Source of the DNA: Thermoplasmata archaeon
Lineage (GTDB): Archaea; Thermoplasmatota; Thermoplasmata; Thermoplasmatales; Thermoplasmataceae
Length of the DNA stretch: 64,000 nucleotides
Assembly (NCBI GenBank): GCA_021797355.1
Contig: JAJZZX010000008.1
Span: forward strand, 1-64,000
Direction of reading: 5' to 3'
The notes beneath the pieces were generated by a model. That model worked only from the letters and a program-made list of their open reading frames with translations. It was not told the origin of the DNA and searched no databases. Position numbers and translations under genes: made by a program. Below are positions 1 through 64,000 of the stretch, one piece after another (the stretch's first letter is position 1; each line of letters opens with the position of its first letter).

Positions 1-128
1 TATAATATTCAACTGACCTTTGGGCCATATTATACTACCTGCTACTATTTTTTCACTTGCGAGTACTACATTGTATTGAGCATGGGTACCCACATGAATG
101 TTCCACAGCTTTCCTGAGGTGAACAACT

Positions 129-419
129 TTGAACACTGAAAAATTTAGAGAACTCTTCAGAAAGAAGCAGACAGCATGGATATTCTTATTTCTCTTCGTA
201 ACATCTTTGGTTTTATTTGCTCTTTCTACGTTCGCAAACGTTTTCAACCTTACCATCACCAGACCTTCTACTGGACTAAATACCTCGGGTGGCACAATTC
301 CATTTACACATATATACACATTTTTTCCTGACCCGTTTGGTTGGACATTTCTCCTGTTGTCTATAGCTTTTCTGTCTGTCGCGGTGATGTTATTTCATAT
401 TTTGAAGAATTCTCAGTGA
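129..419 (+). CDS. Small two-helix membrane protein, unknown function
   Basis: 96 residues, unrecognised. Two hydrophobic helices are visible, at about residues 18-38 and 72-92, joined by a Ser/Thr/Pro-rich loop that probably faces outward. The first 15 residues are basic (FRELFRKKQ), so the N terminus is likely cytosolic. The start is TTG with a GAGGTG ribosome site 8-14 bases upstream. It lies on the side of the att-like tRNA fragment where the integrated element would extend, so it may be an element gene (inference). Confidence 0.5.
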   Translation: MNTEKFRELFRKKQTAWIFLFLFVTSLVLFALSTFANVFNLTITRPSTGLNTSGGTIPFTHIYTFFPDPFGWTFLLLSIAFLSVAVMLFHILKNSQ

Positions 420-467
420 GAACCAGAGAGACTTTGTTATTCTTGATTTTTTGAGGAAATTATATAT

Positions 468-1298
468 TTATGAGATTTCACCTAAGTATTCACACACTTT
501 TTCATACCAGTAGTCCGCCTGCTTCACCCTGGCAAGGTAATGCATGGATCCAACTGATTCCGGAGCTCTACCCTCAATGAAATCTGACACTGACTCCGGT
601 ACATTGTTCATTATGAGGAAGTTATAGAACCATTTCCTGAGGTATTTCGGGGCTATCCCATACTGTCTAAGCTTCCTGGAAACTGTATCCTTGTTGATAT
701 AGAACCGATGAAGTTTTTTGGCCAGATACGTAGGCATGTAAACATACTGGGACCTCTTGTTTCCTCTGTTGTAGTTCAGAGGGTATTTTGAGATCTCCTT
801 ATCGGTTATGAGTATGGACTGGTCAAATTCCTTGAGCATTTTAACGAGTTCTGTTATCCTGATACCCGAGAATGCCAGTATTTGAAAGAGAATGCGATCC
901 TTTTCCTGCTTGATTTTCTGATATGCATTCCTGACATCCTGGTCATTGGGAATGTACCCGTCAACAGTTGTTTTTCTTGAAGGGAGTGCCTTCCTGAAAT
1001 AGAGTGCAGTCTCTTCATTGATTATTTCATTCTCCAGGAGAAAGTGGATATATGCCCTGATTACTGTAAGAACCATTGATGAACTGCTGCTTGATACAGT
1101 TTCTCTGAGTTCGGATAATTGTTGAATTTCTTTATTTTCAATTGGTTTTAGATACCTCATGATGTCTGCTTTATAACCCAGACTGAATCCTTTCTGATCC
1201 ATCCATTTCTTTAACTCTCTGTTGTATTTTGATGCCGGAGGCAAGAAATAAAGGCTTCGCAAGCAGGAGGCCTCGGGTTCAAATCCCGACCGGTCCAT
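468..1298 (-). CDS. SSV-type archaeal tyrosine recombinase (integrase), probably the Int(C) part
   Basis: 276 residues of the archaeal phage/plasmid integrase family, which catalyses site-specific recombination at tRNA genes. The catalytic core is in the C-terminal half: an arginine in SGIRITEL (about residue 148), a second arginine box in YLRKWFYNFL, and a nucleophile candidate tyrosine in MHYLAR. The ATG lies on the complement of the tRNA CCA-like end, so the first 14 or so residues (MDRSGFEPEASC) are the reverse translation of a tRNA T-arm and acceptor, a hallmark of SSV-like integrases split on integration. The family is often longer than 300 residues, so this is plausibly the Int(C) half next to att, with the element extending left out of the window. 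Whether it is functional is unknown. Confidence 0.85.
   Translation of the reverse strand: MDRSGFEPEASCLRSLYFLPPASKYNRELKKWMDQKGFSLGYKADIMRYLKPIENKEIQQLSELRETVSSSSSSMVLTVIRAYIHFLLENEIINEETALYFRKALPSRKTTVDGYIPNDQDVRNAYQKIKQEKDRILFQILAFSGIRITELVKMLKEFDQSILITDKEISKYPLNYNRGNKRSQYVYMPTYLAKKLHRFYINKDTVSRKLRQYGIAPKYLRKWFYNFLIMNNVPESVSDFIEGRAPESVGSMHYLARVKQADYWYEKVCEYLGEIS
1256..1297 (+). other. Attachment-site core: 3' part of tRNA-Ala(CGC)
   Basis: These bases fold as the 3' part of a tRNA. They give an anticodon loop TTCGCAA (anticodon CGC at 1258-1260), an anticodon 3' strand GCAGG, a five-base variable loop, a T arm (TCGGG, TTCAAAT, CCCGA), an acceptor strand CCGGTCC and discriminator A. The U at position 70 would make the G3:U70 pair that identifies tRNA-Ala. 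Bases before 1256 do not provide the 5' half: there is no CCTGC strand to pair with GCAGG and no D arm. It is therefore not an expressed tRNA but an att copy whose intact partner should lie outside the window. Confidence 0.75.
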
Positions 1299-1513
1299 TT
1301 AATTTATTAATCGAATACTTTGTATCTCGGCACTGGAAATGAAGTTGGTCACTTGTAGATATTCCTTCTTCTATGACCCCAGAACCCTGCTCAAGCGGGC
1401 GATTTTACGCTTCCAGTAGCGGGAAAGATCCTTCATTATACGATCACCTCGCCGTACTCATCCTTGTCCATAGTTTTTGACACACAAATACAGGAAAGGC
1501 TTACCATAATGGG

Positions 1514-2068
1514 TTATTTTTCACATGTTACCGTGATCCACATATTTTCAGGAATATTGACATTTATAGCATCTTTCGTTTCTACAACGTGGCCTGCATC
1601 TAGCTTATAATGAACAGAAATGTAGAAATCAACGAGACCGAAACCTTTGTAGAATTTCCCATCGCCCCACCCTCCCTTTGCAAGTACAATTGCCCCTGCA
1701 GAATTTCCTATTATTACTCCTGGGAATTCAAATAACCTATCCTGCAAAGTCCTCTGTTTTAACTCGCGATAAAGGACCTCAGTGTCTCCACCTGGAAGAT
1801 AAATTGTGTCTACCTCAGAGAATTTTCGTTGGATTTCATTTTCGGGATCGGTTTTGTCCAGAAACAATACCTCTTCAAAGCCGCAATGTGAAAAATAGTC
1901 ATGGAGAACTTTAGAATATTCAACTTCCTTCTCATGAGAATCCGATGTCCATGGTATAATCAGGATTTTCCCTGAATTTGATAACTTCCTCATGTCCTTG
2001 AACATTGTTTCGTTGATCCTCCGTCTGACGTCCTCCCCCCCCTGCAAGATTATGATTTGGCTAGCCAT
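1514..2068 (-). CDS. Peptidase E-like (S51) / class I glutamine amidotransferase-fold protein
   Basis: 184 residues from the chosen ATG (MASQIIILQGG); an in-frame TTG lies 18 bases upstream at 2086. The protein shows the S51 signature: YLPGGDTEVL in the middle and GNSAGA with the candidate nucleophile serine, which in peptidase E cleaves Asp-Xaa dipeptides. A late VHYKLDAGH stretch may carry the partner histidine. The substrate cannot be told; cyanophycinase-like or dipeptidase activity are alternatives. It stands alone between the integrase and the vapBC pair, on the same strand. Confidence 0.75.
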   Translation of the reverse strand: MASQIIILQGGEDVRRRINETMFKDMRKLSNSGKILIIPWTSDSHEKEVEYSKVLHDYFSHCGFEEVLFLDKTDPENEIQRKFSEVDTIYLPGGDTEVLYRELKQRTLQDRLFEFPGVIIGNSAGAIVLAKGGWGDGKFYKGFGLVDFYISVHYKLDAGHVVETKDAINVNIPENMWITVTCEK

Positions 2069-2110
2069 ATAGCTATTAGGAGGCAAGGTCTCAAAAATCT
2101 TTGGTTGTAA

Positions 2111-2151
2111 GTATTAACTTAGAACTTTAATCCAATATAAGCTGGACCATT
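2111..2151 (-). repeat. 41-base dispersed repeat, copy A (3' of vapC)
   Basis: First of four ungapped 41-base copies (also 2822-2862, 11151-11191, 14867-14907), all in the same orientation. The shared core on the plus strand is close to TTAAAACTTTAATCAAAT, followed about 10 bases later by a GGNCC-like word. This copy ends six bases before the vapC stop codon. It may be a terminator-like tail or part of the duplicated vapBC unit. Confidence 0.5.
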
Positions 2152-2156
2152 CTGCC

Positions 2157-2549
2157 CTATCTGAACAGTTTGAGACCATAGTCCGTAAAAACTTCAAAGT
2201 GCTCATCTAATGTATAAAGTGAGCAACCATTGTTTATTGCTATTGACGCGATGATTGCATCCATTCTTGGAACTGATCTTCCTTTTCTTTCGGCACTTAT
2301 CTCCAAAGCGGCTGATAGTTCACTGTCATTTTTATTATACCCCAGTGTTGGTATCTGCAAGACTAAATGAGAGTCCTTGGAATATTTTTCTATGCCATAA
2401 AGCACTTCGTGCATGTTCACCGAACTTGTACAGTATTCTTCTCCGCTTTCAATAACCCTAAGCATTAGTGCATTCCCCTTGTCTGATTTCTTATCCAGAA
2501 CTTCTATGATTACGTCTGTGTCCAGTAGAATCAATCTCTCTTCTCCCAC
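2157..2549 (-). CDS. vapC: VapC-type PIN-domain toxin (ribonuclease)
   Basis: 130 residues, normal for VapC. PIN-domain acidic residues are visible: LLDTDVIIEVLD at residues 7-18, the conserved glutamate in MHEVLYG, RMDAIIASIA with its aspartate near residue 97, and TLDEHF near the C terminus. VapC toxins cleave RNA (tRNA or rRNA) and are blocked by VapB. Its start overlaps the end of vapB by 19 bases, so the two are co-translated. A frameshifted close relative lies at 11196-11583. Confidence 0.9.
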   Translation of the reverse strand: MGEERLILLDTDVIIEVLDKKSDKGNALMLRVIESGEEYCTSSVNMHEVLYGIEKYSKDSHLVLQIPTLGYNKNDSELSAALEISAERKGRSVPRMDAIIASIAINNGCSLYTLDEHFEVFTDYGLKLFR

Positions 2550-2743
2550 CTTTTCTTTTCAATCTCCTTAAGGAGTTTCTCCTTATCACCAAATTCAATG
2601 CTTCCCCTTAATGACTTAAGGAGATCCTTCTTGCTCTGAGATTTGATAAGCCTGTCCAAGACTTCACTAAAACTTTCGTTCTCTTTCTTGAATCCCTTTA
2701 ATTCATCATATACAGAATTCTTAATTGTGATGGTTTTGGACAT
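2531..2743 (-). CDS. vapB: VapB-type antitoxin
   Basis: 70 residues. The N-terminal part (TITIKNSVYDELKGFK) looks like the short DNA-binding strand-helix unit of archaeal VapB antitoxins. The C-terminal part is charged and helical (KEKLLKEIEKKRWEKR), as expected for the toxin-wrapping tail. It is the first gene of the pair and normally represses its own operon. An AT-rich stretch just upstream (2744-2775) holds the likely TATA box. Confidence 0.88.
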   Translation of the reverse strand: MSKTITIKNSVYDELKGFKKENESFSEVLDRLIKSQSKKDLLKSLRGSIEFGDKEKLLKEIEKKRWEKRD

Positions 2744-2821
2744 AACATATGTTTATGTTTAAACACTATTTATAAATTCACACTTGGACAGCCAAAATCG
2801 TTTTGTTGCTCCTTATCTAAA

Positions 2822-2862
2822 GTATTCCCTTAAAACTTTAATCAAATCTTGACAGGTCCGTT
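2822..2862 (-). repeat. 41-base dispersed repeat, copy B
   Basis: Ungapped match of about 30 of 41 bases to copy A, with the TTAAAACTTTAATCAAAT core intact. This copy lies between the vapB promoter and the end of the HxlR remnant; no vapC remnant is obvious beside it. Confidence 0.5.
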
Positions 2863-2897
2863 ACTACCATGCTCAGAATTCATTCCAATGGGGTTTT

Positions 2898-3200
2898 TCA
2901 ACCAAATGCAGCCAATGGTAACAATCTCTCTTTAACATTATGACAAAATATGGAGAGTGAGTAAGAAACCTCGCCAGCTCCGTTATGCCTCTGGATCAAA
3001 CAGAAATCCTGAAGTTCTTTCATCCTATTGGAGGTAATCGCTGACCTTGAATAAGGAATGTCCTTCAGTATCTCGTTCAAATTCTTCCTGTTTTTTGATG
3101 TTACAGAAACTTCGTACCCTCTCTTATTATTTGCTCCATAAAGGGTTTCCATACAAACGCCACGAGAGTTGCAAGAAGCAGGAATAAATAACGTACCCAT
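2898..3200 (-). pseudogene. Truncated HxlR-type regulator remnant
   Basis: The last 70 or so residues match the HxlR regulator encoded at 15985-16371 along their length: NRKNLNEILKDIPYS here versus NRKNFNEIMRDIPFS there, then RMKELQDFCLIQR versus RLHELQELRLIER, then SYSLSIF versus CYSLTDFG. The HxlR N-terminal part is missing, and the preceding residues come from reading through another broken gene in a different frame. It is best called a pseudogene made when two degraded genes were joined. Confidence 0.6.
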
Positions 3201-3441
3201 TTAGACGTGAAATGCATTATCCAGGGTGAGGATGCAGGGAAACTGGCTCTGTTTGTGGTTGTGACCATTGCGGTGTAAAAGAAAACACTTATGAACGATA
3301 TCCCATTGAAAACTGGATGATCAGTGTTGCTGCCAGCACAGATGCTGTAAAAATCAGCAGTGTTATCAAGACCCTGTCTGAAATGGGCGAGAGGGGATGT
3401 TTCCTGTTTAGCAGGTCTCTGACTCTTAACCTTTCCGCCAT
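3145..3441 (-). pseudogene. Frameshifted membrane protein remnant, two-helix channel-like layout
   Basis: Reading from ATG at 3441 gives MAERLRVRDLLNRKHPLS and a hydrophobic helix (VLITLLIFTASVLAATLII), then a stop at 3289 (50 residues). One base shift near 3300 restores an open frame: FISVFFYTAMVTTTN, then about 25 residues, then a second helix YLFLLLATLVAFV. Helix, TTT-containing loop and helix resemble a two-helix potassium channel with a ruined filter. That is only a suggestion. The frame then runs into the HxlR remnant. Confidence 0.4.
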
Positions 3442-3486
3442 GATGTTAGTATGGAATAAAAGTTAGATAAAGCTGATCAGATAGAG

Positions 3487-4443
3487 TTAAGCAACAGCAG
3501 TGATGAGAGCATACAGATCCCTGGAATCCTTCCACACACTAGTTTCGCTGAACCCCGCCTCTCTGAGCATTGCTTTCAGTTCACTGATTGAAAATTTATA
3601 TGAATTCTCTGTGTGTATGGATTCACCTTCCCTAAATCTTATAGTTATACCTCCAACATTGTATGACTGATCCCTGGTACTTATGAGATGCATTTCAACC
3701 CTCCCCTCATTGCTATTGTAAAAGGCGTAATGCCTGAAAGCATCAGGTGGAATATTTGTACCGAACTCCAGGTTGATTCTTGCAATGAGGTTTAGATTGA
3801 ACATGGCGGTAATGCCTTTGCTGTCATTATATGCCCTCTCTATTACTTCAGGATTCTTTTTCAGATCAGCGCCTATTGTAAATGTTTCTCCGTCGCTCAA
3901 GATTTTCCGGCAACCTGCTATAAACGACCGCTGATCGGCAGGTTCCATGTTTCCTATTGTAGAACCCAGGAAGACTATCGCCTTCCTTCCTGCCATCTTG
4001 ATTGATGACATGACATCTATTGCAGTGTAGTCAGCGCAAACAGCCTTTGCAGGTATGTTTGGGCATTCCATGCCGAATCTTTTTAGGGCATCTTTGAGTG
4101 CATCCATGGATATGTCAACAAGAATGACTTCTCTTGGATTGGTAAGACACTTTGCAAGAAGCACGCTCTTCTTTCCATTTCCGCTGCCAAACTCGGTCAA
4201 GGAAACATCTTTACCTATGACCTCTCCGATTTCACTGGCCTTATCTTTGAGTATCTCCAATTCAGCCCTTGTGGGATAATACTCATCAAGCTTTGTGATC
4301 TCTTCGAAAAGTTCCGAGCCAGTTCTGTCATAAAAGAATTTAGGGCTGATCCATTTGTTTTCAGAGAGAAGACCATTTATTACATCTTTCTTAAAGTCAG
4401 ATAATCGCGGTTTAAGATCAATTATTTCGTAAGAATTCTGCAA
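3487..4443 (-). CDS. egtD: EgtD-type L-histidine N-alpha-trimethyltransferase
   Basis: 318 residues, the usual EgtD size. It uses S-adenosylmethionine to trimethylate histidine to hercynine, the first step of ergothioneine synthesis. Family features are visible: the N-terminal SPKFFYDRTGSELFEEIT segment, DEYYPTRAELEIL, the SAM motif LTEFGSGNGKKS, and FLGSTIGNMEP. It sits five bases downstream of egtB on the same strand, so the two form an operon. EgtD homologues are known mainly from bacteria and fungi, so this pair in an archaeon suggests acquisition by transfer (inference). Confidence 0.92.
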   Translation of the reverse strand: MQNSYEIIDLKPRLSDFKKDVINGLLSENKWISPKFFYDRTGSELFEEITKLDEYYPTRAELEILKDKASEIGEVIGKDVSLTEFGSGNGKKSVLLAKCLTNPREVILVDISMDALKDALKRFGMECPNIPAKAVCADYTAIDVMSSIKMAGRKAIVFLGSTIGNMEPADQRSFIAGCRKILSDGETFTIGADLKKNPEVIERAYNDSKGITAMFNLNLIARINLEFGTNIPPDAFRHYAFYNSNEGRVEMHLISTRDQSYNVGGITIRFREGESIHTENSYKFSISELKAMLREAGFSETSVWKDSRDLYALITAVA

Positions 4444-4448
4444 TTACA

Positions 4449-5735
4449 TCAACCCTTAATCAGTCTTATTCCGGAGAACTGCCATCTATCATTGTGGTGG
4501 TAGAAATTCCTATAAGTCAATCTAGAGTGTCCTTCCGGTGTGACACAGCTTGCTCCACGTAGGACCATTTGGTTTGACATAAATTTCCCGTTGTATTCTC
4601 CTAGTGATCCTGAAAGAGGTTTGAATCCTGGATATGGCGAATAGGCACTGGATGTCCACTCCCAAACTCCGCCTGGTCCTGATATGGCAGACTCAGAATC
4701 GCTCTGAACGGATGGGTGAAATTCGTTGCTTTCAAGAAAATTTCCCTGATGTTCCAATTTGCTGTTCTTCATAGAATGCTCCCACTGTGATTCAGTTGGA
4801 AGCCTGCATTTTGCCCATCTAGCATAGGCATCTGCTTCGTAGTACGAAACATGCACCACCGGCTCGCCAGGATTAACCTCCCGTCTCCCAGAGAGGGTAA
4901 AATAATAGAAATCTTTCCCTTCTTTTTCCCAGTATAGCGGTGCTTCCCATCCCTTACGAACTCTTTCTAACCACCCCTCTGATAGCCATAGCTCCGGCCT
5001 TTCATAACCACCGTCAAGAATGAATTCTATATATTCACCATTTGTAACCGCTCTGTTCGCTATCAGGAATGCAGGCACTATTTCATTGTGTCTAGGCTTC
5101 TCATTATCGAAGCAGAATCCTGGGCCATCATATCCAATGCTTTCGACAGACTCATCGAACTTTATCCACTCCAGTTCCACCACTTCTTTGCTGGAGGAAT
5201 GTGCGCTGCTGGAATAAGAAGGATAGTAAGGGCTCACAGAATAATTCATCTTCACATCCATAAGGAGAAGCTCCTGATGCTGCTGTTCATGGTTTATTCC
5301 AAGTATAACTCTCGATTTCACTTCATCAAGAATTTCACCATTCACTGACTGAAGTAGTTCAATAACGGATGAATTCACAGATTCCCTGTATTCAAGCACG
5401 TCCTCAAGAGATGGGCGGGATATTGTTGATCTCATTGACTTCGGAAGGAATCTTCCCACTGTCTCGTAGTATGAGTTGAAGAGGTATCTATAGTTATCAT
5501 CGAATCTTCTGTATCCCGTCACATACGGTTCTAGAATGAATGTCTCAAAGAACCATGTGGTGTGTCCAAGATGCCACTTGGGAGGGCTGGTATCAGATGT
5601 GGCTTGGACCATATAATCGTCTCTATTCAGGGGCTTGCACAACTCAAGCGTTTTTTCCCTGGTGTTCCTAAATAAAGCGATCAAATATGACACTTCATCA
5701 TTGGTCATCTTCTGGCTATCTACGATTCCCATCAT
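4449..5735 (-). CDS. egtB: EgtB-type sulfoxide synthase (ergothioneine synthesis)
   Basis: 428 residues with the EgtB layout. An N-terminal DinB-like domain carries the iron ligands (HLGHTTWFFE and NHEQQHQELL, giving the three-histidine site). A C-terminal FGE-sulfatase domain follows (GGVWEWTSSAY, then QMVLRGASC and DRWQFSGIRL at the end). The enzyme is a non-heme iron oxygenase joining hercynine to a thiol (cysteine or gamma-glutamylcysteine), so it implies oxygen use. Only B and D are present here; EgtA, EgtC and EgtE are not seen in the window. The first two codons are both ATG, and either may be used. Confidence 0.92.
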   Translation of the reverse strand: MMGIVDSQKMTNDEVSYLIALFRNTREKTLELCKPLNRDDYMVQATSDTSPPKWHLGHTTWFFETFILEPYVTGYRRFDDNYRYLFNSYYETVGRFLPKSMRSTISRPSLEDVLEYRESVNSSVIELLQSVNGEILDEVKSRVILGINHEQQHQELLLMDVKMNYSVSPYYPSYSSSAHSSSKEVVELEWIKFDESVESIGYDGPGFCFDNEKPRHNEIVPAFLIANRAVTNGEYIEFILDGGYERPELWLSEGWLERVRKGWEAPLYWEKEGKDFYYFTLSGRREVNPGEPVVHVSYYEADAYARWAKCRLPTESQWEHSMKNSKLEHQGNFLESNEFHPSVQSDSESAISGPGGVWEWTSSAYSPYPGFKPLSGSLGEYNGKFMSNQMVLRGASCVTPEGHSRLTYRNFYHHNDRWQFSGIRLIKG

Positions 5736-5807
5736 CTCCCATCTGAATTAAAGGTATCTCAACAACCTCTCCAGAACTCGCTCTCCCTCTTCTGTTTTTC
5801 TGAGAAT

Positions 5808-6200
5808 TCAAGATTGTTCAACTTCCTCAATTGCGTCAATAGAGTTATCATAGAATGCAACATAATTGCTAATGGCCGTGAAGTCATCGGTGGGTTCTGA
5901 ATATTGCCATACTGCATCTTTAATTTCCTTGCCCCCAGTTCTGAGTGAATAATAATGTGCCCTTCCCTTGTATGGACATATAGAGACAGTATCAGTGGGT
6001 TTCAGAACATCAGATCTAACATCGGTAATTGGGAAATAATAGACAGGTTTGTGTCCGGATTCTTCAAGAAGATATGCCTTATCTGTCCTGGCAATTTCCG
6101 CGCCGCCCGATTTTACCACAAGCGTTTTCGGAACTCTCCTGACCATAATAGGATGATTTTTCTTATTGTATCTAACCACAACTTCTGAACCTTCTTCCAT
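5808..6200 (-). CDS. DUF427-domain protein
   Basis: 130 residues. The DUF427 pattern is clear: VVKSGGAEIARTDKAYLLEE, then PVYYFPITDVR and the signature CPYKGRAHYYS. The biochemical function of this small beta-rich family is not established. An AGGTGAG ribosome site lies 5-6 bases before the ATG. It is on the same strand as egtBD, 72 bases upstream of egtB, and could be part of the same redox-related transcription unit. Confidence 0.85.
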   Translation of the reverse strand: MEEGSEVVVRYNKKNHPIMVRRVPKTLVVKSGGAEIARTDKAYLLEESGHKPVYYFPITDVRSDVLKPTDTVSICPYKGRAHYYSLRTGGKEIKDAVWQYSEPTDDFTAISNYVAFYDNSIDAIEEVEQS

Positions 6201-6277
6201 TTTCTCACCTATTTAAATAAGTCCGATATGTTATAAATAGCTTTTGAAGATAGATTGTAACCATATTGTTTAATCTC

Positions 6278-6793
6278 TTATTCTGTGGCATGAGGTGATA
6301 TCAGGCCCACCGGGCTGCCATTAACAACAAGTGAACCGCGCACTGTGCATGCCTTTGAAAGAGTGTTTGTCACATAGCAGTCAGAGGTTGCATTAAAGGC
6401 AAGTTTCCAGATCGTATCAACGGGATCGGGTGATGTTATAACAACCTCGTAATCTATCTCCGTGAATTCCCTTGGCCTGCTAACTTTGAATTTCCCCTCG
6501 ACACGGATCGATAAGTCAGTTATGGTTATTCCTTCTGAAGCCGCATGTTCCGCGTAGTGAACCATCTGGCACATTCCAAGGCTTGATATGAAGTAAGACA
6601 GAGGACTGGGCCCATTTTCATCAGATATCCAGGAAAAATCCTGATTCTCCGGTCTGGTTTCCGATATGAGATTGTCTTTTTTTGTTACCGTAACCGCCAC
6701 TCTAGATGATACATCTCCTTTTTCATCAAACTTGGCATACCTGGCCATTCTGTCCCTCATCCTTTCTATGAATTCAGTATCAAACTTCACCAT
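6278..6793 (-). CDS. OsmC/Ohr family thiol peroxidase-like protein
   Basis: 171 residues. OsmC fold signatures: GPSPLSYFISSLGMCQMVHYA with the first redox cysteine and NATSDCYVTNTLSKAC with the second. Such proteins reduce organic hydroperoxides with a dithiol donor. GGAG lies six bases before the ATG. The 45-base region upstream is shared with the divergent AhpD-like gene and contains the GTCAACAGTTGAC palindrome, so both may answer to the same regulator. Whether the donor is a lipoyl protein, as for some OsmC/Ohr enzymes, cannot be told. Confidence 0.85.
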   Translation of the reverse strand: MVKFDTEFIERMRDRMARYAKFDEKGDVSSRVAVTVTKKDNLISETRPENQDFSWISDENGPSPLSYFISSLGMCQMVHYAEHAASEGITITDLSIRVEGKFKVSRPREFTEIDYEVVITSPDPVDTIWKLAFNATSDCYVTNTLSKACTVRGSLVVNGSPVGLISPHATE

Positions 6794-6830
6794 AACTCCT
6801 GCAACAATGGGGTTAATTTAAAATGTTACT

Positions 6831-6843
6831 GTCAACAGTTGAC
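6831..6843. promoter_or_regulatory. Palindromic operator candidate GTCAACAGTTGAC
   Basis: A perfect 6-1-6 inverted repeat between the divergent OsmC and AhpD-like genes, just downstream of an AT-rich TATA-like stretch (6811-6826). The core CAACNGTTG recurs at 8941-8949 and 9048-9056, all next to starts of genes flanking the CARF-like regulator. Confidence 0.6.
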
Positions 6844-6889
6844 GGTCCATATTATAATACAAAGAGAGAATGATCCTTTTGATCTCTGT

Positions 6890-7456
6890 ATGAACGTAGC
6901 CTCTGAAGCACTAGAAAATTTTAGGGAACTTGAAAAATCCTTTGAAAATTCAGGAACCCTTACAGAAAAGGTAAGAATTCTAATTGGGATAGCTACGGCC
7001 AATCGTTTCAGGAACGGAAAATTACTAGCAGCTTTTCTAGAAAGCGCGAGAAATTCAGGCATTCCGGAATGTGAAATAGATGAGGCCATCATTATCTCTG
7101 CGCTTGAAACAAGCGGTACTCAGTTATTTTGGCTCAAGGATGTTTTTGATGAGATGCTGTCTGGAAATGATAAGGAGCCTTATTACCTGTCAGGAGGAAA
7201 TGACATAGGAAACCTTTGGGTTAGATTTCAGCAGTCAGTGTATGAAGAGCCAGCCCTTAGCAGGAAAGACAAGGAATTGATCACGGTTACCCAGGCCAGT
7301 TTCGGAAGGTGCCCTCATTGCACCAAAACGCATATTGCAGCCGCAAAAAAGTACGGATGCTCCGAAAGAGAAATAACTGAATCTTTACTGTTTTCTGCAA
7401 CTGTTGCTGCAAGATGTGATCTGCAGTGGTTTAAAGACGCAGAAAAGAGCCAGTGA
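6890..7456 (+). CDS. AhpD-like / carboxymuconolactone decarboxylase-family protein, two repeats
   Basis: About 188 residues from the chosen ATG. The open frame extends to a TTG at 6839, but that codon lies inside the palindrome and upstream of the expected transcription start. Two CMD-type helical repeats are visible. The first has no cysteines; the second holds RCPHCTKTHIAAAKKYG, the CxxC-x3-H redox centre of AhpD-like alkylhydroperoxidases. Probable role: thiol-dependent peroxide or radical detoxification. It is followed four bases later by the HAD gene. Confidence 0.78.
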   Translation: MNVASEALENFRELEKSFENSGTLTEKVRILIGIATANRFRNGKLLAAFLESARNSGIPECEIDEAIIISALETSGTQLFWLKDVFDEMLSGNDKEPYYLSGGNDIGNLWVRFQQSVYEEPALSRKDKELITVTQASFGRCPHCTKTHIAAAKKYGCSEREITESLLFSATVAARCDLQWFKDAEKSQ

Positions 7457-7460
7457 TCAG

Positions 7461-8132
7461 ATGGCAGACAGAATACTCGTATTCGATCTGATGGGGACAC
7501 TTCTCGATGTTGGAAAACTGGAGATTCCCCCGGGAATTTGTCTGCCAGATGAAACTTTGTTTAAGGACGTTTGGAGAAGAAAGCAGCTGGAATACAGCTG
7601 GCTTTCTACAATAATGGAATCTAGGTCCTCATTCTGGGAGATGACTTTAAAGGCCCTAGATTATGTGGCAGATGCTCTGAGCCTTACCATATCTCCTACA
7701 GACAGGAAAAGGCTCATGCAGAGCTGGCTCAATGTCCCTGTGTTCCCTGAAGTGCCGGTTGGGTTAAAGAGAATAAAGATCAGAAGGGCCATTCTGACGA
7801 ATGCGGATATTGCGATGGCGAGGGAAATGGTGAATAATGCCTCTCTTCATACTTTCTTTGACAAGCTTTTCTCCGCAGAGGAAGTAGGGAAATTCAAGCC
7901 TGCAAAGGAGGTTTACAGCATTGTTGCAGAACATTATGGTATAAGCATGGAGCAAACAATATTAGTATCTTCCAATGCGTGGGACGTACAGGGAGCAATA
8001 ATGGCCGGTATGAAAGCAGTTTACGTAAACCGATCCGGGATCCCTCAGGAAAAAATATCAGGTACAATCGCTCAGGAGTTATCGTCAATAAAAGAACTTG
8101 CAGATAACATTGGCACGTGGGCTACTGGCTAA
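7461..8132 (+). CDS. HAD-superfamily hydrolase, type II haloacid dehalogenase-like
   Basis: 223 residues from ATG (MADRILVFDLMGTLLDV). HAD motifs: the nucleophile Asp in FDLMGTL, ILTNAD (motif II), the Lys in KFKPAKEVY (motif III) and VSSNAWDVQGA (motif IV). The second aspartate of phosphatase-type HADs (two residues after the nucleophile) is Met here, and SSNAWD is typical of L-2-haloacid dehalogenases, so dehalogenase-like chemistry is more likely than phosphatase. The substrate is unknown. It shares a transcription unit with the AhpD-like gene. Confidence 0.8.
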   Translation: MADRILVFDLMGTLLDVGKLEIPPGICLPDETLFKDVWRRKQLEYSWLSTIMESRSSFWEMTLKALDYVADALSLTISPTDRKRLMQSWLNVPVFPEVPVGLKRIKIRRAILTNADIAMAREMVNNASLHTFFDKLFSAEEVGKFKPAKEVYSIVAEHYGISMEQTILVSSNAWDVQGAIMAGMKAVYVNRSGIPQEKISGTIAQELSSIKELADNIGTWATG

Positions 8133-8180
8133 TACCCCTTTTTCAGCAAATTCGAGGTGAAGTAGAGCTGGTATTCACTC

Positions 8181-8921
8181 TCAAACGGTGACGATTCTCC
8201 CTAGAGCACTAATCTCTATTACGGTCCTCCCTCTTGCCCCTCTTTCTACATTAACAAGACCGAGATCAATAAGCCCTTCAGAGTCATCGGTGCCATTGAG
8301 GTGGCGGCTGATGAGTGCTTTATCAATGCTACACAGCTCAGACAACTGTTCCAAGCTTTCGGCCTTCCCCCCGTTTCTTATTAGAGATTTGAGTATATTC
8401 AACTTTGTTTCGGACAGAATTCTCTGATATCCAAGCCTAAGTATTGGTAGCATATGAACTCCCTTCGGGTCCACCCAAAAAGCTCTTATGCCGAAAATAA
8501 AGGCTGATGAAATTGACGTGCATGATATGAGCTTGCCACCCTCAGTTACGTTCATGAGAAAATCATCGTATTCATTGCAGTTGTCTCTGTATACTAATTT
8601 AACTGCTTCAAGCACCTCATTCAGATCGCCTGATTTCACATTGACCACCTCAACCTGAATCATGAGGGCATTTCTTATCTGATTGATGAATTCCTTGAAG
8701 GGTATATCCAAGAGATTCCTGCTTCTGTCATTAACCTCTTCGTGTATTATCACCAGCTTGTCAATGGGAAGAAGCCTTATCCCGTCTCTTATTCCTTTAT
8801 AGGATTGGCCGTCAGAATATATGGCGATCTGCAGTGTTTTTTTCTGCTGAAGCGGTGTTTCTCCCATTGATCTACCAATGCATTCTGCATTATTAGACAT
8901 GTTTGTCATATCATTTTCCAT
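8181..8921 (-). CDS. CARF-like ligand-binding + winged-helix transcription regulator (HFX_2341/Csa3-like)
   Basis: 246 residues from the chosen ATG (MENDMTN). A longer frame begins at 8954, but its first codons are the palindrome itself, so the downstream start is preferred. The N-terminal 150 residues look like a Rossmann/CARF domain: strand IAIYSDG, then LVIIHEEVND, then NVTEGGKLIS in the place of the CARF ligand loop. The C-terminal 80 residues are a winged helix (LNILKSLIRNGGKAES, LSELCSIDKALISRHLNG). CARF regulators normally sense cyclic oligoadenylate in CRISPR loci, but no CRISPR locus is visible here. It is flanked by redox genes carrying the same palindrome, so it is the likely local regulator. 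Confidence 0.72.
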   Translation of the reverse strand: MENDMTNMSNNAECIGRSMGETPLQQKKTLQIAIYSDGQSYKGIRDGIRLLPIDKLVIIHEEVNDRSRNLLDIPFKEFINQIRNALMIQVEVVNVKSGDLNEVLEAVKLVYRDNCNEYDDFLMNVTEGGKLISCTSISSAFIFGIRAFWVDPKGVHMLPILRLGYQRILSETKLNILKSLIRNGGKAESLEQLSELCSIDKALISRHLNGTDDSEGLIDLGLVNVERGARGRTVIEISALGRIVTV

Positions 8922-8938
8922 ACAACAAACTTTGCCCA

Positions 8939-8950
8939 TCAACTGTTGAC
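8939..8950. promoter_or_regulatory. Operator candidate TCAACTGTTGAC at the regulator gene
   Basis: Second copy of the CAACNGTTG palindrome, 18 bases upstream of the preferred start of the CARF-like regulator. This position suits autorepression. Confidence 0.55.
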
Positions 8951-9046
8951 GCATGGAAAGACCGATCAGGAGTCTTTAATGTCGACGTAAAGTTCACAGC
9001 AGCCTAGATCTGAGAAAAATTTACAGTCTGAATAACGGAGTAAACT

Positions 9047-9058
9047 ACAACCGTTGAC
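9047..9058. promoter_or_regulatory. Operator candidate ACAACCGTTGAC upstream of the C2H2 membrane gene
   Basis: Third copy of the palindrome core, placed just upstream of the TATA box of the gene at 9098. The core CAACCGTTG is a perfect inverted repeat around a central C. Confidence 0.5.
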
Positions 9059-9068
9059 CGATTAAGCC

Positions 9069-9079
9069 TTTATATATAG
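9069..9079 (+). promoter_or_regulatory. TATA box for a leaderless transcript
   Basis: TTTATATATAG-type box centred about 24 bases before the ATG at 9098, so transcription should begin at or next to the start codon. It sits immediately after the operator candidate. Confidence 0.6.
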
Positions 9080-9097
9080 TCTGAATGGGAACATTAG

Positions 9098-9685
9098 ATG
9101 AATATGACAGAAAATAAGTGTGATGAATGTGGTCAAGTCTTCGCTTCAAAAGAGCTCCTGATGGAACATGCAAAAATGCATATGGGTAAAGCGAAAATAG
9201 GTTTTGGCGCAAGGAAAACGATAATATCTTCCATCATAGGAGGAATAATCGGCGGAATTCTGATGCTACTGGTATTGATGGCTGGTGCAGCAGGAATGGG
9301 TCTCCCTTCAACCACATTTGCAATGGTCATGGGAATGGGTCTAGGGGCATCAATGGGCTCTGCCGTAATGGTTGGCGTACTCGGGCATTTCACAGTGAGC
9401 ATAGTAGCAGGCGCAATTTTTGGTGCGATAGTGTCATACGTAAAGCCATTGAAACTTACGAGTGTATCAAAATCCCTCGGTCTTGGAGTAGCATTTGCAA
9501 TAGTTGTGTACCTTGTATTTTTCCTGCCAATGGCAATGACAGTATTCGCATCGGTGATGATGAAATTAATGGGTTCAAAGGCTGCTATGATGCTCCCTGA
9601 TGTCCTAATTATAGGATTCATAGGGCATCTTCTGTATGGTCTTACACTTGGTGCAACAGCACTCGGAATCAGCAGAAAACTCTAA
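9098..9685 (+). CDS. C2H2 zinc finger fused to a glycine-rich multi-helix membrane domain
   Basis: 195 residues. Residues 8-28 form one classical C2H2 finger (CDECGQVF, then HAKMH). After a basic linker come four or five hydrophobic segments rich in Gly, Ala and Met (IIGGIIGGILMLLVLMAG, then GLGASMGSAVMVGVLGHF, and later helices), like glycine-zipper membrane proteins. No enzyme motif is seen. The finger may bind zinc, protein or nucleic acid at the inner face of the membrane. The gene has its own TATA box and operator candidate and is leaderless. Confidence 0.7.
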   Translation: MNMTENKCDECGQVFASKELLMEHAKMHMGKAKIGFGARKTIISSIIGGIIGGILMLLVLMAGAAGMGLPSTTFAMVMGMGLGASMGSAVMVGVLGHFTVSIVAGAIFGAIVSYVKPLKLTSVSKSLGLGVAFAIVVYLVFFLPMAMTVFASVMMKLMGSKAAMMLPDVLIIGFIGHLLYGLTLGATALGISRKL

Positions 9686-9727
9686 TTTTTAAAAACATTT
9701 AATAATTTTCCTTAATAACTAAAGGTA

Positions 9728-11086
9728 ATGACCATGACATCAAAGTTTGATTTAATAATAATTGGTTCAGGCTCGGCTGCAACCACTGTTGCATTTAAGG
9801 CTATTAAACACAATAAGAGGGTCGCTGTGATTGATCAGAAACCCATAGGAGGAACATGCGCACTGAGGGGTTGCGATCCAAAAAAAGTTTTGGTTGGGGT
9901 TACCGATGCTCTGGAATACGCCAGGAAACTCCAGAGCTATGGGATCTCTAAGTTAAGCGGCCAGATTGAATGGGATGAACTAATGGAGTTTAAGCGCTCG
10001 TTCACCGAACCAATGTCTTTGAGGATAGAAGAAAGTCTTCGTAAAAACAACATCGAAGTTGTACATGGAAGGGCGAAATTCATAGGGCCGGAAACACTGG
10101 AAGTTGAGGGCAAGACCTTTGAGGCGAGCAGATTCCTCATAGCTACTGGTGTAAAAGCAGCAACACTGAATTTTCCCGGTTCGGATCTACTGATAGATAA
10201 CGAAGGATTCCTCAGCATGCCTGCCCTGCCAAAGAAGCTTGTTTTTGTGGGAGGTGGATACATTTCGGTTGAATTTGCCAGTATTGCAAAAAAGGCTGGT
10301 TCTGAAGTAACCATAATTCAGCATTCTGGCAGAATTTTATCGAACTTCGACAGGGAAATGGCAGATATTCTTACTAGTCTTTTACGGGAATCTGGTATTG
10401 AAATATCTGTCAATACCTCTGTAAATGAGGTAAGAAAAGTCGACGGGAGGTTTGAAATAAAACTGACGAGAGAAGGCAAGGAAGAGGTTATCTATGCAGA
10501 TGCAGTTGTTCACGGTGCAGGAAGGGAATTTGATTCTGAGATGGGGCTCGAGGCCGCAAATATAAAATGGTCAAGGAGGGGTGTGGAAGTCAATGATTTC
10601 CTGCAGAGTGTTTCAAACCCTCGAATATACGCAGCAGGAGACTCAGCGGATACTCTTGGCCCCAAACTTACACCGGTTGCGGTCATGGAAGGAAACATAG
10701 CTGCGGAAAATCTTCTTAATGGGAATTCTTTGAAAGCAGACTACAATGGAATCCCAACCACAGTCTTCTCCACCCCTCCCCTTGCAATGGTCGGAATCAC
10801 TGAAGAACAGGCTCTTAAAAAAGGGCTCAGGATCAATGTGAAAAAAGGAGATATGACTTCATGGTATAATTCACGGAGGAGGATGATTCCAAAATCCTTC
10901 TATAAGGTCATCCTTGATAGTGACTCGAAAAAAGTCCTGGGGGCACATATACTTGGAGAGAACTCTGAAGAAGTGATCAACATTTTTGCTATGGCAATAA
11001 GGCTCGAGATAAATGTAGATACATTGCTATCCATGCCGTTTACCTATCCATCAGACACAAACGACTTAAAGTATATGATCGGATAA
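9728..11086 (+). CDS. FAD/NAD(P) disulfide oxidoreductase (glutathione/mercuric-reductase-like)
   Basis: 452 residues. N-terminal FAD motif IIGSGSAATTVAFKA, redox pair GGTCALRGCDPKK, central NAD(P) motif FVGGGYISVEFAS, second FAD motif IYAAGDSADT, and a C-terminal dimerisation domain ending YPSDTNDLKYM. The usual C-terminal His-Glu pair of glutathione and lipoamide reductases is replaced by Tyr-Pro, so the proton relay differs. It also lacks the Cys-Cys tail of MerA. Its position after the redox island suggests it reduces a low-molecular-weight thiol or a protein disulfide. An internal ATG two codons later (9734) is an alternative start. Confidence 0.85.
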   Translation: MTMTSKFDLIIIGSGSAATTVAFKAIKHNKRVAVIDQKPIGGTCALRGCDPKKVLVGVTDALEYARKLQSYGISKLSGQIEWDELMEFKRSFTEPMSLRIEESLRKNNIEVVHGRAKFIGPETLEVEGKTFEASRFLIATGVKAATLNFPGSDLLIDNEGFLSMPALPKKLVFVGGGYISVEFASIAKKAGSEVTIIQHSGRILSNFDREMADILTSLLRESGIEISVNTSVNEVRKVDGRFEIKLTREGKEEVIYADAVVHGAGREFDSEMGLEAANIKWSRRGVEVNDFLQSVSNPRIYAAGDSADTLGPKLTPVAVMEGNIAAENLLNGNSLKADYNGIPTTVFSTPPLAMVGITEEQALKKGLRINVKKGDMTSWYNSRRRMIPKSFYKVILDSDSKKVLGAHILGENSEEVINIFAMAIRLEINVDTLLSMPFTYPSDTNDLKYMIG

Positions 11087-11150
11087 TGTTAGGAATTAGG
11101 CCTAAAACTTTCAACTCCTTAATTCAAATTCTGGAATTGATGGGCATATA

Positions 11151-11191
11151 GGAGTCGCCTAAAGCATTAATCAAATACAGAGCGACCCATT
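11151..11191 (-). repeat. 41-base dispersed repeat, copy C (3' of decayed vapC)
   Basis: Third copy, with the TTAATCAAAT core. It ends five bases before the stop codon of the decayed vapC, the same spacing as copy A. Confidence 0.5.
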
Positions 11192-11195
11192 TAAT

Positions 11196-11583
11196 CTATC
11201 TGAACAACTTGATGCCATTATCCATAAAAACTTCAAAATGTTCATCCAGAATATAAAGTGAGCAGCCGTTGTTAATTGCTATGAAAGAAAAAATAGAAAC
11301 CTTTCTTGGAACCGCTCTTCCTTTCCGCGCTCAGCTACGAAACAACTGATAGTTCGCTATCTTTTTTAGTGAAGTCCAGAGTTGGTATTTGCAGAACCGA
11401 ACTGGAATTTTTGGAGTATTTTTCCATACCGTATAGAACCTCATGCATGTCCACTGAACTTGCGCAGTATTCTTCCCTGCTTTCGATGATTTTAAGCATT
11501 AGTTCATCGCCTTTGTCTGATTCCCTATCCAGAATTTCTATGATGACTTCAGTGTCAAGAAGAATCAATTCCCTTTCTCCCAT
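11196..11583 (-). pseudogene. vapC pseudogene (frameshifted PIN toxin)
   Basis: The first 80 residues (GERELILLDTEVIIEIL and on) match the vapC product at 2157-2549 closely. A one-base deletion at about 11338 then ends the frame. The downstream frame still reads AERK, then AINNGCSLYILDEHF and the family's C-terminal LFR before a stop at 11196, with the segment that should hold the RMDAIIAS aspartate scrambled. The toxin is therefore inactive. Confidence 0.8.
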
Positions 11584-11767
11584 CTTTTCTTTTTTAAGTC
11601 CGCAAGTAGATCATTCTTATCTTCAAACTCAATGCTTCCCCTTAATGACCTGATTAGATCTTTCTTACTCTGTGATTTAACAAGCCTGTCTAGAAGCTCA
11701 CTAAAACTTTCATTCTCTTTCTTGAACCTTTTCAATTCATCGTACACTGACTTTTTGATAGTTATAT
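11565..11767 (-). pseudogene. vapB copy with its start removed
   Basis: Residues matching vapB (ITIKKSVYDELKRFKKENES and the charged tail) are intact, but the first codons before ITIK are replaced by sequence belonging to a transposase remnant on the other strand. The frame stays open to 11831 without a convincing start or ribosome site. An antitoxin could still be made from a fortuitous start, but the ancestral promoter is gone. Confidence 0.65.
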
Positions 11768-11773
11768 AGGCTG

Positions 11774-11941
11774 TCTGAATCTGATCGGATCCAGTACAAG
11801 TTCTCTTTCCTTGAGAATGCAGAGAACACAATCTCCAGGTTCATTGAATTCTATAAAAATGAGAGACTGCATTCAGCAATAGATTATAAAGCACCAAATG
11901 AGGCGTATGAAGAATGGAAAGAAAGTATAATAGAAAAGTGA
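11774..11941 (+). pseudogene. IS3/IS481-like transposase C-terminal fragment
   Basis: An open frame of 55 codons without a start reads NTISRFIEFYKNERLHSAI, then DYKAPNEAYEEW. This is the typical C-terminal end of rve-type (DDE) integrase-core transposases (FIEFYNNERLHSALGYKTP in many IS3 members). The rest of the element is missing. The fragment abuts the truncated vapB, so the insertion probably destroyed that operon. Confidence 0.65.
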
Positions 11942-12308
11942 TTATAGCTAAGAAGCCAATCCACTATCATAATAGGGGACCAAACCTATATTCTATTTCT
12001 TTCATGTCATGGTTACGACAGTGCAGAGAGTAAGGGTGAAGACCTATCTCACAGCCATATGATATAATCTCATTAGATCGAAATATATCGGCCGGCACTT
12101 ACAACCGGATAGCATAAGCCATTGAAATTTAGAAAAAAATACAGGGAAAAACTAGGCGAATTTTAACATGTTTCCATATATTTCAGGCATAATTGGCTGA
12201 TTTTTCAATGTTTAGGAAAGACCTTGTACTATTTCATATGTTTCTGGTAAATCCTCAAAAGATTGCAGAAGCTCCGTTTTAAATAGTTTCTGAGTCATAA
12301 GGAAATGA
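11942..12308. other. Intergenic stretch without a gene
   Basis: 367 bases between the transposase remnant and the ThaI-like gene. No open frame of note is visible. The last 40 bases hold the probable promoter of the restriction gene (TTTTAAATAG near 12280) and its ribosome site (AAGGA at 12299-12303). Confidence 0.5.
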
Positions 12309-12942
12309 ATGAATACTCACTTGCTTGATTTGTTTAACGACACAAGAATGGTCACAAGAATTAAGATCAGGTTGCCTCATTTATTTCAACTTGCTGAATT
12401 AGAGGGTTCAAGAGCGGGTAAGATTGGGATGGAGGTCGGATCTGTCAGAGAAAAGGTGATTACTGCGCTCCTGATTTACAAATATGGCCAAGAAAACGTT
12501 GAAACAGACATACCAATCACGGAACCGGAAGTTGACGTTAAACTGTTCGATGAGCCTATTTCAATTAAGACCATATCTGGTAAAAAACCTTCCGGTGTCA
12601 AGCTGATTTGGACAGTTGATCCAGAAAAGGCAAGGTATTTCCAGGATAACTGGCATCCTACTTATGATTTGATTTTTGTTCATATCAATTGGTCTGCTAA
12701 AGGAGACCTATATTATATTCCTCACGAGGTTCAGGATACAGTGTTTAGAAGGATGGGCAGAGAAAGCTACATCAAGTTACCCAAACAAGGAACTAACCCC
12801 CGGGGGGGTTGAGATTTCCGTTGACGCTCTTAAAGCAGTTATCAGCAGTGACAGAACTGAGTCTATAGAAATAAATTGGATCAGGGAACCAATAGACTAT
12901 AATCCTTTTAAGAGATGGGTTGAATTATGGGGTGAGAATTGA
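12309..12942 (+). pseudogene. ThaI-family type II restriction endonuclease, frameshifted
   Basis: The first frame gives 167 residues (MNTHLLDLFNDTRMVTRIK to LPKQGTNPRGG). The second frame resumes at GVEISVDALKAVI and ends WVELWGEN, overlapping the methylase. The break is at a run of seven Gs (about 12801-12808); with six, the protein would be about 210 residues. The family resembles ThaI of Thermoplasma acidophilum (recognition CGCG); EVDVKLFDEPISIKTISGK looks like the acidic-x-lysine nuclease core. The family assignment comes from recollection of overall sequence features, without alignment. The frameshift may be real, phase-variable or a sequencing error. Confidence 0.65.
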
Positions 12943-13926
12943 CGGTTAATAACAACCGTAGAAGCGGTACGCAGACGAGTTCTTTTGGCAGCCCTAGTAG
13001 GGCAAATCACGATTCGTCAAAATTTTACAGTAGTAGGCTTTACGAGGGTTTTTCAAGAGGAAAGGATAATGTAGACTTTCATGAAAATCCGTTGCCTGCT
13101 GGTTCAATGGATAAAATATTTTGCAAGTCGGCAGAGAGAATGACGGAGTTACCGGATAATAGCGTTCATTTAATGGTCACTTCACCCCCGTATAACGTAG
13201 GAAAACTCTACGACAAGGATATGTCTCTCGATGAATACAGAACCTTTCTATTGTCAGTTTGGAAAGAGGTCTACAGAGTGCTTGTACCAGGGGGCAGAAT
13301 GTGTGTAAATATTGCAAATTTGGGGCCGTAAACCATACATTCCATTGCACACATTCCTAATAATGGATTTGCTTGATTTGGGTTTTCTAATGAGAGGAGA
13401 GGTTATTTGGGACAAGGGAGCTACAGCTAGTTCTTCGATTGCTTGGGGAACTTATCTATCGGCTAAGAATCCTGTTCTTAGGGACTCTCACGAGTATATA
13501 CTCATCTTTTCTAAAGATACCTTCACCCGTGGCACCAAAGATAAAATGAAATCTACACTTTCAAAAGATGAGTTTGCAGAGTTTACCAAGAGTGTGTGGA
13601 CATTTAATGCAGAATCTGCAACCAAGGTAGGCCACCCTGCACCTTTTCCTGTGGACCTACCAGCCAGGTGCATAAAACTATACACATTTGAAGAGGAGAT
13701 CGTACTCGATCCATTCATGGGTAGCGGAACTACTGCGGTGGCAGCACTTGAATTAAATCGCCACTACATAGGTTACGAGATTGACAAAGAATATGTCGGA
13801 ATAGCAGAGAAACGTATCAGGGAGGTTATGGGTAAAAAGAAGCAACAACTATTACCAGAAGCCGGCCCAATACTGAGTAAACAAGAACAGGTTCTGGATG
13901 GTGCTCCGACTCAAATTCACCCCTAA
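12939..13926 (+). pseudogene. DNA methyltransferase of the ThaI-like system, frameshifted
   Basis: Beta-class arrangement: the catalytic motif TSPPYNVGK comes first, and the SAM motif DPFMGSGTTAVAALELNRHY comes near the end, as in N4-cytosine or N6-adenine methylases (TSPPY favours N4-cytosine). The frame stops at 13329-13331 just after a GGGG run (NLGP-stop). With one G fewer it continues NLGRKPYIPLH and on to 13926, about 327 residues. The TTG start overlaps the stop of the nuclease gene. Like its partner it needs removal of a single G to be whole. Confidence 0.8.
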
Positions 13927-14355
13927 CCCCTCTTTGAACCTTCTTCATTTGATGGGTCGCCTTCCCTTGTCTGCGAGCCGAGCAGAGAAGAGGACACCGT
14001 GCTTCAACACCGATCAAATTTACCCAGTCTTGCTAACGCAATATACCCCTCTTTGATTTATGGCTTTCACTTTTCTGTTAAAGCCCTTCATTCACAAGCT
14101 TATTTCTGGCGGCACCCTTCGCTCGCCATTCGTGATGCATTTGTGGTGCTACACACCTCGCGCCACTAACGCTTACATCACTCGATCTTGCTACGCAAGG
14201 CTTCCATCTCGCTTCGGGCACATTATTCTCTCCTGCGGAGTGCAATTTAGGTGGAGGGGGCTTGAATGGCTTGAGGGGATGCTTGACCGCACGATGCCTC
14301 TTCGCTTAGTGCGGAACAAAATGAAGTTAATAAAATGTATAATTTCTGGATAGAA
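13927..14355. other. Unassigned GC-rich stretch after the methylase
   Basis: About 430 bases. An open frame at 14060-14353 has an amino-acid makeup unlike a protein and is not accepted. Positions 14100-14260 are GC-richer than the neighbours and rich in CTCGC and TTCGC words. ACCCCTCTTTGA occurs twice, about 120 bases apart (near 13925 and 14045). No RNA gene was recognised. Confidence 0.4.
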
Positions 14356-14799
14356 TCACTGAGGCCACTCCCTCACTAAATTCACCCGGGCAACCTTCCT
14401 TGCCAAGACCCCCCAATAAAGCATGAACACCAAATACACAATTAACGATATGGCAAAGCCAATATCCAGAATGAGCGAGTTACCGCTCCTAGATGAAACA
14501 AAATAGAGCGCAAGAATAGAAACTATCAGGGTTATAGTTGCTGCAATCGTTCCAATAAGGAATGCAGAAAATGATCCGTCAATAATCAGGGGCAAACCTT
14601 CCACCTCACCCTTATATAGATGAAAACTCTGCTTGGTGTGGCAAGATGGGCAGACAAATATCCAGTCGGGTCCCGTCCTTATAGCACTAACCGAGCCCCA
14701 TTTTGAATGCCTAAAATTAAATTTTGCTTTGCAATTTGGGCATTCAGTGTGTGAAGTAACCCATGACCTATGATCTCGGGATTCATTTGCCATAGTCAT
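14356..14799 (-). CDS. Zinc-ribbon membrane protein, two helices
   Basis: 147 residues, family not recognised. The N-terminal half has a four-cysteine zinc ribbon (CPNC and CPSC about 30 residues apart). The C-terminal half has two hydrophobic helices (FLIGTIAATITLIVSILALY and IGFAISLIVYLVFMLYWGV). GGAGGGG ribosome site seven bases before the ATG. It has the reverse domain order of the protein at 15273-15548, where the helix precedes the ribbon. Confidence 0.65.
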   Translation of the reverse strand: MTMANESRDHRSWVTSHTECPNCKAKFNFRHSKWGSVSAIRTGPDWIFVCPSCHTKQSFHLYKGEVEGLPLIIDGSFSAFLIGTIAATITLIVSILALYFVSSRSGNSLILDIGFAISLIVYLVFMLYWGVLARKVARVNLVREWPQ

Positions 14800-14866
14800 T
14801 CCCCTCCAGTATTAACCTTAAAGGGAATAAGCATAAGACTTTTATTCTCTAAGGTTCGAAATTACA

Positions 14867-14907
14867 ATATTCGATTAAAACTTAAATCAAACCCCTACCG
14901 GCCCATT
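14867..14907 (-). repeat. 41-base dispersed repeat, copy D
   Basis: Fourth copy, reading TATTCGATTAAAACTT at its start and ending GGCCCATT. It lies next to fragments of a PIN-domain gene, matching the position of copies A and C relative to vapC. Confidence 0.5.
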
Positions 14908-14924
14908 GTGTTCCATTGAAAAAT

Positions 14925-15165
14925 GGAGAGACAACTTTCTGCAAAAATTTCGAAGTGCTTATATATTGTATAAACGGAAAACCTAACTATACTTGAAATG
15001 ATACAGATTCCTTGAGAGCCTAAAACTTAATAATCGGAACTCCAGGTTTTTGCATCTTTTTTGCAGTAGCTTATCAAAAGTTACTAAAGGCAATTTTTTG
15101 GATAATATATTATGCACTATTATCTCGTCATTGAAATCTTCAAAACTTAACCTTTTTTTAACCAT
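14925..15165 (-). pseudogene. Remnant of a PIN-domain (VapC-like) gene
   Basis: A 60-residue frame from 15165 contains EIIVHNILSKKLPLVTFDKLL, like the last third of PIN toxins (an acidic helix then LxTxD). Further on, in another frame, KHFEIFAES (about 14927-14953) resembles the HFEVFTDYG tail of the intact VapC. No antitoxin is seen. This is probably a third, heavily decayed vapC copy, inferred from short matches only. Confidence 0.35.
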
Positions 15166-15272
15166 ATAGAATGATCCGCTTCCAATGATTTTTCTGTAAA
15201 TCTAGGAGGTTGAGAAAGAATAGAGATGCTGTAATCCATCAATCGAGTATTTCCAAGATCCTCGCCGGAAAT

Positions 15273-15548
15273 TTAAGGCCAAGTATTTGGATTTCGCCTG
15301 CAGTCTTCGACTAGATGGAGCTTTTTACATTTTGGGCATTGTACTAGGCCATATGGATAGATACTTTTCCCGTAAGATCCATCTCTAATCGTTATTATCG
15401 GTCTCTTGAAAGCTGTATCACAATCAGGACAGATCAATGTACTTCCGTATTTTCTATCCTGCCTGAATATATTCAATACAACGTAACCTATTAAAATCAC
15501 TAATAAAGCATAAATTAAATAAAGCATGTATGAGAATAAATTCAGCAT
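15273..15548 (-). CDS. Small membrane-anchored zinc-ribbon protein
   Basis: 91 residues. One N-terminal transmembrane helix (LYLIYALLVILIGYVVLNIF), then a zinc ribbon with CPDC and CPKC pairs about 38 residues apart. Function unknown. It is preceded by an AT-rich promoter-like region (15549-15585). Confidence 0.6.
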   Translation of the reverse strand: MLNLFSYMLYLIYALLVILIGYVVLNIFRQDRKYGSTLICPDCDTAFKRPIITIRDGSYGKSIYPYGLVQCPKCKKLHLVEDCRRNPNTWP

Positions 15549-15984
15549 GTTTCATATTTAATAAAATAGTTCTATATTAATACCATGCTATGAGCATGAT
15601 AGCGTCATCTATGAATATCCCTGCCTCTATTCTTGTAACCATTTCTATTCCAATAGTTAGAAACAGTGTCAAAGGAATTGCCTGATATTCCTTCTAATGT
15701 GAGTTCCTTCATGAGGTTCGCAGTCTACTCAACCGCGAAATTGGGGAGATTAATCTTGATGATCTCGGGAGAATTTCTATTTTGAGAACACTCGGACCGG
15801 CCCCATCAAATGAATGGAACCAAAAGCCATTAACATTATGGAGGGAACATATTAATCAAAAAGGCCAAAAAATATGTGTAATAGATTTGAAGATTTAGCC
15901 TCAGACTTTTACCTTACTTTTCTGGCCAAAAGCATTCCTATTTCTATTAGTTAAGGAATTAGTATAACGAGGATATACAAAAGA
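15549..15984. other. Decayed intergenic region with an orphan coding fragment
   Basis: No complete gene. On the plus strand an open frame without a start runs from about 15687 to a stop at 15896-15898. It reads FLHEVRSLLNREIGEINLDD, later LRTLGPAPSNEWNQKPL, and has a coding-like composition. It looks like the C-terminal end of a lost gene, family unknown. The rest shows nothing recognisable. Confidence 0.4.
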
Positions 15985-16371
15985 TCAACTGCCATTGCCC
16001 TCTTCAGAAAATGAACTTTCAACAACAGTAAAAAATGGGAGCAGGCTTTCCCTTAACCTCCTTCCAAAATCTGTGAGGGAATAGCATACACCGTTGCCAT
16101 CCGTATTTCTTTCTATGAGCCTTAATTCCTGCAGTTCGTGCAATCTCTTTGAAATTATGGTTGTGCTTGAGAACGGAATGTCCCTCATTATCTCATTGAA
16201 ATTCTTTCTGTTACCCTTGTTGCCTATAACTCCAAGTATCAACATGGTATATTTTTTCCCGATCAGGCTGAGAAGAGGCAGGGAGGGATCGATGCATACA
16301 TTTTTCCCACGGTACTCTATCATGCAGGCTTTAACTTTGTTCTCCCGCCTCAAATCCTCATTCAATGCCAT
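15985..16371 (-). CDS. HxlR-family winged-helix regulator
   Basis: 128 residues, typical HxlR length. The helix-turn-helix segment is RKNFNEIMRDIPFSSTTIIS followed by KRLHELQELRLIER and a wing ending GVCYSLTDFGR. Three cysteines are present (Cys16, Cys26 and one in the wing). It is divergent from merP/merA across an 88-base gap, so it is the likely repressor of that operon. HxlR proteins often sense electrophiles through cysteines; metal sensing here is inference. Confidence 0.82.
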   Translation of the reverse strand: MALNEDLRRENKVKACMIEYRGKNVCIDPSLPLLSLIGKKYTMLILGVIGNKGNRKNFNEIMRDIPFSSTTIISKRLHELQELRLIERNTDGNGVCYSLTDFGRRLRESLLPFFTVVESSFSEEGNGS

Positions 16372-16430
16372 CCATGCATCACCAGCCCATGTTTCAAGTG
16401 TGCACAGGTAAAAAAATGTTTACTTTCCAG

Positions 16431-16441
16431 TATTAATAAAT
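16431..16441 (+). promoter_or_regulatory. TATA box of the merP-merA operon
   Basis: TATTAATAAAT centred about 24 bases before the merP ATG at 16460, suggesting a leaderless transcript. The HxlR gene starts on the other side, so the regulator probably binds in this gap. Confidence 0.5.
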
Positions 16442-16459
16442 GCCTTACATATTGGTATC

Positions 16460-16693
16460 ATGGAAGTACAGAAAGTAAGGCTTAGAATCTATGGTATGAC
16501 ATGCGACGATTGTGCTGCAACAATTAGCAAGAGTCTTAAAGGAGAGGATGGAGTGCTTGAGGTTAAAGTTTCACTGGAGGATGGTTTGGGGGAAGTAGCC
16601 TTCAATCCGGAAAGGGTTAAGCCAGCTGATATTCTAAAGAATAAGATTTTCGCCAAGCCATCCCATTACAAGGCAACAATAGATGATCAGTGA
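16460..16693 (+). CDS. merP: Heavy-metal-associated (HMA) domain protein, MerP-like
   Basis: 77 residues, one HMA fold with the metal site GMTCDDCAA (CxxC). There is no signal peptide, so it is a cytosolic metal carrier. It equals the detached N-terminal domain found fused to many MerA proteins and is 13 bases upstream of merA, so it probably hands Hg(II) to that enzyme. The symbol is by analogy; copper-chaperone use is an alternative. Confidence 0.82.
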   Translation: MEVQKVRLRIYGMTCDDCAATISKSLKGEDGVLEVKVSLEDGLGEVAFNPERVKPADILKNKIFAKPSHYKATIDDQ

Positions 16694-16706
16694 ACGGTGA
16701 CTGAAA

Positions 16707-18146
16707 TTGGAAAATGATACTGAAAGATTTGATCTCATAATACTTGGAAGGGGTGCAGCTGCATTCTCAGCTGCAATAAAAGCATCAGAGCTTAGCAGCG
16801 GAGGAATGAAAATTGCAATGGTTGGCGTGGGCCCTCTGGGTGGCACTTGCGTAAATGTTGGATGCGTCCCCTCAAAATACCTTCTTGAGGCAGCTAATGC
16901 TGTCTTCCGACCCAGGCATCCGAAAGTACCGGGTATTGAGCCGGCTTCCGTCAAGTTTGATTTTTCGGAACTGATGAAGAACCTTCGATCCTACGTCTCT
17001 CATGCAAGGGATACTAAATACGTCCGCGTTTTGGAAAACTATGGCAACGTGAAGCTTTTTACAGGGCTGGGCAGATTTATTGGCAAGAAAACTGTTATGG
17101 TGTCTGATTCTGAAGGGAACAGAAAAGTTGTGCTCTCAGCTTCAAACATCCTAATTGCAACCGGATCTCGCCCCTCTGTGCCAAACATAGAAGGCCTGAA
17201 GGAATGCGGCTTTCAGACAAGCGACACGATTTGGGGACTGGAAAAGCTCCCGAAATCAGTTGCTATCATTGGAGGTGGCGCAATAGGGCTTGAGCTGGGC
17301 CAGGCTCTCCTTTATTTTGGATCGGACGTAACTATAATTGAGGCTCTTGACTCTTTACTTCCGCAGACAGAACCAGAAATAGGGAAGTCCCTGAGGCTAC
17401 ATCTGGAAAATGAGGGGATGAAATTCATGCTTAAGTCCAGAGTGGGTTCTGTAAGGGCAGAAGAAGGGATGAAGTTTCTCGATGTGGTATCACCCCACGG
17501 GAAGGAAGTGCTTGAAGTAGAAGAGATAATTGTTGCGACCGGCAGGGTTCCGAACACTGAATATCTTGATCTGAACATGGCCGGAGTGAAGACGGATCAA
17601 AGGGGCTTGATTATAACTTCAAGAAATATGAAGACCTCGGCCAGTGGGATATATGCAGCCGGAGACTGTGTTTCAAAGAGCATGTTTCTAGAGACCCTTG
17701 CTGCCCGGGAGGGTGTGGTGGCTGTAAGCAACATGTTCGGTGAAGACATTGAGATCGATTACAACTCCTCCACTTGGGCTGTTTTCACTAATCCACAGGT
17801 TGCCGGTGTAGGTATGACTGAAAATGAGTTTGCCTCTCAGAATGGTTCCTGTTCCTTCAGGATATTTTCCCTCGAAAACCTCACGAAGGCAAGCATAATG
17901 GGGGAAACAGACGGTTTGATAAAGATAACAGTTGATCCGAAAACTAACAGGATTGCAGGAATGCATATAATGTCGCCAAATGCAACAGACATCATCACAG
18001 AGGGGGCATATGCAGTAAGGGAAAACTATACTATTGATGATGTTGTTGCCACGAGCCATATATTCCCGTCCATATCCGAAGGGATTAAACTTGCCGCACA
18101 GTCTTTTATAAGGGATATTACCAAAATGGCCTGCTGCGTGGAGTGA
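16707..18146 (+). CDS. merA: Mercuric reductase MerA
   Basis: 479 residues. It reduces Hg(II) to volatile Hg(0) with NADPH through FAD. Visible features: an N-terminal FAD-binding segment, the redox site GGTCVNVGCVPSK, the central nucleotide motif IIGGGAIGLELGQA, IYAAGDC, and the C-terminal cysteine pair MACCVE characteristic of MerA, which delivers mercury to the active site. The start is TTG at 16707. The last bases overlap the next gene. Confidence 0.92.
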   Translation: MENDTERFDLIILGRGAAAFSAAIKASELSSGGMKIAMVGVGPLGGTCVNVGCVPSKYLLEAANAVFRPRHPKVPGIEPASVKFDFSELMKNLRSYVSHARDTKYVRVLENYGNVKLFTGLGRFIGKKTVMVSDSEGNRKVVLSASNILIATGSRPSVPNIEGLKECGFQTSDTIWGLEKLPKSVAIIGGGAIGLELGQALLYFGSDVTIIEALDSLLPQTEPEIGKSLRLHLENEGMKFMLKSRVGSVRAEEGMKFLDVVSPHGKEVLEVEEIIVATGRVPNTEYLDLNMAGVKTDQRGLIITSRNMKTSASGIYAAGDCVSKSMFLETLAAREGVVAVSNMFGEDIEIDYNSSTWAVFTNPQVAGVGMTENEFASQNGSCSFRIFSLENLTKASIMGETDGLIKITVDPKTNRIAGMHIMSPNATDIITEGAYAVRENYTIDDVVATSHIFPSISEGIKLAAQSFIRDITKMACCVE

Positions 18147-18526
18147 CTGAAATGAGTGAAAGGGAGATTTTGTCAAATAAGGGATTTGAAGAAACTGTGG
18201 AAACACTTCAGAGGTCTGCCGAAGCCAATGGCCTGAAGATTGTATCTGTTGTGGATGCACAAGCGAACCTCAGAAAGATAGGTATTAACATCGGGGGCAA
18301 CAAAATCCTCGAAGTGTTCAGTCCAGTACTGGCGAAGGAGGTTTTTGATCATGATCTCCGGGCCGGGATCATTCCCCCGCTGAGGATATACATTTACGAG
18401 GATGGGGGGAGAACTCACGTAATGGCACAGGATGCAATATATCTATTTTCTCCTTACCGTGGGCTGAAAGACCTTGCCTCCAGGGTCGACATGATGATAG
18501 AAGCGGTTTTGAAATCCGTTATGTGA
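18143..18526 (+). CDS. DUF302-like protein
   Basis: 127 residues. The order of strands and helices (ETVETLQRSAEANGLKIVSV near the start, the ILEVFSPVLAKEVF segment, then RIYIYEDGGRTHVMAQDA) matches the DUF302 (TT1751-like) fold of unknown function, from memory. It overlaps the end of merA by four bases, so it is co-translated with it and may play a part in metal or redox handling. ATG codons at 18152 or 18143 (GTG-overlap region) are both possible. Confidence 0.65.
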   Translation: MTEMSEREILSNKGFEETVETLQRSAEANGLKIVSVVDAQANLRKIGINIGGNKILEVFSPVLAKEVFDHDLRAGIIPPLRIYIYEDGGRTHVMAQDAIYLFSPYRGLKDLASRVDMMIEAVLKSVM

Positions 18527-18628
18527 TTGAATAGTGTTAGATTCATCCCCCTCAAATATTTTTTATTTCGAATGTTCTTGGCAAACGCCCATTTTCCACA
18601 ACGTGTACACGCTGGCTTGTTCAAGATT

Positions 18629-18868
18629 TCATATTACCGGCATCTCCATTATGTCCTGAAAGAATACTAGCCTCCCTGATATCCTTATTTCTTCGAGATC
18701 GGTAAAATAGGAAATATCTCCGGTTAACCTCAATTTAAATATGCGGTCTTTCGCCTGGAATTTTTCTGGCCCCCTGAATGGCAGATCCGCACTGGCGGCT
18801 CTAAGGGCAAGCTTAAGAAAAGCGTACATTTCAGCAATTTCGTCCTCTAAAAGGCCATAATATGCCAT
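18629..18868 (-). CDS. Short hypothetical protein, possibly a fragment
   Basis: 79 residues, not confidently recognised. An N-terminal helix (DEIAEMYAFLKLALRAAS) is followed by LPFRGPEKFQ and a strand-rich part ending VFFQDIMEMPVI. The pattern faintly recalls DUF5680-type proteins, which are longer. The frame upstream of the ATG stays coding-like for a short way, so it may be the end of a larger broken gene. Confidence 0.35.
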   Translation of the reverse strand: MAYYGLLEDEIAEMYAFLKLALRAASADLPFRGPEKFQAKDRIFKLRLTGDISYFTDLEEIRISGRLVFFQDIMEMPVI

Positions 18869-19742
18869 TCCCTGATAAGGCCTGCATCATACCGGCCTAT
18901 TAAGGAAAAACAGAACCTCGCAACCTTGAAACCAGCGGTGGCCTGCATATGAATCAAGACAATTCCTGTTTCATCGCTCACAGGAATATTCCACAAATCC
19001 CAGCAATAGTGGTGAATGAGATCTGTTAATGGGGCTAATTTAAGGCGGGGCTCAGCATAGGTGTTGGCATGCGCCTTTCATAATAATTCAAGTAATTGAT
19101 TCGTTTCAAACTGCCATATTTTCCATGCCATCTTTTATCCCATGGGCAAGCTCTATTTTAAGGCTGAGTTAGGAATGTGTATCCTGGCATTAGTACGCTA
19201 TATTTTCGTTCTTCCTGCACCTAAGTAAAGCTCATCTTAGTGCTGGCAGCATAGAAGCAACATTTGCTGGCAAACGTGATGACTATGTTCTATTTCCGGT
19301 ACCTTTTCTGGTGGCCAGGAGCTTGATATTCATGATTGCCTTAATGAAATGCTGTCTTAACTGGAAAAGCTGATGGAAAGAAAGAGGGTTGCTCTTCTTA
19401 GATCCTTCACAGAAGCTGACGGCACAAAGGAAAAGATTGGGTATAGGGAACCAAGGATAGAGTGGCTCATGGACCAGAATGCTGAATATTCTTCATACTG
19501 GATTGACGGCAGCTATTCTCTGAAAAATATTTGACTCTATGGTTCACAAGGTTTTGGGACAGAAAGGGCGGGCTTTATCTGGGGGAGGGAATTTTGTCTT
19601 GAGAACAGGACCTGGAAGACCAATGCCAGTGAAATGATGGTCACAATAGATGGCTGGAATTCATTCAATATCCTGATCATGAATGATTACCAAAAGGCTG
19701 TTGTGCTTATGAAAAACAGGTACAGGATACTTCTTACCAGAG
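18869..19742. other. Long stretch without an intact gene
   Basis: About 870 bases. On the plus strand 19373-19534 is a 53-codon frame (MERKRVALLRSFTEADGTKE and on, ending SYSLKNI) and 19634-19825 another open frame. Both look like pieces of a degraded gene; neither is recognised. On the minus strand a startless open frame (HYCWDLWNIPVSDETG) runs towards 18850. No tRNA or stable RNA fold was seen. Confidence 0.4.
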
Positions 19743-20162
19743 CTATTGAAGGGGACGCTCATATTTTGCTTGATTTTTTGGGCCCTTCTCAAGCAGCCCC
19801 CATACATTTCCGAAGAGGTCCATAACCTGGCAGACCCTGGATTTATCAATACCTGTTATGGGCTCCCTGTAAAGGCATCCCCCAAGAGACAGAAAATCAA
19901 CTACCACAGAGTCCATGTCGTCAACTTCCCAGTACGCCACCTGCCCGGCTACTCCTGGCCTGGTCTTCTCGTCTGAACTGTGTATTCCAACTTCTGTGCT
20001 GCCGATTATGAACTTTGTGAAGCCCTTGCCCACAAATACGGGCTTCTCTCCGGTGAGATCTTCAATCCACCATGTTGCTTCCCTTACATCTTCCACAAAG
20101 AAAGTAACCTCATTCACGCCCCTGAACTTCCTATTTTTCAAGCCTGCCATCCTGTTCACCAT
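19743..20162 (-). CDS. VOC (glyoxalase/bleomycin resistance) superfamily protein
   Basis: 139 residues. Two beta-alpha-beta-beta-beta modules are visible: VNEVTFFVEDVREATWWIED near the start and VAYWEVDDMDSVVVDFLSLG later, ending VMDLFGNVWGLLEK. Metal ligand positions are not obvious, so the reaction cannot be named. An internal ATG (MAGLKNRKF, about 20147) may be the true start. It is on the same strand as the small membrane protein just upstream. Confidence 0.75.
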   Translation of the reverse strand: MVNRMAGLKNRKFRGVNEVTFFVEDVREATWWIEDLTGEKPVFVGKGFTKFIIGSTEVGIHSSDEKTRPGVAGQVAYWEVDDMDSVVVDFLSLGGCLYREPITGIDKSRVCQVMDLFGNVWGLLEKGPKNQAKYERPLQ

Positions 20163-20190
20163 GCCTTATCCGCGACAATCCGTGTAATCA

Positions 20191-20361
20191 TCAGGTCGGC
20201 GCCACTGCTATGGCATGAATGGCCAGAAGGTACACAAGGAAGAACATTACCCCATACATTATCAGTATTAGTATAACTATGGAAGCTTTCTGCTTCTCTG
20301 TTGGCTCAGGCATCTTAGCATAAAGGTCCTGGAAATTTTCATCCCCATTTACCTGCGTCAT
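20191..20361 (-). CDS. 56-residue single-helix membrane protein
   Basis: A short frame with coding character: MTQVNGDENFQDLYAKMPEP, a basic TEKQK, then one long hydrophobic helix (SIVILILIMYGVMFFLVYLL) and a short tail. It probably has a cytosolic N terminus. Function unknown. It lies between the GH15 gene and the VOC gene on the same strand. Confidence 0.55.
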   Translation of the reverse strand: MTQVNGDENFQDLYAKMPEPTEKQKASIVILILIMYGVMFFLVYLLAIHAIAVAPT

Positions 20362-20414
20362 GAAATGTGTATGGCAGAATGGAATATTTTAATTGCCCTC
20401 TTATCCAGTCCCGG

Positions 20415-22340
20415 TCATCCAACCCCATTGAGCCTGAGGCCCTGGTTGACACGCTCCAGCTCAGACATGGCAATGATGAACTGAGCATGGCTCCAGACAA
20501 GAGGTGAGACGCTCAGTGGAGACCCATCATATGGATTTATCTGCTCGGAGAGAATGCCACTGCTCTCTTTGTGTGCATAAACCCACCTTATTAATTCCAT
20601 GGCCTTTGGAATGTCGCCTATCCTCAGGAAATATTGCGCAGCCCAAAGTGTAGTGATTATCCACGGATTGCCGGGGATATCGCGATCCTCTCTGATCCTC
20701 TGGTAATAATCATTCTCATATCTTGCTATTCCTCCTGTGGTCTTTACCCAGAGTCTTGTCATCACAGCGTTCATGCTTGAGGTTACCCTGGGGTCCCTTG
20801 CATCTTTCATTCCGAAAAGGAATGTTGATGTGATTGCGCTATCAACAGTCCTGTCAGGCGTGCCGTCGATTATGGCCCGTGCATAATAGCCTGAATCCTC
20901 GAGGTAAAATCTTTTCTCAAACTGTTCCTTCATAAGGTCTGCAGCCTGATCGTACTCCCGGGCATAATGGACATCTCCGAACGTGGTTGCCATCTTGGAC
21001 GATGATCTCAGGGCTGCATAGGCAGTAACAACCGTAAAAGTATGAATTCCGTAGCGTTCCTCCCAAAGATCAAATGAGCTTTTTGGAAGTCCGGTATCAT
21101 CCCTGTAATCCAGAATAAACTTTGCTGCTTTGAGAAAAATTGGCTCATAGAAATCGGCAATGTACTCTATGTCTTTAATCTTGGTAAAATGCTTCCACAG
21201 GGCCCATACTACAAGATTTGTCTCATCCTGCTGTATGGGAAGAATCGTCTGGCCATTCATAACCCTGGGGAGCCAGCTGCTTGCGACCTTTCCATCCGGA
21301 AGATATTTGTGGTAATAGAATCCTTCACGCGAGATCGCTTCCCTGGAGAAATCAAAAAATTTTCTTGCCGGACCCTGGTGATTCGCCCTTATGAGTGCAA
21401 ATGCGGCAATTGCAGCATCCCTTGGCCATACGTAGTAGTAGCCGTCCCTGTTGGACTTCAGGATGTCACTGTCGCTTGAAGCAAGAATGCCGCCAAGATC
21501 ATTGAGATGGCTGCGCACGATGAAAAGTGATCTTCTGTAAAGGGAGAACAGATCATCCGGAATTTGTGGGACAGTCTTTGTTGACCATAGCCTCCAGTAA
21601 TTCTCCGTCCTTAGTTCCATTCTTGAAAGAAGGCCGTATGAAGCCTCATCCTTCATGCTCAACGCCGCGTCAAGATCCCTCGCGCAGATTATATTGTAGA
21701 AAAGATCTGTTTCCTGCCCGGGTTCCAGGAAAATTGTGTGCCTGATTACTGAATCCACGGAACCTATCGACACTGGATTCATTGAGAGCATCCCATCCTC
21801 CGCGTCCTTCCATGTTCCTTCCATCTCGAGGAAGTCCTTCACCCCAATGGCGTATTGATCCATCTCCCTACCGTCCCTGTCCACTGTGGAGCATACGAAA
21901 TAACGCCTGCCCTTGTAGTGTATGACAGAATTCTTGTCCGGGAAATAGAGTGCAGTATCGCCTATGTTGTTTCCATATATGTAAAAATTCTGGTGGAAGA
22001 ATAGGCGGATTTCCTTCTTTTCGCCTGAATCGTTCTTTATCCTTATTCTTCTTACATAGACATCGTCATAAATATCAACGAAGTCCTCTGACCTGAATGA
22101 CACGCCATCAAAACTGAAAATGTTGAGCCCAACCATGGTGTGATCCATGTAGTCTGACTGGGAAATCATGGACGCATTAATCCAGGCAAATTTGCCGTTC
22201 ACCCATATACCATACCTGAACGGATGTCCCATGGCGTGATTTTCAGCCTGTGATTTTGAGAAATAGAAATCCACCAGCCGGTAGTCCCTGTCAAAGCTGA
22301 CAAGCACCCTGCCGTTTCCCAGCGGGAGATACCTTACCAT
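20415..22340 (-). CDS. GH15 glucoamylase / alpha-glucosidase
   Basis: 641 residues, the size of archaeal GH15 enzymes. An N-terminal beta-sandwich (about residues 1-240) precedes an (alpha/alpha)6 barrel. Barrel motifs: YYYVWPRDAAIAAFAL, the first catalytic acid in SSFDLWEERYGIHTFTV, and the second in GILSEQINPYDG. It releases glucose from the non-reducing ends of alpha-glucans. There is no signal peptide, so it is intracellular. It is divergent from the debranching-enzyme operon across 240 bases; a role in glycogen turnover is likely. Confidence 0.92.
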   Translation of the reverse strand: MVRYLPLGNGRVLVSFDRDYRLVDFYFSKSQAENHAMGHPFRYGIWVNGKFAWINASMISQSDYMDHTMVGLNIFSFDGVSFRSEDFVDIYDDVYVRRIRIKNDSGEKKEIRLFFHQNFYIYGNNIGDTALYFPDKNSVIHYKGRRYFVCSTVDRDGREMDQYAIGVKDFLEMEGTWKDAEDGMLSMNPVSIGSVDSVIRHTIFLEPGQETDLFYNIICARDLDAALSMKDEASYGLLSRMELRTENYWRLWSTKTVPQIPDDLFSLYRRSLFIVRSHLNDLGGILASSDSDILKSNRDGYYYVWPRDAAIAAFALIRANHQGPARKFFDFSREAISREGFYYHKYLPDGKVASSWLPRVMNGQTILPIQQDETNLVVWALWKHFTKIKDIEYIADFYEPIFLKAAKFILDYRDDTGLPKSSFDLWEERYGIHTFTVVTAYAALRSSSKMATTFGDVHYAREYDQAADLMKEQFEKRFYLEDSGYYARAIIDGTPDRTVDSAITSTFLFGMKDARDPRVTSSMNAVMTRLWVKTTGGIARYENDYYQRIREDRDIPGNPWIITTLWAAQYFLRIGDIPKAMELIRWVYAHKESSGILSEQINPYDGSPLSVSPLVWSHAQFIIAMSELERVNQGLRLNGVG

Positions 22341-22582
22341 TACGGGGTAAGTAGGATTAGCTTATCTTAAATCTTTTCAGTAGGTTGCATTGCATAGCCC
22401 TTCACAGGTGTTGCTCTCCACACGTATTCTGTATAGCTCCTGGATAGTCCCACGCCTTAAGATGGGCCCTTGTGCTGCTGCTTATCACAGGGGATCGGCT
22501 TGGCATTTCAGGGCCCGTAAATTCCACATGCATTGAAATCTGCCTGTGTTTAACCTAGTGAATCTATACTGAAAAACGGTAA

Positions 22583-24433
22583 ATGTATATTGCAGGTAAC
22601 CAATATTGTTTTATGATAGCTGGCCAGGAGTGGATCGTTACGAACAGGAACGGGAGCTATGCTTCATCGACCGAGAGCCTGGCCAACACCCGCACTTACC
22701 ATGGAATACTTGTGTCCAGGACAGGCAAAAACTATGAGAGAACTGTTCTCCTGAATAAATTGTTCGAATCATTTTCTGTGTCAGGGGAGGAGATCACGCT
22801 TGACACAAACTATTACCCCGATACGGTTTTTCCTAATGGCTATAGATACATTGTATCATTTTCTGGTTTCCCAGTGCCCACCTATGTCTTCAAGATCGGT
22901 GATACCATTATCTCCAAGAAAATCGCCATGCATCCCTACGCTGATCTGGTATCCATAAGATATGAATTTTCAGGTGTCAAGCCTGATATTGCAAGGCTTT
23001 TCCCATTGGTTTCATTCAGGAGTTTCCATTCAACGCTGAACTGCCGGGAGTGCCAGCCAGAAGTTATCCAGGATTATGATTCGGTAATTTTTCGGAAGGA
23101 TTCCATGTCGCTTTTCATTGGCGGCATAAGCAGCTTCAGAATGCTGCCTGACTGGTATTACAATTTCCAGTATCCAGAGGACAGGTCAAGAGGAACAAAT
23201 TACACAGAGGATCTGTACAATCCAGGCTATTTCACCATTGAGGAGCCATCCAAGGCCTTTGAAGTCAATGTGTCCTTCGGGAAGGGCTACCGAATTTCCT
23301 TCCAGGAGACCAGATCGGCAATGGAAGAGTTTATCAGATCCCAGGGCACCTATCTTGGAAGCCTTGGAAATACGCCCCTGAAGTCCTCGCTTCTGATCAC
23401 CAGGGACAATATCATGGCAGGGTACCACTGGTTCGGGCCATGGGCGCGCGATGCTTTCATTTCCATGCCAGGTATACTTCTTACTACAGGCAAATTTGAT
23501 CTTTCCCAGAATCTTCTTGCTGCATACAGGCAGGCATCCACAGGAGGAATGGTGCCAAAAAGGCTGGAGAATCCTGAGGATTTCGCTACCGCTGATTCTG
23601 GCCTTCTTTACATTTATGCCGCATGGAAATTTATGCAGTATTCAGGGAGAGGGGATTTCGCATCCCGGCTCCTGCCATTCATGCTGGAAATAATCCAGTC
23701 CTACATCAGAGGGAATGAATACTTCAGGCTGGATGGCCCATTCGTCAGAACGCTGGACGCACCTCTCACCTGGATGGATGCTGCCGGAGAGGGTATGGCA
23801 TACACGCCGCGGATGGGACTTCCTGTGGAAATAAACGCAATGTGGTATAATGCCCTCATGTCGGTTGCAGATATTGCCAGGAAAACTGGAAACCATGTCA
23901 CCCCTGGGCTGGAAGATCTTGCCCTTTCTGTTAAGGAAAAGTTTCCGGAAACGTTTGTGCGAAATACCCGCATTCTTGATGTTGCGAAGCCAGATGATTC
24001 CAGCCTCAGGCCAAATTTCATCCTTGCATTCAGCCTACCTTTCCCCGTGATGGAAGGATTCAGAGGATTCAAGGAGATAGTTGATGAGAAGCTAGTCACT
24101 CCATACGGACTAAGAACACTTGATCCTTCTGATCCACACTATATTTCGCGATATGAGGGCGGATTTCAGGAAAGGGATCGGGCATACCACAACGGCACCG
24201 TCTGGCCATGGCTAATGGGGCCGTATCTGACAGCTTCTGCAAGGGCCGGCTTCAGTGCCCCAGAACTTTTTAAAATATTCCGTCCCCTGCTAGCGTTGCC
24301 CTACATTCCTGAGATATTTGACGGGACTGGCGACGGAGTTCCTCGGGGATGCATTATACAGGCCTGGAGCTACGGGGAACTTATGAGATCATATCATGAG
24401 AATGTCATAAATCCAGGGGGCATGTTCTCTTGA
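22583..24433 (+). CDS. Glycogen debranching enzyme (amylo-alpha-1,6-glucosidase type)
   Basis: 616 residues. An N-terminal GDE-type beta domain (EWIVTNRNGSYASST, TRTYHGILV) is followed by a C-terminal helical barrel with GPWARDAFISMPGIL, EINAMWYNAL, NGTVWPWLMGPYL and GCIIQAWSYGELMR. It hydrolyses alpha-1,6 branches. First gene of a three-gene operon; its stop overlaps the next start by four bases. Confidence 0.9.
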   Translation: MYIAGNQYCFMIAGQEWIVTNRNGSYASSTESLANTRTYHGILVSRTGKNYERTVLLNKLFESFSVSGEEITLDTNYYPDTVFPNGYRYIVSFSGFPVPTYVFKIGDTIISKKIAMHPYADLVSIRYEFSGVKPDIARLFPLVSFRSFHSTLNCRECQPEVIQDYDSVIFRKDSMSLFIGGISSFRMLPDWYYNFQYPEDRSRGTNYTEDLYNPGYFTIEEPSKAFEVNVSFGKGYRISFQETRSAMEEFIRSQGTYLGSLGNTPLKSSLLITRDNIMAGYHWFGPWARDAFISMPGILLTTGKFDLSQNLLAAYRQASTGGMVPKRLENPEDFATADSGLLYIYAAWKFMQYSGRGDFASRLLPFMLEIIQSYIRGNEYFRLDGPFVRTLDAPLTWMDAAGEGMAYTPRMGLPVEINAMWYNALMSVADIARKTGNHVTPGLEDLALSVKEKFPETFVRNTRILDVAKPDDSSLRPNFILAFSLPFPVMEGFRGFKEIVDEKLVTPYGLRTLDPSDPHYISRYEGGFQERDRAYHNGTVWPWLMGPYLTASARAGFSAPELFKIFRPLLALPYIPEIFDGTGDGVPRGCIIQAWSYGELMRSYHENVINPGGMFS

Positions 24434-25548
24434 AGATAGCTGTCATAGGCTGGGAACTGCCTCCGGCATTTTCAGGCGGACTCGGAGTCCATACCATAAA
24501 TCTGTTCGGCAGGCTAGCCGGAAAAATATTTATTGATATCTATGTCCCAAGGATGAGGAGGCTTGGAAGCAGCTATCCATTCAGGGTAATACCAGTGGAA
24601 ATAGACCGGGGAATCCAGGGGACGCCATATGACATAGAGGGGTTTCCCGATTTCAGGGCCGCTGTAGATGATTATAACTTGAAAGTTCTTGAAAAATTCA
24701 GTCCGGATGGTGTAGCACTGGTCCACTGCCATGACTGGATCACGTTCGAGGCAGGCTGCATGATAAAGGAGAAATACGGGATTCCTCTTGTAGTCACTTT
24801 CCACAGCACTGAAAGGGACCGGTCAGGAAATTTTAACCCGCAGCAATCCATAATGGAAATTGAGAAGAAAGGGGCAATGGCTGCTGACAGGATAATAGCA
24901 GTTTCAAAGTTCACCAAGGATGAGGTTGTCAGGGATTATGGAATCGATCCTGAAAAAATAACCGTGATACATAACGGCGTAGATACCGAACACTACACAA
25001 GGCTCCCCAGAGAATACGGTCTGCTGAACAGGGTTCTTTACCTCGGGCGTGTTACAACTCAGAAAGGACCTCGCTTTTTTGTTGAAAGCGCCCACCTTGT
25101 GCACCAGATGGTCCCCGATGCCAGGTTTACCATTGCTGGAACTGGTGACCAGATACAGAATATAATGGCTCTCTCCAGGGAACTTGGAATGGAAGGTTAC
25201 GTTGAATTCACAGGCTTCGTGAATTTCAGGAGATCGGTTGAGATATACAGAACTAGCGACGTATTTGTCTTACCGGCCATTTCAGAGCCATTTGGCATGA
25301 CAGTGATAGAATCAATGATACTGGGGACGCCCGCTATAATTAGCAAAACAACCGGGGTCGGTGAGGCCCTTAAAAATGTCCTTAGAACAGATTACTGGGA
25401 TACACAGCTCATGGCCGAATACATAATATCCGTCCTGAAGTTTGGGTCATTAAGGAAAATAATGGGAACAATGGGGCAGAGGGAGGCTTCAGGATTCACC
25501 TGGGATAAGGCTGCCTTGGAGACTCTGGGGGTGTATCTTTCATTATGA
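24430..25548 (+). CDS. Glycogen-synthase-like glycosyltransferase (GT4/GT5)
   Basis: 372 residues, GT-B fold. N-terminal donor-loop-like ELPPAFSGGLGVHTINL, VHCHDWITFEAG, then the C-terminal EPFGMTVIESMILGTPAI with the E-x7-E pair typical of retaining transferases. Placed between a debranching enzyme and a GH57 enzyme, it probably elongates an alpha-1,4-glucan from a nucleotide sugar. It is shorter than bacterial GlgA and closer to GT4, so other glycan products are possible. Starts overlap on both sides (TTGA and ATGA types). Confidence 0.85.
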   Translation: MKIAVIGWELPPAFSGGLGVHTINLFGRLAGKIFIDIYVPRMRRLGSSYPFRVIPVEIDRGIQGTPYDIEGFPDFRAAVDDYNLKVLEKFSPDGVALVHCHDWITFEAGCMIKEKYGIPLVVTFHSTERDRSGNFNPQQSIMEIEKKGAMAADRIIAVSKFTKDEVVRDYGIDPEKITVIHNGVDTEHYTRLPREYGLLNRVLYLGRVTTQKGPRFFVESAHLVHQMVPDARFTIAGTGDQIQNIMALSRELGMEGYVEFTGFVNFRRSVEIYRTSDVFVLPAISEPFGMTVIESMILGTPAIISKTTGVGEALKNVLRTDYWDTQLMAEYIISVLKFGSLRKIMGTMGQREASGFTWDKAALETLGVYLSL

Positions 25549-26675
25549 AGGAACTTGTCTTTTATTTTCAGGTTCACCAGCCCAGAAGAATCAGGCCATA
25601 TAGAATGTCGGAGATCGGCAGGAGCCATAACTACTTCTGGGATGATAAGAACAGGGAGATAATGCAGCGCGTAGCAGAAAAATGTTATATCCCTGCCACC
25701 AGGCTGCTTATTGACAGCGAAATCCACGCCTCTTTTTCCCTATCAGGAATTTTCCTGGAACAGGCCCTTGAGTATGCTCCTGATGTTGTTGATGTATTCA
25801 GAGAATACTTCAGGTCCGGCCTGGGGGAGATAATGTCCGAAACTTATTACCACAGTCTTTCCTCAATCTGGAGCGGAGATGAGTTCAGGAGCCAGGTTCA
25901 GGAGCACAGAGAGCTTGTTAAGAGGCTCTTTGGAATTGAGCCTGTTACATTCAGGAACACCGAGCTGATCTATTCTGATGCCATAGCCAATGTGGTTAAG
26001 GGCATGGGATTCAGAAACATTGTGACTGAGGGTACGGACCAGATCATTGAGGCGCATTCACCAAATTATGTTTACAACAGCACTTCAGGCATGCGTCTTC
26101 TGTTGAGGAATTACAGGATGTCTGATGACATAGCATTCAGATTCTCCAACGCTAGCTGGAGCGAATTTCCGCTCTTTGCCGACAAGTATGCCAGATGGGT
26201 CTCGGAATCCCCCGGCGATGTGATCAATGTCTTCATGGATTACGAGACATTTGGCGAACACCAGTGGAGAGAGACTGGGATTTTCAAATTTATGGAACGG
26301 CTTCCTGTTGAACTGGGCAGGAGGAGTGTGTCAACGTCTACAGTGGCCAATGCGGCGAAGAATAATACAATCCGCGGAACTGTGAGCGTAAAGCAGCCAG
26401 TTTCATGGGCAGATACAGACAGGAACCTTAATGCCTGGCTTGGAAACGAGATGCAGACTGAGGCCTTTGAAGCCCTGAAGGGGCTTTACTGGCACCCAGA
26501 CAAGAAAACCTGGCGCACACTGCAGACATCCGATCATATTTACTACATGTCCGTGAGGAATTTCGCTGACCAGGATGTCCATTCCTATTTCAATCCTTAC
26601 CAGTCCCCATACCTTGCCTTCATCTACTACATGGCCATACTGGAGGATTTTGCAAGATCTGGCAGGGCCTTATGA
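25545..26675 (+). CDS. GH57 alpha-amylase-type glycoside hydrolase
   Basis: 376 residues. GH57 motifs: FYFQVHQPRRI at the N terminus, the nucleophile in TFRNTELIYSD and the acid in VFMDYETFGEHQW. Cytosolic. It acts on alpha-1,4 (amylase or glucanotransferase) or alpha-1,6 (branching) links; exact activity is not decidable from sequence alone. Last gene of the glucan operon, overlapping the GT gene by four bases and ending against a convergent DUF5752 gene. Confidence 0.9.
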   Translation: MKELVFYFQVHQPRRIRPYRMSEIGRSHNYFWDDKNREIMQRVAEKCYIPATRLLIDSEIHASFSLSGIFLEQALEYAPDVVDVFREYFRSGLGEIMSETYYHSLSSIWSGDEFRSQVQEHRELVKRLFGIEPVTFRNTELIYSDAIANVVKGMGFRNIVTEGTDQIIEAHSPNYVYNSTSGMRLLLRNYRMSDDIAFRFSNASWSEFPLFADKYARWVSESPGDVINVFMDYETFGEHQWRETGIFKFMERLPVELGRRSVSTSTVANAAKNNTIRGTVSVKQPVSWADTDRNLNAWLGNEMQTEAFEALKGLYWHPDKKTWRTLQTSDHIYYMSVRNFADQDVHSYFNPYQSPYLAFIYYMAILEDFARSGRAL

Positions 26676-27008
26676 TTGATTTGTGGCTGGCTTCTGCTCT
26701 TTTGGTGGCCTGCCCTTCCTGCGAACCTGCATTTTTGAATCCCCTGAATGCATGCCCTTGCCTCGTGCATGCGTAGGCGAGTCCAGCCTCTTGAGAGCTG
26801 TGGAAACGTCCCCGACACCTGCGAGATTGCCTGCGGCCCTTGTTTCTCCGACATACTTTAACCATTGGACTATGTGGCCTTCCCTAAGATGATAGTTCAC
26901 GCATTCAGGATCTTCCTTGGAAAGCCTCTGCATTTCATTCCTCAGTTCGCTCAGGTTTGAGGCCCTGCCTACAATTTTGTCATAACTCATAAAATAAAAA
27001 TCATTCAT
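26670..27008 (-). CDS. DUF5752-family archaeal protein
   Basis: 112 residues. The DUF5752 core is recognisable: FYFMSYDKIVGRASNLSEL, then RLSKEDPECVNYHLREGHIV and WLKYVGE. The tail is basic and proline-rich (RRKGRPPKEQKP), reminiscent of an AT-hook or RNA contact. Function unknown; the family often neighbours alpha-glucan genes in archaea (recollection). Its end overlaps the GH57 gene end-to-end by six bases. Confidence 0.75.
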   Translation of the reverse strand: MNDFYFMSYDKIVGRASNLSELRNEMQRLSKEDPECVNYHLREGHIVQWLKYVGETRAAGNLAGVGDVSTALKRLDSPTHARGKGMHSGDSKMQVRRKGRPPKEQKPATNQS

Positions 27009-27075
27009 AATTACATAGTATGTTATTGAATATATAATTTAGTAATGTCTTGAAAGTGTGTTCTGATGTTTGCTC

Positions 27076-27648
27076 TCAAGCGATCTGAATCTCTCCATAC
27101 ATGCCATTTTCCGCATGTCCAGGGTATGTGCAAATGTACCAGAAAGTGCCCTGCGCATTTGAGGTAAATGTCTCTACAGAATAGTGCATTATTCCTCCGG
27201 ATTGTGGAGGCAACATTGGCTCATCCATCAGAAAGCCCCCACCGTTCATCATTGTGGACATTGCCATATACGGATATGGCGGAGGGGTTCCCGTTATTGC
27301 AAAGTTATGGTACGAGTCATTGTCAACGTTGATCTCCATGAAGTCTATGTGCAGATGTGGCTGTATTACCAGTTTGGGATTGACGTGGCCCCAGATCATG
27401 AAAGAATACATGCTTATATTCGGCATCATGATCCCCATTTCCACGGGCACGGTAATGCTGCTATTTATGTAGATCGTGTTGCCTGAAATCGATATATCTG
27501 AAGGTACAATCGAAAGATTCCCCAGATCGCTCACCGCTACTGTCCCTGACTCTCCCCGGGGGAAATAGACATTGGTTAACGCCAGAGCTGACAAGGCCAC
27601 GGCCAGCACGAGGATAGCAGAAACAAGAGCAAAAAGTCTTCTCTGCAA
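27076..27648 (-). CDS. Sulfocyanin-like blue copper protein
   Basis: 190 residues. An N-terminal signal anchor (LFALVSAILVLAVALSALAL) precedes a cupredoxin domain with type 1 copper ligands: His in NDSYHNFAIT, then Cys-x4-His in WYICTYPGH and a following Met in NGMYGE. Such proteins carry electrons on the outer face of the membrane to terminal oxidases in thermoacidophiles. No oxidase genes are in the window. It is in a minus-strand group with the SHOCT and HTH genes. Confidence 0.88.
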   Translation of the reverse strand: MQRRLFALVSAILVLAVALSALALTNVYFPRGESGTVAVSDLGNLSIVPSDISISGNTIYINSSITVPVEMGIMMPNISMYSFMIWGHVNPKLVIQPHLHIDFMEINVDNDSYHNFAITGTPPPYPYMAMSTMMNGGGFLMDEPMLPPQSGGIMHYSVETFTSNAQGTFWYICTYPGHAENGMYGEIQIA

Positions 27649-27666
27649 CTTTAAGTCACCTGGCCT

Positions 27667-28020
27667 TCAATGCGATCTGATGTTCTCCATCATTTTGTTG
27701 AACTCTTCCTGGGTTATCTCACCTCTGGCGTATCTCTCCTTTAGGATTTCCTCCGCTCTGTTATCTTCGTAACTGTAATGGCCGGTCCCCCTGAACAGGC
27801 CTGCAATGAAGTAAAGGAACAGAAGTACTACAATAATAGAGAGAGCTGCCATAAGCGGCATGATGATATACATCCCATAGAATGGATATCCCCCCATCAT
27901 TCCATAATATCCGTAATATCCGTTCCTGCCGAACAGAACTGCCGATACAACACCGACTACAGCTATTGCTGCTATTAGACCAACTATGATCCATATGGCT
28001 TTTTCAGCAAAGTTTCGCAT
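27667..28020 (-). CDS. SHOCT-domain membrane protein
   Basis: 117 residues: a helix near residues 8-30, a Gly/Tyr-rich loop (GRNGYYGYYGMMGGYPFYG), a second helix (IIMPLMAALSIIVVLLFLYF), then a C-terminal SHOCT motif (AEEILKERYARGEITQEEF). SHOCT domains are short oligomerisation or nucleic-acid contacts; the function is unknown. 18 bases upstream of the sulfocyanin-like gene, so probably co-transcribed with it. Confidence 0.75.
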   Translation of the reverse strand: MRNFAEKAIWIIVGLIAAIAVVGVVSAVLFGRNGYYGYYGMMGGYPFYGMYIIMPLMAALSIIVVLLFLYFIAGLFRGTGHYSYEDNRAEEILKERYARGEITQEEFNKMMENIRSH

Positions 28021-28118
28021 AGGTGAAATATTGTGAAATAGCTCTTAAGGTTGAGTTGAAATGCATTTCATTGAAATATATTCCACTGTATTAGAAAGTG
28101 TCTGATCGGATTATTGGC

Positions 28119-28603
28119 TCATCTCCTGACAATCTTGATCTCGTTTGTCATACCCTTACGCCTCTTTTCAACGATTCCCATCCTCTCCAAGGATGATATT
28201 ACCCTTGACAGCGTAGGAGGGGAAAGCCCTGTGGCTTCAGCAAGTGAGTTCTGCATGACCACGCCGCCCATCCTCTGTATTGCATGAATTACAAGCTGCT
28301 GCCTTTCATTGAGTTCTGGAGCTGGAGATGCTTCCACGCTGGCCGCTGCCTTTCCAGGCTGCGATGCCATTGCAACAAATTCCTGAACACGCCGCATTGC
28401 CCTGGAGATTCGCGACGCAGAAACAGCCAGTATTGTAACATCGGAAGCAATAATTACTCCATATGTGAGCTCCGATGCAATTGATATCCTGTATCCAAGG
28501 CCTTCAACAGTGATAATGACTGAAGTTGCGACTGTGGCTGAGATTGCAGCATATATTGTTGCCGCTGCCAGAAGTGCAAAGGAGGTTTCCGTCCTCGTAT
28601 CAT
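28119..28603 (-). pseudogene. Membrane-anchored winged-helix regulator, frameshifted near its start
   Basis: The C-terminal 92 residues from ATG 28397 contain a clear winged helix (LNERQQLVIHAIQRMGGVVM, then LAEATGLSPPTLSRVISSLE). The same frame stays open upstream to about 28657 and encodes two helices (FALLAAATIYAAISATVATS and YGVIIASDVTILAVSA), but it has no ATG, GTG or TTG. An ATG in another frame at 28603 overlaps the stop of the GT4 gene (ATGA), which is the natural start; one base seems lost within the first 10 codons. Possibly a real mutation or a sequence error. Confidence 0.6.
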
Positions 28604-29736
28604 CGCCCCTGTACTGTACTTGGGCACCGGGACTGGAGCAGCATTCTGTAGGTCTCCTCTAGAACGTCGCAATGGGTATTCTTGCTGAAGTTTTCAAGCA
28701 CGAACTGCCTGGCTGCCCTTCCAGCCTCTGCCATGTCCACACTGCCCTGTTGCATATCACTTATCATGCTGGCTATTGCATCTGGGCTGGAAAAATCCAT
28801 CTCTATCAGCCCTGAGGCTGGCAAATTGTCATAGTGCGCAAGGGGAAATCCGTTTGGCACAATGGCTGGTACCCCACTGGAAAGAGCCTCCAGTACAGAG
28901 ATTCCAAAAGTGTCCGTATCAGATGGGTAGAGGAAGAGGCTTGCATCTCTCAGAAGCTGTATCTTGCGTGGCTCATCTACATAACCAGTGACCTCCACAT
29001 GATTTCCAAGACCCCTTTTCTCTATCTCCTTTATGAGGCCTTCTGTTTCGGGGCCGGTCCCAGATATTATGAAATATATGGCGGGCTCATCCAAGAGCAA
29101 TTCAGCTATATCCAAGATTCGGTATACGCCCTTATCCTTGGTTATGCGCCCAATGTACTGCACCTTAAATTCCTCAGCCTTATGTTTTCCTGGCTTGAAC
29201 TTTTCAGTGTCTACAAAAAGTGGGAGTTCCTTTGCGTGCATAACCCCATCCTCTACCAGCTGGCTCATGCTCTTTATGCTGGGGGCAAAAACCTCATCGC
29301 ATTTCCTGTACAGGAAGAGACTATATCTCCATGTGATGCCTAGAAGGGTATCCCTTAACGGCATACGCAGTGAATCCCTCATGTTAACGAAATCGGTGTG
29401 GTATGTTGCCACCACAGGGACGTTGGTAAGCCTTGAAACCCTGTACCCCAGGCTTCCCATGAACGGATCATGTATGTGTATGATTTCCAGGTTCAATTTG
29501 ATCGCTTTCCTGAAAAGGCCTACTGGAAATGGATTTATTGGCATGCTATACTGCGGATATGCGGGAAATGGCACTGACCTGAGCAGATGGACGTTTCTCT
29601 CAGAGCTATCGCCGTTGAAGGAGAATACATGTACCTCGTGCCCCCTGCGCTCAAGCTCGCTCTTCACATCCCTGAGATAATGCGATACTCCGTCAGGAGT
29701 CGGATAGTAGGTTGCAGTAAAAAACCCAATCCGCAT
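28600..29736 (-). CDS. GT4-family glycosyltransferase
   Basis: 378 residues, GT-B fold: MRIGFFTATYYPTPDGVSHY at the donor-side loop, HIHDPFMGSLG, VATYHTDF, then QYIGRITKDKGVYRI and DTFGISVLEALSSGVPAI with the E-x7-E pair. This pattern is like archaeal mannosyl- or glucosyl-diacylglycerol and phosphatidylinositol mannosyltransferases. The acceptor is unknown; a membrane glycolipid is likely. It is the first gene of a minus-strand unit with the membrane HTH gene. Confidence 0.88.
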   Translation of the reverse strand: MRIGFFTATYYPTPDGVSHYLRDVKSELERRGHEVHVFSFNGDSSERNVHLLRSVPFPAYPQYSMPINPFPVGLFRKAIKLNLEIIHIHDPFMGSLGYRVSRLTNVPVVATYHTDFVNMRDSLRMPLRDTLLGITWRYSLFLYRKCDEVFAPSIKSMSQLVEDGVMHAKELPLFVDTEKFKPGKHKAEEFKVQYIGRITKDKGVYRILDIAELLLDEPAIYFIISGTGPETEGLIKEIEKRGLGNHVEVTGYVDEPRKIQLLRDASLFLYPSDTDTFGISVLEALSSGVPAIVPNGFPLAHYDNLPASGLIEMDFSSPDAIASMISDMQQGSVDMAEAGRAARQFVLENFSKNTHCDVLEETYRMLLQSRCPSTVQGR

Positions 29737-29787
29737 TTATACAGGACCAAGAGGACATAGCGGAATGCCCTAAATTAATTTCACTGA

Positions 29788-29937
29788 TCAGAAGAGATCA
29801 TACTTGATTGCTACCTCCCTCCATTCCTCTGGAGGAATGCTGAATTCCTGACAGATTTCAGGGACGTCCTTTCCGCTCTTGAGAAGCTTTCTGATCTGCT
29901 TGACCTCCTTCTTGCTGAGTTCACGCAAATTTTCCAC
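29788..29937 (-). CDS. 49-residue helical protein, possible small HTH
   Basis: A short coding-like frame from GTG: an amphipathic helix (LRELSKKEVKQIRKLLKSGK) then DVPEICQEFSIPPEEWREVA, which looks like a Sigma-70/transposase-type helix-turn-helix. AGGGG lies just upstream of the GTG. A TTG three codons later is an alternative start. Function unknown. Confidence 0.5.
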   Translation of the reverse strand: MENLRELSKKEVKQIRKLLKSGKDVPEICQEFSIPPEEWREVAIKYDLF

Positions 29938-30065
29938 CCCTACAAGGTATCATGTCCCATCACCATATGAACATTACATGGTGTCATTCCTGAACATTTG
30001 AGAGACAATACATTTCAGTTTCCATAGCTAATGATCTTTATAAGGGTAATTTTTTTACGTAGTAT

Positions 30066-30887
30066 ATGGGAACGGCAAAAATTGTGGAAGAACAGATCGG
30101 GATAAAGGCTGCTGACGGGAGTGAAATAGAGACTTTTCTGACACATCCTGAGGGAAAGAAAAGCACTGCAGGAGTATTGGTGATCCAGGAAATCTGGGGA
30201 GTCACTGACTTCATAAGGACAGTATGCAGAAGACTCACCGAGCAAGGATATACTGCCTTGGCACCTCACCTTTATTCAAGAAAGGAAGAAAAGGAGGTCT
30301 TCACTGAGGAAAACATAATGGATGCCATGCGCCCATTCTGGTCACTGCCTCCAGAAAAGAGGGGGGACCAGAAAGTCATTCAGGAAATGGTGGCTTCCAT
30401 ACCAGAAAATACCAGGAAAATTGTTACCAAGGTAATGTTCGAGCGCGAGAACACCGAGAAACGGATGATCTCTGATCTTATGGAGGTTGACAAGTTCTTC
30501 AGGAGCAACTACAGCCCCAGCAAGATTGGGGTTGTAGGTTTCTGCCTGGGCGGTGGCCTCGCTTTTCAGCTTTCAACACAGGTACCATTTGACGCCTCCG
30601 TCATCTTCTATGGGGCCAATCCGAGGAAGATTGAGGATCTGGCAAAGATAAAGGGATCTGTGCTAGGGATTTATGCAGGTGAGGACAGTTCAATAAACAA
30701 TGGCCTACCTTCACTTGTTGAAAACGCCGTAAAATACAAACTGGATTTTGAAATGAAGATATATCCGGGGACCTATCACGCCTTTTTCAACCATACAGGA
30801 ATGAGCTACAACCGAGCTGCATCAGAGGATTCCTGGGACAGGATAAACCGCTTCTTCCGCATCAAACTGGGTGGGCAATATGCCTGA
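30066..30887 (+). CDS. Dienelactone hydrolase family protein
   Basis: 273 residues, alpha/beta hydrolase. The nucleophile is a cysteine in GFCLGGGLAF, as in true dienelactone hydrolases; the catalytic Asp is in YAGEDSSIN and the His in YPGTYHAFFN. The N terminus carries the family strand SAGVLVIQEIWGV-like segment (AGVLVIQEIWG). A TATA box (CTTTATAAGG, about 30033-30042) 28 bases before the ATG suggests a leaderless transcript. The substrate is unknown. Confidence 0.9.
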   Translation: MGTAKIVEEQIGIKAADGSEIETFLTHPEGKKSTAGVLVIQEIWGVTDFIRTVCRRLTEQGYTALAPHLYSRKEEKEVFTEENIMDAMRPFWSLPPEKRGDQKVIQEMVASIPENTRKIVTKVMFERENTEKRMISDLMEVDKFFRSNYSPSKIGVVGFCLGGGLAFQLSTQVPFDASVIFYGANPRKIEDLAKIKGSVLGIYAGEDSSINNGLPSLVENAVKYKLDFEMKIYPGTYHAFFNHTGMSYNRAASEDSWDRINRFFRIKLGGQYA

Positions 30888-31014
30888 AAGTGATCAGGAA
30901 ATGCTGGTTGATGGCTGCTTCCTCACTTGGGTCCAGGTCACGGAGCATTACAGCAAGAACGGGAAGATAACACAACAGACCAAGACCTTCAGGTCAGAGG
31001 AAAATGCGAAATAG
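30880..31014 (+). CDS. 44-residue hypothetical protein
   Basis: Begins eight bases before the end of the dienelactone hydrolase gene and so is probably translationally coupled. It has a coding-like composition (MPESDQEMLVDGCFLTWVQV, then a basic Thr/Gln-rich tail) but no recognised motif. Confidence 0.4.
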   Translation: MPESDQEMLVDGCFLTWVQVTEHYSKNGKITQQTKTFRSEENAK

Positions 31015-31126
31015 CCTCTGCCATAAAATTTCTCCACTTATTCCTTAGTTCGCAGGATTTATTCGCAGGAGAAACCATGCAAGCACGTAAAACTCATATA
31101 TATACTTGAGAGTATGTCTGAAGGAA

Positions 31127-31639
31127 ATGTCAAACGAAAGACTCATGTATGGAAGCATAGGTGCGGCCATACTGTCTGGAGTCGTTCTGCTGCTGCTGGT
31201 CGGATGGATATCTTTCTATGGATGGATAGCTGCTGGGTTGATCGCCGGAATGATAGCCAGGGGAACTGCGAGGGGTTTTATATCAGCGCTTATGGCAGGT
31301 GTTATTGTTTCCATTGCAATTATTGCGTCAGCCCTCTTCCTTCCATTTTCTGATATATCCGCTGCCAGTGCCTTTGTCGGCAATGCATACCTGAATACGC
31401 ACGCATTCCCATACCTGTATGCCCTGCTGTCCCAGGGCACCGTTACACTGATTAAGACCGTTGCCGTTGACTACATAGCAATACCGGTTGTTTCAGGAAT
31501 AATTGGCGGATCCCTTCTCACAAACGGCTACTATGTAGTAGAATCCAGCGAGGTACAGGCGCCTGCACCTGCCATGCAGCCTGAAGTAAATCAGGCCCCG
31601 CAGCAGGATGAGGGAGAAGAGGCTTCAAAGGTAGCCTGA
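31127..31639 (+). CDS. Four-helix membrane protein (DUF5518-like)
   Basis: 170 residues from the ATG after GAAGGAA; a TTG-headed frame begins at 31106. Hydrophobic segments are rich in Gly and Ala (YGSIGAAILSGVVLLLLVGW, WIAAGLIAGMIARGTARG, LMAGVIVSIAIIASALF and IPVVSGIIGGSLL), followed by a Pro/Gln/acidic cytosolic tail. The pattern GLIAGMIARG resembles archaeal DUF5518 proteins. TATA box CATATATATAC at 31093-31103. It converges with the acyl-CoA dehydrogenase gene, overlapping 15 bases. Confidence 0.6.
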   Translation: MSNERLMYGSIGAAILSGVVLLLLVGWISFYGWIAAGLIAGMIARGTARGFISALMAGVIVSIAIIASALFLPFSDISAASAFVGNAYLNTHAFPYLYALLSQGTVTLIKTVAVDYIAIPVVSGIIGGSLLTNGYYVVESSEVQAPAPAMQPEVNQAPQQDEGEEASKVA

Positions 31640-32671
31640 TTTCTCTCCGTATACGGCCTTGGCAACCCTCATGGCATCCCTGTATGGGCTCTGGAACAGT
31701 ATTGAAAGCCCTGCAGCATCTCTGTAGTATTTCTCAACCCCGAAATCTTCTATGTAACCGTATCCCCCGTGGTACTGAAGGGCGTATTTGGTTGCCCTCT
31801 TGGCAATATCAACGGAGAGAATCTTGAGCATAAGGATCTCTTCGTCCCGCATGGCTTCTGATGATTCCAGGTTGAGTTCTGCCATTCTCAGTTCAGACAT
31901 AAGCCTGGATATATTGTCGGCTACTGGGCCATAGTCCTTTAGTGGCCTCTCAAATGTCTTTCTTACTTTTGTGTATTCAACAACTTTGTTCAGTGCCCCT
32001 CTGGCGATGCCCAGAGCTAAAGATGCAACCTCCAGGTCAATAGAGTCGGCTATTTTCAGCAGCGCATCTTTGCCATGCTCATCAAGAATCCTGAAATTCC
32101 CAGAGTCAACCTTTACCTTAGTGTATGCAAGGCCCCTGAATGAGAGATGATGCTCCTCCGGAGTCGCCTGAATGCCGCCATCAACCACCACTAGCTTACC
32201 GTCGGATGTCATTGCTATGAGCAGATCGCCTGACCCGTTGAGCACATAACGCACTGTTCCCCTTATCCTGCTGCCTGAGATTTTAAGGGCCCCCCTCTCT
32301 ATCTTCGTATCCATGGCAGTGGAAAGGTCAACTCCGACAAGCCTATTCCCTGAAGCTATGTCTGGAAGCAGATCAGGCGCCGCCTTGGCTAAAGCAGCAG
32401 AGGCTATTGAGCTGGTTATGAGCACAAGAGCCGAAACAGATGGAGAATAAACCGCTAGCTGCCTGAGTATGACAGAATAGCCTGACCTGTCTATGCCAGA
32501 GCCACCGCTATCCGCAGGTATGGCTGCACCAAGGAAGCCTTGCGCAGCCACTGCTTTTATAACCTCAGCAGGTATTCCACCCCTCTCAAATGCAGTGGCA
32601 TTATTCGATATGTTCTTCTCAGAAAATTCCACCACGGCTGACTTCAGAAGATCAGTTTCCTCCATGGACAC
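31625..32671 (-). CDS. Acyl-CoA dehydrogenase-like subunit lacking the catalytic glutamate
   Basis: 348 residues. The fold is recognisable: N-terminal helices (AAQGFLGAAIPADSGGSGID), a middle beta domain, and C-terminal helices with VRKTFERPLKDYGPVADN and YHGGYGYIEDFGVEKYYRDA, which matches the FAD-binding Q(F/Y)HGGxGY region. Where the partner has IWEGTSEI with the catalytic Glu, this protein has SILFQSPYRDA, so it should not deprotonate a substrate alone. It starts one base after the complete ACAD, suggesting a mixed alpha/beta enzyme. Confidence 0.85.
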   Translation of the reverse strand: MSMEETDLLKSAVVEFSEKNISNNATAFERGGIPAEVIKAVAAQGFLGAAIPADSGGSGIDRSGYSVILRQLAVYSPSVSALVLITSSIASAALAKAAPDLLPDIASGNRLVGVDLSTAMDTKIERGALKISGSRIRGTVRYVLNGSGDLLIAMTSDGKLVVVDGGIQATPEEHHLSFRGLAYTKVKVDSGNFRILDEHGKDALLKIADSIDLEVASLALGIARGALNKVVEYTKVRKTFERPLKDYGPVADNISRLMSELRMAELNLESSEAMRDEEILMLKILSVDIAKRATKYALQYHGGYGYIEDFGVEKYYRDAAGLSILFQSPYRDAMRVAKAVYGEKSGYL

Positions 32672-33790
32672 TCAGTTCACCCCCTGTGCTTCCTTCAAGA
32701 GATTACGCGAGATTATGAGTTTCTCAATCTCGCTGGTGCCCTCCCATATTTCCATTATTTTGGCATCACGGAAAAATCTTTCAAGATCGCTGTTGAGTCC
32801 CGAATATCCAGTTATTTCCAGAGCCTTTTCTGCGGCAAATACTGCTGTTTCAGCTGCATATGCCTTCGACATGCTGGTGATTGTAGGGTTCGGCCTGAAC
32901 TGGAAGAGGTATGATGCAGCCTTATACGTCAGCAGTCTGGATGCCTCTATCCTTGTGGCAATGTCTGCTGCGGCAAACTGAAGTTCTTCTGTCACGGCGC
33001 CAGATCCCAGGGATGAGAGATGTTCCAGGACCCTGTCAAGGGATCCCTGCGAAATCCCTATGGCCTGAGCTGCGACATATGCCCTGCTGATGTTGAAAAA
33101 CGTCATTATGTAGTAAAATCCCTTTCCTTCCTCACCAATGAGATTTTCTGCAGGAACCTCTACGTTTTCCAACACAAGTTCAGCAGTGTTTGTCGCCCTG
33201 ACGCCTAGCTTGCCTGTGATCTTGTTGCGCTTGAAGCCGGGAAGATTCCCGGGGACAATGATTGCGCTGAGTCCATGATGGCGCTTGCCGTCGGATGGTT
33301 CCGATGTTCTAACAAGCATTACAAAGAAATCTGCGATTGCGCCGTTTGTTATGAACATCTTGGAGCCGTTTATTATGAATTTATTTCCCTCCCTTCTTGC
33401 TGTGGTCTTAATGCCAGCGACATCGCTTCCGCCTCCAGGTTCGGTGACTGCTAGCCCCATTATTTTCTTTCCCTCCTGGACAGGGGCAAGGAATTTTTCT
33501 TTCTGTTCGTCGTTTCCAAAAAGCATAATCACTTCTGCTCCAAACAGGCTGACTGTAGCCGCAATGCCAAGTCCCGGATCTGCCCTGCAGAGTTCCTCTA
33601 TTGTGACGAGCATTGACCACGGATTCCTGTAGTCCACGATTCCATACTGGAATGCCTTTACCCTGAGCTCATCCGGGAATTTTTCATCCCTGTCGCATTT
33701 TTGCGCTAGTTCTGGAGTTATTTCCTTTTTTGCAAACTCAACTGCCTTCTCCCTGGCCCTGGCTATCTCCTCAGGAAATTCAAAATCCAT
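32672..33790 (-). CDS. Acyl-CoA dehydrogenase (catalytic)
   Basis: 372 residues, normal ACAD length. Motifs: GLAVTEPGGGSDVAGIKTTA (FAD and substrate region), NGSKMFITNG, and the C-terminal IWEGTSEIEKLIISR holding the catalytic Glu. It oxidises acyl-CoA to enoyl-CoA and passes electrons to ETF. It is the middle gene of a thiolase-ACAD-ACAD unit, three bases after the thiolase; etfBA lies just across the divergent promoter. Confidence 0.93.
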   Translation of the reverse strand: MDFEFPEEIARAREKAVEFAKKEITPELAQKCDRDEKFPDELRVKAFQYGIVDYRNPWSMLVTIEELCRADPGLGIAATVSLFGAEVIMLFGNDEQKEKFLAPVQEGKKIMGLAVTEPGGGSDVAGIKTTARREGNKFIINGSKMFITNGAIADFFVMLVRTSEPSDGKRHHGLSAIIVPGNLPGFKRNKITGKLGVRATNTAELVLENVEVPAENLIGEEGKGFYYIMTFFNISRAYVAAQAIGISQGSLDRVLEHLSSLGSGAVTEELQFAAADIATRIEASRLLTYKAASYLFQFRPNPTITSMSKAYAAETAVFAAEKALEITGYSGLNSDLERFFRDAKIMEIWEGTSEIEKLIISRNLLKEAQGVN

Positions 33791-33793
33791 TTT

Positions 33794-34987
33794 TCACACC
33801 CTCTCAAACAATACGGAGTATCCCTGGCCTCCGCCAACACACAATGTGGCTATTGCCTTCTCCTTCTTCTCTGTGTTTAGGAGCCTTGATACTGTACCTG
33901 CCAACCTTGCGCCTGTGGCCCCCAACGGATGACCAATAGATATTGCGCCGCCCTTTACATTTACTTTGCTCTCGTCCAGGCCAAGCTCCCTTATTGCATT
34001 CAAGACCACCACAGCAAAGGCCTCATTGATCTCCCAGAGATCGATATCCTCGGCTTTAAGACCTTTCTTTGCCAGAAGCTTCCTGGATGCCGGCACTGGC
34101 CCTAGGCCCATTATGGTCGGGTCCACGGCAGCCCATGCGAAGCCGCCAATCTTCGATAAAGGCTTAAGGCCGTATTCCCTAAGCTTCTTCCCAGACATCA
34201 GCATTACCAGCGATGCTCCGGCATTCAGGGGGGACGAGTTGCCGGCCGTTATCTTCCCATCCTTGACGAATGCCGGCTGCAGGGCCTTAAGGCCATCCAG
34301 TGTAGTATCCGGCCTTATGCTCTGGTCCCGGTCAACTGTCACAAAATCGCCGTCCTTTTCCACTTCAATTGGCAATATTTCATCCTTGAAGAAACCATCC
34401 TCCTGGGCCTTTGACGCCTTTCTGTGGCTTTCCAGCGAGAATCTGTCCATTTCCTCCCTGCTGATGTTCTTCACTTTGGCAAGTTTCTCTGCTGTAAGGC
34501 CCATGTTGTAAGATGTTGTCATGTCATATTTGGCATATTCTGGGCGCACGATGAGCTTGATGTTTGGCTTCAGGCTGGGATTGTTAGATAGGGGTACATG
34601 AGTCATATGCTCCATTCCTCCAGCCAGCACTATTTCAGCATTGCCGGTCATTATTTCCATTGCGCCTATGCTGATCGCATTCAGTGATGAGGAACAGGCT
34701 CTGTCAATGGCCATTGAAGGGACATCGAATGGCAATCCCGCCATGAACACTGGATGCCTGCCTCCGTACAGCCAGTTTTCATCTGCCTGAAGGGCGCATC
34801 CTGTGATCACATCCCCTATCTCCGAAGGCTTGACCCCAGTCTTCTCTACAGCATTCTTTATGAGCTTCCCCAGTGCCTCGTCCATCCTTATGCTATTAAA
34901 AACATCCTTTTCGGGAGCATTAGGCCTTGACCTGGAAAATGCCGATCTTTCGTAATGTACCAGGTAAACTTCACTTTCGTTATCCAT
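33794..34987 (-). CDS. Acetyl-CoA C-acyltransferase (thiolase)
   Basis: 397 residues. Active-site Cys in IDRACSSSLNAIS, His in GHPLGATGARLAG and the second Cys in LCVGGGQGYS. It is a degradative-type thiolase and cleaves 3-ketoacyl-CoA. No signal. First gene of the minus-strand operon; it faces etfB across 170 bases with a palindromic site. Confidence 0.93.
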   Translation of the reverse strand: MDNESEVYLVHYERSAFSRSRPNAPEKDVFNSIRMDEALGKLIKNAVEKTGVKPSEIGDVITGCALQADENWLYGGRHPVFMAGLPFDVPSMAIDRACSSSLNAISIGAMEIMTGNAEIVLAGGMEHMTHVPLSNNPSLKPNIKLIVRPEYAKYDMTTSYNMGLTAEKLAKVKNISREEMDRFSLESHRKASKAQEDGFFKDEILPIEVEKDGDFVTVDRDQSIRPDTTLDGLKALQPAFVKDGKITAGNSSPLNAGASLVMLMSGKKLREYGLKPLSKIGGFAWAAVDPTIMGLGPVPASRKLLAKKGLKAEDIDLWEINEAFAVVVLNAIRELGLDESKVNVKGGAISIGHPLGATGARLAGTVSRLLNTEKKEKAIATLCVGGGQGYSVLFERV

Positions 34988-35057
34988 CTTATCCCTGCTG
35001 TTTAGAAGAGCAAGGCGATCTAAATAAGTTTTTGTGGTTATTTAGCAGGTAATATAA

Positions 35058-35077
35058 ATGATTTATCAGTTAATCAT
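35058..35077. promoter_or_regulatory. Inverted repeat between thiolase and etfB (operator candidate)
   Basis: ATGATT, an eight-base spacer, then AATCAT. It lies in the divergent promoter of the beta-oxidation genes, a suitable place for a fatty-acid-responsive regulator. No regulator gene is adjacent. Confidence 0.4.
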
Positions 35078-35158
35078 AATTATGGATGGAAATCCAGATA
35101 TATTGAGAGATTCAGTGTATCATGCCTGTGCGAAACTTATAAAGATGAGCTAAGGCTA

Positions 35159-35923
35159 ATGGAAATGAGTGGAAATATGCCATACAACATCGTTGTCCTT
35201 GTGAAACAGATACCTGACATCGACCAGATGAAGACTGACCCCGCAACTGGGGAGCCGATCCTCCAGAACCTTCCCTTGAGGGTCGAGAACCTCAGCAAAA
35301 ACGCAATTGAGGCAGGGGTCAAGATCAAGGAGAAGCATGGAGGCAGGGTTTCCGTTGTCATCTTCGGCACGGAAAAGTCATCCGCAGCCATGAAAGAGGC
35401 CTATGCAATGGGGGCTGATGAGGGTTTCCTTATCACCGGATATGAAGGGAACCACCCGGAAGTAACCGCAAAGGTCATTGCCGAAAAGCTGAAGTCCATT
35501 CCGCATGATCTTGTGATTCTGGGAAACCAGTCTGCTGACTCCTATACAGGCCTTCTTCCGGGAAAACTGTCATCACTAACAGGAGAGCCTCTGCTTGGAA
35601 ACGCTGTAAAGATTGATCTGGAGGGTAGGGATGTTGTGGTAACTTCTGCACTTGAAGAATATAATCTTGAACTCAAGGCGCAGATGCCCGCAATTGTATC
35701 TGTTGCTCAGGAGATTAATGAGCCAAGGCTCCCTCCAGTGCTGCAGATTATGGCTGCCGGACGGAAACCTATCAACACTGTGGCAGCCCAGAAGCCTCAG
35801 GCCTTCACCACAAAGGTGATATCCAACAGGGCACCTAAAAGTGACAGGAAGAGAATAATCTATGAGGATGTCGACAAGGGCGTTGCAGAGGTTGCGAAAG
35901 CAATAAAGGAGGCCATAAGATGA
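35159..35923 (+). CDS. etfB: Electron transfer flavoprotein beta subunit
   Basis: 254 residues, typical of EtfB: NIVVLVKQIPDIDQMKTDP at the start, AMKEAYAMGADEGFLI (AMP/nucleotide region) and LPPVLQIMAAGRKP. It accepts electrons from acyl-CoA dehydrogenases together with EtfA. TATA box near 35129-35137. Several in-frame ATGs occur (35159, 35165, 35177); the conserved sequence begins at the last. It overlaps etfA by four bases. Confidence 0.92.
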   Translation: MEMSGNMPYNIVVLVKQIPDIDQMKTDPATGEPILQNLPLRVENLSKNAIEAGVKIKEKHGGRVSVVIFGTEKSSAAMKEAYAMGADEGFLITGYEGNHPEVTAKVIAEKLKSIPHDLVILGNQSADSYTGLLPGKLSSLTGEPLLGNAVKIDLEGRDVVVTSALEEYNLELKAQMPAIVSVAQEINEPRLPPVLQIMAAGRKPINTVAAQKPQAFTTKVISNRAPKSDRKRIIYEDVDKGVAEVAKAIKEAIR

Positions 35924-36810
35924 AGGCACTTATATTCTCTGACAACAGTGATATTGCTGCACAGATAATTTCGGCCATGAGGGGAAAGATGGCAGCCGAC
36001 GTAGCTGTTTTTTCCCCGGTTCCGCAGGGATTTGATGAATACGGTGCATCCAGGGTATTCGAGCTGAAGGGTGATCAGGTCAGCGAGTCCGCCTTTGCTG
36101 CCATATCTGATATATTCAGCAAGGGAGGATACGATTTTTTCCTGGCTGGATCAACTGTCAGAGGAAGGGAGATCGCAGGCATGATGTCGGAGAAGTTCAA
36201 TCTCCCAGCCGTTACCGAGATTACTGAGTTTCTGCCAGAAGCAGGAAAGATAAGGACAAAGAGATTCTTCTATGGTGGCAAGACTCTTCTTGAGGAGGAG
36301 AGTGAGGCACGGGTCTTCACTGTCATGCCTGGAATTGCCGAAGCCTCAAAATCTGGGGACAAATCACCCGTAGAAACAGTTTCAATGCCTGCCTCAAGAG
36401 TCGCCATTCTGAAGCGCGTTGACAAAAATGCGGCATCCGTGAACATAGAAAAGGCACCTGTAATAGTTTCCGTTGGCCGAGGAATAGGCAGCAAGGAAAA
36501 CATTGAGAAGGTAAAGCCACTTGCAGATGCCGTCCATGGAGAGATAGCCGGGTCAAGACCGGTATGCCTGGACTACCAGTGGCTGAGCGAGGACAGACAG
36601 GTTGGGCTATCTGGAAAGAAGGTAAAGCCAAAGCTGTACATAGCCCTTGGAATATCAGGCCAGATACAGCATATTGCAGGAATGAGGACCTCCAAGGTTG
36701 TGGTTGCAATAAACAAGGACAAGGCTGCACCCATATTCGAGGAAGCAGATTACGGAATAGTTGGGGACCTGTTCCAGATCGTTCCCAAGCTGGTAAATGC
36801 CCTCAAGTGA
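35920..36810 (+). CDS. etfA: Electron transfer flavoprotein alpha subunit
   Basis: 296 residues. An N-terminal EtfB-like domain is followed by the C-terminal FAD domain with VSVGRGIGSKENIEKVKPLA and ISGQIQHIAGMRTSKVVVAIN. It holds FAD and forms the heterodimer with EtfB. Its electrons probably go to the membrane Fe-S protein at 40748-42886, because no ETF:quinone oxidoreductase flavoprotein is visible here. Confidence 0.93.
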   Translation: MKALIFSDNSDIAAQIISAMRGKMAADVAVFSPVPQGFDEYGASRVFELKGDQVSESAFAAISDIFSKGGYDFFLAGSTVRGREIAGMMSEKFNLPAVTEITEFLPEAGKIRTKRFFYGGKTLLEEESEARVFTVMPGIAEASKSGDKSPVETVSMPASRVAILKRVDKNAASVNIEKAPVIVSVGRGIGSKENIEKVKPLADAVHGEIAGSRPVCLDYQWLSEDRQVGLSGKKVKPKLYIALGISGQIQHIAGMRTSKVVVAINKDKAAPIFEEADYGIVGDLFQIVPKLVNALK

Positions 36811-36898
36811 ATGTAATACTATTTATTTTTTATAAGATTATATTTTCTCAGTAAAACTTTTACCAAAATTTAATATTTTTTAAACTCCTCAACGAATC

Positions 36899-38224
36899 AT
36901 GAGTGAAACTCAGTTCCTTCGGGAAATGGACAGCCTGAAGCCAAAGAGATACCATTATTTCATAACCGCACTCTCTGACATGGGGTATCTGCTTGACGGC
37001 TACGATCTGCTTGTCATAGGCCCAGCTCTCATTTTCATAGCACCGCTATTCAATATCAGCGCAACAATTTCAGCAATTATAGGGGTTGCAACAATTGTTG
37101 GACAGCTTGTTGGTGGTGCAATATTCGGTTTTATCGCCGATATGAAGGGGAGGAAGGTAATATATCAGTGGGATATGCTCATTTTTGCTCTATTTGCTGT
37201 CCTTAGTGCCCTGTCTCAGAACTATATTGAACTAATAGCTTTCAGGGCCCTTTTGGGCCTGGCCATTGGCGCAGACTACACTCTCACGCTTTCAATAATA
37301 GGCGAGTACTCCCCGGTGAAAGGCAGAGGAAAATTCCTCGGAACGGGCCTTATGTCCTGGTGGATAGGAGGTAGCATTGCCGTTGCGCTTGGACTTGCAT
37401 TGCTTCCTTTTGGAGCTGTTGCCTGGAGATGGCTGCTTGGGGCGGGAGCGATTCCTGCTGTCATTGTCCTTGTATTGAGAAGAAAAGTGGAGGAAACCCC
37501 CAGATTTGCCGCAGAAATGAATGACCAGAAGGAGATAAAGGAAATAAAGGAGAAATTCGGAATAGATGAAAAAGCTGAAACCAGTCCCACTGACGATAGT
37601 GGGAATTACATAACTCCCAATTACAGAAAACGCGGTGTCTTTGTTTTCACCTCATGGTTCCTTAATGACCTTATATTTTATGGAATTGGCATTTATACGA
37701 CCAGCCTCCTTCTTGAGCTTGGCTATTCTTCCCATTCCGGATCTCTTACACTCACACTGATACTTTACCTCATAGGTGTTGTTGGAACCATTGCCTTTGT
37801 CTTTACAGCGGACCTTGTGGGAAGGAAAAAATGGCAGGCGTACACATTCCTGGCACAGGGGGTCTCCCTTTTCGTGCTCGGAATATATTTTGTCGTAGTG
37901 AAGAGTGCACCACCTCTTTTGCTGCTGTTCCCCATGTTTGCAATATTCTACTTTGCTAATGCGGGCGGAACCGGAGAGACAACGGGTATCTTTGTAAGTG
38001 AACTCTTCCCCACAAGGATCAGGACTACAGCCCTTGGCGCAGGGACAGCCATAAGCAGGGTTGGAGCCATAATTTCTGCCGTTGTCTTCCCGATAACGCT
38101 GAAGCTATACGGTATACTGCCAATGGAAATGCTCCTCTTTGCTGTAGGCCTTGCTGGTTTCCTCATAACGATGTTCATTGGGGAGGAGACAAAGAATCTG
38201 TCCCTGGAAAAACTTTCATCTTAA
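36899..38224 (+). CDS. MFS transporter, sugar/organic-acid type
   Basis: 441 residues, 12 transmembrane helices. MFS motifs: GFIADMKGRKVIYQ after helix 2, a loop with KGRGKFLGTG after helix 4, and SELFPTRIRTTALGAG in the second half. The first helix contains SDMGYLLDGYDLLVIGPAL with two acidic residues, as in proton symporters for small acids. The substrate is unknown; its location after etfBA hints at a carboxylate or fatty-acid precursor. TATA-like TTTAATATTTTTTAAAC 25-35 bases before the ATG (leaderless). Confidence 0.85.
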   Translation: MSETQFLREMDSLKPKRYHYFITALSDMGYLLDGYDLLVIGPALIFIAPLFNISATISAIIGVATIVGQLVGGAIFGFIADMKGRKVIYQWDMLIFALFAVLSALSQNYIELIAFRALLGLAIGADYTLTLSIIGEYSPVKGRGKFLGTGLMSWWIGGSIAVALGLALLPFGAVAWRWLLGAGAIPAVIVLVLRRKVEETPRFAAEMNDQKEIKEIKEKFGIDEKAETSPTDDSGNYITPNYRKRGVFVFTSWFLNDLIFYGIGIYTTSLLLELGYSSHSGSLTLTLILYLIGVVGTIAFVFTADLVGRKKWQAYTFLAQGVSLFVLGIYFVVVKSAPPLLLLFPMFAIFYFANAGGTGETTGIFVSELFPTRIRTTALGAGTAISRVGAIISAVVFPITLKLYGILPMEMLLFAVGLAGFLITMFIGEETKNLSLEKLSS

Positions 38225-38540
38225 GGGAACCTAAAACTCTAAACATTTTTCTACCGTCATTTTTCTGATCATATTCCACTGTGTGGTTAATCTTAAGCCA
38301 GTTGGTTCCCATCCCAAGATGCATCCCCTAGGTGCAAATGTTACTCATCCTCTCCCTATTCCGATTTCCAAGACCTTTCCGGAATCTCATCTCATATGAA
38401 ATGATACAAGAATCCGACAAATGAGCCCACTGACGTTCATACCGTTGCAGGCGGACGTAGTTCTGTTTTATGAGCAACACTTCATAGTCCCGAAGTCATT
38501 ATTCCATATACTCATACCTTTTCGGTAGCTTATTCGGCAT
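38225..38540 (-). pseudogene. Possible decayed gene between the MFS and ferredoxin genes
   Basis: About 430 bases (38225-38658) lack an intact gene. From ATG 38540 the frame reads MPNKLPKRYEYME, two stops, then LRDYEVLLIKQNYVRLQRYE, ERQWAHLSDSCIIS and further coding-like sequence with one more stop, to the end of the MFS gene. Only three stops in about 105 codons suggests a dead gene, family unknown. Upstream (38560-38650) is GC-richer with a short GCGC hairpin. Confidence 0.3.
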
Positions 38541-38658
38541 AAAGCCACCCTGTCCCTGTGCATAAATTAACACCATTCTCATCCATATGGGCGCTTCATC
38601 CGCGCGTCAGGGTTAGTGGTGTTCCCGCCCTATATCGTCAGCTAAGGAGCACTAGTGT

Positions 38659-39042
38659 TTACTCAACCTGATGCCTGGCCACGAGCTTGATTGCAGATTC
38701 GGGGCATTCTGTTACGCACAGTCCGCAGCTGTGGCAGGCATAACCCCTCACCACGAATGCTTTTCTGTTTCCATGAAACCTGGACTTTATTTTCCCTGCA
38801 AGTGTCAACTGGGACCTTTCGTTGGACCCAAGCACTCTAATTTCAAAGACATCGTAGGGACATACCCTGACACATTCACCCTTAGCCTCGCACCTGTTTA
38901 TGTCAACCACGGGAGTGGCCCCTGTAGGGACTGGCTTGCAGGAAGGCGGAATATTCTTGCTTTCACCTGATGCCAGACCTTCCCTTTCTGCTGGCTGGTG
39001 ATCACCGCCAAGTCTGACCTCATTCGAATTATTTAGCTGCAA
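38659..39042 (-). CDS. Dicluster [4Fe-4S] ferredoxin
   Basis: 127 residues. After a polar N-terminal extension of about 45 residues come two cluster motifs: CEAKGECVRVCPYDVF, and CHSCGLCVTECPESAI after a 37-residue insertion between the clusters. Likely a soluble electron carrier for oxidoreductases. The long N-terminal extension resembles zinc-containing ferredoxins of thermoacidophiles, but the zinc-binding histidines are not obvious. Confidence 0.88.
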   Translation of the reverse strand: MQLNNSNEVRLGGDHQPAEREGLASGESKNIPPSCKPVPTGATPVVDINRCEAKGECVRVCPYDVFEIRVLGSNERSQLTLAGKIKSRFHGNRKAFVVRGYACHSCGLCVTECPESAIKLVARHQVE

Positions 39043-39190
39043 TATAACCCTTCTACCATGATGTTCGGGAACTTAAAATATATCCATAGCTGCCTGAATT
39101 CCAGAAAGTTCCAACAGGATGACTTGCCATAATTTTTGGTAGTAAAAAAAATTCATAGAGAAAGTAAAAATTGTGCTGGAAAAAAATGAT

Positions 39191-40687
39191 TTAGTGCTGC
39201 TTCATGCCGGTGTTAACAGGGTTTTGAGGCCCGGAGAGCAGGGAGTTTTCACCTGAAATCTCGTCCAGATCGATCCTTTTGGGTTCTGGAAGCAGGACAA
39301 CTGTGAATATCAACCCTATGACTGATAGCAGTGCCAGGATAAGGAAAAGGCCTGACTCCCCTATGGAGGATGCAAGAATGATGGCATTTAGGAATGTTCC
39401 TATGAAAGCGCCGGTCTTTCCTCCAGCAGCAGATGCTCCGGAACCAAAGCCTCTGACCTTTGTTGGAAATACTTCAGGTGGGTATATGAACGTTGTTACG
39501 TTAGGCCCGAATTCTATGAAGAAGTAACTTATTCCATACACAGTAAGGAACTGGGCAACATATGATGCTGACAGCAGCTGATGGAATATCCCGAGTATGC
39601 CAAAGCTAACGGCCATTGCAGCAAATCCTATTGACTGGATCAGCTTCCTCCCTATTCTGTCTATGGTGAAAGTAGCAATCCAGTAACCTGGGAAAGCGGC
39701 TACGCCAAATATGAGAGCTGAATATTCTGTGGTTCTTATGAGATGGTGCAGGCCAGTGACTGATGACGGGACCAGAACCGACAGCATGGAGCTTGACATT
39801 ATGGAGTTTCCGTAAAGCGCCCAGTCCATTAGGAACCATGACCCGGCTGTGCCGAGGAGTGTCAGAATGAACCTTCTCTGTTTGAGTATCTGTGTCCAGG
39901 ACTCCCTGACTGTCTCAGTTGAGGCGTCGGCAGTGGCGTTCAATCCTGTGTACCTTTTCCAGTTGTTTGTGGCGGCCTTTGCATCGCCCTTGACCCTGAG
40001 GAGGTATCTTGGCGTCTCAGGCATCCTGCGCCTGAAATAGATCACCGCTATTGCAGGAATTGCTCCGAATGCAAGCAGAAGTTTCCACACAAGTGAAAGA
40101 CTTATCCCGGAATAGATAAGCCCAAGTGAAACGAGTGGTCCAGCCAGAAGGCCTAGCGACTGCATGGAAAACACCATTCCCACAAGCTTTCCCCTGCTCT
40201 TTGTATTGGAATATTCTGCCATTATTGTTGAGCTCGTTGCATAATCTCCGCCTATACCTATACCAAGGATAAATCTCCAGATTATAAGTATGTAAACTCC
40301 GTTTATTGGGGTGAGGAAGGCGCTACCCAGTGCCCCTGCAACCAAAATTATGAGTTCAATGCCATAAATTGCCTTCCTCCCGAGCTTGTCAAGGAGTCTG
40401 CCAAATATAAGCGCCCCTATGACTGCAGAAAGGAGTGCTGTAGAGTCCAGCAGTGATGTTTCCAGGGTTGAGAATTTGTTCCACCCTGACAGGACAAGGA
40501 TGCTTGTTACTACGCCAATAATAAAAAGATCATAGGCGTCTGTAAAGAAACCGAGTCCTGATATGAGCCATGTCTTATAGTGAAAGCCAGTCGTCTTGGC
40601 TTCATTTATTGATTCTATCAGATCCGTGTCTTTTTTGGTATTCATACCAGTGGATGAATTGATAATAGCAGTATAAGGATGATGCAA
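39191..40687 (-). CDS. MFS transporter, PHS-like (phosphate/organic solute symporter type)
   Basis: 498 residues, 12 helices. LISGLGFFTDAYDLFIIGVV in helix 1, FGRLLDKLGRKAIYGIE, GIGIGGDYATSSTIMAEYS in helix 4 and the PPEVFPTKVRGFG loop. The FFTDAYDLF and GGDYP/A elements are typical of PHO84-like symporters, but such proteins in archaea also carry other solutes. Paralogous to 50822-52300. An AT-rich promoter (40690-40745) precedes it. Confidence 0.85.
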   Translation of the reverse strand: MHHPYTAIINSSTGMNTKKDTDLIESINEAKTTGFHYKTWLISGLGFFTDAYDLFIIGVVTSILVLSGWNKFSTLETSLLDSTALLSAVIGALIFGRLLDKLGRKAIYGIELIILVAGALGSAFLTPINGVYILIIWRFILGIGIGGDYATSSTIMAEYSNTKSRGKLVGMVFSMQSLGLLAGPLVSLGLIYSGISLSLVWKLLLAFGAIPAIAVIYFRRRMPETPRYLLRVKGDAKAATNNWKRYTGLNATADASTETVRESWTQILKQRRFILTLLGTAGSWFLMDWALYGNSIMSSSMLSVLVPSSVTGLHHLIRTTEYSALIFGVAAFPGYWIATFTIDRIGRKLIQSIGFAAMAVSFGILGIFHQLLSASYVAQFLTVYGISYFFIEFGPNVTTFIYPPEVFPTKVRGFGSGASAAGGKTGAFIGTFLNAIILASSIGESGLFLILALLSVIGLIFTVVLLPEPKRIDLDEISGENSLLSGPQNPVNTGMKQH

Positions 40688-40747
40688 ATAATATATAATG
40701 TATTCAATATGTATATATAGTGTATATTACCTATATATTTTATTTCT

Positions 40748-42886
40748 TTATTCCACCAGATTCTCGCTTATTATTTCAGCTATATCCTTCACGGCAATCT
40801 GATCCTGTACGTTCAGTGTCCTGGATGCATCCTCCATCATGGGCATGCAGAATGGGCATGCAACTGCCAGCTTCCTGGCTCCCGTTTCAAGAGCCTGTTT
40901 CATCCTGATCTGGCTGATTGAGTCCTGGCTTTCCACCTTGTACCAGTAATTCCCGCCACCAGCCCCGCAGCAAAAACTGTTTTCCCTTGAACGCTCCATC
41001 TCCTTCAGGTTTGATGAGGATGCAACAATCAAACGGGTGTCATCATACTTGCCATTGACTCTTCCCAGGTAGCATGGATCATGGAGCGTGACAGTTTCCT
41101 GGCTATTTCTTACCTTAAGCTTGCCATCCTTCACCAGGTCAGCCAGGAATTCGCTGTGGTGCATAACCTCGGCTTTCAGGCCGAACCTTGGATATTCATT
41201 CTTAAATGTGTTATAACAGTGGGGGCATGCTGTTATTATCTTCTTAACACCGTGGCCATTCAGAGTTTCCACATTTTGCATCACCAGCTCCTGGAAACGC
41301 CCCTCCTCTCCCATACGCCTGGCAGTCTCTCCGACGCACTTTTCCTCTGAACCCAGGATGCCGTACTTCACACCAGCCTTGTTAAGAAGCCCTAGAATGG
41401 TTCTTGCAGTTTTGTTGTCCCTTGGATCAAATGCACCCATGCAGCCAACCCAGTAGAGATATTCTGACTCTTCACAGTATTTTGGCGCCACGTCCAGTAA
41501 GGCATCCCTATCTGAGGGGCTGTTCCCAAATGGGTTTTGCGTATTTGTGAGATTATTGAAATAGCTGCCTGCCTGCTTGCTGAACCTGTTCTCCATTACT
41601 AGATTCTTGCGCACATCCATAATGAAGGAGAAAGGCTCTATGAGCACCGGGCACTCTTCCACACAGGCCTGGCATGTGGTGCATGACCATGCGGCATTCT
41701 CTGATAATACCAGCTGGGTCATTTCACCTCCGTTGTAGACATTCTTTTTTATATTCTGTACCACGGCCCTTGGGCTGAGATCAGTTCCAGCCATTACTGC
41801 TGGGCATGCCCTTTCGCACCTTCCGCAGTCTGTGCATGCCAGAGCATCTATTTTCTGCAGAGATGAGAGTTCAGATATGTCCTTTACGCCTACCTTGAAA
41901 TCGAAGTTGCCAGTTGCCAGCGCATCTGCGAGTATAAAGGGTGTTGGCAGCTCTCCCCTCTTCTTTATCTTCTTCTCGCCTATCATGACCATCGCAAGTG
42001 CCATATGGGAGAGCTTGGAGAATGGAAGATAGGCAGCGAGCAAGAAACCCGTTACCACATGGATCATCCACATGATGCGGTAAAGCTCTACTCCGCTGGT
42101 AAAGCCAACAGAGAAGCCCTGGAAAATGTAGCTGATGGGCCATTCCAGAAACCTGTAGACATCGAAGGGTTGCCTGAACAGGTATATTTTCAGCCCCCCT
42201 AGGAAAAAGCCCTCTAGAGCCATAATGAGAAGCCCCGAAAGGATCACGTAATCTTCATTCTTCGTGTCTAGCCTGACTTTCTTGTGGAGCCTTCTTGCAA
42301 ATGCCATTATGATGCCAACTATTAGCATCAGGCCTCCCAGGTTTGCCCAGACTTCAAAATTAAGGTAGAAGTCGCCAACCAGTATTCCCTGGTGTATCGT
42401 AGGCTTAAGTATGTCATGGGAAAGGAAAATCAGTGCAGTGGCTATGAACAGTATAAGGATTCCCCAAGAGATCAGGAAATGCATGATCCCTGCGTACCTG
42501 TTCTTCAGGTTCTTCCTGTGGAAAAAACCGTAGGTTAGTATCTGCTTTGCCATTCGCGGGCCATTGTGAATGCCATAGTCCAGCATTTTTTGGAAGGTTA
42601 TCCCCATCTTGCTGTATGACCTGTACCACCAGTAGAGAACGAAAGGGACTATGGTGAATGAGAGAACATAGTCCACAATGAGCTCAGTATTGCTGATGTA
42701 AACCAGGGTTGAGCTTGTTATTGGGCCCGCCATGCTTGAGGTTATTGGGATTTCAGTATTAATTTTCGCCAGAGACCCCCATGCGGCATGGGTACCCATG
42801 GTGCAATGAATCTCTTCTCCGCCACTTGCTTTGCCCGCTGAGAGCTCATGTTCCGGTTTCCATGGGATAAATTTGTATAACCTCAA
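40748..42886 (-). CDS. Membrane-bound Fe-S oxidoreductase, HdrD/EtfD-like with NarI-type domain
   Basis: 712 residues from TTG at 42886 after GGAG; an alternative start at 42733 (MAGPITSS) would lose 51 residues and would leave room for a promoter. About five membrane helices (residues 60-300) form a NarI-like cytochrome-type domain. Then come two ferredoxin motifs (CTDCGRCERACPAV and CTTCQACVEECPV) and two CCG domains (GCMGAFDP, ACPHCYNTF; HDPCYLGR, SFCCGAGGG). It probably takes electrons from EtfBA to quinone, as proposed for the mycobacterial EtfD (inference). Confidence 0.85.
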   Translation of the reverse strand: MRLYKFIPWKPEHELSAGKASGGEEIHCTMGTHAAWGSLAKINTEIPITSSMAGPITSSTLVYISNTELIVDYVLSFTIVPFVLYWWYRSYSKMGITFQKMLDYGIHNGPRMAKQILTYGFFHRKNLKNRYAGIMHFLISWGILILFIATALIFLSHDILKPTIHQGILVGDFYLNFEVWANLGGLMLIVGIIMAFARRLHKKVRLDTKNEDYVILSGLLIMALEGFFLGGLKIYLFRQPFDVYRFLEWPISYIFQGFSVGFTSGVELYRIMWMIHVVTGFLLAAYLPFSKLSHMALAMVMIGEKKIKKRGELPTPFILADALATGNFDFKVGVKDISELSSLQKIDALACTDCGRCERACPAVMAGTDLSPRAVVQNIKKNVYNGGEMTQLVLSENAAWSCTTCQACVEECPVLIEPFSFIMDVRKNLVMENRFSKQAGSYFNNLTNTQNPFGNSPSDRDALLDVAPKYCEESEYLYWVGCMGAFDPRDNKTARTILGLLNKAGVKYGILGSEEKCVGETARRMGEEGRFQELVMQNVETLNGHGVKKIITACPHCYNTFKNEYPRFGLKAEVMHHSEFLADLVKDGKLKVRNSQETVTLHDPCYLGRVNGKYDDTRLIVASSSNLKEMERSRENSFCCGAGGGNYWYKVESQDSISQIRMKQALETGARKLAVACPFCMPMMEDASRTLNVQDQIAVKDIAEIISENLVE
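42787..42800. promoter_or_regulatory. 14-base perfect palindrome CATGGGTACCCATG
   Basis: It lies within the N-terminal extension of the EtfD-like frame, or about 53 bases upstream of the alternative start at 42733. The inner ten bases (TGGGTACCCA) also occur at 83-92, upstream of the first gene of the window. An operator role is possible, but two hits are weak evidence. Confidence 0.25.
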
Positions 42887-42901
42887 CGTCTTTCTCCTTA
42901 A

Positions 42902-43360
42902 GTGCAGCCAATAGAAACTGACTATACCCCTGAATTCAGGAGAAACAGGAAGAGAATGACTGTTGCAGTAATAGCTGTCGCAATAGCTGTTTCTGCAATT
43001 TTTGTGGGGACAGGCATGGAAAGTTCCGGAACCGTTAATGTGATGTGGCTGCAGGTGAATCTATCATACCAGTCCGGATCCAATTATTTTGGGCCGTCAG
43101 TCTTCTACATCCAGGAAAATGTCCATACAATATCTTCAGGATCTGACCACAGCTTTTCCGTTCGCCTTGTGAACATGGGAAACTCAGTGCATGAAATAAC
43201 TGGAATCAATGCGGAAACTCCAGGTTTCTCGCTGATATCAGCCTCGCCAGACATTCCGGTGCAAGTTCAACCAGGCCATGCGGTGACAATTTATTTTACC
43301 GTTAAGGTTCCAAATGGCGATTTTGCAGGCAATCTTGCTGTCGGCCTCACTGCAAGCTGA
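42902..43360 (+). CDS. Exported or membrane-anchored beta-rich protein, unknown
   Basis: 152 residues. A basic N terminus (FRRNRKRM) and one helix (TVAVIAVAIAVSAIFVG) form an anchor, then a strand-rich outer domain with VHTISSGSDHSFSVRLVNMG and VQVQPGHAVTIYFTVKVP, like an Ig-type fold. The start is GTG, leaderless if the TATA-like GATAAATTTGTATAA (42865-42880) is used. That promoter lies inside the longest frame of the divergent Fe-S gene. Confidence 0.55.
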   Translation: MQPIETDYTPEFRRNRKRMTVAVIAVAIAVSAIFVGTGMESSGTVNVMWLQVNLSYQSGSNYFGPSVFYIQENVHTISSGSDHSFSVRLVNMGNSVHEITGINAETPGFSLISASPDIPVQVQPGHAVTIYFTVKVPNGDFAGNLAVGLTAS

Positions 43361-43453
43361 AGTCGCCATTCCCATTTAATGTGAAGTTCTTCCATGCACA
43401 CCAACAATGAAAATTGATTACTAATCCCCAGCGCATTCAATGTTGATTGAAGG

Positions 43454-43954
43454 ATGAGCAGCCCTGATTATTCTCTCGCCACAGCCGGTTCCAGATTGGA
43501 TCTCACAGGAAGCGAGCTTATCCTTGTGATATTGCGCCTTCATAATGCTCTTTGCCAGAAGCCACTAGATTTGACAAGGCTGAACATGCTCGCATTCATG
43601 GCAGAGGGGGAATGTGGCATTAATTCTGACATAAAGTTCGTTAGGACCAAGTATGGGCCCAAGTCAGATTTCATAAGTGGTTTTGTTATGCAGAACAGGG
43701 AGATCTTTCACGTTAGAAAGACAGGCGGGGCTCTGACCAGATTTCCTGATTCTGACCTAAGAATCAAGGTTAGCCTGACAGAATCCGGCAGCAGCTTTTC
43801 ATCAAGAGTGATAAACTTCCTTACTGTTGGGAAGCTCAGATCGTTATCCCATGTAATATCAAAGTGGGGCGACGATTCCCCAAAGGATCTTCTCACTTAC
43901 ATCTGTGTTTTCTATGACGGTTTCTGCCCTGAAGCCATAGTGGACCAGCGATGA
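43454..43954 (+). CDS. Hypothetical protein, weak SocA/DUF4065 resemblance
   Basis: 166 residues, not confidently recognised. LNMLAFMAEGECGINSDIKF followed by TKYGPKSDFISGFVMQN recalls the helical SocA/DUF4065 family, where an [A/K]YGP motif follows a helix; the rest does not obviously match. No membrane helix. An alternative is a winged-helix protein. It sits alone upstream of the lipA operon. Confidence 0.4.
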   Translation: MSSPDYSLATAGSRLDLTGSELILVILRLHNALCQKPLDLTRLNMLAFMAEGECGINSDIKFVRTKYGPKSDFISGFVMQNREIFHVRKTGGALTRFPDSDLRIKVSLTESGSSFSSRVINFLTVGKLRSLSHVISKWGDDSPKDLLTYICVFYDGFCPEAIVDQR

Positions 43955-44048
43955 TATGCTTCCATAGAGGGGCTTCACCATTAATTTCATGTATTTAGCA
44001 GTGCTGTTGAGCTATGGATTCATTTTCGGTATTTTTTGAACGATATCT

Positions 44049-44933
44049 ATGAATATAATCTTTACATCTTGGAGTGTGAGACCGGAATATGTCAAGGTCA
44101 ATATCCCCTCTGGAGAAAACTACCTGAGGATCAGGCGCGATATTCACAATCTTACCCTGCATACAGTCTGTGAGGAGGCTAGGTGCCCCAATATCGCAGA
44201 GTGCTGGGATTCAGGCACAGCTACCTTCATGATAATGGGAAGCAACTGTTCCCGGGGATGCAGATTTTGTGCTGTCACTCACGGGCATATGCAGCCGCTT
44301 GACCCCCTGGAGCCCGAAAAGGTAAGCGAGGCTGCGAGAAGCATGGGCCTATCTTATGTGGTGATAACTTCCGTTGACAGGGACGATCTGCCGGATCAGG
44401 GTGCAGAACATTTTGCCAGGGTTATAATGAGAGTTAAGAAAGATGTTGAGAACGTCGAAGTTCTTATACCCGACTTCAGGGGCAGGCTAGACCTCTTGAG
44501 GAAAATCATTGAGGCAGAGCCTTCGGTAATTGCTCACAATGTTGAGACCGTTAGGCGATTGACTCCTTCTGTACGTGACCCCAGGGCGGGATACGACCAG
44601 TCTCTGGGAGTGCTAAAATTCATAAAGAGGGAAAAGCCAAAACAGATGACGAAATCATCAATTATGGTGGGGCTAGGAGAGAAGGATTCCGAGGTTGTTG
44701 AGACTCTTGGTGATCTGAGGGATGCAGGAGTTGACATTGTCACAATAGGCCAGTACCTGAGGCCTACCAAGATGCAGCTTGAGGTTGTGGAATATTCGCC
44801 CATTGAAAGATTCCGGCAGATGGAGGAGATCGCTTATTCGATGGGTTTCTCGTTTGTTGCTTCAGGGCCGCTTGTCAGGACTTCCTACAAGGCAGCTGAA
44901 GCCTGGACCAGGAGGAGATTGAAAAATGACTGA
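44049..44933 (+). CDS. lipA: Lipoyl synthase LipA
   Basis: 294 residues. The auxiliary cluster motif CEEARCPNIAECW and the radical-SAM motif CSRGCRFC are complete, with a conserved SSIMVGLGE and a late RTSYKA tail. It inserts two sulfurs into octanoyl groups on lipoyl domains. First gene of an operon with the four subunits of a 2-oxoacid dehydrogenase and lipB; it overlaps the next gene by eight bases. Confidence 0.95.
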   Translation: MNIIFTSWSVRPEYVKVNIPSGENYLRIRRDIHNLTLHTVCEEARCPNIAECWDSGTATFMIMGSNCSRGCRFCAVTHGHMQPLDPLEPEKVSEAARSMGLSYVVITSVDRDDLPDQGAEHFARVIMRVKKDVENVEVLIPDFRGRLDLLRKIIEAEPSVIAHNVETVRRLTPSVRDPRAGYDQSLGVLKFIKREKPKQMTKSSIMVGLGEKDSEVVETLGDLRDAGVDIVTIGQYLRPTKMQLEVVEYSPIERFRQMEEIAYSMGFSFVASGPLVRTSYKAAEAWTRRRLKND

Positions 44934-45939
44934 GATTGTAAATGAACAGATGGAAAAGGAAAAGCATATTAGGGGACTTGGGGCAATGATCCTTTCAAGA
45001 ACCCTTGACAAGAAGATTATAACAGCACAGAGGCAGGGAAGGGTTGGCTTCTATACCCCAACAATGGGGCAGGAGGCTGCCCAGGTTGGCCTCTCAATGG
45101 CTCTAGACAAGGATGACCTCATCTATGAATATTACAGGGATGTCCCCATGATGCTGCATCGCGGCGTTCCGATTGAGATCATCCTGAATCAGGTTTTCGG
45201 CAACAGGGACGATCTTGCAAAGGGCCGCCAGATGCCAAGCCACCTCGTTGCCAGGGATTACAATTTTATGTCAGTCCCCAGCCCTGTTGCGACAAATCTC
45301 CCTCTTGCCGTTGGAACTGCCTATGCCAAGGTTTACAGGAAAGAGAAAGGAATAGTCGTCGCAAGTTTTGGCGACGGATCAACCTCCACTCCTGATTTCC
45401 ACGCCGCCATGAACATGGCTGCAGTATTTAACCTCCCCATACTCTTCTTCTGCGAGAACAATGGATGGGCGATATCAACTCCTGTGGAGAAACAAACGAA
45501 GACCGAGATATGGAAGAAAGCAGATGCTTACGGAATGGTCGGTATGAAGGCTGACGGAAACAACCTCGTAGAAATGTACAAGACCGCACAGCAGGCTGTG
45601 GAGCATGTCAGGTCTGGAAAGGGCCCTGTACTGTTGGAGGCAAGATGTTACAGAATGGGACCCCATTCAACATCAGACGATCCAACAAAGTATCAGACAG
45701 ACATAGTTCTTGACGGCTCCGAGAAAGATCCAATAGTTGTATCCCAGAATGCCCTGAAGGCAATTGGGCTGGTGAACGACCAGCTTATAGAGAAAGTAAG
45801 GGCTGAATCGCAGAGGATTGTAAACGAGAAGTTTGACCAGCAGGAAAAAATTCCTCCGCCGGACCCAGAAACAATTTTCCAGGACGTGTACGCAAAGGAA
45901 ACTTGGATACTGAGAGAAGAGCGGGAGGAGATATTATGA
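44926..45939 (+). CDS. 2-oxoacid dehydrogenase E1 alpha subunit
   Basis: 337 residues. The thiamine pyrophosphate motif is GDGSTSTPDFHAAMNMAAVF ending in ENN. RQMPSHLVARDYNF and RMGPHSTSDDPTKY match the branched-chain or acetoin-type E1 alpha. It decarboxylates a 2-oxoacid; pyruvate, branched-chain acids and acetoin cannot be told apart reliably. The stop overlaps the E1 beta start (ATGA). Confidence 0.92.
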   Translation: MTEIVNEQMEKEKHIRGLGAMILSRTLDKKIITAQRQGRVGFYTPTMGQEAAQVGLSMALDKDDLIYEYYRDVPMMLHRGVPIEIILNQVFGNRDDLAKGRQMPSHLVARDYNFMSVPSPVATNLPLAVGTAYAKVYRKEKGIVVASFGDGSTSTPDFHAAMNMAAVFNLPILFFCENNGWAISTPVEKQTKTEIWKKADAYGMVGMKADGNNLVEMYKTAQQAVEHVRSGKGPVLLEARCYRMGPHSTSDDPTKYQTDIVLDGSEKDPIVVSQNALKAIGLVNDQLIEKVRAESQRIVNEKFDQQEKIPPPDPETIFQDVYAKETWILREEREEIL

Positions 45940-46904
45940 GCAACATGAACATGGTTCAGGCACTCAACAGTACTCTTGACATGAAGATGTCCAAGGACGA
46001 TTCCATAATACTCCTTGGGGAGGATATTGGGAAGGATGGGGGCGTCTTCAGGGTCACTGATGGATTGCAGGCAAAATTCGGCCCTGAGAGGGTTATAGAC
46101 ACGCCCCTGGTTGAACTTGGAATTGTTGGAATGGCAATCGGTATGGCCGTTTATGGTATGAAGCCTGTTCCGGAAATACAGTTCCAGGACTTCATATACA
46201 CTGCAATGGACCAGATAATAAACCAGATGGCCAAGATACGCTACAGGACTGGAGGAAAAATAACTGTTCCGCTCGTGCTCCGGACTCCATATGGAGGCGG
46301 TATCAGAGGCGGGCTTTACCATTCACAGAGCGGCGAATCATATTTCGTGCATACTGCTGGACTAACCGTCGTCACGCCGTCTAACCCTTATGATGCCCGC
46401 GGACTGCTTTCCGCTTCTTTGGAACTTGGCGATCCAGTCATATTCCTTGAACCGAAGAGGCTCTACAGGGCACAAAAGATGGAGGTCCCGGATAACGACT
46501 ACAAGGTGGAAATAGGCAAGGCCAACCTTGTCCATCAGGGAGATTCAGTCACCATAGTGACCTACGGGTCCATGGTTCCTACAGTGGCTTCTGCTGTTGA
46601 GAAGAACGGGGTTGATGCTGATGTTCTTGACCTCAGGACACTAAGCCCGGTTGATATAGATGCAATATCTGCATCGGTCAAGAAGACTGGCAGGGTAGTC
46701 ATTGTACATGAAGCCCCCAGGACACTTGGCATGGGAGCAGAGTTATCTGCAATGATATCTGAGAGGATGATTGAGTATCTCTATGCACCAATCTTAAGGG
46801 TAACAGGCCCTGATACCCCTTTTCCATACAGGCTTGAGGAATATTACCTGCCAAATGAGAAAAGGATAATGGCTGCAGTCAATAGGGTTCTGGAATTCAG
46901 GTGA
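45936..46904 (+). CDS. 2-oxoacid dehydrogenase E1 beta subunit
   Basis: 322 residues from the ATG that overlaps the E1 alpha stop (the frame is open upstream but that region is E1 alpha coding). Conserved LLGEDIGKDGGVFRVTDGL, a Q-FQDFIYTAMDQIIN segment, PYGGGIRGGLYHSQSGE and the C-terminal PDTPFPYRLEEYYLP. It completes the heterotetrameric E1. Confidence 0.93.
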   Translation: MSNMNMVQALNSTLDMKMSKDDSIILLGEDIGKDGGVFRVTDGLQAKFGPERVIDTPLVELGIVGMAIGMAVYGMKPVPEIQFQDFIYTAMDQIINQMAKIRYRTGGKITVPLVLRTPYGGGIRGGLYHSQSGESYFVHTAGLTVVTPSNPYDARGLLSASLELGDPVIFLEPKRLYRAQKMEVPDNDYKVEIGKANLVHQGDSVTIVTYGSMVPTVASAVEKNGVDADVLDLRTLSPVDIDAISASVKKTGRVVIVHEAPRTLGMGAELSAMISERMIEYLYAPILRVTGPDTPFPYRLEEYYLPNEKRIMAAVNRVLEFR

Positions 46905-48136
46905 GAACAATGTATATTTTCAAGCTTCCTGACATTGGAGAGGGCGTCTCTGAAGGCGAGATCGTGAAGTGGAACGTCAAGGAGGGGGATCATGTTTCCA
47001 GGGACCAGGAGATGGTGGAGGTCATGACTGACAAGGTCACCGTAAAGATACCATCCCCAGTTGAGGGAAAGGTTTCCAAGATTCTTTTCCCTGAAGGCCA
47101 GGTAGTAAGAGTAGGATCTGAAATGATCATGATTGATACTGGGGAATCTTCTGAACCCTCCAGCCAAGCTGCCGCTCCTGCAAGCGCTCACGCTGTTGCC
47201 ACAAGCAGTGCCAATGTTCCTTCTGCGGCTCATCCGAAGGCAGAGGGTGGGAGAATTCTGGCGTCCCCAGCGGTCAGGAGGATAGCAAGGGAGAAAGGCA
47301 TAGATCTATCCACCATCACAGGTTCTGCTCAGAACGGAAGGATAACACTTGACGATCTTGAGAGATCCATAGAGACTGCAACAGAGGCAAAAGAAAGCGC
47401 GCATGAGCAGAAGGAAGAGAAGGCAGTCCCCTCTCCCAGGCCAGATCATGAAATGCCTGCAACACAGGACGAGGTTCTTGAGCCACGTGGTCTCAGAAGG
47501 CTGATATTTGAGAAGATGACGAAATCCAAGCAGATAATTCCACACTTTACTGTTGTTGAGGAGGTTGATGTCACAAGGATTTCAAGCATAATTTCACAGC
47601 TTTCTGCAATGGGGACAAAACTTACCTACACCACTTTCTTCATAAAGGCTTCAACTGTTGTACTCAAGGAATTCCCATACCTCAATGCAATATACAATGA
47701 AACATCACACAACTACACGCTGAGGAAAGCCTACAATATAGGTATGGCAGTAGACACTCCAAACGGGCTCACAGTGCCTGTAATAATGAATGCTGACATG
47801 AAGAGCCTAGTGCAGATTGCAGCTGAGGTCACTGATCTGGCCTCAAGGGCAAGGAGTAGTGACCTAAAGCTTTCAGAGGTCCAGAACTCCACTTTCACAG
47901 TAACAAACATTGGAAGCATAGGCGGGTTGATATCAACGCCCATAATCAACTACCCTGAAGTGGCAATCTTAGGGGTACATAGGACAAGGAAGGTGTCTGA
48001 TGCCAGTGGAAACAGGGAAATGACTTATATCTCACTTTCCTGCGATCACCGGCTAATTGATGGTGCCATGGCCACAAGGTTCCTTGTAAGGCTCAAGGAG
48101 ATACTTGAAAGGCCAGAGTATTTCCTGGTCAGGTGA
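46901..48136 (+). CDS. 2-oxoacid dehydrogenase E2, lipoyl acyltransferase
   Basis: 411 residues. An N-terminal lipoyl domain has the lipoylated lysine in EVMTDKVTVKIPSP (Lys45 from the GTG start), followed by a Pro/Ala/Ser linker, a peripheral subunit-binding domain (ILASPAVRRIAREKGIDLST) and the catalytic core ending with SCDHRLIDGAMATRFL (His-x3-Asp-Gly). GTG at 46901 overlaps the previous stop; ATG at 46910 is an alternative. Confidence 0.94.
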   Translation: MRTMYIFKLPDIGEGVSEGEIVKWNVKEGDHVSRDQEMVEVMTDKVTVKIPSPVEGKVSKILFPEGQVVRVGSEMIMIDTGESSEPSSQAAAPASAHAVATSSANVPSAAHPKAEGGRILASPAVRRIAREKGIDLSTITGSAQNGRITLDDLERSIETATEAKESAHEQKEEKAVPSPRPDHEMPATQDEVLEPRGLRRLIFEKMTKSKQIIPHFTVVEEVDVTRISSIISQLSAMGTKLTYTTFFIKASTVVLKEFPYLNAIYNETSHNYTLRKAYNIGMAVDTPNGLTVPVIMNADMKSLVQIAAEVTDLASRARSSDLKLSEVQNSTFTVTNIGSIGGLISTPIINYPEVAILGVHRTRKVSDASGNREMTYISLSCDHRLIDGAMATRFLVRLKEILERPEYFLVR

Positions 48137-49461
48137 ATTTAATGGAATTTGACACAATAATCATCGGATCGGGGCCTGGCGGATACGCTGCTGCCATTAG
48201 ACTTGGGCAGAGGAATAGAAAGGTTCTCCTCGTTGAGAAAGACAGGATTGGGGGGGAATGCCTGAACTATGGCTGCATTCCTTCGAAAGCACTCATAGAA
48301 CTATCACATTCTGTTTCCTATTTAAGGGAGATGCCCGGAGTAAAGGCCGACATAAGCATTGATTTGCAGGAATGGCAGAAATGGAAATGGGGCATGATTG
48401 GCCGACTTACAGGAGGTGTGGAGACTCTTTGCAAGTCTTATGGAGTGCGCATTGAGAAAGGTTTTGCCACAATAGTTGACAGCCATACGGTGGAGGTTAA
48501 CTCAGCTAGGTATACCGGTGAGAATCTCATTATCGCCACAGGCTCTGTTCCAGTATCCTTCCAGAATATGAAGGACGTTTACTTCAACAGGGAGATCCTC
48601 GACCTGGACAGGATTCCGGAGAGCCTTGTCATAATAGGCGGTGGCTACATTGGGGTTGAGCTTGGCACCGCTTTTGCGAAGCTGGGATCCGAAGTCACCA
48701 TAATAGAGATGATGGACGGAATCCTTCCAGGCGTGGACAGGGAACTCGTGAGGCCTGTGGAAAGAAGGCTTCGGGACCTTAAGGTCAACATTATTGTCTC
48801 TACGAAAGTTGAATCCGTTGAGAGGCAGGGGAAATACACCATAAGATTGGCTTCCGGCAACTCCATTGAGGCAGAGAATGTCCTGCTGACTGTTGGACGG
48901 AGGCCTAACACTTCAGGTTTCGGCCTAGAGAAGCTTGGACTGGAGATGGATCGCGGTTTCATAAAAACTGATGATAGGAAGAGAACCAGTGTGCCCGGGG
49001 TTTATGCCATTGGCGATGTTTCCGGACAGCCCATGCTTGCACACAAGGCATATTATGATGCTGAGATCGCTGCTGACAATATTTGTGGCATAGACAACAA
49101 GGTTGACTACAGGGCAATGCCCTATGTGATATACTCTGATCCTGAAATTTCTTACACTGGTGATCTGAAGGGCAAGATGGCAAGTTTCCCAGCCGCCGCA
49201 AATGGAAGGTCCCTGACAATGAACAACGCCCTTGGAACATTCCGCATTTATTGCGACGAGAAGGGTAACGTAAATGGGGCAGGCATAACAGCTCCCCATT
49301 CCTCGGAAATGATTTCGGAGCTTTCCCTTGCGGTTGAATCTGGATTGAATGCGATGGATATAGGTTTGACTATTCATCCCCACCCAACGGTTGCCGAAGG
49401 TGTTAAGGAGATGTCTGAGGCTGCATATGGACTTCCACTTCACTTCAAACCTCGCAGCTGA
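48133..49461 (+). CDS. lpdA: Dihydrolipoyl dehydrogenase (E3)
   Basis: 442 residues. FAD motif IIGSGPGGYAAAIR, disulfide GGECLNYGCIPSK, NAD motif VIIGGGYIGVELGTAFA, AIGDVSG, and the catalytic His-Glu pair in HPHPTVAEGVKEMS. It reoxidises the lipoyl arm with NAD. It is within the operon and overlaps lipB by 35 bases if lipB starts at 49427. Confidence 0.94.
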   Translation: MNLMEFDTIIIGSGPGGYAAAIRLGQRNRKVLLVEKDRIGGECLNYGCIPSKALIELSHSVSYLREMPGVKADISIDLQEWQKWKWGMIGRLTGGVETLCKSYGVRIEKGFATIVDSHTVEVNSARYTGENLIIATGSVPVSFQNMKDVYFNREILDLDRIPESLVIIGGGYIGVELGTAFAKLGSEVTIIEMMDGILPGVDRELVRPVERRLRDLKVNIIVSTKVESVERQGKYTIRLASGNSIEAENVLLTVGRRPNTSGFGLEKLGLEMDRGFIKTDDRKRTSVPGVYAIGDVSGQPMLAHKAYYDAEIAADNICGIDNKVDYRAMPYVIYSDPEISYTGDLKGKMASFPAAANGRSLTMNNALGTFRIYCDEKGNVNGAGITAPHSSEMISELSLAVESGLNAMDIGLTIHPHPTVAEGVKEMSEAAYGLPLHFKPRS

Positions 49462-50104
49462 TCTTGGCAGGGTGCCATACCAGCTTAGCCTTGATCTTCA
49501 ACACAGGCTGGTATCATCCGTCAAGGCGGATCAGGTGAAAGGCGTTCTCCTTTTTCTTGATCATGATCCGGTATATACCATTGGCCGGAAAGCCGATCCG
49601 AACAACTATCCTGGGCTAAATCCCGTAAAGACGGAGAGGGGGGGAGATGTTACCTATCACGGCCCTGGGCAGCTTGTGGTCTACCCTGTCCTTCGCATTG
49701 ATACCGGATCCGGAATCGATGTTAGAAGGTATGTGAATACCATTGAAAGAATAGTCATCAACGCCCTCCATAGATTTGGATATTCGGCAACAGTTGGAGA
49801 AGAACCTGGTATCTGGGTGTCGTTTCCGGGCGCAAGTTCAAAGGTTGCATCCATAGGCATGGCAATTGACCATGGAATTTCCTATCATGGGGTTGCAATA
49901 AATATATCTCCGGAAGTGCTGCAGGGATTCGCCCAGATAAGGCCCTGCGGGCTTTCTCCCGCTGTCATGGGGTTTGTGGACATCAGCAGAGGTGATCTTG
50001 TCAAGGCTCTCCTGGATGGTTTTGCTGAAAATTTCGGCAGGTTCCAGTGGAAGTCCAGGGAAGAAATGCTTGAAATAGCGGGACTAGCGAATCAAATTTT
50101 CTAA
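49427..50104 (+). CDS. lipB: Octanoyl (lipoyl) transferase LipB
   Basis: 225 residues from MDFHFTSN; the longer frame to 49391 lies inside E3. LipB features: RGGDVTYHGPGQLVVYPVL, the catalytic Lys in SSKVASIGMAID with ISYHGVAINIS, and the nucleophile Cys in RPCGLSPAVM. It moves octanoyl groups from a carrier to the E2 lipoyl domain. LipB normally uses octanoyl-ACP, which archaea generally lack, so the donor is uncertain. Confidence 0.93.
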   Translation: MDFHFTSNLAADLGRVPYQLSLDLQHRLVSSVKADQVKGVLLFLDHDPVYTIGRKADPNNYPGLNPVKTERGGDVTYHGPGQLVVYPVLRIDTGSGIDVRRYVNTIERIVINALHRFGYSATVGEEPGIWVSFPGASSKVASIGMAIDHGISYHGVAINISPEVLQGFAQIRPCGLSPAVMGFVDISRGDLVKALLDGFAENFGRFQWKSREEMLEIAGLANQIF

Positions 50105-50116
50105 GACGCCATAATT

Positions 50117-50650
50117 TCAGGAAGACAGCCTGATATCCCAAATCCTCTCCTCTATGCCTAGCCTCTTGTTTGAAGCCAGGGCCAGCATGAAGAGGAGAGA
50201 CGATACCCGGTTGAGGTACGTTAAAACCGGGGTTTCAATCTGCAGCTCCCTGGTTACGGATACAGCATATCGCTCGAGGCGCCTTGCAACCGTCCTTGCC
50301 ACATGAAGGGATGTGGATTCTGGCGAACCATCAGGAACAACAAAGAGCCTTATCTTCCCAATTTCAGACTTGTATGCCCTGACTCTTTCCTCCAGCCATT
50401 CAGTCCTCTCCTTGCCTATTGTGCGGCGTTTTCCTGATGCTGAAACATGCTCTCCCAGAGTGAAGAGATCAACCTGTATCTGCCTCAGATCAGCCCTGAT
50501 ATCATCCCACCTGGAGATTACCGAAGCGTGGCCAATGAATGAAATTGTTTCGTCCAGTGTACCCTCAAGATTCACAAGTGCTGAGCCTTTGCTAACTCTT
50601 TCCCTGAGGCCCGTGTCAGTTTCGCCTGAATCTCCCCGACGAGTGAACAT
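50117..50650 (-). CDS. PduO-type cob(I)alamin adenosyltransferase
   Basis: 177 residues. The N-terminal MFTRRGDSGETDTGL and VSKGSALVNLEGTLDE, then RTVARRLERYA and TYLNRVSSLLF, are the conserved ATP and corrinoid segments of the PduO/MMAB family. It makes adenosylcobalamin, the cofactor of methylmalonyl-CoA mutase and of ribonucleotide reductase II. No mutase is seen in the window. Convergent with lipB. Confidence 0.9.
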   Translation of the reverse strand: MFTRRGDSGETDTGLRERVSKGSALVNLEGTLDETISFIGHASVISRWDDIRADLRQIQVDLFTLGEHVSASGKRRTIGKERTEWLEERVRAYKSEIGKIRLFVVPDGSPESTSLHVARTVARRLERYAVSVTRELQIETPVLTYLNRVSSLLFMLALASNKRLGIEERIWDIRLSS

Positions 50651-50821
50651 GCGCTTCCATTGAAGATGAGGATTAAACCTTTCCTTAAGGCGAACTTCTT
50701 GGGATCAAATAACTTATAAAGAGAATAAATATAGTATGTTACTCTAAATATTTCCTATTTTGCAATATATTGTATTTAGGTAACCATAAAGATCGATCCT
50801 GCAATCCTTCCATGAAATCTC

Positions 50822-52300
50822 ATGGCTGAACGAGATGGCAGTAGTGATATACTTCTGGCCCTTGACCAGGCCAGGACGGGGAAATTCCATATCAAGACAC
50901 TGTTCACGGCGGGCATGGGGTTCTTCTCTGATGCCTATGACCTGTTCGTTACCTCCACTGCCTTACCAATCATTGTTGCAGTTTTCGGAATAACATCAGG
51001 GCATAACATATTCGGAACTGGGACAATTGGGCCCCTATCAGCAGTATCAGTAGAGACTGGCTTGATAGGATCGATGGCACTGTTTGGAGCATTTCTGGGC
51101 GCACTTGTCTTCGGGAGAATAGCTGATCTGAAGGGACGGCGCTACATATACGGCCTGGAAATGAGCATACTTGTCGTCTTTGCCCTGGTTTCAGCCCTGT
51201 CGACCAGCATCCTTATGCTCATAATTTCCAGGTTCATACTTGGGGTTGGAGTCGGCGGAGACTATCCCGTCAGTTCAACAATAATGAGCGAATTTTCAAA
51301 TGTCAGGAACAGGGGGAAGATGGTGCTTTCCGTATTTGCAATGCAGGGATTCGGCTTGCTTTTCGGGTCTCTTGTCGGGCTTGTTGCAATACACTTCCTG
51401 CCGCTGGATTATGCATGGAGGTTCATGCTCGGATTCGGTGCTGTTCCCGCCGCTTCTGTGATATATCTTAGGAGAAGGATCAAAGAGAGCCCGAGATATT
51501 CGCTTGAAGCTGGTGATGCAAGAAAGGCGGCACAGGCTGTCGAGGCTGCAACAGGAAAGCAGGTAAAGGTATCCTATGATGTTGTGGACACCAGAAAGAT
51601 ACCGACCTCCTTTATCATACGAAGATATTGGTTTATATTGCTGGGGACAGCCGGATCATGGTTCCTCTTTGACATGGCATTTTACGGCACATCAATAAAT
51701 AGTGGGCAGATTCTAAGCGAGATAGGCTATGGGGCCGTGGCAGGAAACCTCAGGGCAACCATTTTTAACATTGCAACGGGAAACGCAATTCTCGCTGGAA
51801 TATTTGCCGTCCCGGGATACTGGATTGCCGTCGGCCTTGTTGATCGTGTTGGAAGAAAGAGGCTTCAGTGGATGGGCTTTACTGCCATAGCCATAATTTA
51901 CTTCATATTTGCACTGAAATATGTTTACATAACAAGAGACCTCACAATGTTTGTAGCACTTTACGGAATGTCATACCTTTTTGGAAATATTGGTCCAAAC
52001 TCCACAACTTTCCTGCTGCCCACAGAGCTATTTCCCACCGAGTTCAGGACAACCGGGCATGGAATATCCGCATCATCAGGGAAGCTTGGGGCTGGTATCT
52101 TCACCTTCCTCATTCCTGTGATCGAGGCTCTATACGGCCTGCAAACTGTCCTTGGCACACTCGCAATTATAGCTGCCCTGGGTGCAGTCCTTACCGTCAT
52201 TACAATAAGCGAGACCAAGAACCGCAGCCTGGAGCAAACTTCACAGGCCCCTCTCATAAGGGATGAGAAGATCAATCCTGGATCAAAGCTATGGCCTTGA
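50822..52300 (+). CDS. MFS transporter, PHS-like
   Basis: 492 residues, 12 helices. LFTAGMGFFSDAYDLFVTST, FGRIADLKGRRYIYGLE, VGVGGDYPVSSTIMSEFSN and PTELFPTEFRTTGHGISA. The same subfamily as the carrier at 39191-40687, with more of the GGDYPVS signature of phosphate:proton symporters. The substrate is unproven. Confidence 0.86.
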   Translation: MAERDGSSDILLALDQARTGKFHIKTLFTAGMGFFSDAYDLFVTSTALPIIVAVFGITSGHNIFGTGTIGPLSAVSVETGLIGSMALFGAFLGALVFGRIADLKGRRYIYGLEMSILVVFALVSALSTSILMLIISRFILGVGVGGDYPVSSTIMSEFSNVRNRGKMVLSVFAMQGFGLLFGSLVGLVAIHFLPLDYAWRFMLGFGAVPAASVIYLRRRIKESPRYSLEAGDARKAAQAVEAATGKQVKVSYDVVDTRKIPTSFIIRRYWFILLGTAGSWFLFDMAFYGTSINSGQILSEIGYGAVAGNLRATIFNIATGNAILAGIFAVPGYWIAVGLVDRVGRKRLQWMGFTAIAIIYFIFALKYVYITRDLTMFVALYGMSYLFGNIGPNSTTFLLPTELFPTEFRTTGHGISASSGKLGAGIFTFLIPVIEALYGLQTVLGTLAIIAALGAVLTVITISETKNRSLEQTSQAPLIRDEKINPGSKLWP

Positions 52301-52336
52301 ATGAAGCTCCGGTGCGGGCGTTTCAAAGTTTGTCCT

Positions 52337-53308
52337 TCAGTTCATTGATCGGTTCTGGCCGTAGATCCTTAGAACAGCTTCCAGATCACGGTATGCCAGC
52401 TCCGGATCGTACGGAACCTGGGTGTCCTGGGCCACAGAATCGAGGAACTGATCAAACTCAGCCTGGAACACATCATATGGTTGCACGTTCAACTTTTTCC
52501 CATTGAGTACAAGATCGCCAAAGGCCGTCTTCCTCTGGGAATTTTGGAAGTCTTCCCTGGATCGGCTGGAAATATCCTCGTAAAGCGATCCGTCTGACCC
52601 AATGACCTCCAATCCAGGCAAAATTGGGGGGTTCCTGTATGACCAGCTGTAATAAAACAGCCCGGTTGCGCCTCTGCTGAATGTGAAGACTGCCGAGGTT
52701 GTGTCTTCTCCACTGAGAGATGACCCTCCATGTACTGACCGTGCCCAGAGGTCCACATATGGGCCTCCAATATTCAGCATTGTGTCTATGTAGTGTATGC
52801 CACCGTCTATGAGTGCCCCTCCCCCCATTGATGCAGCTTCGGTTCGCCACCCCTCCTTTGAGTAGAGTCTCTGATCCCTGATTATGATTGTATGAATCTT
52901 CCCCAGGCTACCGCTCTTGACAATACGCATTGCCTCCCTCACCGAAGGATCAAAGAAATACTGTTCCAGGACCATGAATTTTACTCCATTCCTCCTTGAG
53001 GTCTCTATCATATCCCTTGCCTCCCCTAGGGTCGTTGAAATCGGCTTTTCGATTGTTACGTGCTTCCCGCGCCGCATGGCCGCAGTTGCCATTTCAAAGT
53101 GGAGATTATGGGGCACAGCAAGATCTATGATTTCAGCCCTGGAATTAAGTGCATCTTCATAGGAATCATAAACATGCGCAACATCAAAGGATTCCAAAGT
53201 TTTTCTCCTGACCTCTGGATCACGCTCCACAATTCCGATGTCTGCATTCCGTATTGATCTGAGGTGTACCTGCCCGAATCCCTTGCAGCCCACAACCACT
53301 ATTTCCAT
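52337..53308 (-). CDS. Gfo/Idh/MocA-family oxidoreductase
   Basis: 323 residues from ATG (MEIVVVGCKGFGQVH); an upstream in-frame ATG at 53323 exists. N-terminal Rossmann fold (VVVGCKGFGQVHLRSI), EKPIS with the catalytic lysine (VTIEKPISTTLGEA), and GGGALIDGGIHYIDTMLNIG with the histidine region. It oxidises or reduces a sugar or inositol derivative with NAD(P). There is no sugar-pathway neighbour except the MFS carrier, which is convergent. Confidence 0.86.
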   Translation of the reverse strand: MEIVVVGCKGFGQVHLRSIRNADIGIVERDPEVRRKTLESFDVAHVYDSYEDALNSRAEIIDLAVPHNLHFEMATAAMRRGKHVTIEKPISTTLGEARDMIETSRRNGVKFMVLEQYFFDPSVREAMRIVKSGSLGKIHTIIIRDQRLYSKEGWRTEAASMGGGALIDGGIHYIDTMLNIGGPYVDLWARSVHGGSSLSGEDTTSAVFTFSRGATGLFYYSWSYRNPPILPGLEVIGSDGSLYEDISSRSREDFQNSQRKTAFGDLVLNGKKLNVQPYDVFQAEFDQFLDSVAQDTQVPYDPELAYRDLEAVLRIYGQNRSMN

Positions 53309-53454
53309 TGGCATGAATGCCATTCAAGATACTTAAGGATGATATTCTCTCAGAAAGGATCTGGGCTAAGGGGGAAAAGGGAGGAATTGGCCTTTACACT
53401 TCCTAGCCTCATCAGCTGTTTCGCTGATACCCTACACCTTGAGAGCTTGCCTAG

Positions 53455-54180
53455 TCAAATGTTCTCAAGGTGAAACTCCACCCTCTTGTTCCTCTTTCCC
53501 TTGCTTTCTATCTTGTTTAAGACAAGCTTCCCTATCTCCCTGGTATTGGAGACATGTGTTCCTCCGTCGGCCTGTTCATCCAGGCCCTCAATGACTATTA
53601 TCCTGATTGTGTCAAGTGAATTTAGAAGTTCCCTTCCCGGCGCTGTCCGTGCTAGATTTTCCATAGACTTGGCCTCCTGGCTGCTGATCTCCTTCTGGTA
53701 TATCCTGTGCCCCTCAGCTATGAAATTGTTGCTCTCGTTGATTATGGCCTCGACAATCTCCCTGCTGAAATCATTCATGTCAAGATCAATTCTCGCTCTG
53801 TCCTGGTAAAGTTGCCCTCCTGTTAGGAACCCCTGGTCGCCATGCCTGTGGGTAACTATGCCATCCAGAACATGGACCGCAGAGTGGTATCTCATGTGCC
53901 AGAACCTCCTTTCCCAGTCAACGACTCCATGAACGGAATCTCCTGCTCTCAGGTTTTCTGAGTGGTCAAGTATGTGCAGCACGTCATCTCCATTCTTTCT
54001 GACGTCAATTACCCTGTATTCTCCTCTTACGGATCTTAATATCCCGGTGTCATTGGGCTGGCCCCCTCCTGTGGCGTAAAATGCTGTCCTGTCAAGTATG
54101 ACGCCATTTCCTTCTATCTCCTCGACTGTGGCATCAAATTCCCTGAGGTACATGTCATTCCAGTAGAGTTTTTCTGTCAT
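53455..54180 (-). CDS. Alanyl-tRNA editing protein AlaX (AlaXM type)
   Basis: 241 residues. An N-terminal beta-barrel linker (YATGGGQPNDTGIL) and an editing domain with RYHSAVHVLDG (the HxxxH zinc motif) and DGGTHVSNTREIG. The second zinc motif is usually CxxxH (CGGTH); here the cysteine is Asp, so the metal site has three or more modified ligands. It hydrolyses mischarged Ser- or Gly-tRNA(Ala). Confidence 0.9.
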   Translation of the reverse strand: MTEKLYWNDMYLREFDATVEEIEGNGVILDRTAFYATGGGQPNDTGILRSVRGEYRVIDVRKNGDDVLHILDHSENLRAGDSVHGVVDWERRFWHMRYHSAVHVLDGIVTHRHGDQGFLTGGQLYQDRARIDLDMNDFSREIVEAIINESNNFIAEGHRIYQKEISSQEAKSMENLARTAPGRELLNSLDTIRIIVIEGLDEQADGGTHVSNTREIGKLVLNKIESKGKRNKRVEFHLENI

Positions 54181-54310
54181 GATCCCCTAATGGGCGATCA
54201 GTAATATTATTGTTCCATTTTCTTCATCTTGGACAAACGGGGTTACCTGCAAAATACATGATTACCCGGAAGACTGCCAACACTTATATAATAACTTAAA
54301 ATTACTGAGA

Positions 54311-54979
54311 ATGCCCCTTATAAGAGAAGAGGACAAGAAGTTCCTCATGCAGGAATTCGAGAAACATCTGAAGAATGACGTGGACCTTGTTATTTTCACT
54401 TCCGAAAATTCAGACTGCAAATACTGCAAGGAAACTGTGGAGCTGGCTGAAGAAGTTTCTGAGATAAACAAAAAAATTCATCTCTTGAAGTACGACTTTG
54501 ACAAGGACAAGGAAGCCGTGAAGGCCTACGACGTTGAGAAGTTCCCGGCCACCATAGTGGCGGAGCATGGAAAGAAGGATGGCAGGATAAAGTATTACGG
54601 TATCCCGTCAGGCTACGAATTCGGCTCGCTCATTGAGGACCTCAAGAACGTATCATCCAATGAGGTTGAGGTTTCTTCAAAGGCCATGGAAGTTGTAAGC
54701 AAGATAGACAAGCCCATCAAGATAAAGGTGTATGTTACACCAACCTGCCCTTACTGCCCCAGAGCTGTCGGCACAGCCCACAAATTTGCCATTCTTAACA
54801 AAAATATAACCGGAGAAATGGTTGAGTCTCTTGAATTTGAGCAGGAGGCTGAAGAAGTTGGCGTTTCCAGTGTACCACACATTGTCATAAACGGAGAGGT
54901 GCAGTTTGTCGGCGCATATCCTGATGACCAGTTTGCTGAGTATGTGCTAGAGGCATACAATAACCACCCCTCATCCTGA
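54311..54979 (+). CDS. Protein disulfide oxidoreductase (tandem thioredoxin fold)
   Basis: 222 residues with two thioredoxin/glutaredoxin modules: the N-terminal active site SDCKYCKETVE (CxxC) and the C-terminal TPTCPYCPRAVG (CxxC), with cis-proline loops at KFPATIV and SVPHIVING. This two-module form is typical of thermophilic archaea and makes or isomerises disulfides in the cytosol. TATA-like CTTATATAATA 24-33 bases upstream (leaderless). Confidence 0.92.
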   Translation: MPLIREEDKKFLMQEFEKHLKNDVDLVIFTSENSDCKYCKETVELAEEVSEINKKIHLLKYDFDKDKEAVKAYDVEKFPATIVAEHGKKDGRIKYYGIPSGYEFGSLIEDLKNVSSNEVEVSSKAMEVVSKIDKPIKIKVYVTPTCPYCPRAVGTAHKFAILNKNITGEMVESLEFEQEAEEVGVSSVPHIVINGEVQFVGAYPDDQFAEYVLEAYNNHPSS

Positions 54980-54990
54980 ACCATAACCCC

Positions 54991-56349
54991 TTATTTTTCA
55001 GAGGAATTGCCACTCAATTCCCTGCTTTTCCCAAACACCCTTACCCTGCTTCTTATGGGCGCTGACCTCTGCTGGGCTTTGTTCAGCCTTCTGACACTGT
55101 AAATCAATGCTGAAGAGCCTGCAACAATGCCCGCTATGAGCATGCTTTCAGTTCCCAGAAAAGCAAAGAAAATGATAATGGTTGCAATCCCGGCTGCTGG
55201 AACAGCGAAGAACCAGTCCTTTCCAAGAATGCCCACAGTCTTTTTTCCGCCCCGGTACTTCATATGGATCGTGAGTGCGGCAATGTTGATGATTGAGTAC
55301 GCTGAGATAACGCAAGCATTGGAGGATTCAACAATTGTCCCGAATGAGGCGGCAGGCATCATTGCTACGGCCAGAAGGAATGATATGACGATGGCAACAA
55401 GTGGTGTGGAATACCTGTCCAGATATGATATTTGATGGGGCAGCTCTCCATCCCTGGCCATTGCATACAGCACCCGTGACGTTCCGAGCATTCCAGTAAG
55501 TATCACGCCAGATGTGGCTACCAGGGCCCCTGCTGAAACCGCTAGCCCGAGCCATTCCAAACCAGTACCGGATGCTGCCAGAGCAAGCGGAGAGGCTGAT
55601 GAGGCAAGCTCAGCTGGAGTTGCCAGGCCAATGGCTGCCAGCGTAATGAGAAAGTACAAGGCTGCTGATATGAGGATTGACATTATGATTGCAAGCGGTA
55701 TGGTCCTCTCCGGATTGATAACCTCCTCAGATACTGTCGTTACCCTGGAGAAGCCTGAAAATGCGAAGAATATTACCGCTGCCCCCGATATTATGCCCTC
55801 TGGGCCCTTCACAAAAAGATGTGTTAAATGAGATGGGTTGAAAAAGAACAGCCCTGTCACCGTGAAAAGGATCAATATTGCCAGATTGACCATTACAATT
55901 GCCCGAAGCGTCTTTGCCGAGTTCTTAATGCCAAGGGCATTTAGCACAGCGAATGATAGAACCACCCCCACACCAACAAATATGACGGGAAATCTTGAAT
56001 CCAGGACCTCATCCAGGTAACTGCCAAAACTTATGGAGACTGCCGACAGCGCAACTATATTTCCAAAGGTCCAGAGACTGCCTCCGAGAAATCCAGCAAA
56101 CGGAGACAGACTTTCCTTTCCATACTCATAAACACCCCCTTCCTTGTCAACATGCCGGGCTATCTGTGAGAAGCTTATGCCAGTCAATATTGCCACAACT
56201 GCCGCCAGCGGTATGGAGAATATCACCGCAGGGCCAGCCAATCCTGCAGAGATCCCTATGATGACGAATATTCCCGCCCCTATGATTGCACCGAGATTGA
56301 TCATTATTGCATCAAGCAGCTTCAGCGTCCTTGTGAATCCATGAGGCAT
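54991..56349 (-). CDS. APC-family amino acid permease
   Basis: 452 residues, 12 hydrophobic helices. The start is MPHGFTRTLKLLDAIMINLG with GAIIGAGIFVIIG in helix 1; the FAFSGFSRVTTVSEEVINPERTIP segment is the typical helix 6-7 signature of the family. Transports an amino acid with protons or by exchange. It is convergent with the disulfide oxidoreductase gene. Confidence 0.9.
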   Translation of the reverse strand: MPHGFTRTLKLLDAIMINLGAIIGAGIFVIIGISAGLAGPAVIFSIPLAAVVAILTGISFSQIARHVDKEGGVYEYGKESLSPFAGFLGGSLWTFGNIVALSAVSISFGSYLDEVLDSRFPVIFVGVGVVLSFAVLNALGIKNSAKTLRAIVMVNLAILILFTVTGLFFFNPSHLTHLFVKGPEGIISGAAVIFFAFSGFSRVTTVSEEVINPERTIPLAIIMSILISAALYFLITLAAIGLATPAELASSASPLALAASGTGLEWLGLAVSAGALVATSGVILTGMLGTSRVLYAMARDGELPHQISYLDRYSTPLVAIVISFLLAVAMMPAASFGTIVESSNACVISAYSIINIAALTIHMKYRGGKKTVGILGKDWFFAVPAAGIATIIIFFAFLGTESMLIAGIVAGSSALIYSVRRLNKAQQRSAPIRSRVRVFGKSRELSGNSSEK

Positions 56350-56460
56350 TCCAATCTATCATAGCACCATAGATAATTCTTTGTGCACATATTTTCACAG
56401 CAAGCTTTCAAATTCAATATTTTCGCATAAAATATTTTACCGTTACCTGACTGTCAGATC

Positions 56461-56796
56461 ATGGCATCATACGAAGTCATGAGTGAAATAATAGGCAAGG
56501 CGAGCGCCATGGATAGCTTCAAGAAGGAAATTGTAGGGTTCAACAAGACATTTCTGTTCAAGCCTTCAGATGCAAAGCCCTATCATGTGGAGATTAACAA
56601 TGGGACTGCCACGCTTGCAGAAGGCGAGGTGGCATCACCAAGCGCAACAATTTCAGCAACCGACCAGGTGCTGTCTGACATATTCACGGGCAAGACCGAC
56701 GCTATCAAGGCCTTCATGCAGGGCCAGCTTAAAGTAAGTGGCGATATATTCAGCGCACAGAAACTTACCGGAATCGTGTCGAAGCTCAGGAAGTGA
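56461..56796 (+). CDS. SCP2 sterol-carrier-domain protein
   Basis: 111 residues. The SCP2 fold: NKTFLFKPSDAKPYHVEI, NGTATLAEGEVASPSATI and DIFTGKTDAIKAFMQGQLKV near the C terminus. It binds fatty acyl chains or other lipids. Immediately upstream of the beta-oxidation multienzyme (four bases apart), so it probably presents acyl-CoA to it. TATA-like AAAATATTTTACC at 56427-56439. Confidence 0.88.
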   Translation: MASYEVMSEIIGKASAMDSFKKEIVGFNKTFLFKPSDAKPYHVEINNGTATLAEGEVASPSATISATDQVLSDIFTGKTDAIKAFMQGQLKVSGDIFSAQKLTGIVSKLRK

Positions 56797-56800
56797 TCTC

Positions 56801-58792
56801 TTGAATATAAGATCGGTCACCGTAATAGGTGCCGGGATCATGGGCCACGGCATTGCAGAAGTTTGTGCAATTTCAGGCCTCCCCGTTATCATTGAGGATG
56901 CATTTCCAGAGGCGCTGAAAAAGGCTGAGGTATCAATAAAGAGCAGCCTTGACCGTATGAAGAAGTCAGGAAAGATCGATGATACTGCGTATTCTAGCGT
57001 TCTTTCCAGAATCTCCTTTTCATCATCCCTCAAGGAGGCTGTAAGAGACGCTGATCTTATCATAGAGGCTGTTCCTGAAATTCCTGACCTGAAGATATCC
57101 GTCATAAAGGATATTACATCTTCATGCAGGCCGGATGTCATTGTAGCCTCCAACACCTCGAATATCAGGATTTCCACCCTTGCTGATCATGCAACAAATC
57201 CCCAGCGCGTTCTGGGGCTCCACTTCTTTAATCCTCCTGTGGTTATGAAGCTGGTAGAAGTCATAAAATCTGATAAGACCTCACAGGAATATTTTGATTC
57301 TGCCTTTGAGTTTGCAAAATTCATTGGAAAAACCCCAATAAAGGTTCTTAAAGACAGTCCTGGATTCGTTGTCAACAGGATAAATGCTCCGGAAAGCCTT
57401 CTTTTTTGCCTTATACTTGACAAAGGAATGGCGAGGCCGGAAGATGTGGATGCGTTCGCAAAGGGCCAGGGACTTCCCATGGGCCCATATGAACTGATGG
57501 ATTACGTAGGCATAGACACCGTTGTGCATTCCCTGGAATATTATTCTGAAACTCTTGACAGGGAATACGGCAAATGCCATTACTTCAAGAAATTCATGGA
57601 AGAGGGGAAACTTGGCCTTAAGTCCGGTAAGGGATTCTACGTTTGGGAAAATGGCCATGCGAAGATCCCGGAGGCAAAGCCATCATCCGTCCTTGAGCTC
57701 CTTGATATTCTTGCTGTTGAGATCAACGAAGCTGTGAAGATAATAGAGGAGGGAGTAGCTGCACCTTCAGACATAGAAACTGGGGTAAAGCTTGGAATGA
57801 ACCGCCCCTTCGGTCCGATATCTGTGGCTGAGAGCCTCACTAATGCAGAGATCAAGAGAAAACTCTTGGCGCTGAGCCAGAAGTTCGACACGAAGATATT
57901 CTATCCGGCAAAATCAATAGAGGATGGAAAGCTGAGGGAGATAATTTCTGGAAAGGCCCTCAAGCACACAGAAGAAACAGCGCAACCAGCCTCGGATGCT
58001 AAGGCTGCCGACGGGGATGAGGTGGTGAGGCTGGAGAGGGATGAGCAGACCAAAGTTGCCCGCCTCATACTCAAGAACACCAGGAACAATCTCATAAACC
58101 AGAAGGTCCTGGAATCTCTTGAAAAGTACCTGAAACAGCTCTGGAATGATCATGAGATCAATGTTATTGTGATTAGGGGCGAGGGCGATAATTTCTCCGC
58201 TGGTGCGCAGCTGACACAGTTTTTCAGCGGGCCTATGGACTTTTCTGAAAATGCCCGGCTTGGAGAGAGGACCTTCAGGCTGCTTTCCGAAATACCCAAG
58301 ATCACCATTGCTGAGATGAAAGGCTTTGTCCTTGGCGGGGGATTCGAGCTTTCAATATGGTGTGACATCAGGGTTGCCACTCCTGAGGCAACAATAGGCT
58401 TCCCAGAGACAACGCTTGGCCTGATTCCAGGATGGGGTGGGAGCCAGAGGCTCAGCAAGCTTGTAGGCATGTCAAGGGCTTCTTACCTAATTCTCACTGG
58501 GGACAGATTCACTGGAAAATACGCAAGCGATATTGGCCTGGTGTATAAGCTGTTTGAGAAGACAAATATAGCATCTGAGACAGACAGGCTGGCTGCGGAC
58601 CTCGCATCCAGAATAGCCCCGGTTTCTGCTGCCATGGCAAAGAAGCTGATCTACAAGGGGAGCGAAATGGGCACTGACAACGGGCTTGAGATGGAATCAG
58701 TGGCAATGGGGCTTCTATACGGCACAGATGATCTGAAGGAGGGAATATCGGCATTCCTGCAGAAGAGGAAGCCAGATTACAAGGGTAGGTAA
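56801..58792 (+). CDS. Fused 3-hydroxyacyl-CoA dehydrogenase / enoyl-CoA hydratase
   Basis: 663 residues from the TTG at 56801 (NIRSVTVIGAGIMGHGIAEV); the frame is open further upstream, but that part overlaps the SCP2 gene. The N-terminal NAD domain has LGLHFFNPPVVMKLVEVI and the C-terminal helical domain DSPGFVVNRINAP; at about residue 430 a crotonase domain begins, with GDNFSAGAQL (oxyanion hole), VLGGGFELSIWCD and GFPETTLGLIPGWGGSQRL. The hydratase comes last, unlike bacterial FadB, where it is first. Archaeal fusions of this order are known. Confidence 0.93.
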   Translation: MNIRSVTVIGAGIMGHGIAEVCAISGLPVIIEDAFPEALKKAEVSIKSSLDRMKKSGKIDDTAYSSVLSRISFSSSLKEAVRDADLIIEAVPEIPDLKISVIKDITSSCRPDVIVASNTSNIRISTLADHATNPQRVLGLHFFNPPVVMKLVEVIKSDKTSQEYFDSAFEFAKFIGKTPIKVLKDSPGFVVNRINAPESLLFCLILDKGMARPEDVDAFAKGQGLPMGPYELMDYVGIDTVVHSLEYYSETLDREYGKCHYFKKFMEEGKLGLKSGKGFYVWENGHAKIPEAKPSSVLELLDILAVEINEAVKIIEEGVAAPSDIETGVKLGMNRPFGPISVAESLTNAEIKRKLLALSQKFDTKIFYPAKSIEDGKLREIISGKALKHTEETAQPASDAKAADGDEVVRLERDEQTKVARLILKNTRNNLINQKVLESLEKYLKQLWNDHEINVIVIRGEGDNFSAGAQLTQFFSGPMDFSENARLGERTFRLLSEIPKITIAEMKGFVLGGGFELSIWCDIRVATPEATIGFPETTLGLIPGWGGSQRLSKLVGMSRASYLILTGDRFTGKYASDIGLVYKLFEKTNIASETDRLAADLASRIAPVSAAMAKKLIYKGSEMGTDNGLEMESVAMGLLYGTDDLKEGISAFLQKRKPDYKGR

Positions 58793-60025
58793 CTACCCCT
58801 TCATTGCCTCAAGAAGTAAGCCTGATATATCCGATACTTTGCCCTTTTTTGAAAGATTGGAAAGGCATATGGGACAGGCCGTGACAATCTCATCTGCACC
58901 GATTGCCTCCAGCTCCGCATACCTGTCATTCGATATTTTCTCTGAAAGATCAGGAAATATTAGCTCGTCTGGGCCTCCACAGCATCTGTTTCTCTTTCCG
59001 CTCCTGGCTGGGAGCTTGACTTCCGATGCCGATCTTAACAGTTCCAGCGGCCTGTTATAGGCATCCGTTCTCAGAACGAAATGGCATGGCTCATGGTAGG
59101 CAACATTCTTTCCAGTGCTGTGCAGTTTTGACTGATCCAGCAGGTCTGTGTAAAAGACAACTTCCAGATCAAATCCTTTTACGTATTTTGGATAAGCATT
59201 CCTGAGCAGATCGTATGTATGAGGATCGACCGTTATAATTCTTCTGGCCCCTGTTTTCTTGAGCATTCTGTACACCTTGGCGGAATATTCACGGAATTCC
59301 TCAAGATAGCCAAGATCGTAAATGAATGTCCCTGGATATGGCTCCTCATCACCCATATATGAAAAATTAACTCCAGCTCTGGCCAAAAGTTCGGCAATGT
59401 TCCTGAGGGATTGATCCAGTTTTGCTTTGAAATCCTTATCATACTGGGTTGCCGATATCCTTACCAGAGAGGGTATTTCTGACGCCATTGCTGCCATGAA
59501 TCTTCCCATGGCATCCCCCATGAGTGATCGCATTGCGTTCATCTTGCCAGTGTAAGCCATGAGCTGATACATGTTACCTGTGTAAAGCAGATTCTCAGAA
59601 CGGTCACTGAATTTCAGTCCTGAAGCCCAGCTGCCGAGCCCCCGGTGGATTCCTAATGGGTTCATGTATTTCATTGTTGCAGCCACAATCATACTCGCAT
59701 AGGGATTCCGGCTGCCCTTCATTTTTGCGCCAGCCAGAATGCTTCTGGATAGATGGCTCACTACGCCAGCATTTACGCCTGCTGGACATACCTGCAGACA
59801 AGCGAAACAGTCAAGGCATGAATAGAAGCTGTCGGATAACTGAAGATTTGGTTTGCCTTCCATATTCATTGAATTCAGGAGTTCCTTGCCCAGTATGACG
59901 CGGCCGCGGGCTCCTTTCCACAAATCATAGCCAGATGCCGGCAGCGTTGGGCATACGCTTTCACAGAAGCCGCAGCTTATGCATTTTCCTACCTCTTCCT
60001 CAAGCTGCCGGAGAAGATCAGTCAA
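58793..60025 (-). CDS. GlcF-like iron-sulfur subunit with CCG domains
   Basis: 410 residues. Two ferredoxin motifs (CISCGFCESVCPTLP and CLDCFACLQVCPAG), then CCG domains ending with HEPCHFVLR, CCGGPDELIFPD and CPICLSNL. Electron-relay subunit for the flavoprotein encoded immediately upstream (eight-base overlap). It should carry electrons to the quinone pool or heterodisulfide-type carriers. Confidence 0.9.
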   Translation of the reverse strand: MTDLLRQLEEEVGKCISCGFCESVCPTLPASGYDLWKGARGRVILGKELLNSMNMEGKPNLQLSDSFYSCLDCFACLQVCPAGVNAGVVSHLSRSILAGAKMKGSRNPYASMIVAATMKYMNPLGIHRGLGSWASGLKFSDRSENLLYTGNMYQLMAYTGKMNAMRSLMGDAMGRFMAAMASEIPSLVRISATQYDKDFKAKLDQSLRNIAELLARAGVNFSYMGDEEPYPGTFIYDLGYLEEFREYSAKVYRMLKKTGARRIITVDPHTYDLLRNAYPKYVKGFDLEVVFYTDLLDQSKLHSTGKNVAYHEPCHFVLRTDAYNRPLELLRSASEVKLPARSGKRNRCCGGPDELIFPDLSEKISNDRYAELEAIGADEIVTACPICLSNLSKKGKVSDISGLLLEAMKG

Positions 60026-61409
60026 ACATCTTACCCCTGTTCATTATGCCTTTTGGATCAAAATCTTTCCTGATGGCCTTCATAAGCTCCATTACATGAG
60101 GTGAACCTGTTTCCCTGATTTCCATTTCAAGAAGTTCCTTTTTCTCAATGCCAATTCCATGTTCGGCAGACACACTTCCGCCATATTTTAAGGCAATACG
60201 CCCAAAATCAATCTGGAATTCATCAACCTTCTTCATCTGTTCCCGGTTTGAGACATCGGCGTAAATATTCGCATGAATGTTTCCATCTGCTATATGGCCG
60301 AAGAGAGCTACCTTCAGCCCGTGCTCATTGACCTTTGATTCGCTGTCCTTGAGAGCCTCAGGAAGCCTGGATGCAGGAACCACTATGTCTCCAATGACGA
60401 CCCTCTCAGACATGCTGCTGCGCTCACTAAGCAGAGATGCGTAGGCTCCCTTCCTGGCCTCATAGATCCTGGACATTTCCTGTGGATCGGTGGTTACCCT
60501 AAGATCTAACGGGCTGAACTCTTTCATTACCTCCGCAGCGTCTTGAAGTTGCCTCTGCAGGCTCTCTCGTGGGGCAGCAATGTCTACTATGAGGAGATAT
60601 CTGGCCCTCTCCGGAAATTCCATACCTCTTGTTTTCTCCAGTGAATCCATGGTGATTCTGTCCAGAAATTCCGCTATCTCTGGTGTTATTCCCCTGGCCT
60701 TCATAGATGAAATGGCCCTTCCGACGTTGCCAATCTCATCGTAATATGCCAGGATCCTCCCCTTGGCCTCTGGTAGGGGCCATATCTTCAGAATGGCCTT
60801 GGTAATAACTCCAAGTGTGCCTTCTGCGCCCACGAAAAGGGCCGTGAGGTCGTAGCCTGCAGTCCTCTTCAGGACCTTCCCTCCTACGTTGATGACCTCC
60901 CCGTTTGGAAGTACAACCTCAAGACCCAGTATCCAGTTGCGCGTTGTACCATATGTTGCAGCCCGCAGCCCTCCAGCATTTGTTGAGATAGATCCCCCAA
61001 CTGTAGCGGCAAGCGAGCTTGCTGGATCCGGGGGGTAAAAATGCCTAAACCTTGAAAGATACTCATTGAGGGCATCAAGCCTTACTCCCGGTTCAGCTAT
61101 TGCGTATCTGTCCTCAGGCTTTACTTCAAGAATGTGATCGAATTTTGCCATGCTGAGGACAATTGAATCTTCAAGAGGAATAGATGAGCCTGTAAGTGAA
61201 GTGCCGCCCCCTCTTACAACGACTGATACCGAATATTTCTGGCATATCTTCAGAGTATCGCTTACCTGCTCTACGCTGTCCGGCAGGGCTACTGCAACGG
61301 GGTCATTTCCCTGGAAATATGAAGCATCGGTACGATATGGAATTAACTGCTCTTTCCTTGTTAAAAGGTTGTTGCCTAGTGCTGACTTGAGATCCTCAAG
61401 TAGGGCCAT
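60018..61409 (-). CDS. FAD-binding 2-hydroxyacid dehydrogenase (GlcD/D-lactate dehydrogenase type)
   Basis: 463 residues. A PCMH-type FAD domain: SVVVRGGGTSLTGSSIPLED, PDPASSLAATVGGSISTNAGG and GAEGTLGVITKAILK; the C-terminal cap ends with VSAEHGIGIEKKELL and RKDFDPKGIMNRGKMF. It oxidises glycolate, D-lactate or another 2-hydroxyacid. It forms a two-gene operon with the Fe-S subunit. Confidence 0.92.
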   Translation of the reverse strand: MALLEDLKSALGNNLLTRKEQLIPYRTDASYFQGNDPVAVALPDSVEQVSDTLKICQKYSVSVVVRGGGTSLTGSSIPLEDSIVLSMAKFDHILEVKPEDRYAIAEPGVRLDALNEYLSRFRHFYPPDPASSLAATVGGSISTNAGGLRAATYGTTRNWILGLEVVLPNGEVINVGGKVLKRTAGYDLTALFVGAEGTLGVITKAILKIWPLPEAKGRILAYYDEIGNVGRAISSMKARGITPEIAEFLDRITMDSLEKTRGMEFPERARYLLIVDIAAPRESLQRQLQDAAEVMKEFSPLDLRVTTDPQEMSRIYEARKGAYASLLSERSSMSERVVIGDIVVPASRLPEALKDSESKVNEHGLKVALFGHIADGNIHANIYADVSNREQMKKVDEFQIDFGRIALKYGGSVSAEHGIGIEKKELLEMEIRETGSPHVMELMKAIRKDFDPKGIMNRGKMFD

Positions 61410-61422
61410 GAATGTGGAGAGT

Positions 61423-61677
61423 TTATATGTTCTTTAAATGATTCGTGGGCTCATCATGGCTGATACTTATGCAGTAAAACCTTCTCCTTGCGTCATTCAT
61501 GCATATCTGTGTATGAACCAGGCCAGCATCCCGAAGTATGCGTATGGCATATAACAGTGTTCTTTTGGGAAGAGAGGTTTCAGATTTTAGGTCCTCGAAT
61601 TTTGCTATCTTCAGCCGAGAGAGTGCCTCTATTACCGTTAAGGCTGAATTGGGCAGATTGCCATAGGCAGTTTCCAT
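61423..61677 (-). CDS. Small winged-helix regulator
   Basis: 84 residues from the ATG (METAYGNLPNSALTVIEALS); a longer frame to 61953 runs through the tRNA and is not credible. Winged-helix pattern: LKIAKFEDLKSETSLPKRTL, then LYAIRILRDAGLVHTQIC. A TATA-like AAATACTTAATGC lies 22-34 bases before this ATG, supporting a leaderless start. The regulated gene is unknown; it lies just upstream of the 2-hydroxyacid dehydrogenase operon on the same strand and may control it. Confidence 0.65.
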   Translation of the reverse strand: METAYGNLPNSALTVIEALSRLKIAKFEDLKSETSLPKRTLLYAIRILRDAGLVHTQICMNDARRRFYCISISHDEPTNHLKNI

Positions 61678-61820
61678 TGTGAAACTAGCATAAACAAGTG
61701 CATTAAGTATTTGTCTGATAAAATTACAGAGAGTTATCATAGGGGATTGCATAGGAGAAGCGGAAAGCTCTACCAACTTAATTGAAAGATTTATCTGTTG
61801 TGAATAATTAGCCCTTTTGC

Positions 61821-61893
61821 GCCACTGTAGCTCAGTTGGTAGAGCAGCTGACTTGTAATCAGCAGGTCGGGGGATCGATACCCTCCAGTGGCT
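61821..61893 (+). tRNA. tRNA-Thr(TGT)
   Basis: 73 bases. Acceptor GCCACTG pairs with CAGTGGC; D arm GCTC/GAGC; anticodon stem GCTGA/TCAGC with loop CTTGTAA (anticodon TGT at 61854-61856); T stem GGGGG/CCCTC; discriminator T, as in archaeal tRNA-Thr. No intron is evident. The 3' CCA is not encoded. The IS256 remnant begins right after the 3' end. Confidence 0.93.
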
Positions 61894-62440
61894 CTTCAAC
61901 GCCCCTTTCATGGATATCCATGAGGACATTGCGGTATGCAATGTGATTCTCAACAGGATTCATGTAGAATCCTAGAATCTCATAGTTTCCTGATTCACGT
62001 ATTCCCATTGCAAATATGACACATTCCTTCCGCACTGTTTCCATTCTCAGGGAGAAGAACACTGCATCCATGAATATGGCGATGTATCTCTTCTCAAGTG
62101 GCCTTTACCGCCACCCGCTTATTTCCGGAACTGTTATTTCCGTGATCCTTGATATTGTTGACCTGCTGTATTTATTGTGAAACAGTTCCTCAAGTATTTC
62201 TGCCATCTTCCCTGCTGATATTCCCTTTGAATACATGGAAATAACAAGATCGTCTATTCCGATGTTGCGCCGATATGGTTCGAATAAGGCTGTCTGGAAT
62301 TCATTGTTGCGATCCCCTGTAACCCTGAGATCATTTATTTTCCCATATCTTGTACCCAGATCTCTCCCGTAATATCCATTTCTCGATCCACTGTTCTGCC
62401 ATTGTTTATTGCTTCCTGGGTGGTTCCTGGAGGCATCCTT
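61894..62440 (-). pseudogene. IS256 (mutator)-family transposase remnant
   Basis: Reading in one frame: NSGSRNGYYGRDLGTRYGKI, FEPYRRNIGIDDLVISMYSK, then a stop (TAA at about 62107), then RPLEKRYIAIFMDAVF with the DDE-region aspartate, then GIRESGNYEILGFYMN and LMDIHERGVEEPL, where it meets the tRNA-Thr 3' end. The N-terminal part upstream of 62440 and the C-terminal half are lost. A nonsense codon and truncation make it inactive. Confidence 0.75.
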
Positions 62441-62778
62441 TCATTTTTCATGAAATTTCTCCCATGATCAAGATCCTGATCTTTTATTTACACAAAATTC
62501 TGAATATTATCGTCAAAGTCGCAGAAAGAGCCAAGATCAAGCAAAACAATGGTCAATTTGTCTGCATTAGCCATACTAAAAGAATCCATCTTCAACCTTA
62601 GGCAGCTGCAGACATCTTCTTTACATGGAATTAGTCTGCTATTACATGGTTACAGAAATCCGAGATTAGAAGAGCGTGTGAAAAATATATGGGGGGCAAC
62701 GTTACACCTGCTTCGTTTCACAAATCTTCGACGGGGCATACAAATGTATGTATCCACACCTTTCAGTAAATTTATGAT
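62441..62778. other. Stretch without a recognisable gene
   Basis: About 340 bases. A plus-strand frame (62549-63055) runs into the opposite-strand peptidase gene and lacks a promoter or ribosome site; it is not accepted as a gene. AT-rich, no RNA fold noticed. It may be a remnant of the element that carried the IS256 copy. Confidence 0.4.
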
Positions 62779-64000
62779 TCAGATTATAAATATTGCAGCA
62801 GACAGCAAAATGCTAATTGCAGTTACGACCAATACTCTGAAAGATACTTTTTTTACTGAATATTTTCGTATTTCTAAGTTTAATATTTTATGTAGCTCCT
62901 TACTTTCGAAGATTTTCTTAGTTAGTTCTATGTCGTTATTATTTTCACTCAATGGCTCAAATATTGGTTCATCTTCAGTTTTTCCTTTAGACACTTTTCC
63001 AATAACTTTGCCAGATACATTCTCAATTGGAGTCCATGGATCTCTAAATGAGTGAGCATCACCTTTCGTGATGATTTTTGAATCTTCCATCTCTACCAAC
63101 CTGTGTGCAATAAAGCTTTTAGTTGTAAGGCCAGCCTGAGAGATTCTCGGTGTAAATACCACTATGTCACCTTCCTTAATTCCCATGTCTTCAGAGAAAT
63201 CAAGAACAATCAAAATATCACCATCTTCTAAAGTTGGAAACATGCTTCTCCCAGAACTTTGCATAATCTTTACTCCGTTTTTGACTAATTCTGGATTGTC
63301 GAAGTAAATTTGCCTCCGCTGACATTCTTTAAAAATATCAGAAAGCAAATAGAATAATGAATAGAACATTAAGACAACGACGTAGATCGGCAGAATGTGG
63401 TGTGATTTTAGAGAGAGGAGGGCCATCACGATAATTATTGATGGAAATATGAGGAAAAATGAAAATCGCAAAAGGTTAACATACCTCTCTTTAAGCATCA
63501 GTAAAATAATATATATAATCCCAGTAATTATAATCAAATCTGAACCCAGTATAACTCTATAAGTTAGAATTGGGGCCATGGCATGGAATTGCGTATAGCC
63601 AGTAATATTATAAAATTCCACGCCCCACGCCAAAAGAAACATTATCAATACGACAAAAAGCAGATATACTGCTGAATTCATGATAAATCTGAGGTGTCTT
63701 CGTGCCTTGAGATCGATATTTTTCCGTAAAGAAGCAATGAGATAATACAGAAATAAGATTCCCACCTGTGTACTTATAATGATTCCAGTAATTTCTAACA
63801 GCCCATTAGGAAGTATCAGATAAAAAATTTCAGAAGGATTGGAATAGATTAACAATGAAGATAGAAGAGAGGAGTTCAACAGAAGCGATAAAAAAGACGC
63901 CGTCAATAGCAGGAAGGATCCAAATATTAGTATGGCAACTAATGAAATATTGGTAAATATAATCAGTTCCGCGAGGCGCTCAGGTGAAAGGGAGATAGGT
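62779..64000 (-). CDS. SpoIIM-like membrane domain fused to S26 signal peptidase I (partial)
   Basis: The frame is open from the right edge (64000), so the gene is cut by the window; a TTG at 63906 is internal. At least 406 residues. The N-terminal half has six or more helices; ILPNGLLEITGIIISTQVG resembles the SpoIIM/DUF95 LPHGxxELP motif. The C-terminal half is an archaeal-type signal peptidase: MQSSGRSMFPTLEDGDILIV (catalytic serine in SGRSMFP), IKEGDIVVFTPR and ITKGDAHSFRDPWTP. Two closing helices follow (VLVVTAISILLSAAIFII). In archaeal type I peptidases the general base is a histidine; a histidine is present in FIAHRLVEM. Confidence 0.75.
   Translation of the reverse strand, partial: PISLSPERLAELIIFTNISLVAILIFGSFLLLTASFLSLLLNSSLLSSLLIYSNPSEIFYLILPNGLLEITGIIISTQVGILFLYYLIASLRKNIDLKARRHLRFIMNSAVYLLFVVLIMFLLAWGVEFYNITGYTQFHAMAPILTYRVILGSDLIIITGIIYIILLMLKERYVNLLRFSFFLIFPSIIIVMALLSLKSHHILPIYVVVLMFYSLFYLLSDIFKECQRRQIYFDNPELVKNGVKIMQSSGRSMFPTLEDGDILIVLDFSEDMGIKEGDIVVFTPRISQAGLTTKSFIAHRLVEMEDSKIITKGDAHSFRDPWTPIENVSGKVIGKVSKGKTEDEPIFEPLSENNNDIELTKKIFESKELHKILNLEIRKYSVKKVSFRVLVVTAISILLSAAIFII

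Follow-up and report, generated by a model that had tools for sequence, protein, structure and literature searches.

A short palindrome as the predicted operator of a CARF–winged-helix regulator in a thiol-gene island of a Thermoplasmata archaeon

Introduction

Regulators that join a CARF domain to a helix-turn-helix (HTH) and have non-CRISPR targets are already known from HFX_2341 (crr) of Haloferax mediterranei and MM_0565 of Methanosarcina mazei. HFX_2341 (PF19810/DUF6293; PMC11434293) resembles the protein studied here in having an N-terminal CARF-type domain (by the Pfam cut-off) and a C-terminal winged helix, in acting outside CRISPR loci too, and in residing in a host with no Cas10. It influences numerous metabolic genes and has no known operator (PMC11434293), whereas our regulator is accompanied by a defined palindrome, a compact set of thiol genes and a clade-specific cysteine. 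MM_0565 (PMC7465815) is likewise a CARF–HTH factor with wider targets and binds its own promoter, but it prefers AT-rich DNA, with no distinct motif found, and belongs to a CRISPR/casposon setting.

Csa3a and Csa3b of the Sulfolobales share the CARF and winged-helix domains and are the top fold match of our regulator. They differ in controlling cas and repair genes, in lying in cas loci and in binding cA4 through an aromatic motif 1 that our regulator lacks, and the Csa3 operator TTCNTAACTAAANANGGNNNGAAA is unrelated to the palindrome described below. OxsR of Haloferax volcanii (PMC9426492) is an analogue in the way it works: it regulates the response to thiol stress in an archaeon, has a conserved cysteine and uses a motif located upstream of BRE/TATA. 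However, it is a single-domain TrmB-family protein and not a CARF protein; our regulator, built of CARF and winged helix, does not have the single DNA-binding domain of the TrmB type. The role of the OxsR cysteine was tested, and that of the cysteine described here is predicted.

Here we analyse a 64,000-nucleotide stretch from a Thermoplasmata archaeon (Thermoplasmataceae; assembly GCA_021797355.1, contig JAJZZX010000008.1, positions 1 to 64,000, forward strand; hereafter the window), in which a sequence-only reading had linked a repeated palindrome to a CARF-like regulator. For the related regulators in the cited papers the operator is ill-defined or none is known; here regulator, short operator, position relative to TATA and target set are predicted together. 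What sets the present system apart from the known ones is a predicted, defined operator, a compact regulon of thiol genes and a cysteine next to the ligand loop.

Results

Three palindromes stand at gene starts in a thiol-gene island

Direct reading of the sequence placed all three palindromes at gene starts, as claimed earlier. Palindrome 1, GTCAACAGTTGAC (6831–6843), is a perfect 13-base palindrome around a single centre base; it is common to the divergent promoters of an OsmC gene (minus strand) and an AhpD-like gene (plus strand) and lies at −49 of OsmC. Palindrome 2, TCAACTGTTGA (8939–8949), lies at −49 of the regulator gene, whose start codon is at 8900. In-frame upstream starts exist at 8921 and 8954, and palindrome 2 is non-coding only if the shorter start at 8900, which homologues back, is the true one. 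Palindrome 3, ACAACCGTTGA (9047–9057), has one mismatch to the 11-mer TCAACNGTTGA and lies at −57 of a C2H2-membrane gene. Sites are thus present at all the places proposed, namely the promoter of the regulator itself and upstream of the OsmC, AhpD-like and C2H2-membrane genes.

The OsmC-like thiol peroxidase family protein (6278–6793, minus strand; PF02566, E 1.5e-16) is divergent from the AhpD-like/carboxymuconolactone decarboxylase family protein (6890–7456, plus strand; PF02627, E 1.1e-18). A haloacid-dehalogenase (HAD) type II hydrolase (7461–8132, plus strand; TIGR01428, 166 bits, above cut-off) follows the latter after a 4-base gap, and the two are probably co-transcribed. Beyond the regulator gene (8181–8900, minus strand) lies a gene for a membrane protein with an N-terminal C2H2 zinc finger (9104–9685, plus strand; alternative start 9098), with orthologues in G003, G023 and G012; its zf-C2H2 and DUF6789 matches are both below cut-off. 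It probably shares one operon with an FAD disulphide oxidoreductase of MerA/glutathione reductase-like type (9728–11086, plus strand; GGTCALRGC motif; PF07992, E 3.9e-60), which scores 324 bits against the MerA model, under the cut-off of 454. By these profile matches the putative targets are of thiol- and peroxide-type families, so the thiol-stress character ascribed to them stood.

The ergothioneine genes egtD and egtB, both above NCBIfam cut-offs, adjoin the island in the window (3487–5735) and in G003 (L037, 4362–6602), without the palindrome; egtB/egtD have been reported in Oxyplasma meridianum (PMC11349054). A search for the motif in front of the egtB/egtD and DUF427 genes found none.

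What is non-random about the palindromes is their location, not their number. The window contains eight copies of the 9-base core CAACNGTTG, where shuffled sequence gives 0.67. Genome-wide (1.74 Mb) there are 40 copies against 34 of the reversed control, that is, no excess, and the 11-mer TCAACNGTTGA occurs exactly twice, about the expectation for 10 fixed bases in 1.74 Mb; these two exact copies are 2.1 kb apart, both in the island. Genome-wide motif excess was accordingly dropped as evidence, the counts being near expectation. In the genome-wide scan at promoters suggested by the sequence-only reading, each core was classified: the sole three cores at promoters are palindromes 1–3, and the other 37 of the 40 lie inside coding sequence. 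Window copies at 962 and 7398, which that reading had not listed, also fall inside genes.

Site position relative to BRE/TATA favours activation

Palindrome 1 lies between two TATA-like elements of the divergent genes, TTTTAAATTAA for OsmC (6813–6823, minus strand) and TATTATAATA for the AhpD-like gene (6850–6859, plus strand), each just downstream of it as read from the sequence. Similarly, palindrome 3 precedes the TATA box of the C2H2-membrane gene, TTTATATATA (9069–9078, plus strand), by 11 bases. Downstream of the regulator's site lies an A/T element that is conserved but weak. All sites, the regulator's own included, are therefore just upstream of BRE/TATA. This position activates in Csa3a, TrmBL1 and OxsR (PMC4333418, PMC4706686, PMC9426492), and TrmBL1 and OxsR activate from upstream sites and repress from downstream ones (PMC4706686, PMC9426492). 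Because the sites lie upstream of BRE/TATA as in these archaeal activators, our analysis favours activation with positive autoregulation over the autorepression proposed earlier, which was not borne out.

We consider it probable that the island is a local regulon for thiol or metal stress in which a repurposed CARF factor controls the target genes and its own gene through TCAACNGTTGA. The explanation builds on observed site conservation, co-inheritance, CARF fold, site position relative to TATA-like elements and cysteine conservation; binding by the regulator, activation, ligand and physiological role are its predicted elements. In this scheme TCAACNGTTGA would be the operator of the CARF–winged-helix protein encoded at 8181–8900, and a regulator dimer would bind one site immediately upstream of each BRE/TATA. 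The target units would be OsmC, the divergent AhpD–HAD operon, the C2H2-membrane–flavoprotein operon and the regulator's own gene. The bound dimer would most likely help TFB/TBP bind, so that local thiol-detoxification genes and regulator would be switched on together. The signal is probably not cyclic oligoadenylate; our leading guess is a thiol oxidant, an electrophile or a soft metal acting at or near Cys127. The weak TATA elements at the regulator promoter are a point against the explanation.

The same protein and sites might instead serve repression, the dimer keeping TFB off the BRE at every promoter, that of the regulator among them, until a signal releases the dimer. Since the site directly adjoins the BRE, occlusion is possible; in Haloferax mediterranei, HFX_2341 acts mainly as a repressor (PMC11434293); and the longer start at 8921 would put the site closer to the regulator's start codon. 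However, placement upstream of TATA is uniform at all promoters, including that of the regulator with its conserved start, and upstream sites activate in the archaeal cases cited above (PMC4333418, PMC4706686, PMC9426492). We therefore regard general repression as unlikely, though it is the strongest of the alternatives.

Sites are conserved between unrelated flanks and inherited with the regulator

The OsmC site was found at −48/−49 in five genomes (−49 in the window genome; −48 in G003, G023, G012 and G018), the C2H2-membrane gene site at −57 in four (the window genome, G003, G023 and G012) and the regulator site at −48/−49 in six (the window genome and five others, two of which, counting G009, have decayed regulator genes). 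In site-anchored comparisons, mean pairwise identity was 0.86–0.95 within the site, 0.26–0.28 in the 45 bases upstream, which is the background level, and 0.45–0.59 downstream, where the core promoter lies. This conservation is the test of location that is independent of counts: other species, although their flanks are unrelated, have the site in front of the corresponding genes and equally far from them. In G012, with two mismatches, and in G003, with a central change, the site before the regulator gene is weaker, which counts against our explanation. A TnpB-like gene sits between the regulator and C2H2 genes in G023, and each retains its own site; in L042, OsmC is decayed and the site precedes the start of a small C2H2 protein by about 59 bases.

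Elsewhere among 61 genomes the longer motif CAACNGTTGACNG is almost always intragenic. Extra matches in G003, G012, G020 and other relatives, checked as regulon candidates, lay inside genes; the exceptions were one unclear intergenic match in G020 and one upstream of a hemerythrin-like gene in G017, a genome without the regulator.

Regulator orthologues are present in G003, G023 and G012 (66–73% identity) and in the Thermoplasmata MAG L042 (76%); those of G009 and G206 are decayed. Of the 61 genomes searched, G000, G003, G012 and G023 contain the regulator together with the C2H2-membrane gene and OsmC; G010 has a distant relative of the C2H2 gene without the finger. No relative of the regulator was found on the plasmids searched.

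Another host transcription factor might bind the palindrome, the CARF protein being only one of its targets. The awkward case for our explanation is G018, in which the OsmC site is kept at −48 and no regulator was found at E 1e-6 in an assembly that is 96% complete; this would reflect either recent regulator loss, an assembly gap or another binder. Binding of the palindrome by the CARF protein is, moreover, a prediction. Against another factor, inheritance of the sites goes with that of the regulator gene in every genome but G018, and a perfect 11-mer persists just upstream even of the decayed regulator genes in G009 and G206. The genome has no promoter-type sites elsewhere, which suits a dedicated local regulator, and we judge a different binder to be quite improbable.

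The regulator gene of the genus to which G206 and G009 belong has an interruption that separates the CARF domain from the winged helix (L118, 1793–2516; L040, 190–960). The halves in G206 are overlapping ORFs, so a split gene or a programmed frameshift is possible there instead of plain decay. L124 has a perfect 201-base direct repeat (6599–6799 and 8490–8690), which spans the part of the membrane gene that encodes the C2H2 finger end and is found again upstream of OsmC.

The regulator is a CARF–winged-helix protein of the HFX_2341 kind

The 239-residue regulator matched PF19810 (HFX_2341_N) at 30.1 bits, a marginal score against the cut-off of 30; all five orthologues match, with a best E of 7e-8. 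The Csa3_N and Card1 CARF models matched more weakly, and Csa3 models were below cut-off (TIGR01884, 12 bits vs 60.2; Csa3_N, 17 vs 27). A profile from a 45-member family alignment matched CARF chains of Can2-like, Csm6, ring nuclease and Card1 proteins; a PDB profile search with five close orthologues only had found nothing. An AlphaFold model from the 45 sequences reached a pLDDT of 85.7 and replaced an earlier one from five close homologues (48.6). Its top Foldseek matches were Csa3 (2wte/6wxq/6w11), with Sis0811, SSO1393, Card1 and Csm6 also among the leading hits. The TM-scores are moderate, 0.4–0.5 over the whole chain, as expected for two domains oriented differently. In the winged helix, HTH_5/MarR-like matches are below cut-off in members, and the model shows confident helices at 164–202 and wing strands at 216–230. 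Profile and fold together uphold the CARF-like nature claimed for the N-terminal domain. CARF–winged-helix proteins of the HFX_2341 kind are widespread among archaea, with matches in 115 of 390 Thermoplasmatota genomes.

The ligand-loop motif after strand 4 (N-x-[ST]-x-G-x-[KR]) reads NVTEGGK in the window protein, and its Asn117 is invariant in 45/45 family members. The cA4-binding motif 1 of Csa3, Phi-G-F-[N/D]-X-zeta-F (PMC8844856), is absent: the regulator has D-G-Q-S-Y-K-G, with both stacking Phe missing. A search for the Cas10 palm domain in the intact-island genomes G000, G003, G012 and G023 found none, and the sole Cas1 match of the regulator's genome is on another contig, C1, which agrees with the claim that the regulator lies away from any CRISPR locus. 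By profile, model and fold the regulator is a genuine CARF–winged-helix protein of the HFX_2341 kind. Since motif 1 is lacking, no Cas10 was found and the Cas1 match is on another contig, we conclude that it is not Csa3 and that cyclic oligoadenylate is unlikely to be its signal. The earlier Csa3 label was thus too specific, and the suggestion of a different ligand is plausible, as no Cas10 was found in the host and motif 1 is absent; motif 2 is partly kept (N-V-T-E-G-G-K).

If the protein were instead an immune regulator like Csa3, triggered by cyclic oligoadenylate and controlling stress genes by coincidence, this would accord with that partly kept motif and with Csa3 being the closest solved fold. 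We consider it very improbable, given Csa3 models far under cut-off, a motif 1 without aromatic residues, a position outside any cas locus and the four intact-island genomes in which no Cas10 was found. That the palindromes are chance or codon-usage artefacts, as genome-wide counts near expectation and 37 of 40 intragenic nine-mers could suggest, has a negligible probability and is excluded for the island sites, which keep their distance to three orthologous genes across several species whose flanks are saturated.

A clade-specific cysteine beside the ligand loop

Cys127 is present in 14/14 members of a supported clade (99/94) and in 1/31 other sequences. Adjacent to the CARF ligand loop, it follows the phosphate-binding Lys/Arg position by four residues; it is one helical turn behind the loop and so perhaps near the dimer axis. 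G363, from another family, has the complete gene set at 30–49% identity (TM-C2H2 protein, flavoprotein, OsmC, regulator), plus MerA; a search there for the palindrome found none despite the same gene set, a further point against our explanation. In G250, GshA adjoins the regulator and there is a weak MerT-like protein; an AhpD-like protein, thioredoxin reductase and thioredoxin are encoded in G061 but 4–7 kb from the regulator, a distance that counts against the association; and L042 has MerA and a MerP/CopZ-like protein near it. The neighbourhoods of the clade members G199, G131 and G091 contained no clear thiol/metal genes. The link between the Cys127 clade and such genes, drawn from readable distant members only, is thus a lead, not a statistic. 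A literature search for CARF with mercury resistance returned none.

It is possible, though doubtful, that the CARF domain has been turned from a receptor of nucleotide second messengers into a thiol/soft-metal sensor, in which oxidised or metal-bound Cys127 would drive the thiol-detoxification regulon via TCAACNGTTGA. If so, a CRISPR-type signal receptor would have been reused for redox or metal sensing.

CARF regulators of the Cys127 clade also occur in tandem or divergent pairs (L103 and L100, in G091 and G105).

Further features were seen in the window. A tyrosine-recombinase-like ORF (468–1298, minus strand) and a membrane ORF (129–419, plus strand) recur almost identically close to the end of contig C6 in this genome (L085, 5977–7050), which suggests that the copied pair (129–1298) is a putative mobile element. 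At 12309–13926, a type II endonuclease-like ORF adjoins a DNA methyltransferase split into overlapping ORFs (12939–13331 and 13312–13926), for which a frameshift within 12939–13926 is probable. Two similar VapBC-like toxin–antitoxin gene pairs lie at 2157–2743 and 11335–11831.
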